Origin: a virus
Strand: one strand, 5' to 3'
Virus record (IMG/VR): IMGVR_UViG_3300031952_000146
Span: 1 to 23,762 of that record
Length of the DNA: 23,762 nt
Under the pieces are notes generated by a model. The model worked only from the letters and a program-made list of their open reading frames with translations. It did no database searches and was not told the origin of the DNA. Each line of letters starts with the position of its first letter. Position 1 is the stretch's first letter. A program made the position numbers and the translations under genes. Positions 1 to 23,762 of the stretch are shown here, piece after piece.

Positions 1-1
1 T

Positions 2-340
2 ACTACCCCGAGATATATCCGGGTAAACTGCAGATCGGTGGGGATGGCTGCTGGCATCTATCGAGGGCAGATTACCATAACCTCACACGTGCAAGTGCTC
101 CCTTCACCCATAATAGACATTGAGCTAGAGATCAAGGGGCAATCAGAGCCGGTGCCAGAACCAGTGCCAGCGCCGGTCCCAGCCCCGGTCCCAGCCCCGG
201 ATCCACAGCCCGATCTACCGCCGGCGCCTGTACCGGAGGGCGATCCCATACCTGAGTCACCGCAGGCCTTCGGGATATGGGACCTTATCAAGCAGATCAT
301 TGACTGGATCCTGGAGAAAATCTTTAAGAAAGGAGGGTAG
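2..340 (+). CDS. BACON-like domain protein, 3' end (partial)
   Basis: The reading frame is open from the first base, so this is the C-terminal part of a longer protein. A methionine at base 38 exists but need not be the start. The first residues read as the end of a beta-sandwich: a GIYRGQITITS strand and then an SPIIDIELEIKG strand, which is how BACON or Ig-like domains usually end. A proline-rich linker of alternating PVPEPVPAPVPAP-type units follows, and then an amphipathic tail (FGIWDLIKQIIDWILEKIF) ending KKGG. The arrangement suggests an exposed structural or adhesion protein with a stiff linker and a membrane- or protein-binding tail; that role is inferred. The minus-strand frame opposite is a shadow of the proline/alanine codons. 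Confidence 0.6.
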   Translation, partial: TTPRYIRVNCRSVGMAAGIYRGQITITSHVQVLPSPIIDIELEIKGQSEPVPEPVPAPVPAPVPAPDPQPDLPPAPVPEGDPIPESPQAFGIWDLIKQIIDWILEKIFKKGG

Positions 341-473
341 AGAAGCTTTTGCCCGGTAGCAGCGGAGCAGCCGAGCGAAGGCGCTTGGCAGGGTGAGCGC
401 ATAGCAGGCGCCTTACGTAGCATTTAACGCGGCCCTGCCAGGTTGATTTAAGAAAGGGGGAAGAATCGAGATC
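341..473. other. Intergenic region with inverted repeats
   Basis: This 133-base gap has no convincing gene. TGGCAGGG at 386-393 is the exact reverse complement of CCCTGCCA at 433-440. Inside it, GGCGC at 380-384 can instead pair with GCGCC at 408-412, so two alternative folds are possible. No run of T follows either stem, so it is not a standard terminator. A purine-rich AAGAAAGGGGG tract near 451-461 lies 12 bases before the next start codon and may act as its ribosome site. Confidence 0.35.
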
Positions 474-920
474 ATGCTAAATAGGTTGCAGCTAGAAAGT
501 ATTTATGAACAGATCCCGAAGGTTGTTTGCCCCGAAGGATGCGGAAGATGCTGCGGCCCGGTATTCCCCAGCCTAGCTGAGCTTCACAATGTTAAGATCT
601 GGTGCGCAGAGCATCATGTTGAACATAGAGACTTCCTTGATATAACACAGGAAGGGGCATGTCCTTACCTTATCTCAGAACAGAAGTGTAGCATTTACTC
701 AGTACGGCCATTTCTTTGTCGGCTTTTAGGGGTAAGCCTTGATCTCTCATGCCCGCTGGGAAAATGCACTGCAGCCAGAATATTAAATCATTCTCAGAGC
801 GATGCGCTTTATGGGGCGGTCTATCTTCGAGGCAAGGAGAAGGCACGGACCATGAAGCACCGGCGAATTGTTAGGCAAGCGCTAGAAATCATAGAGAAAG
901 GGGGAATCAAATGCACTTAA
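474..920 (+). CDS. YkgJ-family cysteine-cluster protein
   Basis: The protein has 148 residues and the signature of the YkgJ / CxxCxxCC family (putative zinc- or iron-chelating domain). Cys19, Cys23, Cys26 and Cys27 form a CPEGCGRCC cluster. Cys63 (GACPYL), Cys72 (KCSIY), Cys82 (RPFLCRLLG) and Cys93/Cys98 complete the pattern. The CSIYSVRPFLCR stretch is the most typical part of the family. No signal peptide or membrane segment is seen, so it should be cytoplasmic. The biochemical function of the family is not settled; metal binding is the usual proposal. The stop overlaps the start of the DUF5131 gene by 10 bases, so the two are probably translated together. Confidence 0.85.
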   Translation: MLNRLQLESIYEQIPKVVCPEGCGRCCGPVFPSLAELHNVKIWCAEHHVEHRDFLDITQEGACPYLISEQKCSIYSVRPFLCRLLGVSLDLSCPLGKCTAARILNHSQSDALYGAVYLRGKEKARTMKHRRIVRQALEIIEKGGIKCT

Positions 921-1858
921 CGGATATCGAATGGGCGCAGAATCCAGATAGATCCCCGGGGTATACCTCGAATCCCCTCAGCGGGTGCTTGAATCACACG
1001 CCAGAGGGGTTATGCCTGGGTGGGCTATTTCCCTGTTACGCATGGAAATTAGCCCACACACGATTGAAGTCTCTATATTTGGCGAATCCCAATACTGCAG
1101 TCTCGCAGATAATAAGCGATATGCCACTCAATATGATGCAGAAACAGGTCGAGGCTGAGCTTGACCCCTTCTATCCTCGCTTCTGGGAAGAGAGGTTAAG
1201 TCAGCTTATCGGGCATGCTACTATCAAGCAAGTAGATGGCATACTAGCAGCTAAGCCACCGAAGGGGAAAGGAATCTTTATCTGTGATATGTCAGACCTG
1301 TTTGGTATCGGCGTCCCCGAAGAATGGACACGAAAAGTCCTGAGAGTTATTGAGCATACCAGCTATAACCGATATTATCTGCTCAGTAAGCAAGCTCAGA
1401 ACTTAATCAAGTTTAGTCCCTTCCCGGAGAATTGCTGGGTGGGGGTGACAGCTACGAATCAAGAATCCTATTATGAGGGCGTTAGCAACATAGCAAAGAT
1501 AGAGGCTAGGGTAAAATTCGTTAGCTTCGAGCCTTTATTGGAGCAGATCAATGGCGGCGAGTGCGCAGAAGAACATAGACTTGATTCGATTGATGAATTT
1601 GATTGGGTTATCATCGGCGCTTGTACCGGTTCGCTGGTTGATATGCAAGCGCTTCGTGCGAGATACCCAGCGCTAGAAGTGAGAGACAACAAGACTTTTA
1701 CCAAGTTTGTAGCTGTACCGCCTCCGGCATGGGTACGGGAGATCATTACCGCGGCTGATGCTGCTAATGTTCCGGTGTTTATCAAGGATAACATTCTGAA
1801 CACAGCCTGGGGCGATTACAGACTGACAGAGGGACGCCGGGAGTTTCCGAAAGGATAA
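911..1858 (+). CDS. DUF5131 (phage Gp37/Gp68 family) protein
   Basis: At 315 residues it matches the Gp37/Gp68 family in length and layout. It has the N-terminal IEWAQNP motif and then a three-cysteine motif at Cys26, Cys35 and Cys42 (ending PCYAWK). Later come WVGVTATNQE (177-186), VSFEPLLEQI (204-213), DWVIIGACTG (231-240) and VPVFIKDN (287-294). Related proteins usually have the cysteines packed more closely (about C-x7-C-x2-CYA), so the spacing here is expanded. The family is thought to resemble radical-SAM barrels with an iron-sulfur cluster, but no reaction is established. It overlaps the YkgJ gene and is followed 4 bases later by the zinc-ribbon gene, giving a three-gene cysteine-rich operon. 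Confidence 0.8.
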   Translation: MHLTDIEWAQNPDRSPGYTSNPLSGCLNHTPEGLCLGGLFPCYAWKLAHTRLKSLYLANPNTAVSQIISDMPLNMMQKQVEAELDPFYPRFWEERLSQLIGHATIKQVDGILAAKPPKGKGIFICDMSDLFGIGVPEEWTRKVLRVIEHTSYNRYYLLSKQAQNLIKFSPFPENCWVGVTATNQESYYEGVSNIAKIEARVKFVSFEPLLEQINGGECAEEHRLDSIDEFDWVIIGACTGSLVDMQALRARYPALEVRDNKTFTKFVAVPPPAWVREIITAADAANVPVFIKDNILNTAWGDYRLTEGRREFPKG

Positions 1859-1862
1859 AGCG

Positions 1863-2273
1863 ATGGCAGAGCTCACGGTAGGCGACAAATGCCCGGGATG
1901 CCATACCAGGACCTTAGAACTGGATCCAGAAGGTGATATTCACTGCTGGGGCTGTGGACGGACCTTCAAGAAAGGAGTTGAGCTAGTGGAAGAAAAACCG
2001 ATCAAGAAGCGAGGGCGCCCTAATCCTAAAGAAAGGGCCAAGTATTACGATGCGCATCGAGAGGATATTGTTCGAGATCTACAGAAGATCGGAACAGCAG
2101 AGACACGCAAGAAATGGGGGATTCCACCTAGTACGATGAAGTATATGCTACAGCGCTGGGCGAAGCCGGAGGATGATCCGTTGCCGGCTTTTCCCCCATT
2201 CTCCAATTCTTGGGATGCTTCGGTACAGATAGCATGGCTGCAGACATACGGTAAATTGCTAGATCAGCGCTGA
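1863..2273 (+). CDS. Zinc-ribbon, AT-hook and HTH protein
   Basis: This 136-residue protein is a likely DNA-binding protein. Cys10-x2-Cys13 and Cys28-x2-Cys31 form a four-cysteine zinc ribbon. Residues 48-56 (KKRGRPNPK) match the RGRP core of an AT-hook. Residues from about 60 to 100 (from RAKYYDAHREDIV to TMKYMLQRW) look like a helix-turn-helix of the kind used when a protein senses a site by an IPPSTMK recognition helix. It starts 4 bases after DUF5131, with AAAGGA just upstream as ribosome site. A palindrome covers its stop codon. It may regulate this operon or guide the two metal proteins to DNA; both ideas are inference. Confidence 0.6.
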   Translation: MAELTVGDKCPGCHTRTLELDPEGDIHCWGCGRTFKKGVELVEEKPIKKRGRPNPKERAKYYDAHREDIVRDLQKIGTAETRKKWGIPPSTMKYMLQRWAKPEDDPLPAFPPFSNSWDASVQIAWLQTYGKLLDQR

Positions 2274-2280
2274 TTGATCT
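2261..2280. promoter_or_regulatory. Palindromic operator-like site at a stop codon
   Basis: AGATCAGCGCTGATTGATCT contains a perfect 12-base palindrome, ATCAGCGCTGAT at 2263-2274. Outer arms AGATCA (2261-2266) and TGATCT (2275-2280) are also complementary. The TGA stop of the zinc-ribbon/HTH gene lies inside. It could be a protein-binding site for that product, or an RNA hairpin at the end of the message. No T run follows. Confidence 0.3.
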
Positions 2281-2303
2281 AACTTGCGCAATTTCGCAAA
2301 GTT
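2281..2303 (+). repeat. Imperfect inverted repeat
   Basis: AACTTGCG at 2281-2288 faces CGCAAAGTT at 2295-2303 across the six-base loop CAATTT. The arms pair perfectly except for one bulged A. The site sits just before a 42-codon reading frame and could be an operator or an RNA hairpin in its leader. Confidence 0.3.
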
Positions 2304-2316
2304 GTATGGTTGCATC

Positions 2317-2445
2317 ATGAAACCAGAACTTCGTTTCAGGAATGAGCTATTTCGTATCGTCAATGGGGCTTTGCGTCTCAACATTGATAAAGTTCGTAAA
2401 CTGAAGCTGAGTGGACGACTTTTCGGCTTCATTTCAGCAAACTAG
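2317..2445 (+). CDS. Possible small basic protein (42 aa)
   Basis: An ATG-started frame of 42 codons encodes a basic peptide rich in Arg, Lys and Leu (MKPELRFRNELFRIVNG at the start, KVRKLKLSGRLF in the second half). It ends 22 bases before a strong terminator, so it would be the last gene of the transcript. Against it, no clear ribosome site precedes the ATG. A five-codon frame (MVAS then stop) starting at 2306 ends in an ATGA overlap with it, which would allow coupled translation. No family is recognised. Confidence 0.3.
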   Translation: MKPELRFRNELFRIVNGALRLNIDKVRKLKLSGRLFGFISAN

Positions 2446-2467
2446 TCCAGTGATCCCAGCAAAGAGA

Positions 2468-2491
2468 GGGGCTTAACACGCCCCTTTTTTT
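2468..2491 (+). terminator. Rho-independent terminator
   Basis: GGGGC at 2468-2472 pairs with GCCCC at 2480-2484 across a seven-base loop (TTAACAC), followed directly by seven T residues at 2485-2491. This would end the YkgJ/DUF5131/zinc-ribbon transcript. Confidence 0.8.
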
Positions 2492-2851
2492 GTGCCATTT
2501 TTCGCTCGAGGCTTTTACCTCTATTCGTGTTTCTAGCTATGCAGAAATCTCTCGAGGCTTGTCTTGATCAATTCGATGTTTTCTCCACGCCGGCAAACTT
2601 TATCCCCCATCCTTAGCCCTCCCAGGGACCATCCAGCCCGCTTTTCAGCCCCATGATCCCTGTTATTGCCCGGTAATAATTCCGCATCCTTTTACCAGGG
2701 CTAACTTGACAGTCTTTTCCGCTCATCGTATCCAGCAGCGCTCCAGATAGTAATGTTTTGGCGGTGAATTACCATGATCAGTTTGGAATCTCTTCCCCTG
2801 GCCACTTTGCTAATAATATTACCGCTCAAATGCCAAGGTTATAGCAGGGGC
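2492..2851. other. Non-coding stretch between transcripts
   Basis: About 360 bases hold no convincing gene. A 10-base direct repeat CTCGAGGCTT occurs at 2505-2514 and 2551-2560. A near-perfect 17-base palindrome, TTATTGCCCGGTAATAA, lies at 2663-2679 and could be an operator. The minus strand has only very short frames (2533-2610 and 2613-2687, 25 and 24 codons). This spacer separates the terminator of the first operon from the promoter of the packaging genes, so it may be a control region or the scar of a lost gene. Confidence 0.5.
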
Positions 2852-2880
2852 TTGACAACTATGGTCTACTCAAATACTAT
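2852..2880 (+). promoter_or_regulatory. Sigma-70-like promoter for the packaging genes
   Basis: A consensus -35 box TTGACA at 2852-2857 is followed by a 17-base spacer and TACTAT at 2875-2880, which matches four of six consensus -10 bases. Transcription would begin near 2887, right before a GGGGAG tract and 22 bases before the start of the small zinc-ribbon gene. Confidence 0.6.
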
Positions 2881-2908
2881 TGCCTAAGGGGAGATTAAGC
2901 ATAGGCTA

Positions 2909-3097
2909 ATGAACACGAGCGAACGAGCAATTCGATGGCAGTGTGGCCTCTGCCGGAAAGTTTGGACTGAGGCAGACTTAAATAATCGTTTTTGCTGTCC
3001 CTATTGTGGTGCGCAATATCTCATTCTCCTGTTACAGAAAGGCGAACAGTCCTTTGATAATTGCTGGACAATATCAGAAGACGAGGTTGCAGTGTGA
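2909..3097 (+). CDS. Small zinc-ribbon protein
   Basis: This 62-residue protein is little more than one zinc ribbon: Cys12-x2-Cys15 (QCGLCRKVW) and Cys29/Cys30 with Cys33 (CCPYCGAQY). The Trp and Tyr around the knuckles are normal for the fold. It is the first gene after the 2852-2880 promoter. The nearest ribosome-site-like tract, GGGGAG at 2888-2893, is far from the ATG, so start efficiency may be low. Its stop overlaps the GTG start of the HNH gene (GTGA), so the two are probably translationally coupled. Small zinc ribbons of this kind may bind nucleic acid or partner proteins; the role here is unknown. Confidence 0.6.
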   Translation: MNTSERAIRWQCGLCRKVWTEADLNNRFCCPYCGAQYLILLLQKGEQSFDNCWTISEDEVAV

Positions 3098-3549
3098 CAG
3101 GCAATATGAAGAACCCGCCAATAAAAAAGAAGGCACCGAATTTGCGTGATTGGAGATTAGCGGTTTTATCCAGGGATAATAATATTTGCCGGAAATGCGG
3201 GTCGAAAAAGCATGTTGTTGCTCATCATATCAAGTCACGCTATACCTATCCGGGACTGAGACTAAGAGTTGACAATGGCATAAGCCTCTGCCGAAGGTGC
3301 CATGCAGAGTTGAAAGAGTATGCACTCAGATTATTGCCAATGTCGAGGCTGGGTGCCTATCCTAGCGGTATTAATCTAGAGGAACTCGGTCAAGAGATCC
3401 GGCATATGACACGCCGGCAGGGCATCTATCGTGTCCTCAAGACTGAGCTTTCTCTCAGAGGTTATTGGAAAGCACGTCCCCGCGGGGATCCCAAGAAAGG
3501 GTATAGAGGCATGGAGCATACTTTCAGTCGATTAAGCAAGGGCAAATAG
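3094..3549 (+). CDS. HNH endonuclease
   Basis: The protein is a compact HNH nuclease of 151 residues when started at the GTG at 3094. That start overlaps the upstream stop as GTGA and has GAGG seven bases before it; an ATG at 3106 is the alternative. Counting from the GTG, the core runs from Asn17 to Ala71. It has zinc-type Cys32/Cys35 (ICRKCG), the first catalytic histidine in AHHIK (44-45), Asn61 in VDNGISLC, and Cys66/Cys69 with His70 in CRRCH. Such HNH proteins often sit next to terminase genes of HK97-type phages, where some are needed for specific packaging cuts with TerL. Position upstream of TerS fits that role. Confidence 0.85.
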   Translation: MTGNMKNPPIKKKAPNLRDWRLAVLSRDNNICRKCGSKKHVVAHHIKSRYTYPGLRLRVDNGISLCRRCHAELKEYALRLLPMSRLGAYPSGINLEELGQEIRHMTRRQGIYRVLKTELSLRGYWKARPRGDPKKGYRGMEHTFSRLSKGK

Positions 3550-3579
3550 CATGGGGAAGGCTTATCAGGAGAAGGAAAC

Positions 3580-3993
3580 ATGAATTTACCATACGCAGAA
3601 GATGTTGGCCACTACTGGCAAACAAGCTGTAGTTCGCCCGATATGTGGATAGACCGAGCAAAGAAGGTCATAAGAGATATGGGTGGCGAGATAATAGCCG
3701 ATGGCTTCGGGTCTACCAATGAACAGGCAGCATATATGCTCGCCTTCAAATTCAAAGAGCAACGATACAAGGTTGTCTGGCCTGTACTCCCGACATACTC
3801 AGGCAAAGAAACTGCGGCTAAAACGCAGGCAACCACGATGCTTTACCACGATGTCAAGGCTAAGGCTATGACTGCAAGTGTGTTAGGAGTTGAGGCAGCT
3901 TTCTTTGCCTACATGATGCTACCAGATGGCAGGGTAAGCAGCGAACTAGCGAAACCAGAATTAGCAGAGGTATTTCCGAAATTACTAACATAA
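3580..3993 (+). CDS. Conserved-looking phage protein of unknown function
   Basis: I do not recognise this 137-residue protein. It looks like a folded single-domain soluble protein. It has an N-terminal helix (MWIDRAKKVIRDMGG), a strand pair around AYMLAFKFKEQRYKVVWPVLP, a helix with KTQATTMLYHDVKAKA, and a final AFFAYMMLPDGR turn followed by LAEVFPKLL. There is no signal peptide. AGGAGAAGGAAAC precedes the ATG as ribosome site. It lies between the HNH nuclease and the probable small terminase, so a role in DNA handling or packaging is possible but not shown. Confidence 0.55.
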   Translation: MNLPYAEDVGHYWQTSCSSPDMWIDRAKKVIRDMGGEIIADGFGSTNEQAAYMLAFKFKEQRYKVVWPVLPTYSGKETAAKTQATTMLYHDVKAKAMTASVLGVEAAFFAYMMLPDGRVSSELAKPELAEVFPKLLT

Positions 3994-4026
3994 GGCTTCT
4001 CAGGAAGTAATGGAGGTATGACAGGG

Positions 4027-4677
4027 ATGAAGGCCTCTAAGGAACAGAAAGCGCTATGGCGCCAGGAGCGTACCAAGCAGAAGGCTGAGATGCTGTTTAT
4101 GGTTTACCGCTTCTTGGGCGTTGATCGCAGCTTACCCAAGTTAGCTGAAATGTGCAGTCAGATGGGGGTGAAATGCTCCATTCGCACGCTGCAAAAGTAT
4201 TCGGTGAGGTTTGAGTGGCAAAAGAGATTCCTGGAGCTTAACGCTATCGAGGTCCAGCGCAGGGAAAAAGCCCTAGCTACTCAGGTGGAGAAGATGAACG
4301 ATCGGCATGTTCAATTCGCCCAGGGGCTTCTGGGACTTGCTGCTGGCGGGTTAAACTTCTTCCAGCAGTTAATGAAGGACACAGAGCGCGGGAAGACGTT
4401 AGCCATGTCGATCCCCGAAGTGGTCCAGCTGTACCGCAGCGCACAGACCGGAGAAAGGCTTGCTCGGGGAGAAGCCACCAGCCGGGTAGAAGTCTGGATC
4501 CAGCTTGCCTCTACCGTAGTGAGGGAGTTTGCTCTGATCTTCCTGGCTGTGAACGAGCTTCCAAATCCTACTGAGCGCAAGGCTGAATTCATTCGGTTAT
4601 CGGATGATATGATGCGCCGATACTATTCAGAGACATCACGAACACAGCTTGAAACCTATACGCAAAGAGAGGGGTAA
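4027..4677 (+). CDS. Probable small terminase subunit
   Basis: The N-terminal part (about residues 15-65) is helical, with a likely helix-turn-helix ending in CSIRTLQKYSVRFEWQKRF. A long helical region rich in Glu, Arg and Gln follows, with an oligomerisation-like middle (VQFAQGLLGLAAGGLNFFQQL). That layout is usual for TerS, which binds the packaging site and feeds DNA to TerL. The call rests mainly on architecture and on its place just before TerL; identity with a specific family was not seen. ATG 4027 is chosen over ATG 4018 because GGAGG at 4012-4016 sits 10 bases from the former and only 1 from the latter. Confidence 0.6.
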   Translation: MKASKEQKALWRQERTKQKAEMLFMVYRFLGVDRSLPKLAEMCSQMGVKCSIRTLQKYSVRFEWQKRFLELNAIEVQRREKALATQVEKMNDRHVQFAQGLLGLAAGGLNFFQQLMKDTERGKTLAMSIPEVVQLYRSAQTGERLARGEATSRVEVWIQLASTVVREFALIFLAVNELPNPTERKAEFIRLSDDMMRRYYSETSRTQLETYTQREG

Positions 4678-4778
4678 TCATGGGAAAGACGGAATGACAG
4701 ACCCCGCCTTTTCGAGGGGTGGCAACAAATCACCCGGGTATATTAACCAGCAGTTAATAGACTGTTTAGAGGACATCC

Positions 4779-5402
4779 ATGAAATTTAATCCATCGCCGA
4801 CCAAATTGGTGCGTGTTCTTGATAAGGATGGGCATGTGACAAAAGTAGTGCCTAAAATTGGCGAGATAAGGGCAGGTTATGAGATTGGCTATGGTTATAG
4901 CAATAAATTTATATGGGGTGCCTGTGAAGTCTGTGGTAAAGAACGATGGGTTGGATTAATCAGAGGTCACCCTCACCATAGACGTTGTAATCCTTGTGCA
5001 AATAGGGAGGCAGGGAAGGGCCATTCTCGTAATAGAAGCTCATGGTGGAAAGGTGGGCGTATACTAGACCACAGGGGCTATATATACATTTCGTTAGAAT
5101 CTGGGGATTTCTTTTATCCAATGACAAACAAACAAGGTTATGTATTTGAGCATCGTCTTGTCATGGCAAAACATCTTGGCAGATGTCTTCACTCTTGGGA
5201 ACTTGTCCATCACAAAAATCATGTTCGTGATGACAACCGAATAGAAAATCTTCAGCTCGTTACAGATGATAGGCATAACCAAATCACTATTCTGGAAAAT
5301 AAGATAAGTAATCAAGCAAAAGAGATCGCACAATTGAAGAAGCAGATGTGCTTATTAAATAGAGCACAAAGGCGGAAATTGAAAGTACGGAGGCATAAAT
5401 AG
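4779..5402 (+). CDS. HNH homing-type endonuclease
   Basis: The 207-residue protein has a four-cysteine zinc finger near its centre (Cys49, Cys52, Cys70, Cys73) and a C-terminal HNH_3-type core. The core starts at GYVFEHRLVMAKHLG (120-134), has the catalytic-type pair His144-His145 in VHHKNHVRDDNRIENL, and ends near RHNQ (165-168). A basic coiled-coil tail follows. It sits between the two terminase genes and is AT-rich: 5281-5340 has 18 G/C in 60, against 35 in 60 at 6061-6120 in TerL. GAGG lies a few bases before its ATG. It is most likely a free-standing homing endonuclease that spreads by cutting terminase regions that lack it. Confidence 0.8.
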   Translation: MKFNPSPTKLVRVLDKDGHVTKVVPKIGEIRAGYEIGYGYSNKFIWGACEVCGKERWVGLIRGHPHHRRCNPCANREAGKGHSRNRSSWWKGGRILDHRGYIYISLESGDFFYPMTNKQGYVFEHRLVMAKHLGRCLHSWELVHHKNHVRDDNRIENLQLVTDDRHNQITILENKISNQAKEIAQLKKQMCLLNRAQRRKLKVRRHK

Positions 5403-5415
5403 GAACTTATCCTCG

Positions 5416-5435
5416 GGGCGTCTTAATGAGCGCCC
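5416..5435 (+). promoter_or_regulatory. Hairpin enclosing the TerL start codon
   Basis: GGGCG at 5416-5420 pairs with CGCCC at 5431-5435, leaving the ATG of the large terminase (5426-5428) in the 10-base loop. The only ribosome-site-like bases (GGGG) lie within the stem. In mRNA this could restrain TerL translation. Confidence 0.35.
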
Positions 5436-6865
5436 ACATCGGAAGTGAGGTTGCTGATACCGACTGGCTGCGTGATCCCGCTTCGCTCGCCGAAAAGCTA
5501 TCAGGCGGGCGCTGGAGGCGGTATCATCATCTCGATTTCATATCTAACAAGGTCAAGGAACTCGAAAACCGGCCTATCTTCCTGATAGTCACAATTCCGC
5601 CCAGGCATGGCAAATCGGAATTGATTTCTCATTGGACGCCAGTTTGGTTTCTTAAACGCTGGCCTTACAAACATGTGATTCTCGCGTCTTATCAGGCTGG
5701 CTTTGCCGCCGACTGGGGCGGCGTTGTCAGGAATTCGATTGTTGAACACGAAGCACAACTTGGCCTTTCCTTAGCGATGGACACAAGGTCAAAATCACAG
5801 TGGCGCATAAAAGGCTATGGTGGGGGCATGTTAGCCTCTGGAGTGATGGGTCCGATCACCGGGCATGGGGGAGATCTACTGATTATCGATGATCCCATAA
5901 AATCGCAGAAAGAGGCCCTATCTCTGGTATACCGGGAGTCTATTAAGCAGTGGTATAGATCCACATTTCGAACCAGAGCGCAACCTAACGCCTCGATTAT
6001 TTTATTACAAACTCGCTGGCATGAGGATGATCTAGCTGGGTATCTTATAAGCGAATCTCGAAAGCCGGAGAGCGATCTTCCCCGGGATCCCTGGGAGGTG
6101 ATCAATCTTCCAGCGTTAGCAGAACCGGATGATCCTCTGGGTCGTCCTGAGGGGGAAGCGCTCTGGCCTGAAATGTACCCGAGGCAATCTTTACTCCAAG
6201 TCAGAGAGGCAATCGGCCCCTACTGGTATGCAGCAGAATATCAAGGCTATCCCCGGCCAGAAGGGGGATCGATCATCAAAGAAGCTTGGTTTCAGTATTA
6301 TTCAGATCAAGAAAATCCCCTGGTCAATGAAAGCATCAAGGTGGAACGGTGCATCCAGGTCTGGGATACAGCTTTTGAGCTTGACGATTCTTCTTCCCGG
6401 AGCGCGTGCATGACCTGGGTAAAAGCCGGCGCGTTCTTTTATGTGATCGATGTCTGGGCCAAGCGGGTAGAGTTCCCGGATCTGATCCAGGCTGCAAAGA
6501 TGAAATATGCTCAATGGAAGCCAACGCACATTTACATTGAGCATAAAGCATCCGGCCATTCTCTGGTGCAGCAGTTACGCAGAGACACCAACTTGCCGAT
6601 CATTCCGGTCAAGGCTGATACTGATAAGGCATCGAGATTGAACGCTGTTTCGGGTATTGTCGAAGCGGGAAGGGTGAAGCTTCCAGCGCAGGCGCCCTGG
6701 CTGTCTGATTTTCTGTACGAGGTCTGCTCGTTCCCTGCTGCCAAGACTGACGATATTGCAGATTGCTTCGCTCATGGATTGATGCAAATGCACCCATCGC
6801 TGGGTAAGGGAGATCTGCCGGTCCGACGGGGAGTGAAGGAATCGATCTGGAAACGAACAGAATGA
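5426..6865 (+). CDS. terL: Large terminase subunit (ATPase and nuclease)
   Basis: A complete 479-residue TerL, the motor that cuts and pumps phage DNA into the prohead. The ATPase half has Walker A at residues 57-65 (IPPRHGKSE), Walker B at 150-156 (DLLIIDD) and a coupling motif LLQTRWHEDD near 193-202. The nuclease half has the expected acidic metal ligands: Asp314 (VWDTAFE), Glu372 (IYIEHKASG) and Asp442/Asp443/Asp446 (TDDIADCF). No motif is missing. The start has only a weak ribosome site inside a small hairpin. The gene is unusually rich in GATC (19 counted by eye). Its neighbours, TerS upstream and the portal farther on, fit a head-filling packaging module, although appendage genes lie between TerL and the portal. 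Confidence 0.95.
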   Translation: MSAHIGSEVADTDWLRDPASLAEKLSGGRWRRYHHLDFISNKVKELENRPIFLIVTIPPRHGKSELISHWTPVWFLKRWPYKHVILASYQAGFAADWGGVVRNSIVEHEAQLGLSLAMDTRSKSQWRIKGYGGGMLASGVMGPITGHGGDLLIIDDPIKSQKEALSLVYRESIKQWYRSTFRTRAQPNASIILLQTRWHEDDLAGYLISESRKPESDLPRDPWEVINLPALAEPDDPLGRPEGEALWPEMYPRQSLLQVREAIGPYWYAAEYQGYPRPEGGSIIKEAWFQYYSDQENPLVNESIKVERCIQVWDTAFELDDSSSRSACMTWVKAGAFFYVIDVWAKRVEFPDLIQAAKMKYAQWKPTHIYIEHKASGHSLVQQLRRDTNLPIIPVKADTDKASRLNAVSGIVEAGRVKLPAQAPWLSDFLYEVCSFPAAKTDDIADCFAHGLMQMHPSLGKGDLPVRRGVKESIWKRTE

Positions 6866-6897
6866 TCCCTTGCATAATTAACATAATGAGGGGTATC

Positions 6898-7011
6898 ATG
6901 GATATAAGGTTGTCCATGGGATTCGCAATTCGTCTTTGTTACTTAGCTGGCCCGGAGAGGGTGAAACAGCAGAGCCATCCTGCAGATGGCTTTTGCCTTT
7001 TTAGGGGGTGA
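6898..7011 (+). CDS. Possible small protein (37 aa) after TerL
   Basis: A 37-codon ATG frame with a fair ribosome site (GAGGGG, four bases upstream) runs to a TGA at 7009-7011, two bases before the next gene. Its 3' half is the terminator-like hairpin at 6973-6991, so the protein sequence there may simply be the hairpin read as codons. No family is recognised and the case is weak. Confidence 0.2.
   Translation: MDIRLSMGFAIRLCYLAGPERVKQQSHPADGFCLFRG
6973..7002 (+). terminator. Terminator after the large terminase
   Basis: AGCCATC at 6973-6979 pairs perfectly with GATGGCT at 6985-6991 around a CTGCA loop, followed by TTTGCCTTTTT. It probably ends or thins transcription leaving TerL before the next cassette. 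The interruption of the T run by GCC makes partial read-through likely. Confidence 0.65.
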
Positions 7012-7013
7012 TC

Positions 7014-7316
7014 ATGGCAGATTTAATATCGATGTATGTCCCGCCAGAGCTTGTAGTAGTGATGGGGCTGTTCTGTGGCTGTTTATGCCGAGCGCTATTG
7101 CCATTCTTCAAGAAGCAGCATAAAGCTGCAGAAGCGGGAGAAAATCTAAGATGGGAGCGCAGGTACTCCTGGACGCTGGGATTCGCTATCTTTACCGCTT
7201 TTATCGCGGCCATGATTCTACTTCCTACAATGCAGGTGCCGACAGTTAACGCTTTCCCCCTTTCATTCATAGTAGGCTGGTCCTCGCAGGATATCTTGAA
7301 CGAGATGGCAACGTAA
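7014..7316 (+). CDS. Small membrane protein, holin-like
   Basis: The protein has 100 residues from the ATG at 7014, which has GGGGG five bases upstream. Two hydrophobic segments are visible: about residues 11-30 (ELVVVMGLFCGCLCRALLPF) and 53-71 (WTLGFAIFTAFIAAMILLP). Between them is a basic, charged loop (KKQHKAAEAGENLRWERR), and the C-terminus is polar (VGWSSQDILNEMA). Size, two membrane spans and a charged loop fit a holin or a small phage membrane protein. The gene starts a cassette of four more small genes, three of them membrane or peptidase candidates, right after a terminator. A function in lysis is inferred from this context only. Confidence 0.55.
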   Translation: MADLISMYVPPELVVVMGLFCGCLCRALLPFFKKQHKAAEAGENLRWERRYSWTLGFAIFTAFIAAMILLPTMQVPTVNAFPLSFIVGWSSQDILNEMAT

Positions 7317-7317
7317 T

Positions 7318-7908
7318 ATGGGCTTCCTAGATGATTGGCTAGACACGCTATTCGGGGGCAGTAAGTATAAGCTGCGCTATGAGCAGTGTACAAGGCAATC
7401 TGCTCAATATACTCAGCAGATTCAAGAACTTGAGGGTCGATTAGCCATGGCTAGGCAGTCGATCTCTCAGCTAGAAATGATTGTTAAGCAACCGGCGCCC
7501 CCTCAGATCGATTATCTGGTAGAAAAGGACTCAGCCTGGATTGATGCGCAGCTACAAGCTATGAAGCTAAACATTGTCCGGCTTACCCTAGATGTTAAGT
7601 ACAAGCTCACGAACCGGAAGAACATGGCTAATATTATACTCTGGGATGCAACTGAGCGATTAGCTTATGTTCGGGATCTGTTCGATTGCGAGGATTTCAC
7701 CATGCTATTCAAGGTCACCACGAATCTGATCTTTGGCGTGAATCAGCTAGCGGCTATCCTGGATTACAAAAGTGGCCACTCTTATATTCTGATCCTCTAT
7801 CCTGACAGCGAACACATGATCCTGGAAACTGAGACAGATGGCTTATACCTCTGGACAAAGAGGATAACCGAGTTCTATTCTTTAGAGGGAGCAACCGCAC
7901 TAATATGA
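7318..7908 (+). CDS. MOA-like cysteine peptidase candidate
   Basis: The 196-residue protein has an N-terminal glutamine-rich coiled coil (about 20-60), a linker with PAPPQ, and a C-terminal domain that resembles the papain-like domain of Marasmius oreades agglutinin. Phage proteins of this kind are often labelled MOA-related. A candidate triad is visible: Cys124 in FDCEDF, His154 in SGHSY and Glu170 in MILETETD. This is pattern recognition and needs a structure comparison. It starts one base after the upstream membrane-protein stop, and its stop overlaps the next small gene (ATGA). It might be a lysis enzyme or a processing peptidase; neither is proven. Confidence 0.5.
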   Translation: MGFLDDWLDTLFGGSKYKLRYEQCTRQSAQYTQQIQELEGRLAMARQSISQLEMIVKQPAPPQIDYLVEKDSAWIDAQLQAMKLNIVRLTLDVKYKLTNRKNMANIILWDATERLAYVRDLFDCEDFTMLFKVTTNLIFGVNQLAAILDYKSGHSYILILYPDSEHMILETETDGLYLWTKRITEFYSLEGATALI

Positions 7909-8006
7909 GCGATCCTGGCTTTTCTTGGCAGATAGACAGATGGCGCCCAGAGCAGCGTCATGGGTATAAAGATATTCGCCATAAGAGGGGGCGCAAGCGA
8001 AGATGA
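7905..8006 (+). CDS. Small basic protein coupled at both ends (33 aa)
   Basis: A 33-residue frame begins at an ATG that overlaps the previous stop (ATGA) and ends in a TGA that overlaps the ATG of the next gene (ATGA). Such double coupling is strong evidence that it is translated. The peptide begins MSDPGFSWQIDRWRPEQ and ends in a very basic tail (RHKRGRKRR). No family is recognised. The basic tail could bind nucleic acid or phospholipid. Confidence 0.55.
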   Translation: MSDPGFSWQIDRWRPEQRHGYKDIRHKRGRKRR

Positions 8007-8296
8007 ACTGGTTCAAGCTGGGATTCTGGGAGTTTCTGAAGAAGATGTTCGGGCCAGAGGGCATCCTTTCATCCTGGCAAGAGAGACACGCTTTTCTAAT
8101 TGGGATATGCGAGACTGTGGCTTTCTTGAAACCACGCTGGGATATGCCACCCGATTATGAGGCATGGGTTAAACAGGCCGATACTCATAAGCCAGGCAAC
8201 CCGCTCTATGAGTATCATTACTATATGTTTGGCCGGGCTTGCGGTGTAGTATTCTGGCTGATCGTGATTGCTTTCTTTTGGAAGGTAATAGCTTAA
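8003..8296 (+). CDS. Small protein with C-terminal membrane segment
   Basis: This 97-residue protein has an amphipathic N-terminus (MNWFKLGFWEFLKKMFG), a polar middle with DMPPDYEAWVKQA and a C-terminal hydrophobic span (about 79-95, CGVVFWLIVIAFFWKVI). A tail-anchored topology with the bulk in the cytoplasm is likely. Its ATG overlaps the stop of the 33-residue gene, so it belongs to the same translation unit. It resembles no family I can name. The frame at 7960-8160 that overlaps it is a shadow. Confidence 0.55.
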   Translation: MNWFKLGFWEFLKKMFGPEGILSSWQERHAFLIGICETVAFLKPRWDMPPDYEAWVKQADTHKPGNPLYEYHYYMFGRACGVVFWLIVIAFFWKVIA

Positions 8297-8314
8297 ATTG
8301 ACAGGAGTGTGAGA

Positions 8315-8563
8315 ATGAAAAGTTTATTTGGAGATCCAGAGGAAAAGATTGAGCATCGTGTTCCGCCCAAGCCGGCTACTGCAGAAGAGCAGATGGCTAT
8401 GATCTGGGAAGCTGTGTTCAATGGCAATGGGATCCTAAAGAGGCTTATCGATAATAACCGCTGGCTGACGCGCCGGCTGCGCTTTCAAGATATAAAGCTG
8501 AATTTCATTCTGGTCTTCCTGGCACTATTATTAGGGTGTCTGGGAAAACTGATGTTTAGCTAA
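8315..8563 (+). CDS. Small membrane protein, XhlA/holin-like
   Basis: The protein has 82 residues from ATG 8315, which has GGAG at 8304-8307 seven bases upstream; a GTG at 8309 is the less likely start. A soluble helical region with WEAVFNGNGILKRLIDNNRW is followed by a basic patch (RRLRF) and one C-terminal membrane span (FILVFLALLLGCLGKLMF). This build is reminiscent of hemolysin XhlA-like proteins, which pair with holins in lysis. The homology was not demonstrated. It closes the small-gene cassette after TerL. Confidence 0.5.
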   Translation: MKSLFGDPEEKIEHRVPPKPATAEEQMAMIWEAVFNGNGILKRLIDNNRWLTRRLRFQDIKLNFILVFLALLLGCLGKLMFS

Positions 8564-8566
8564 TAG

Positions 8567-8586
8567 AAGGAGGCAGATCGATGTGA
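8567..8586 (+). other. Ribosome site followed by start-stop codons
   Basis: AAGGAGG at 8567-8573 is followed seven bases later by ATG immediately followed by TGA (8581-8586). A GTG at 8583 would instead give a 12-codon frame with the same ribosome site. A strong ribosome site with no real gene may be a stalling or coupling element, or the remnant of a deleted gene. Confidence 0.3.
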
Positions 8587-8594
8587 AAAGTATT

Positions 8595-8624
8595 TTGTAT
8601 CTAACTCGGGATCGAATCTAAAAT
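8595..8624 (+). promoter_or_regulatory. Possible weak promoter before the appendage genes
   Basis: TTGTAT at 8595-8600 and TAAAAT at 8619-8624 are spaced by 18 bases. The -10 matches five of six consensus bases, the -35 only three. Transcription would start just before the AAAGGAGG ribosome site of the tail-fibre-like gene. Confidence 0.3.
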
Positions 8625-8643
8625 ATAAAGGAGGATCAAGTCA

Positions 8644-9042
8644 ATGGCAGAATTTTCAGATTACATGGAGAACAAAATCCTAAACTCGCTAAGGAACGTG
8701 GCTGGGGTGCAGGTAGCTGCGTATGTGGCCCTCTTCACAGCCGTCACCGGCCTGGAGGCCGACAGCGGCTGGTCCGCCACCGAAGTCACCGGGGGTGACT
8801 ACGCACGGCAGCTAGCTGGGTTAACAGAAGCTACTGGCGCGGGCGGAGCGACTTCCAATGCTGCTGACATCACTTTCCCGCAAGCCTCGGCGGACTGGGG
8901 AATCATAACCCACGCCGCCCTCATGGATGCTCTCACCAGCGGCCACGTTCTGATGTGGACACAGCTTGATGTTCCCAAAACCATAGGGACCGGGGATACA
9001 TTCAAGTTTGCAGCTGGCGATCTTGATGTAACCGTAGCGTGA
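8644..9042 (+). CDS. Phage tail-fibre-like structural protein
   Basis: The 132-residue protein matches a common short phage appendage family by layout. It has an N-terminal helix (SDYMENKILNSL), then VAAYVALFTAV, then TGGDYARQLAGLTEATG and the closing strands ITFPQASADWGIITHAALMDA and KTIGTGDTFKFAAGDLDVTVA. These motifs are typical of small proteins annotated as tail fibre proteins in siphophages. It starts after a strong AAAGGAGG ribosome site and opens the cassette that runs to 13181. The gene holds a single GATC, which contrasts with the rest of the phage. Confidence 0.7.
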   Translation: MAEFSDYMENKILNSLRNVAGVQVAAYVALFTAVTGLEADSGWSATEVTGGDYARQLAGLTEATGAGGATSNAADITFPQASADWGIITHAALMDALTSGHVLMWTQLDVPKTIGTGDTFKFAAGDLDVTVA

Positions 9043-9085
9043 CGACAGGGGCAGGGCAACCTGCCCTTGTTTGTAAGGAGGTTCT

Positions 9086-9523
9086 ATGACAGAAGCAGAG
9101 ATATTAGCGAAAGTCACAACCGCAGGTTGGACTATAAACGAAACAAAGACACTAGGGCAAGAAGGGGCCGGAGACAATCTATTAACTATAAAAGCCTTAC
9201 TTCTCACTAAGCCAGAAGGTAGCTTTATGCGGAGGCAGTGGGTCAATTACTACATGAAAACTGATGGCTCATGTGCCTGGAGGGAATATGACCCATTCCC
9301 TGCTGCCCCTGCAACAAGTTTTGGGGAAGAAGTGAGGAATAAGATTGTCGCATTAGTGGCTGCCGCCACAATCAAAGCAGGGTATGTTGAGAAGATGGAT
9401 GAAACCTCTCAAACTGCCCTAGTTGTGGCGGTAAAGGCTGATAATACCTTTGCCCCGTATCATGTCTGCAAGGTAGCAGGCGCATTAACGATAACAGCAG
9501 TCACTGGAACATATCCGATTTGA
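9086..9523 (+). CDS. Unknown protein of the appendage cassette
   Basis: I do not recognise this 145-residue protein. Its N-terminal half has a strand-rich pattern (AEILAKVTTAGWTINETK to QWVNYYMKTDGSCAWREY). Its C-terminal half begins with a helix (GEEVRNKIVALVAAATIKAGYV) and continues with strands (ALVVAVKADNTFAPYHVCKVAG). No signal peptide or membrane span is seen. GGAGG lies just upstream of the ATG. It sits between the tail-fibre-like gene and a DUF2341 protein, so a structural role in a virion appendage is likely but inferred. Confidence 0.5.
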   Translation: MTEAEILAKVTTAGWTINETKTLGQEGAGDNLLTIKALLLTKPEGSFMRRQWVNYYMKTDGSCAWREYDPFPAAPATSFGEEVRNKIVALVAAATIKAGYVEKMDETSQTALVVAVKADNTFAPYHVCKVAGALTITAVTGTYPI

Positions 9524-9532
9524 GGAGACTAA

Positions 9533-10453
9533 ATGGGTTTGCTCGCAGGATGGCCTTACTATAGTGATATAACAGTCGCAAATGGGTCTGCCGACTATCA
9601 GACTAAAATCACTGTCTATTATGGCAGTGGCACGAATGGCGAGAATGTCGTCTATTGCAATTCACTTTGTCAGGCGGACTTTGATGACTTGAGGTTTGCT
9701 GCTGCGGATGGCACGACCTTACTTGACTATTGGATTGAGTCCTATATTGCCTCAACATCGGCTGTAGTCCATGTGCAGAATAATAGCACTCCTGATACTA
9801 CCTTGCGTATGTACTATGGCAAGGCTGATGCTACGGGGGTAAGCAGTATTCAAGATACCTTCATCGCAGGCGATGAATTCACTGATGGTGATTATACCTC
9901 CAATCCTGTCTGGACTGTGGTACAAGGGACTTGGGCGGTGGCTGCTGGGATACTTGCTCCTACATCAACTGGCACTCCCGATGAAGTAAACACCCCCGCT
10001 ACCTTGACAGCCTTCAGATTACGAGCTAGATGTAAAACGACAACAGAGAAGGCCTTCATTATCTCTGTAGAGAATAACAATCGGTCAACCTCATATCAGC
10101 TTTATGCTTATTCTAAGGCGGGTATTTACATTCAATTATATGAAAACAGTGCGACGGTCCTCTATACTACGGCTCAGACTATTGACACAAACTATCACAT
10201 TCTTGAACTTACGAGGGATGCTGCTTCTCTATTCAATATTCTTTATGACAATGTAAACAAAGGCAGCGTCACAGATTCTACTACTACCTCGTTTAATAAA
10301 ATTGCCTTTGAGTCTCACGGTTCTATAGCTAATTCATTGGATTGGATATTTGCAGCCAAGTATGCAGCCACAGAGCCAACCTTTACGTTTGGAAGTCAGC
10401 AAGTAGCCTTTCAGCCTTTCAGAAATGTTTATCCGCACATTTTAGCTCACTAA
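9533..10453 (+). CDS. DUF2341 and LamG-like appendage protein
   Basis: The first 100 or so residues have the DUF2341 pattern: GWPYYSDITVAN, KITVYYGSGTNG, DFDDLRFAAADGTTLLDYWIE and LRMYYGKADATG. The rest (about 118-300) reads as a jelly-roll similar to LamG/concanavalin domains, with FTDGDYTSNPVWTVVQGTW, RLRARCKTTTEKAFIISV and HILELTRDAASLFNILYDN. Such pairs occur in secreted or virion proteins and often bind sugars. GAGGAG precedes the ATG. A receptor- or matrix-binding role is inferred. The gene contains no GATC by eye. Confidence 0.7.
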   Translation: MGLLAGWPYYSDITVANGSADYQTKITVYYGSGTNGENVVYCNSLCQADFDDLRFAAADGTTLLDYWIESYIASTSAVVHVQNNSTPDTTLRMYYGKADATGVSSIQDTFIAGDEFTDGDYTSNPVWTVVQGTWAVAAGILAPTSTGTPDEVNTPATLTAFRLRARCKTTTEKAFIISVENNNRSTSYQLYAYSKAGIYIQLYENSATVLYTTAQTIDTNYHILELTRDAASLFNILYDNVNKGSVTDSTTTSFNKIAFESHGSIANSLDWIFAAKYAATEPTFTFGSQQVAFQPFRNVYPHILAH

Positions 10454-10465
10454 AGGAGGTGAACT

Positions 10466-10969
10466 ATGGGAAAACTTTATTCAGTAATCGGGGACAATGT
10501 AACCATAACCACAGTAACAAGGGGGCTGGTAGGAATCAGCACTTCTGCCACCGAGTTAGCAGCAGGAGGGAAAATCAAAATAAAGAGAGTTGAAGTTGGG
10601 CAGGCTGCCAATGCCACCTCAGCAATGCTACGACTTGCGTTTTCTAAACGAGACCAAGCAGCAACCCTAACTCATGCGACTGCTAAAACACCAGCACCTT
10701 TGGATGTTGGTGGAGTGGCTTCTGCCATTCTTGGTAATACTACAGGGAACGCTGTTCTTTGTAGTGGTGTGGGTTCAACTGTTGATACAGGTGGAACTTA
10801 TGTTGATCTCTGGTATGCAGCCTTCAATGCACTGAATGGTTATTTGTGGATTCCAACTCCCGAAACAGAAATCATCATACACAATACATCAGTGTTTTGT
10901 GTGAGATTCCTGGCTGACCCTGCTACCTTAACTGGTTGGTCAATCGCCGTAGTCTTTGAAGAACTCTAG
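10466..10969 (+). CDS. Beta-rich structural protein
   Basis: The 167-residue protein is almost all predicted strands: KLYSVIGDNVTITTVTRG at the start, then KIKIKRVEVGQAANATSAMLRLAF, and a C-terminal FCVRFLADPATLTGWSIAVVFEEL. Its layout resembles a jelly-roll virion protein, but no family could be named. It has an AAAGGAGGTG ribosome site and lies directly before the repeat protein, so it may be a partner or the base of that appendage. Confidence 0.5.
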   Translation: MGKLYSVIGDNVTITTVTRGLVGISTSATELAAGGKIKIKRVEVGQAANATSAMLRLAFSKRDQAATLTHATAKTPAPLDVGGVASAILGNTTGNAVLCSGVGSTVDTGGTYVDLWYAAFNALNGYLWIPTPETEIIIHNTSVFCVRFLADPATLTGWSIAVVFEEL

Positions 10970-10977
10970 GAGATTAA

Positions 10978-12855
10978 ATGCCTATTTGGAGACAGCCCCC
11001 GCAACCTCAACAGCGTAGGGTTTGGAAACCTACAGGGATTGCTGTTGTTGAAGGTGCTGCTTCTCTAAGTGGTACTGGAGCGGTAACCGCCATCGGAATC
11101 ATAGAGGTTTGCGGTAAGGCTAGCTTCTCGGGAACAGCCACATTAGTCGCCACAGCCGAGCTAGTAATAACTGGCAAAGCGATATTGTCTGGAACAGGGA
11201 CATTAGTTGCGGTCAGCCAACAGACTAGCTATGCGAAGGCTATCTTCTCTGGTGCAGGCTCATTAACAGCTATCACCACAACTATTATCTCAGCTTCTGC
11301 AAGTTTATCAGGGACAGGAAGTCTATTTGCTGCAGCCAAATGCACCTTAAAAGGTTCGGGGACGATTTCGGGGATAGGGACATTAGCCGGGGTCGGTAGA
11401 TGTATATTTGAGGGGACAGTCATATTATCGGGTGCTGGCACTCTGATCGCCGCCGGGCTGCTTATTGGTACTGGCAAGGCGATACTCTCAGGCGAAGGCA
11501 CGCTAGCAGCAGCCGGCCATATCATCGGGATCGTTAAGGCCACACTATCAGGTACGGGCACACTTTCAGCCACCGCTGTGCTGATCACCGTTGCAAAGGC
11601 CACCATGGCCGGCATCGGCGACCTGGCGGCGGCTGGCCTCATTATCAGGACCGCTAAGGCCACGTTATCGGGGATAGGCTCACTCGCCACCGCTGGCCAG
11701 GTCACCGGGAGCGCCCACGCCACCATGGCAGGCACCAGCATACTTTCAGCCAGTGCCTATTCAATTCTAGCGGGCAAAGCCACACTATTAGGAGAGGGCA
11801 GCTTGGTGGCAACTGCCAAACTCACGCTGAAGGGCTCTGTCACCCTGGGCGGGACCGGTACCTTGACTGCGCTGGCTCAGCCCATATACACAGCTAAAGC
11901 TACACTATCAGGCACCGGGGACCTTGCCGCTAAAGCCAGCGCTATCTGGTCTATATCGGTCACGCTATCAGGGATAGGCAGCCTCACAGCTAGAGCTGTA
12001 TCGATCACGCTTGCAAAAGCTACTCTATCAGCAGAAGGATCTCTGATAGGTGCCGCCAGTATAGACACTATCGGCAAAGCTACCTTAATCGGAACTGGTA
12101 TCTTATCGGCAACAGCACAATGTCTAATAAATGCCACCGCTATCCTATCTGGCAGTGGCTCGTTAGCAGCTATAGGGCAGGTGGGGGGATTGCTTTATGG
12201 CACCGCTACTTTCTCCGGGATGGGATCACTGGGAGCTATAGCGAAAGGGATATTCCCCGGAGCAGCTACTTTATCTGGCATTGGGACATTAGCTGCTATC
12301 GGGCAGAACACAGTCAAGGCCTCTGCTATGCTATCTGGAGTTGGCACCCTAGCTGGCTTCGGAAGTCTGATTCTCACTGGTAAGGTTGTCCTAACCGGGG
12401 CAGGTGCTTTAGCTGCAACCGCAGAATATCTAGCCAGTGGTAAGGGCATACTCTCTGGGACAGGATCGATAATAGCGGCCGCCCGGTTAATCGCAGTTGG
12501 CAAAGCTAGCTTAGATGGCAGTGGATCGCTCACAGCTACAGGTGGGCGGCTAATCAAGGGTGTAGCGTTGTTAGAAGGCAATGGTACGCTTTCAGCGACA
12601 GCTCAGGCCATTTTAGCAGGGGCAGCGATTATGTCGGGCCAAGGAAACCTAACTGCAGCTGCGGTTATAATATGTATGGGCATGGCATCCATTACCGGAG
12701 CAGGGACCATGATCGCTGTAGCATCTGTCATTCAGGGCATCGCCATGAGACTTATCCCGATTACCATAACTTTCCCTGAGCGTGAAATAACCGCTCAGCT
12801 TATTGATAAGGCTATTACGGTTTCCTTCTATGAGCGCACGATCAAAGTGAGGTAA
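10978..12855 (+). CDS. Giant 20-residue-repeat appendage protein
   Basis: The 625-residue protein has a short basic N-terminus (25 residues) and then 28 tandem repeats that fill residues 26-587. A 38-residue C-terminal cap with ITITFPEREITAQ and AITVSFYERTIKV follows. The unit is GKATLSGTGTLSAxAxxIxx. Every unit is exactly 20 residues except the 19th, which has two extra. Small residues, Thr, Ser and Gly dominate, and charged and aromatic residues are scarce. It should fold as a beta-solenoid or stacked beta-hairpin fibre. Units share little at the DNA level, so the period is kept by selection on the protein. It may be a tail spike, head fibre or adhesin. Confidence 0.75.
   Translation: MPIWRQPPQPQQRRVWKPTGIAVVEGAASLSGTGAVTAIGIIEVCGKASFSGTATLVATAELVITGKAILSGTGTLVAVSQQTSYAKAIFSGAGSLTAITTTIISASASLSGTGSLFAAAKCTLKGSGTISGIGTLAGVGRCIFEGTVILSGAGTLIAAGLLIGTGKAILSGEGTLAAAGHIIGIVKATLSGTGTLSATAVLITVAKATMAGIGDLAAAGLIIRTAKATLSGIGSLATAGQVTGSAHATMAGTSILSASAYSILAGKATLLGEGSLVATAKLTLKGSVTLGGTGTLTALAQPIYTAKATLSGTGDLAAKASAIWSISVTLSGIGSLTARAVSITLAKATLSAEGSLIGAASIDTIGKATLIGTGILSATAQCLINATAILSGSGSLAAIGQVGGLLYGTATFSGMGSLGAIAKGIFPGAATLSGIGTLAAIGQNTVKASAMLSGVGTLAGFGSLILTGKVVLTGAGALAATAEYLASGKGILSGTGSIIAAARLIAVGKASLDGSGSLTATGGRLIKGVALLEGNGTLSATAQAILAGAAIMSGQGNLTAAAVIICMGMASITGAGTMIAVASVIQGIAMRLIPITITFPEREITAQLIDKAITVSFYERTIKVR
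11053..12738 (+). repeat. 28 tandem 60-base coding repeats
   Basis: The repeat block of the giant appendage protein consists of 60-base units coding 20 residues each, with one 66-base unit at the 19th position. The period is seen through the recurring SG-x-G-x-L core. At the DNA level the units are strongly diverged. It is not a CRISPR array and no spacers are present. Confidence 0.8.
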
Positions 12856-12857
12856 GC

Positions 12858-13181
12858 ATGGAAAAGATAAATATCAAGCAGGGAGCTTTCGGATTCGGAT
12901 ATGAATTCGTGGGCATTCCAGATGAATGGGTAGACGAAGAAGCTGAGGTTTGGTTCACAGCTTGGAAGCCTGGAGATCCCACAGAGAAAGTCTGCCAGAA
13001 AGTATGTGAGTTTAGTGGCGCGAAGTTCTGGCTGATGGTAGAAGAAGATGACTTCGATGCTGAGCCCGGCATCTATTATTATGAGGTTGCTCGCTATGAA
13101 GATGGAGTAATGTTAGATCCCTCTTTTACCGGGGAATTAGAGATCCTGGAAAGCGCAGGAGCGCCTGGAGATGAAGAATGA
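12858..13181 (+). CDS. Ig-like/BppU-N-like virion protein
   Basis: The 107-residue protein has the strand order of phage Ig-like or baseplate BppU N-terminal domains: INIKQGAFGFGYEFV, EEAEVWFTAWKPGDP, CEFSGAKFWLMVEEDDF and the diagnostic GIYYYEVARYEDGV near the end. It is very acidic at the C-terminus. It starts two bases after the repeat protein and its stop overlaps the start of the portal (ATGA). It may be a base domain for the appendage or a head-joining protein. The family match is by pattern only. Confidence 0.5.
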   Translation: MEKINIKQGAFGFGYEFVGIPDEWVDEEAEVWFTAWKPGDPTEKVCQKVCEFSGAKFWLMVEEDDFDAEPGIYYYEVARYEDGVMLDPSFTGELEILESAGAPGDEE

Positions 13182-14524
13182 ATAAGAAACGAGAAAAACG
13201 AAACAGATTCTATGCTCGAGAAGGCCAGCAATCGACCTCAGAGGGCCAGCAGAGCCTCAGCACGGTGCGGTACTCAAAGGGGGCCAGTGGTATAGGGGTC
13301 AGAGGGCTTAAACATCGAGCAGGGCGCATAGAGGAAGAATGGCGCAAAGAGTTCCGGTCATGGGATAGAGCGTGCAAGCAATTCATCGAAATGCGGGATT
13401 ACTACATCATCGCAACCGTCCTGGATGCGGTGAAACTGCCCCTATTGGAAGCGAAAGTCTCTACCGAACCAGCAGAAGCGCAGACACCCGGCGATATCGC
13501 TGCTGCAGACTGGCTGTTAGATTGCATCAACAGGATGCACAGACAAACCTGGGCATCGCATATCGAAGATATGCTTTCATCGATTGAATTCGGTTGGGCG
13601 CTGGGAGAGATCGTGCTGGAAAAGAGAGGGGATGGTAGGCACTGGCTAAAGAACATTGATCCCCGGGGACAAGATACGCTTTCCAGATGGGAGTTTGATG
13701 CACAGATCAGAGATGAAGTCCTGAAGATGATTCAGCTAGATCCCAACCTAAACATTGAGATTCCCATCCCCCTAGCGAAGTGCGTGCATGTAACCTTCCG
13801 CGGACGAAAGGGCAATCCAGAGGGGCATTCGGTTCTGTTATCTCTGCACTGGCCCTACAGGATGCTTCGAGACCTTGAAGTGTTCGAAGGCATTGGAATT
13901 GAGCGAGATGTAGGGGGCATGCCGGTTGCTAGCTTACCGGAAGAGGGTGTGGTCAGCGATGCTGCGCTTACCAAACTGGAAGAAGCGTTGAAAGGCATGC
14001 GAAGAGATGAAAACGAATTCTTGATCACTCCCCCGGGCGTAGAGGTTAAGCCCTATGGCGCCGGCCAGAAGATGTTCAACATCGGTGAGGTAATAGACCG
14101 GAAGAAAAAAGAGATTCTGATGCGCATGTATGCTCAGTTCCTAATGCTGGGTATGGAGAAGGTAGGGACACAAGCTCTGGTTCAGGGATCCCAGGACTTC
14201 TTCAACCTCTCCCTGGGGGCTGTGCAGCGTAGCACTCTCGAAGCCTGGAATCAGCAGCTTGTCCCTTATCTGTTCGCTTTCAATCGCTTCGAGGGAATGA
14301 CGGATTATCCTCAACTCACATGGGCGCCGCCGGGGAAGATCGATGTTAAGAACATAGTAGACACGCTTAACAGTGCCACCGGCGCCAAGCTCTTCACGCC
14401 AACCGACATCGATGAAGATCATGTCCGGGAAATGTTAGACTGGCCCGCCTTGCCAGATGAAGAAAGAGGGCAGGCAAGAGAGATCGAAAAGCCAGGAATC
14501 CCGGGGCTGTTTGATCTGAAATGA
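13178..14524 (+). CDS. Portal protein
   Basis: A 448-residue portal, of the DUF935 / Mu gp29-like type by pattern. The dodecameric portal ring is the gate for DNA entry and the base for the tail. Typical parts are the early EFRSWDRACKQFIEMRDYY helix, the middle ASHIEDMLSSIEFGWALGEIV and GRHWLKNIDPRGQDTLSRW, the HWPYRMLRDLEVF helix and the LTWAPPGKIDVKNIVDTLN C-terminal region. The N-terminal 30 residues are basic and Gln/Ser-rich. It overlaps the preceding gene (ATGA) and the MuF-like gene (ATGA), so these three are coupled. The gene has normal length. Confidence 0.85.
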   Translation: MNKKREKRNRFYAREGQQSTSEGQQSLSTVRYSKGASGIGVRGLKHRAGRIEEEWRKEFRSWDRACKQFIEMRDYYIIATVLDAVKLPLLEAKVSTEPAEAQTPGDIAAADWLLDCINRMHRQTWASHIEDMLSSIEFGWALGEIVLEKRGDGRHWLKNIDPRGQDTLSRWEFDAQIRDEVLKMIQLDPNLNIEIPIPLAKCVHVTFRGRKGNPEGHSVLLSLHWPYRMLRDLEVFEGIGIERDVGGMPVASLPEEGVVSDAALTKLEEALKGMRRDENEFLITPPGVEVKPYGAGQKMFNIGEVIDRKKKEILMRMYAQFLMLGMEKVGTQALVQGSQDFFNLSLGAVQRSTLEAWNQQLVPYLFAFNRFEGMTDYPQLTWAPPGKIDVKNIVDTLNSATGAKLFTPTDIDEDHVREMLDWPALPDEERGQAREIEKPGIPGLFDLK

Positions 14525-15267
14525 GAAAAGCTGGAATCAAGCAACGACAAGGATCTGGATCCTGGGAGCAGTTAACTAACCGGCAAACACGCCGGATTAG
14601 TCGAGCTTATGATGAATGGAGCGCCCAGACTAGACGAGTTCTTAATAAGATGGCGAAGGGCGGAGCAACCATCGCTGATCAACAAAGAGTCCTCGAGCAA
14701 GCGCTTCGAGCTTTCGAGCGTCAAATGATTCAGATCTATACCCGGGGCATCGATATTGCCAAGAATGCCTCAGCCGGCAGTAGGAAAGAGCATCCAGATC
14801 TGCTTCGCTTGACTGATAGTAAGAAAGTCGAGGGGGATCGCATGATTACGCAGAATCTTATCCCCCTAATCTCTGCTAGCCTTATGCCGGCAATCATAGC
14901 GGGGCTAGCGTTCGATTCAAGCAAACTACAGGATGCCTTTTTATCTACCAGATCCATGGCGCCGCAATATTCAGGCGGTGCCTGGGTGATGATCTTCGAA
15001 ACGCAGCGCATGCTAGGATATGCCAGAGAGTCTGAGCGGTTAGCGCAAGGGTTACTGATTGAAAAGGTGCGCTGGATACTGGATCCCCGGGCTGAGCATT
15101 GCGATGATTCAGCCGGCTTTCATGGTTGCGTTAACCTGGTCGGCGAATATGATAACTGGAATGCACTTCCTACCGTTCCTGCTGCGCAGGTGACTTGTCG
15201 TGGAAATTGTAGATGTAGATTGGAAGTGTTCAGAGATGGAATCTGGCAAAGGGGTGTCTATGAATAG
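14521..15267 (+). CDS. Mu gpF-like minor head protein
   Basis: The 248-residue protein has a long helical N-terminal region and a C-terminal cysteine cluster typical of MuF/SPP1 gp7-type head morphogenesis proteins. Cys194 (AEHCDDSAG), Cys203, Cys226, Cys230 and Cys232 (TCRGNCRCRLEV) should bind a metal, with the LPTVPAAQVTC turn between. These proteins help form the head with the portal and are sometimes packaged. It is coupled to the portal (ATGA). Its stop is followed by a promoter for the next gene. Confidence 0.8.
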   Translation: MRKAGIKQRQGSGSWEQLTNRQTRRISRAYDEWSAQTRRVLNKMAKGGATIADQQRVLEQALRAFERQMIQIYTRGIDIAKNASAGSRKEHPDLLRLTDSKKVEGDRMITQNLIPLISASLMPAIIAGLAFDSSKLQDAFLSTRSMAPQYSGGAWVMIFETQRMLGYARESERLAQGLLIEKVRWILDPRAEHCDDSAGFHGCVNLVGEYDNWNALPTVPAAQVTCRGNCRCRLEVFRDGIWQRGVYE

Positions 15268-15273
15268 GAACTC

Positions 15274-15303
15274 TTGACAAAATGAAGATATCAACCTTAT
15301 CAT
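15274..15303 (+). promoter_or_regulatory. Sigma-70-like promoter in the head operon
   Basis: TTGACA at 15274-15279 is consensus, the spacer is 18 bases, and TATCAT at 15298-15303 matches five of six -10 bases. The start would be near 15310, just before AAAGGAGGT at 15305-15313. It would give extra mRNA for the protease, scaffold and capsid genes. Confidence 0.55.
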
Positions 15304-15321
15304 TAAAGGAGGTACACGAAA

Positions 15322-15348
15322 ATGCAGCAACTAAGAGGTGAACCATGA
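15322..15348 (+). CDS. Eight-codon leader peptide
   Basis: A reading frame of eight codons (MQQLRGEP) has the best ribosome site in this area (AAAGGAGGT at 15305-15313, eight bases upstream). Its TGA overlaps the ATG of the protease gene (ATGA at 15345-15348). It could set the protease translation rate by coupling. The downstream ATG also has its own AGAGGTG. Confidence 0.4.
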   Translation: MQQLRGEP

Positions 15349-16961
15349 GTCCATTCGGGCCCTATGATTCATTTTCAGACTGCGTAGCAAAGAACGCAGA
15401 CAAATCCTCGCCCGAACCTTTCTGCGCCTGGTTGGAACATAAGATCAGTGGTAAGTGGCCTTCAGAATCAAGCATGCCGGCTGACGCCTGGGCTGTCTAC
15501 CGGGAGGCTTATGCTCAATATCTGGATTCTTCAGCCAAACCGGTGCAGTTAGCAGAGAAGGAGGCTACAGAATCCGCTAAGAAAGCGGTCAAAGATGCGG
15601 GATGGGAGTTTTCCCGTATCGGATGGATCAAGGCTTATGCAGCGCCCAAGATGCGCCATGTCACCGGAGTAAGAATCTTTGAAACTGGCACCTGGACAGA
15701 TTCTTCGGGGAAAATCCGGGAGTGGACCGGAAAAGACCTGGATGTACTGGTGGAAGCCTTTGGCGCGGGCGTTCCAGGCATTGTTCCTGTAAAAGCGGGA
15801 CATACGCCTGATTCATTCAATCGAAAGCTAGCTGAAAAGCTAGACATACCCGTTGAATTGGTAATTGGGGATCAAGGCAAGGGCCAGATCTCCATTGGCC
15901 GAATGGTCACGCTTGAACGAAGAGGCAATATGCTTATTGCTTCATTTGAGCGTGTCCCGGATGCGGTTGCAGAGCTAATCGAGCTTGGTATGTATCGGAC
16001 AGTCTCAGTAGAGATTGAGGATAACTTAGGTGGATTTAGCTCTGCTATCACTGCAGTAGCTCTGCTGGGGGCTGAAGAGCCAGCGGTTGCAGGCGCAACA
16101 TTAGACAGAGCGCTCGTTTTCGGGGGGAAACGAGACAAAGCGCAAGTGCTGTCCTTCGCTAGCTCAGAAACACTCGAGGCCGAATTTACCACTCTTAACG
16201 AGAAGATGGCTGACGTGATCAAGGGCATGAGAGGGGCGCCTGTGTTCAGAGGGTTAATGCAGAATCTCCGGGGCTTGTTTGACCAGATTACCAAGAAAAG
16301 ACAGCACGAAACACCCCCAATCATATCAAAGGAGGGCAAAGACATGGAGAAGTCTATCAAAGACATGAAGAAGCTCATGCAGGCGCCGCCTGGGGTACCG
16401 CCTGAAGGTACACCGCCGCCGGCTGGTGGCGAGATGGCTGCTGCCCTGTTAGCCATAGCGCAAGCTCTTGGCTTAACAGAGGATTCTACGGTGGATGATG
16501 TCCTGGCAGCTATTGAGAAGTTGAAGGCGGGGGCTGCGCCCATGGAGCAGTACCAAAAGACGAAAACCGATCTGCAGAAAGCTACAGAGCGGATTGGCAA
16601 GCTTGAACATAATGAGCGGGTTCATGGCTACCTCGAACGGACACGTCTGTTTACCGCAGCGCCTAATAAGACACCCGAGGCCATGGCGGTAGAGCTAGCG
16701 GAACTGGAAGAGATCGCCGGCAAGCCCAAGGCTGACAGTCTCTTGCAAACCTTCCAGGACCTGCAAAAGGCCGGGGAGGCTGCAGGGAAGGTGCTGGGAT
16801 CCTCTCGCCCTGGAGCGAAAACCGCTGATTATGAGGCCAAGCTGACCGAATATATGAAGGCCAATCCCACTGTTACCCGGGCGCAAGCTCACAAAGTTGT
16901 CATGAAGTTGTTCCCGGATCTTCGTGAGCAAGATCGGATCGATCAGAGAGAAACCAAATAG
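15345..16961 (+). CDS. Prohead protease fused to scaffold
   Basis: This 538-residue protein is a Mu I-like protease followed by a scaffold. A short Cys motif domain is first (SFSDCVAKN and PEPFCAWLEHKISGKWP, 9-39). The protease part spans about 85-265: His153 (VKAGHTPDSF) and Ser221 (YRTVSVEIED) are the likely catalytic pair, and ITAVALLGAEEPAV (235-248) is the family signature. From about 290 the sequence is scaffold-like: a Pro-rich stretch, helices with VDDVLAAIEKLKAG and a Glu/Lys-rich coiled coil. An internal start at Met334 gives a second product. The protease should digest the scaffold during head maturation. Confidence 0.8.
   Translation: MSPFGPYDSFSDCVAKNADKSSPEPFCAWLEHKISGKWPSESSMPADAWAVYREAYAQYLDSSAKPVQLAEKEATESAKKAVKDAGWEFSRIGWIKAYAAPKMRHVTGVRIFETGTWTDSSGKIREWTGKDLDVLVEAFGAGVPGIVPVKAGHTPDSFNRKLAEKLDIPVELVIGDQGKGQISIGRMVTLERRGNMLIASFERVPDAVAELIELGMYRTVSVEIEDNLGGFSSAITAVALLGAEEPAVAGATLDRALVFGGKRDKAQVLSFASSETLEAEFTTLNEKMADVIKGMRGAPVFRGLMQNLRGLFDQITKKRQHETPPIISKEGKDMEKSIKDMKKLMQAPPGVPPEGTPPPAGGEMAAALLAIAQALGLTEDSTVDDVLAAIEKLKAGAAPMEQYQKTKTDLQKATERIGKLEHNERVHGYLERTRLFTAAPNKTPEAMAVELAELEEIAGKPKADSLLQTFQDLQKAGEAAGKVLGSSRPGAKTADYEAKLTEYMKANPTVTRAQAHKVVMKLFPDLREQDRIDQRETK
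16328..16336 (+). promoter_or_regulatory. Internal ribosome site for the nested scaffold
   Basis: AAAGGAGGG lies inside the protease gene, with GGAGG ending eight bases before an in-frame ATG (16344). A match this good within a coding frame is unlikely to be chance. Confidence 0.6.
16344..16961 (+). CDS. Nested scaffold protein (internal start)
   Basis: The ATG at 16344 is in frame with the protease gene (codon 334) and would give a separate 205-residue scaffold. It starts MEKSIKDMKKLMQAPPG, has a Pro/Gly hinge, then a helical body with LEHNERVHGYLERTRLF, and ends in the basic/acidic DLREQDRIDQRETK. This copies the arrangement of lambda C and Nu3, where a scaffold is made from an internal start in the protease gene. 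Free scaffold is normally needed in more copies than protease, which this would provide. Confidence 0.6.
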   Translation: MEKSIKDMKKLMQAPPGVPPEGTPPPAGGEMAAALLAIAQALGLTEDSTVDDVLAAIEKLKAGAAPMEQYQKTKTDLQKATERIGKLEHNERVHGYLERTRLFTAAPNKTPEAMAVELAELEEIAGKPKADSLLQTFQDLQKAGEAAGKVLGSSRPGAKTADYEAKLTEYMKANPTVTRAQAHKVVMKLFPDLREQDRIDQRETK

Positions 16962-17002
16962 AGGTCGATTCCCTAATAGAAAACGAGTAAGGAGGCACGA
17001 TA

Positions 17003-17404
17003 ATGCCACAAGCGAACGAGAAAAGTATCTGGACTGAGAGCTTCATAGCTGGAGGCAACCTATCGGCCAAGCAGTATTATGGCGTAAAGCTGAGCGCAGA
17101 TCGCACAGTAGTCATATTTGCTGCTAATACCGATATTCCGGTAGGGATATTGCTTAACGCCCCGGAATCCGGCCAGGAAGCTCAGGTATGTGTGATAGGT
17201 CGAAGCCCAGTAGTGCTGAGTGGCACTTTAGTTGCAGGGGAACCCATTTATTTCCATTCCGATGGAACTGCAAAGAAGTGGACACCTGGCAGCGATATCA
17301 CCAAATACTGTGCTGGGTATATCACGAAGGGCGGCGCCTCGGGAGAGATCGCCGAAGCCCTCATACAATGCGCTAATCCTGTTAAGGGTGCGGCCTCTAC
17401 ATAG
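17003..17404 (+). CDS. Capsid cement / DUF2190-like protein
   Basis: A 133-residue beta-rich protein with the DUF2190 (phage capsid cement) layout: KSIWTESFIAGGNLSAKQYYGVKL, then VVIFAANTDIPVGILLNAPESGQEAQVCVIGRSPVVLSG and a C-terminal GYITKGGASGEIAEALIQCANP. These small proteins sit on or stabilise the capsid and lie between protease and capsid genes, as here. A strong AAGGAGG ribosome site precedes it. Confidence 0.75.
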   Translation: MPQANEKSIWTESFIAGGNLSAKQYYGVKLSADRTVVIFAANTDIPVGILLNAPESGQEAQVCVIGRSPVVLSGTLVAGEPIYFHSDGTAKKWTPGSDITKYCAGYITKGGASGEIAEALIQCANPVKGAAST

Positions 17405-17432
17405 TATGGTCCAGCCCTGAAGGAGTAGAAAC

Positions 17433-18386
17433 ATGCCAAATCCAACTAAAAGCACGATTCATATCGATGGCCCCCTGTCTGATATCGCCATAGCATACAA
17501 GCAGGAAGGGTTCATCGCTGATACGGTTTTCCCGATTGTACCGGTGGACAAGCAATCGGACAAGTTCTACATCTGGGACAAGGACTTCTGGATGAGGAAT
17601 GCGGTAGAGCGCAGGACTCCCGGAGATACCTATCCTGAGGGTAGGATGAAGATTTCTAATTCACCGTTCTACTGCAACCTGTTTCACCTGGGCTACGGCC
17701 TGCCGGATGAAGATGTTGCAAACCAAGATGATGCGGTGCAGTTGGAGATCACCGGGGCCGAATGGCTGGCGCAGCAGTTCCTGTTGAACCGAGAGCTGTC
17801 CCTGGTATCTGATATCTTTGCTCTCACCAAATGGGAGACTGACGTAGTAGGCGGCACCAACTTCCCGCTCTGGAGTGACTACGTTAACTCCGATCCTGTC
17901 AGTGATGTGTTGCTGGGACGCCAGACTATTCAGAAGTCGACCGGCCAGCTTGCCAATACCCTTATCATAGGGCAAGAGGTTTTTGATGTGCTGGCTGAGC
18001 ATCCCCTGTTACTCGACAAGTTTAAGTACACGCAGACCGGAATCCTTGAGGTCGAAGAGGTACGCCGGGCCTTGCGAGTACCGCGCTTGTTAGTGGGGGC
18101 GAGCGTCTATGAGTCTACTAACGAAGGTGACTCCACTCCCACTAGAGGGTTTATCTGGGGCAAGAACGCGTTGATGCTTCATGTCCCGGCTAATCCGGGG
18201 ATCCGCGTGCCAGCGGCCGGATATACCTTTGTCTGGCGTGGTAATTGGGGGGGTGGCTATACCGTTGCCATTTCTACCATGCGCCAGGACGACAGAGACA
18301 GAGACTTCCTGAAAGGGAAGCACGCCTTTGATCACTGCGTTTGCGCATCTGACCTGGGCTATTTCTTCTCCGCCGCTATAAGCTGA
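17433..18386 (+). CDS. Major capsid protein (HK97 fold)
   Basis: The 317-residue protein is the best candidate for the major capsid protein. It has the N-arm and E-loop region (DTVFPIVPVDKQSDKFYIWDKD to RRTPGDTYPEGRM), the spine-helix region (EITGAEWLAQQFLLNRELSLVSDIF) and the A-domain strand set (NTLIIGQEVFDVLAEHPLLLDKFKYTQTG). A C-terminal strand set with WGKNALMLHVP and ISTMRQDDRDRDF follows. Position after protease/scaffold and cement is the usual order. AAGGAG precedes the ATG. A GC-rich hairpin follows the gene. Confidence 0.85.
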   Translation: MPNPTKSTIHIDGPLSDIAIAYKQEGFIADTVFPIVPVDKQSDKFYIWDKDFWMRNAVERRTPGDTYPEGRMKISNSPFYCNLFHLGYGLPDEDVANQDDAVQLEITGAEWLAQQFLLNRELSLVSDIFALTKWETDVVGGTNFPLWSDYVNSDPVSDVLLGRQTIQKSTGQLANTLIIGQEVFDVLAEHPLLLDKFKYTQTGILEVEEVRRALRVPRLLVGASVYESTNEGDSTPTRGFIWGKNALMLHVPANPGIRVPAAGYTFVWRGNWGGGYTVAISTMRQDDRDRDFLKGKHAFDHCVCASDLGYFFSAAIS

Positions 18387-18405
18387 ACGGAAACAGAATG
18401 CTAGT

Positions 18406-18436
18406 GCGGGCGGGTAAATATAAGATGCCCGCCCGC
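18406..18436 (+). promoter_or_regulatory. Strong GC hairpin after the capsid gene
   Basis: GCGGGCGGG at 18406-18414 is perfectly complementary to CCCGCCCGC at 18428-18436 across a 13-base loop. There is no T run, so it is probably an mRNA-end protector or a partial attenuator that favours capsid message. Confidence 0.55.
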
Positions 18437-18466
18437 GGGGTAAATCTCTAATAGGAGGGATTTGCA

Positions 18467-19381
18467 ATGCAAACTATACGACACAGAGGTACGCACAGCT
18501 TTGACAGGATAACGGCAAAATTCATAGATGGCTTGCCGTTGCTAATAGTAGGCAATCAATATTTCGTTGATGGCAACAATGGCTCAGATAGTAATGCCGG
18601 GACTATATCTGGCAAAGCGCTAGCTACTGTTGCTGCTGCTATAGCCAAGGCTGTCGCAAATGACGTTATATTTGTCTTCCCCGGCGAATATGACGAAGCG
18701 GTAACAATCGCCCGCACCAAATCTAACCTAACGATTGTTGGGTTGGGGGGAAGGGGCGCTGCTTATATAGCCCCATCAGCCACAAACGCAACAGCGCTGA
18801 CGAACCATTCAGATGACTTAACCCTTGTTAATATCGGTCTGGATGGGGATGGTGCTGGCAGTGCTCTCAGCAATACCGGTTCTCGGTTAAGAGTCTACGA
18901 TTGCAAAATTGAGGGAGGAACAATCGGAGTACTTTTAACGCTAGGGACTGTCGTTCAGAAAGCAGCTGGTACCCATGGATCTGGCGCTGATCTATGGTTC
19001 TTTAATTGTGAATTCTGCTGGAACACAATTGGCATTAAACTGGTATGCACTGACTATGGGGCTGTAACACAGGTTCGCTTTCGTGATTGTACCTTTCACG
19101 ACAACTCGGCTGCCGACTTTGAAGAAGCAGCTGGTAGCGGAGGATCTGCAGCAGTGGGATTCAGAGATCTGGATATCGGAGAGTGCCATTTTCTGCGCCA
19201 AGAAGATGGAACCACTCCAACCAAGTATATCAGTCTCAACGATGCTAACGAAAATTCCGGCGTTGTTCATGGTTGTTCCTTCCCATCTGCTATCAATAGC
19301 GGATTCAATCTCGTTTCAACAGCACTAATATGGGTGGGAAACTTCCATGCCGGGGGACTCTCTACCGGACAGCCATCATAG
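18467..19381 (+). CDS. Parallel beta-helix structural protein
   Basis: The 304-residue protein reads as a right-handed parallel beta-helix. QYFVDGNNGSDSNAGT at the start resembles DUF1565/pectate-lyase-like openings, then VIFVFPGEYDEAVTIARTKSNLTIVGLGG begins coil repeats with LTLVNIGLDGDGAG, LRVYDCKIEGGT, LWFFNCEFCWNTIGIKL and VRFRDCTFHDN. A polysaccharide-binding or decorating role on the virion is plausible. It directly follows the capsid gene, so a capsid-associated role is as likely as a tail spike. AGGAGGG lies upstream. Confidence 0.75.
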   Translation: MQTIRHRGTHSFDRITAKFIDGLPLLIVGNQYFVDGNNGSDSNAGTISGKALATVAAAIAKAVANDVIFVFPGEYDEAVTIARTKSNLTIVGLGGRGAAYIAPSATNATALTNHSDDLTLVNIGLDGDGAGSALSNTGSRLRVYDCKIEGGTIGVLLTLGTVVQKAAGTHGSGADLWFFNCEFCWNTIGIKLVCTDYGAVTQVRFRDCTFHDNSAADFEEAAGSGGSAAVGFRDLDIGECHFLRQEDGTTPTKYISLNDANENSGVVHGCSFPSAINSGFNLVSTALIWVGNFHAGGLSTGQPS

Positions 19382-19394
19382 AAGAAGAATAAAA

Positions 19395-19445
19395 CAGAGG
19401 GGCGATCCGGTGCCCCTCTGAATATCACGCATAAGCTAGGCGTGA
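19395..19445 (+). terminator. Tandem hairpins between structural genes
   Basis: CAGAGGGGC at 19395-19403 pairs with GCCCCTCTG at 19412-19420 (nine pairs). TCACGC at 19425-19430 pairs with GCGTGA at 19440-19445. Neither has a T tract. They may slow transcription or protect the message; true termination here is unsure. Confidence 0.4.
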
Positions 19446-19469
19446 AATATAACCGAGAAGGAGGCTAAG

Positions 19470-19889
19470 ATGTCAATCGTAGCTGGGGCATTAACCCCTG
19501 TCGAGCAAGTCCACTATCGTCAAGCTCTCATGGCTTATCATCTAGGCGGGAGTTTCCTGGGAGATGATGAGGATTATCATGATTTCAGGTTCCCAGCCAG
19601 GGGGAAGAATGTTATCGGCGCATGCATCGCTAACCCCACGAATCAGACCTTGACCTGGGAGATCCATGGCTTGCATGCTGCTGATGCCTTGCCCGATGAT
19701 CCGGGAACAGAGAAAATCGCCAATGGCACGATTCTAACTACTGCTCATTATCATGATTACACTCATGCCTATCCCTACCCGTTCTATCTGCTGCGCTGCT
19801 ATTTTGGGACAGCGCCGACTGATGTCACTAAGAAAACTGTTAGTGTCTGGATAGACCTAGTAGCTGGAAAGCTCGAAGTAGGCGAATAA
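19470..19889 (+). CDS. Unknown structural protein before the connector genes
   Basis: I do not recognise this 139-residue protein. It looks soluble and beta-rich, with an early helix (VEQVHYRQALMAYHLGGSFLG) and then DFRFPARGKNVIGACIANPTNQTLTWEIHGLHA. It ends with FYLLRCYFGTAPTDVTKKTVSVWIDLVAGKLEVG. AGAAGGAGG precedes it and its stop overlaps the next start (TAATG). It lies between the beta-helix protein and the first connector protein, so a virion role is likely. Confidence 0.55.
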   Translation: MSIVAGALTPVEQVHYRQALMAYHLGGSFLGDDEDYHDFRFPARGKNVIGACIANPTNQTLTWEIHGLHAADALPDDPGTEKIANGTILTTAHYHDYTHAYPYPFYLLRCYFGTAPTDVTKKTVSVWIDLVAGKLEVGE

Positions 19890-20368
19890 TGTATGGCACG
19901 AAAGATGGGATTGAGCGCTTAATTGGGGATATCGTAGCTGGGCGTAAGTTTTCAACCTCTACGGTGCCAACAGTTACCCAGGTAGAGGCTGAGCTAGCGA
20001 ACGTAGCTGCAGAGATCGACAATGCCCTTGATGTGATGGGGTATGTCGTGCCGGTAGTTTCAGCCACGGATCCGCACGCTTATGCTTTCTTGAAGGCTGC
20101 TAACGAGTATGGCGCTGCCGGCAGACTCCTGGCAACAATTCCTACTGAGGCTTATGATCCTGCTGAGCAAATGGAAGATATAGGCCAGACCAGGGCGCAG
20201 ATGTATGAGAGGCATCTGAAGAACGCTCTAAAGTTGATCTGGGAACGCAAGCTCAGCGCAAGCATGGTACACGATCCCATTGAGAACCAGATCAGATCAA
20301 CTATTCCCGATGCGCTATACAAGAGAGGGATGCTGGATATCTCAGGGCAAGACGAAGAAGAAGAATGA
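19889..20368 (+). CDS. Head-tail connector protein
   Basis: The 159-residue protein fits the small helical connector (gp6/DUF1320-like adaptor) group. It has IERLIGDIVAGRKF near the start, the TQVEAELANVAAEIDNALDVMGYVVPV segment, the HAYAFLKAANEYGAAGRLL helix and a long C-terminal helix (QMYERHLKNALKLIWERKL). Connectors of this kind sit under the portal and start the tail-joining gene series. It overlaps both neighbours (TAATG and ATGA), which shows tight coupling. Confidence 0.65.
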   Translation: MYGTKDGIERLIGDIVAGRKFSTSTVPTVTQVEAELANVAAEIDNALDVMGYVVPVVSATDPHAYAFLKAANEYGAAGRLLATIPTEAYDPAEQMEDIGQTRAQMYERHLKNALKLIWERKLSASMVHDPIENQIRSTIPDALYKRGMLDISGQDEEEE

Positions 20369-20808
20369 CAACCTATCTGGACATTGAAAACGCTGTTCTT
20401 GATATCCTGCACTTGCATGATGATTTCGATGAATTCAATTGTCAGCGAGGCGGGCTGGATGGGATCAAGAAGGGCTGGAACCGGTTAATCCGCGTGATGT
20501 ATGCCCGGGTAACAAGAAAGGATCTTACCCTTGCCTTAGTAGAACATACCTGGACCATCAAGGTTGATATTTATGTTCCCTGGCGAGGAAGAATCCAGGA
20601 CATGGAGGATACCCTGGCTATTGAGCGCCAGAAGGTGATCGATCTATTAGCCCGATACCCCCTGTTAAATGCGACAGAGGGAGTATACCGGGCAGAGATT
20701 CTTACCGGTGATGCTCCAGAGCCCCTGGGAGGCAAGAAAACCGCTTATAGAGGGCAGCGACTATATTTAGAGGTTAAGCAAGCGGTTCAACCATTAAGGG
20801 TAGGCTAA
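20365..20808 (+). CDS. Tail completion / terminator protein
   Basis: The 147-residue protein is in the usual position of a tail terminator and has the expected mixed fold: a helix with LDIENAVLDILHLHDDF, a strand pair with HTWTIKVDIYVPWRG, a central helix (LAIERQKVIDLLARYPLL) and a final strand (YRGQRLYLEVKQAV). It probably caps the tail tube before head joining. The assignment is from order and shape. Its start overlaps the connector stop. Confidence 0.6.
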   Translation: MTTYLDIENAVLDILHLHDDFDEFNCQRGGLDGIKKGWNRLIRVMYARVTRKDLTLALVEHTWTIKVDIYVPWRGRIQDMEDTLAIERQKVIDLLARYPLLNATEGVYRAEILTGDAPEPLGGKKTAYRGQRLYLEVKQAVQPLRVG

Positions 20809-20810
20809 AA

Positions 20811-21329
20811 GTGGCAACTGTAATCAGTTTCGAGATACATGGCCTAAAAGAGCTACAGGATCGGCTTAACCGGGGCGATACGATAATGCGCATTACGCTT
20901 AACGAGGGATTGCGAGCAATCGGGAGACTCTTTGTGCCGGCAAAAGGGACAGGCCCCCTGGCAGATGCGACACCCAAGCGGACAGGGAAACTTGCCCGGT
21001 CGACCTTTTTCAGGATCACAGAAAAAGAGCTTCAAGAGCTTATCGTATTGCAGCCAGCTAAAACACCCGAAGAATATGGCGGCATGTTCTATGGCTGGTT
21101 CGTTAGAGAAGGGACAGAACCGCATGAGATCCGGCCAAGATTGGCAAAAGCACTGCACTTCTTTATTGGAGATGCAGAGGTTTTTGCTACCAGGGTAAAT
21201 CATCCTGGCACGAAAGCTAATCCCTATCATCATCGTGTACTGGAAAGCCTAATGCCAGAGGTTCAAGCAATCGTTGAGAAGATAGGGATCCGCATTGCGG
21301 GTTATCTATCCGGTAAGGAGGCATTATGA
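20811..21329 (+). CDS. HK97 gp10-like tail completion protein
   Basis: The 172-residue protein matches the HK97 gp10 family. It begins with ISFEIHGLKELQDRLNRGD, has TPKRTGKLARSTFF in the middle, then YGGMFYGWFVREGTEPHEIRP and VNHPGTKANPYHHRVLES near the end, which are the family's most typical parts. These proteins help join head and tail. It begins with a GTG after AAGGGTAGG and overlaps the first tail tube gene (ATGA). Confidence 0.85.
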   Translation: MATVISFEIHGLKELQDRLNRGDTIMRITLNEGLRAIGRLFVPAKGTGPLADATPKRTGKLARSTFFRITEKELQELIVLQPAKTPEEYGGMFYGWFVREGTEPHEIRPRLAKALHFFIGDAEVFATRVNHPGTKANPYHHRVLESLMPEVQAIVEKIGIRIAGYLSGKEAL

Positions 21330-21727
21330 CGACTGCAACACTCTATGACAGTGTTTTGTCTGTTTTGAAGATCAACGAACAGGATGTCTCAGCCAGCGTG
21401 GTTAATATCACTCCCCGGTTCGGGCGTGTATTGACTGAGGGAACGACTCTGGGAGCTACCCATGAGCGCACGCATCCAGGGATAGGATTGACCAGCATTG
21501 ATGTTGAATTTCTGTTCAATCAAGATGCTACAGTGGGCAGTGATACGGTGATCGGCCCGCTGTTAGGATCGAAAACACCTGTTACCTGGGATTATTTTCC
21601 CCGGGGAGAAGCTGGGAGCAAGTTTAGCGGATATTGCGTTATCGAGGCTTATCAGCCCATAACGAGAGTAGGAAGCCTGGTGAGCGCAACCTGTACGCTA
21701 CGGGGTACTAGTCGGGGCCATGAGTAA
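21326..21727 (+). CDS. Tail tube protein, first copy
   Basis: At 133 residues this is a short major-tail-tube type protein. It opens TATLYDSVLSVLKIN, has VVNITPRFGRVLTEG and TTLGATHERTHPGIGLTSIDVEFLFN, and ends YQPITRVGSLVSATCTLRG. Its sequence aligns along its whole length with the next gene, at roughly half identity by eye. Small tube proteins polymerise as hexameric rings to form the tail. It is coupled to the gp10-like gene (ATGA). Confidence 0.7.
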   Translation: MTTATLYDSVLSVLKINEQDVSASVVNITPRFGRVLTEGTTLGATHERTHPGIGLTSIDVEFLFNQDATVGSDTVIGPLLGSKTPVTWDYFPRGEAGSKFSGYCVIEAYQPITRVGSLVSATCTLRGTSRGHE

Positions 21728-21738
21728 GGAGGCATGCA

Positions 21739-22167
21739 ATGACTGAAGCAACTGTCTATGATAGTCTGGAATCTGTTCTGAAGCTAAACGATGGATCCAC
21801 GCTTCGGGATATCTCCCCTAATATCGTTTCGATCACCCCACGTTTTGCCAGCCAGATTCACGATGCCACAGCTTTAGGGGCAACACACGAACGCCCATAT
21901 GTTGGCATGAGCCTGACGAGCTTAGACTTGGAGCTTGTCTATAACGAAGATGCTAGCGTAGGGACAGATACGGTATTAGCTGCGTTACTGGAAGAGACTG
22001 ATGCGGTGGCATTCGAATACTATCCGCGGGGAACCGGCGCCGGCAAAACGAAGTTCTACGGAACGTGCTTTATTGAAAACTATCAGCCTCTTACCAGGGT
22101 GGGGTCGCTGGTAAGGGCAACTGCAACCTTGCGAGGAATTACTAGATCGAAAGGAGTAGGTTCATGA
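21739..22167 (+). CDS. Tail tube protein, second copy
   Basis: This 142-residue protein is a diverged paralog of the preceding one: EATVYDSLESVLKLN, IVSITPRFASQIHDA, TALGATHERPYVGMSLTSLDLELVYN and YQPLTRVGSLVRATATLRG. It has a few more residues in an early loop (GSTLRDISPN). Tandem tube-like genes suggest two ring types in one tail or alternative use. AGTAAGGAGG lies upstream. Its stop overlaps the chaperone gene (ATGA). Confidence 0.7.
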   Translation: MTEATVYDSLESVLKLNDGSTLRDISPNIVSITPRFASQIHDATALGATHERPYVGMSLTSLDLELVYNEDASVGTDTVLAALLEETDAVAFEYYPRGTGAGKTKFYGTCFIENYQPLTRVGSLVRATATLRGITRSKGVGS

Positions 22168-22529
22168 AAACGATTACTATTGATCTGGGCGATGGTGACT
22201 GTGCTGAGCTATATGAGCAGCTGAGGCATGGAACTGCCCGGAGGATCCAGGAGGTCTATCAGCCATACCATGATCTTCCTGATTACAAAGCTGCCATGGG
22301 ACTCCCCACAGTAAAAGAGCGTGTTACAAAGCTAACTCAGATCATCTCTCAAGTTGATATGATCCGGGCAGGTGATGTCTTGATTCTGGGACAGATCAAG
22401 GAATGGACATTAGGAGAGATCAGCCAAGCTACGCTGGATGATATGCCTGAGAAGCAGCACGAAAAGCTGATTAGAGAGGCTAACAAGCTGTATGAGCCCC
22501 CTTTACCAGAGAGCAAAGCCGGAGACTAG
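22164..22529 (+). CDS. Tail assembly chaperone G
   Basis: The 121-residue protein is in the usual place between tail tube and tape measure, and looks like a lambda gpG-type chaperone: a beta start (TITIDLGDGDCAEL), then helical parts with ARRIQEVYQPYHDL, VKERVTKLTQIISQV and IKEWTLGEISQATLDDM. It ends with YEPPLPESKAGD. A slippery C-CCT-TTA heptamer near the end lets some ribosomes shift into the T frame. It would guide tape measure and tube assembly and is not part of the finished tail. Confidence 0.7.
   Translation: MKTITIDLGDGDCAELYEQLRHGTARRIQEVYQPYHDLPDYKAAMGLPTVKERVTKLTQIISQVDMIRAGDVLILGQIKEWTLGEISQATLDDMPEKQHEKLIREANKLYEPPLPESKAGD
22499..22505 (+). other. -1 ribosomal frameshift site C-CCT-TTA
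   Basis: The seven bases fit the X-XXY-YYZ rule for a -1 slip, with zero-frame codons CCT and TTA at 22500-22505. The -1 frame is open from 22496 to the stop at 22724-22726, so the shift gives a G-T fusion of about 187 residues. A hairpin at 22556-22583 (CTGCC/GGCAG and GGTAT/ATACC) is rather far to stimulate it. Confidence 0.7.
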
Positions 22530-22726
22530 CGGAGCAATTATTCTTGGGAATCAAGCTGCCGCACAGGTATTCCATACCGGCAGAGATGCAAGAGGCAATC
22601 TTAGTAGTGGAAACAGGCTTCAGTCCGCAGGAATTGGATGGCTTCCCGGAGCCTACACTAGAAAGGTTGTTGCTCTATAAAGAGGTGAAGCACTTATCCC
22701 TAGCAGGAGGATCGTTTAATGGGTGA
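22505..22726 (+). CDS. Chaperone T domain, made by -1 frameshift
   Basis: The -1 frame continues from the slip site as a 73-residue domain. It has no obvious own start with a ribosome site. The sequence has a real-protein look: LPHRYSIPAEMQEAILVVETG, then GFSPQELDGFPEPTLERLL, typical of a helical T domain, with PEPTLERLLLYKEVKHL near the end. It overlaps the next gene by eight bases. It would make about 187 residues when fused to G and would bind the tape measure. Confidence 0.6.
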   Translation, partial: TREQSRRLAEQLFLGIKLPHRYSIPAEMQEAILVVETGFSPQELDGFPEPTLERLLLYKEVKHLSLAGGSFNG

Positions 22727-23393
22727 AGAAGCTTCTGTTGCTATCGTTGCCCGAATGTATGATGAAACAGGCCCGGGCATGCAGCAATTAGCGAAGAATA
22801 CCCAAGAGGTACAGCTAAAATCGATCAATACCACTGTGGCACTATCAGCCCTGGGAAGTGCTCTATCTTCAGTGGGCGGTTTATTGAGACAAGTCGATAA
22901 TCCCCAAGCGAAGATGCTAGCTAATACCCTGCAGATCGCTTCTGCGGTAATTATGTCAGCGACAGCTTTTTCGCGGCTGATCCCTATTATCATCCAAGCC
23001 ACTTCAGCGATGAGATCCATGGCTATTGTTCAATCGATTCTGGCAGCATTGAGCGGGCCTGGGGGATGGGCTATGCTGGGAATAGGTGCTGCTGTGGGAG
23101 TGGGAGCTACTGCTGGAATAATGAGAGCTACCAGACAATCGACAGTGCAAGCTGCAACGCCAGGCCAGCCATCGATCTTCCCCGGGGGGCAGATCCCGGG
23201 CGCTGGAAATGCGCTTGAAGGAAGATCGCTTCAATCAATAATGAACCATCCGGCATCAAGCTCTCAGACTACTATCACCCAGCATTATCATATTGCAGGA
23301 TCGGTGATCGCAGAGAGAGACTTGACTGATATGGTCAGGAAGAATATCGTTCATACTCAGCAAAGGAATGCTGGTAAGTCAGGCATTGCATAG
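22719..23393 (+). CDS. Short tape-measure-like protein
   Basis: The 224-residue protein starts at ATG 22719 after AGCAGGAGG. The N-terminus has VAIVARMYDETGPGMQQLAKN, as in tape measures. Hydrophobic, Ala/Gly-rich parts follow (ASAVIMSATAFSRLIPIII, and GWAMLGIGAAVGVGATAG around 126-143). The C-terminus has TITQHYHIAGSVIAERDLTDMVRK, a typical tape-measure end. Position after the G-T chaperone fits. At 224 residues it is far shorter than most (lambda's has 853). By the usual rule of about 0.15 nm per residue it would set a tail near 34 nm, unless part of it is not a ruler. Confidence 0.55.
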   Translation: MGEEASVAIVARMYDETGPGMQQLAKNTQEVQLKSINTTVALSALGSALSSVGGLLRQVDNPQAKMLANTLQIASAVIMSATAFSRLIPIIIQATSAMRSMAIVQSILAALSGPGGWAMLGIGAAVGVGATAGIMRATRQSTVQAATPGQPSIFPGGQIPGAGNALEGRSLQSIMNHPASSSQTTITQHYHIAGSVIAERDLTDMVRKNIVHTQQRNAGKSGIA

Positions 23394-23401
23394 GAGGCTA
23401 A

Positions 23402-23762
23402 ATGGAAGAGATCATTACCCGAAGGCGAGAGGCATCAAAGACTTTTGAGTTAGGCAATGGGAAAAAGAGACTAGAGGCTTATCAGGGGCCAATACACTAC
23501 AAGGATCACTATGATGATCCCGAAGAACCCTGGAAGGATATCGATCTTACCTGGGAAGATAACAAGATTCTCAAAGCGCCCTATGTCTTGGTTCACGATG
23601 GAAACCAGATCACGGTTACCAACAAGAGAGATGGAGAGGTTCATTTGCTCGAATTGCTGGGATATCCTCATTTACTTTGGCAGCGTACTCGCAGCCGAGC
23701 GCGGGCCAAGCTAGAGGGGGAGTTCGTAGAAATCATTCCGGGGCGCTCTACCGTGAGATACA
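23402..23762 (+). CDS. Structural protein, 5' part (partial)
   Basis: A frame starts at ATG 23402 with GGAGG upstream and is open to the window end, so at least 120 residues are seen. It begins MEEIITRRREASKTFELGNG and continues with KRLEAYQGPIHYKDHYDDP and EPWKDIDLTWEDNKILKAPY, a pattern I associate with large phage distal-tail or minor structural proteins. The rest is off the window. It follows the tape-measure-like gene, where distal tail genes are expected. Confidence 0.55.
   Translation, partial: MEEIITRRREASKTFELGNGKKRLEAYQGPIHYKDHYDDPEEPWKDIDLTWEDNKILKAPYVLVHDGNQITVTNKRDGEVHLLELLGYPHLLWQRTRSRARAKLEGEFVEIIPGRSTVRY

Follow-up and report, generated by a model that had tools for sequence, protein, structure and literature searches.

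The repeat gene of the window, by which we mean the whole 23,762-nt stretch analysed here (IMG/VR virus record IMGVR_UViG_3300031952_000146), probably encodes an adhesion fibre of the virion, located at the tail or neck, in which a docking peptide is fixed and the repeat body can be exchanged. That the product is a fibre-like virion protein is supported by the gene context: a relative of gp80 and of a GP4 fibre protein is encoded upstream, and in cultured phages gp80 relatives are often directly followed by genes for repeat proteins with a period of ~20 residues, of which that of BcepIL02 is annotated as virion-associated. For the repeat protein itself, we infer a virion location, a docking partner, a shaft structure and a role in host contact. 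The features discussed below are listed in the table.

Table. Features of the repeat gene and of the genes around it, with coordinates in the window
Feature	Coordinates	Strand	Basis or remark
gp80-like protein	8644..9042	+	PF23140 1.4e-36; PHROG 240 1.4e-20; PDB 8jou chain a 1.8e-10
Variable adhesin-like gene with DUF2341	9533..10453	+	Pfam 4.3e-13; C-terminal YPHILAH
YPHILAH C-terminal peptide, proposed docking tail	10430..10450	+	Synonymous excess over 16 distinct sequences
~167-aa conserved protein, proposed hub	10466..10969	+	47 viral loci, alignment
Repeat protein ORF	10978..12855	+	ATG start, 625 aa
Start peptide MPIWRQPPQPQQ, proposed docking anchor	10978..11013	+	Variants in other close loci
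28 x 20-residue repeat array	11053..12738	+	Residues 26-587
2-residue insert LY	12193..12198	+	Residues 406-407, between units 19 and 20
C-terminal cap, 38 residues	12739..12852	+	R/K-x-h-x-h motifs ~9 residues apart
107-aa protein	12858..13181	+	Directly after repeat gene; beta-rich/Ig-like by appearance only

The repeat array and its predicted structure

An earlier, sequence-only reading of this DNA had described 28 units of 20 residues with a single two-residue insert, diverged at the DNA level, and this description was confirmed. All units other than that with the insert are exactly 20 residues long, and the lag-20 residue identity of the protein (0.41) is far above that of 2000 shuffles (mean 0.12, max 0.16). 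Pairwise identity among the units averages 39% (max 65%) and does not decay with distance along the array, while the DNA has a lag-60 identity of 0.48 and the fixed Gly and Leu residues are specified by scattered codons. This indicates that the units are old and that the array is maintained by protein-level selection, not recent duplication. The core of the unit is G-x-G-x-L-x-A, with Gly7 found in 27/28 units, Gly9 in 26/28, Leu11 in 25/28 and Ala13 in 24/28; thus the glycines and leucine of the previously proposed SG-x-G-x-L core are near-fixed, but its Ser is present in only 19/28. Conservation alternates along the unit (mean entropy for positions 3-15, 0.80 bits at odd vs 2.27 bits at even positions; permutation p = 0.0006), as expected of a beta strand with one buried face and in line with the strong structural constraint that had been postulated.

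The array is flanked, as also described before, by a short start (25 residues rich in Pro, Gln and Arg) and the cap, which by eye consists of three 9-residue pieces (FPEREITAQ LIDKAITVS FYERTIKVR). Similar ends were seen in JC1 gp54, BcepIL02 gp56, PBC5, Atu_ph08 and L018 (L numbers denote the related viral loci described below). The C-terminal motif was picked after inspecting the sequences; shuffle p values for an end of the R-x-h-x-V type were 0.06 for the window protein alone and <= 0.03 for several relatives. Pfam searches with the repeat protein gave no match at E <= 0.1, PF10988 included, and the two weak PHROG matches were to families of unknown function, PHROG 19041 giving no match at E <= 0.1. 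In agreement with the earlier claim, an enzymatic domain was therefore not found. A direct search of viral contigs with three window units yielded no relatives. We also noted open frames on the minus strand opposite the array (11229-11741, 11877-12137 and 12195-12581), which are likely a by-product of array composition rather than genes.

AlphaFold2 models, whose shapes were used for beta-strand content only, were obtained for nine units plus the cap (3 rows; pLDDT 59.5, pTM 0.54) and for five units (11 rows; pLDDT 55.4, pTM 0.45). Both showed one ~15-19-residue beta strand in each unit, at low confidence; the modelling supports beta structure in the units. A PDB fold search with the repeat model returned nothing significant (best E 0.31, probability 0.04), the weak matches being mostly beta-solenoids. 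The top PDB match by sequence was 3lyc, a beta-helix-like 'putative pectinase', at a non-significant E of 0.022. This protein and other DUF2807/head GIN beta-helix proteins have a repeating hydrophobic-S/A-G-x-G-x-hydrophobic pattern like that of the window units, but they are cellular and the window protein lacks a Pfam match. In a viral structure library, one uncharacterised phage protein matched at E 4.5e-4 and other matches had a probability near 1. The top matches were uncharacterised proteins of uncultured phages, with Bcep22 Q6V7N2 matching weakly, which, as a lead only, suggests similar repeats in other uncultured phages.

It is quite possible that the protein is a single-chain beta-solenoid, with one 20-residue coil per unit, serving only as a spacer that holds the cap or the neighbouring adhesin off the particle. 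The fixed period, the alternation of buried positions, the Gly-rich turns, the GSG-type pattern of 3lyc and the solenoids among the weak fold matches are all consistent with this, but no PDB fold match reached significance and the models show long strands at pLDDT 55-60. We are doubtful about a homotrimeric beta-spiral-like shaft, to which each 20-residue unit would contribute two short strands, as in reovirus sigma1 or the adenovirus fibre. There is a precedent in phage and viral fibres whose shafts have repeats of 15-20 residues with conserved Gly and Leu, and an obligate trimer would yield low single-chain confidence, but one long strand, instead of two short ones, was modelled in each unit. 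A beta meander may also be considered. With respect to length, the 28 units would span ~13 nm at one 4.8 A rung each, or ~36 nm at the ~13 A per unit of adenovirus-type shafts. Of the earlier suggestion of a solenoid or fibre, the fibre is supported by the gp80-type context, while the solenoid was not established by the low-confidence models or by any significant PDB fold.

The start peptide and the exchange of repeat bodies

A search with the whole protein retrieved two viral loci, which matched over the first 14-18 residues only. The corresponding ORFs begin MPIWRQPPQPQQ, directly follow relatives of the 167-aa gene and have bodies composed of unrelated repeats. A search with the 167-aa family gave 47 viral loci. 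In 12 close uncultured virus loci, as in the window, the gene directly after the 167-aa gene (hereafter the slot gene) starts M-P/A-I-W-R/Y; the start is followed by Pro/Gln-rich sequence, and the start peptide is identical in L001/L019, L002/L015 and L016. The bodies encoded by the close loci are tandem repeats that differ from those in the window, with dominant periods of 14 (L017), 18-21 (L006), 19 (L013), 20 (L019, L007), 23 (L009, L015, L016, L018) and ~38 residues (L011, L012) and with inserts that include carbohydrate-binding modules in L009 (CBM96 and fn3) and L018 (DUF2341). A profile of the window unit had no significant match among the other slot proteins. Homology of the L006 and L013 repeats (GGALTSAGTLGR and GAITPIGTLGRK) to those of the window was considered and dropped, as these were absent from the profile matches. 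Remoter loci have related starts, e.g. MGIFRQPPQPQ and MAIYYPPPQP, and bodies that are often Pro-rich repeats of ~40 residues, with a 20-residue repeat in L036 and a 103-residue repeat in L033. We also noted a second start-like peptide after the first in L007 (WGEPEQPQQR, residues 43-52) and L014 (MAMWYLSQPRQ, residues 36-45). In L001, a TDG-x-KLSD repeat is present both at the end of an upstream gene (5329-6438) and in the slot protein (8001-8771), which suggests that repeats move between neighbouring genes.

Comparison of closely related pairs indicates that the bodies are replaced whole and altered in unit number. The 167-aa proteins of L017 and L019 are 96% identical, their bodies gave nothing in an unfiltered blastp comparison at E up to 1000, and the sole block of DNA similarity between the two loci extends from ~40 bases before the 167-aa gene to ~35 bases inside the repeat gene. 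The L015 and L016 proteins, on the other hand, are nearly identical apart from a 67-residue difference corresponding to about three 23-aa units.

Codon differences were counted in pairwise comparisons of the repeat genes (12 distinct sequences) and of the genes preceding the 167-aa gene. In the repeat gene, codons 2-8 gave 126 differences that were synonymous and 111 that were nonsynonymous, compared to 59 vs 440 for codons 13-20. The seven codons for YPHILAH at the end of the preceding gene gave 411 synonymous vs 102 nonsynonymous differences, compared to 127 vs 936 for codons -20 to -11. The contrast with the neighbouring codons indicates that both the start peptide and YPHILAH are held at the protein level. 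The body of the preceding gene is variable (DUF2341, CBM96-like and others), and the YPHILAH tail is common to most close relatives. In L006, the gene that ends in YPHILAH is separated from the 167-aa gene by a small ORF ending SVLAH (5865-6000), which may be what is left of a second adhesin tail.

The shared start could instead mark the edge of a recombination block around the 167-aa gene, where the flanking genes are exchanged, and have no docking role. The DNA block coincides with the 167-aa gene, the end of the gene before it and ~12 codons at the start of the repeat gene, which is what such an edge would give. We nevertheless judge this explanation unlikely. Across loci, the peptide residues are kept while the codons differ, unlike the adjacent codons, and W-x-x-P-P..Q elements recur inside the bodies of the remoter loci (40 vs 13.7 in shuffles, max 25).

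Gene neighbourhood and gp80-linked repeat proteins in cultured phages

The repeat ORF sits between the genes for the large terminase (5426-6865, PHROG 38) and a Mu-type portal (13178-14524). Among 12 other records, the Mu-type portal was present in L021 only. The gp80-like gene is located ~2 kb upstream of the repeat gene, with the 145-aa, DUF2341 and 167-aa genes between them, and its PDB match is to chain a of 8jou, fibre I of Ralstonia phage GP4. Twelve other records gave no gp80 match, and a remote-similarity comparison of the L001, L002 and L013 neighbours with gp80 revealed no clear relative. The 167-aa protein had no match in PDB and no convincing match in PHROG, and its gene was not found in cultured phages; it was also compared with gp80 as a candidate homologue, and was rejected as such since no homology was detected. 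The 107-aa protein had no Pfam or PHROG match and no significant PDB match; most relatives have a gene of similar size (92-116 aa) after the slot gene. With respect to the host, a distant copy was found on one Ardenticatenales (Chloroflexota) MAG contig, a lead that is too little to name the host of the window.

Relatives of the gp80-like protein are present in many cultured phages, in which the gene right after the gp80 relative often encodes a repeat protein with a period of ~20 residues. A period of 20 (or 10, 22 or 40) exceeded shuffles for MEP401, two Manatee Spring phages, BcepIL02, JC1, POI1126, PBC5, OspP_OH and Faith1 and was borderline for Atu_ph08 and phiM5, while the next genes of Itty13, BcepMigl, CRP-4, CRP-5, Venkman and ctXG6705 were not above the 20-residue control. 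The ~20-residue beta-type period of MEP401 gp59 (Zobellviridae, Methylophilales), BcepIL02 gp56 and JC1 gp54 (Burkholderia), POI1126 gp16 (Ochrobactrum) and PBC5 orf12 (Sinorhizobium) is like that of the window protein, as are the short distinct start and the short C-terminal beta or W-containing end of the gp80-linked proteins, several of which end in R-x-h-x-V motifs ~9 residues apart. In the cultured phages, however, the gp80 relative is directly upstream, whereas it is nearby but not adjacent in the window; in addition, the start peptides are different and the 167-aa gene is absent. Outside the slot, the unit profile matched MEP401 gp59 with 76 bits, but the reversed gp59 sequence scored 68 bits. 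Because this control scores nearly as well, the likeness of the repeats between phages is at the level of pattern and may be convergent, and common descent of the window repeat and gp59 is not claimed.

For several of the cultured phages, there is information on virion association. BcepIL02 gp55 (the gp80 relative) and gp56 (the repeat protein) are annotated as virion-associated, and PHROG 19041, named virion structural protein, is matched by JC1 gp54, BcepIL02 gp56 and Itty13. The record for the phiM5 gp80 relative notes its detection in the phage particle proteome. For JC1, virion mass spectrometry found gp53, the gp80 relative, but gp54 is not listed (PMC9144972), which speaks against a fibre on the virion.

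The tail fibres of GP4 (8jou; Zheng et al. 2023, as cited in PMC13243795) include a relative of the window gp80-like protein, while the repeat protein itself has no PDB relative. For GP4, 8JOU_g is described as a fibril that links an adhesin to the tail nozzle collar (PMC13243795), whereas the match of the window protein is to chain a. Phage LSH1 has a similar three-gene module (gp34-gp36), in which an adhesin with a beta-helical, poorly predicted spacer, a GP4-like fibril and an Ig-fold protein are always encoded together (PMC13243795). The module is likened to the window genes by description, and the paper describes for it no swapping of bodies behind a constant start peptide (PMC13243795).

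The repeat protein might also be a secreted or cell-surface protein made during infection and carried as cargo between structural genes. The slot gene appears dispensable, given its absence after the 167-aa gene in L004, L005, L008 and L010, and the block around the 167-aa gene occurs in viruses with differing head or tail neighbours. We consider a non-virion protein very unlikely, however, as the gene lies among head and tail genes near a gp80 relative, the BcepIL02 counterpart is annotated as virion-associated and, by eye, no signal peptide was noticed in the repeat protein.

A proposed mode of attachment

If the repeat protein is an adhesion fibre, the start peptide would dock the chain on a conserved base. 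This base may be the 167-aa protein, to which the preceding adhesin would be attached as well, by its YPHILAH tail; that both peptides dock to the protein encoded between them is something we infer from position only. As a stiff beta spacer, the repeats would determine how far the fibre reaches, and the beta cap might end, pair or trimerise the shaft. Exchange of the body, or gain and loss of units, could then tune reach and host contact with the dock unchanged, and the gp80 relative, by analogy to GP4, would be the fibril that ties the assembly to the tail collar.

More tentatively, the locus may be a general attachment slot, in which the ~12-residue peptide is the sole conserved anchor for any tandem-repeat body (periods of ~14-40, with or without lectin-like inserts) and the 167-aa protein is the socket for this peptide as well as the YPHILAH tail. 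Phage tail fibres generally have a conserved attachment end and a variable remainder, as does the window protein; exchange of their receptor-binding parts, with a folded N-terminal domain that is conserved, is known. What appears to be new is that the conserved anchor is very short and that the whole shaft changes, across unrelated repeat families; no description of this combination of start peptide and 167-aa slot was found in the literature on tandem-repeat phage fibres. If correct, the slot would represent a peptide/socket pair by which arbitrary repeat proteins could be fixed to a phage particle, would account for part of the large class of unannotated repeat proteins of environmental phages and would allow a direct test of what the shaft, as opposed to the tip, contributes to host contact.

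Elsewhere in the window, a second beta-helix-type protein is encoded right after the major capsid gene (18467-19381), with weak matches to DUF1565, pectinesterase and tail fibres. An ORF end at 2-340 carries a PVPEPVPAPVPAPVPAPDPQP stretch, a Pro-rich linker, followed by a hydrophobic end, and ORFs that by eye resemble HNH-type endonucleases are located on either side of the terminase-side genes (3061-3549 and 4779-5402). Finally, the products of two adjacent genes (21326-21727 and 21739-22167; ATLYDSVLSVLKIN.. and ATVYDSLESVLKLN..) are clearly similar and share GATHER and YQP(I/L)TRVGSLV, reflecting a tandem duplication, perhaps of a tail protein gene.
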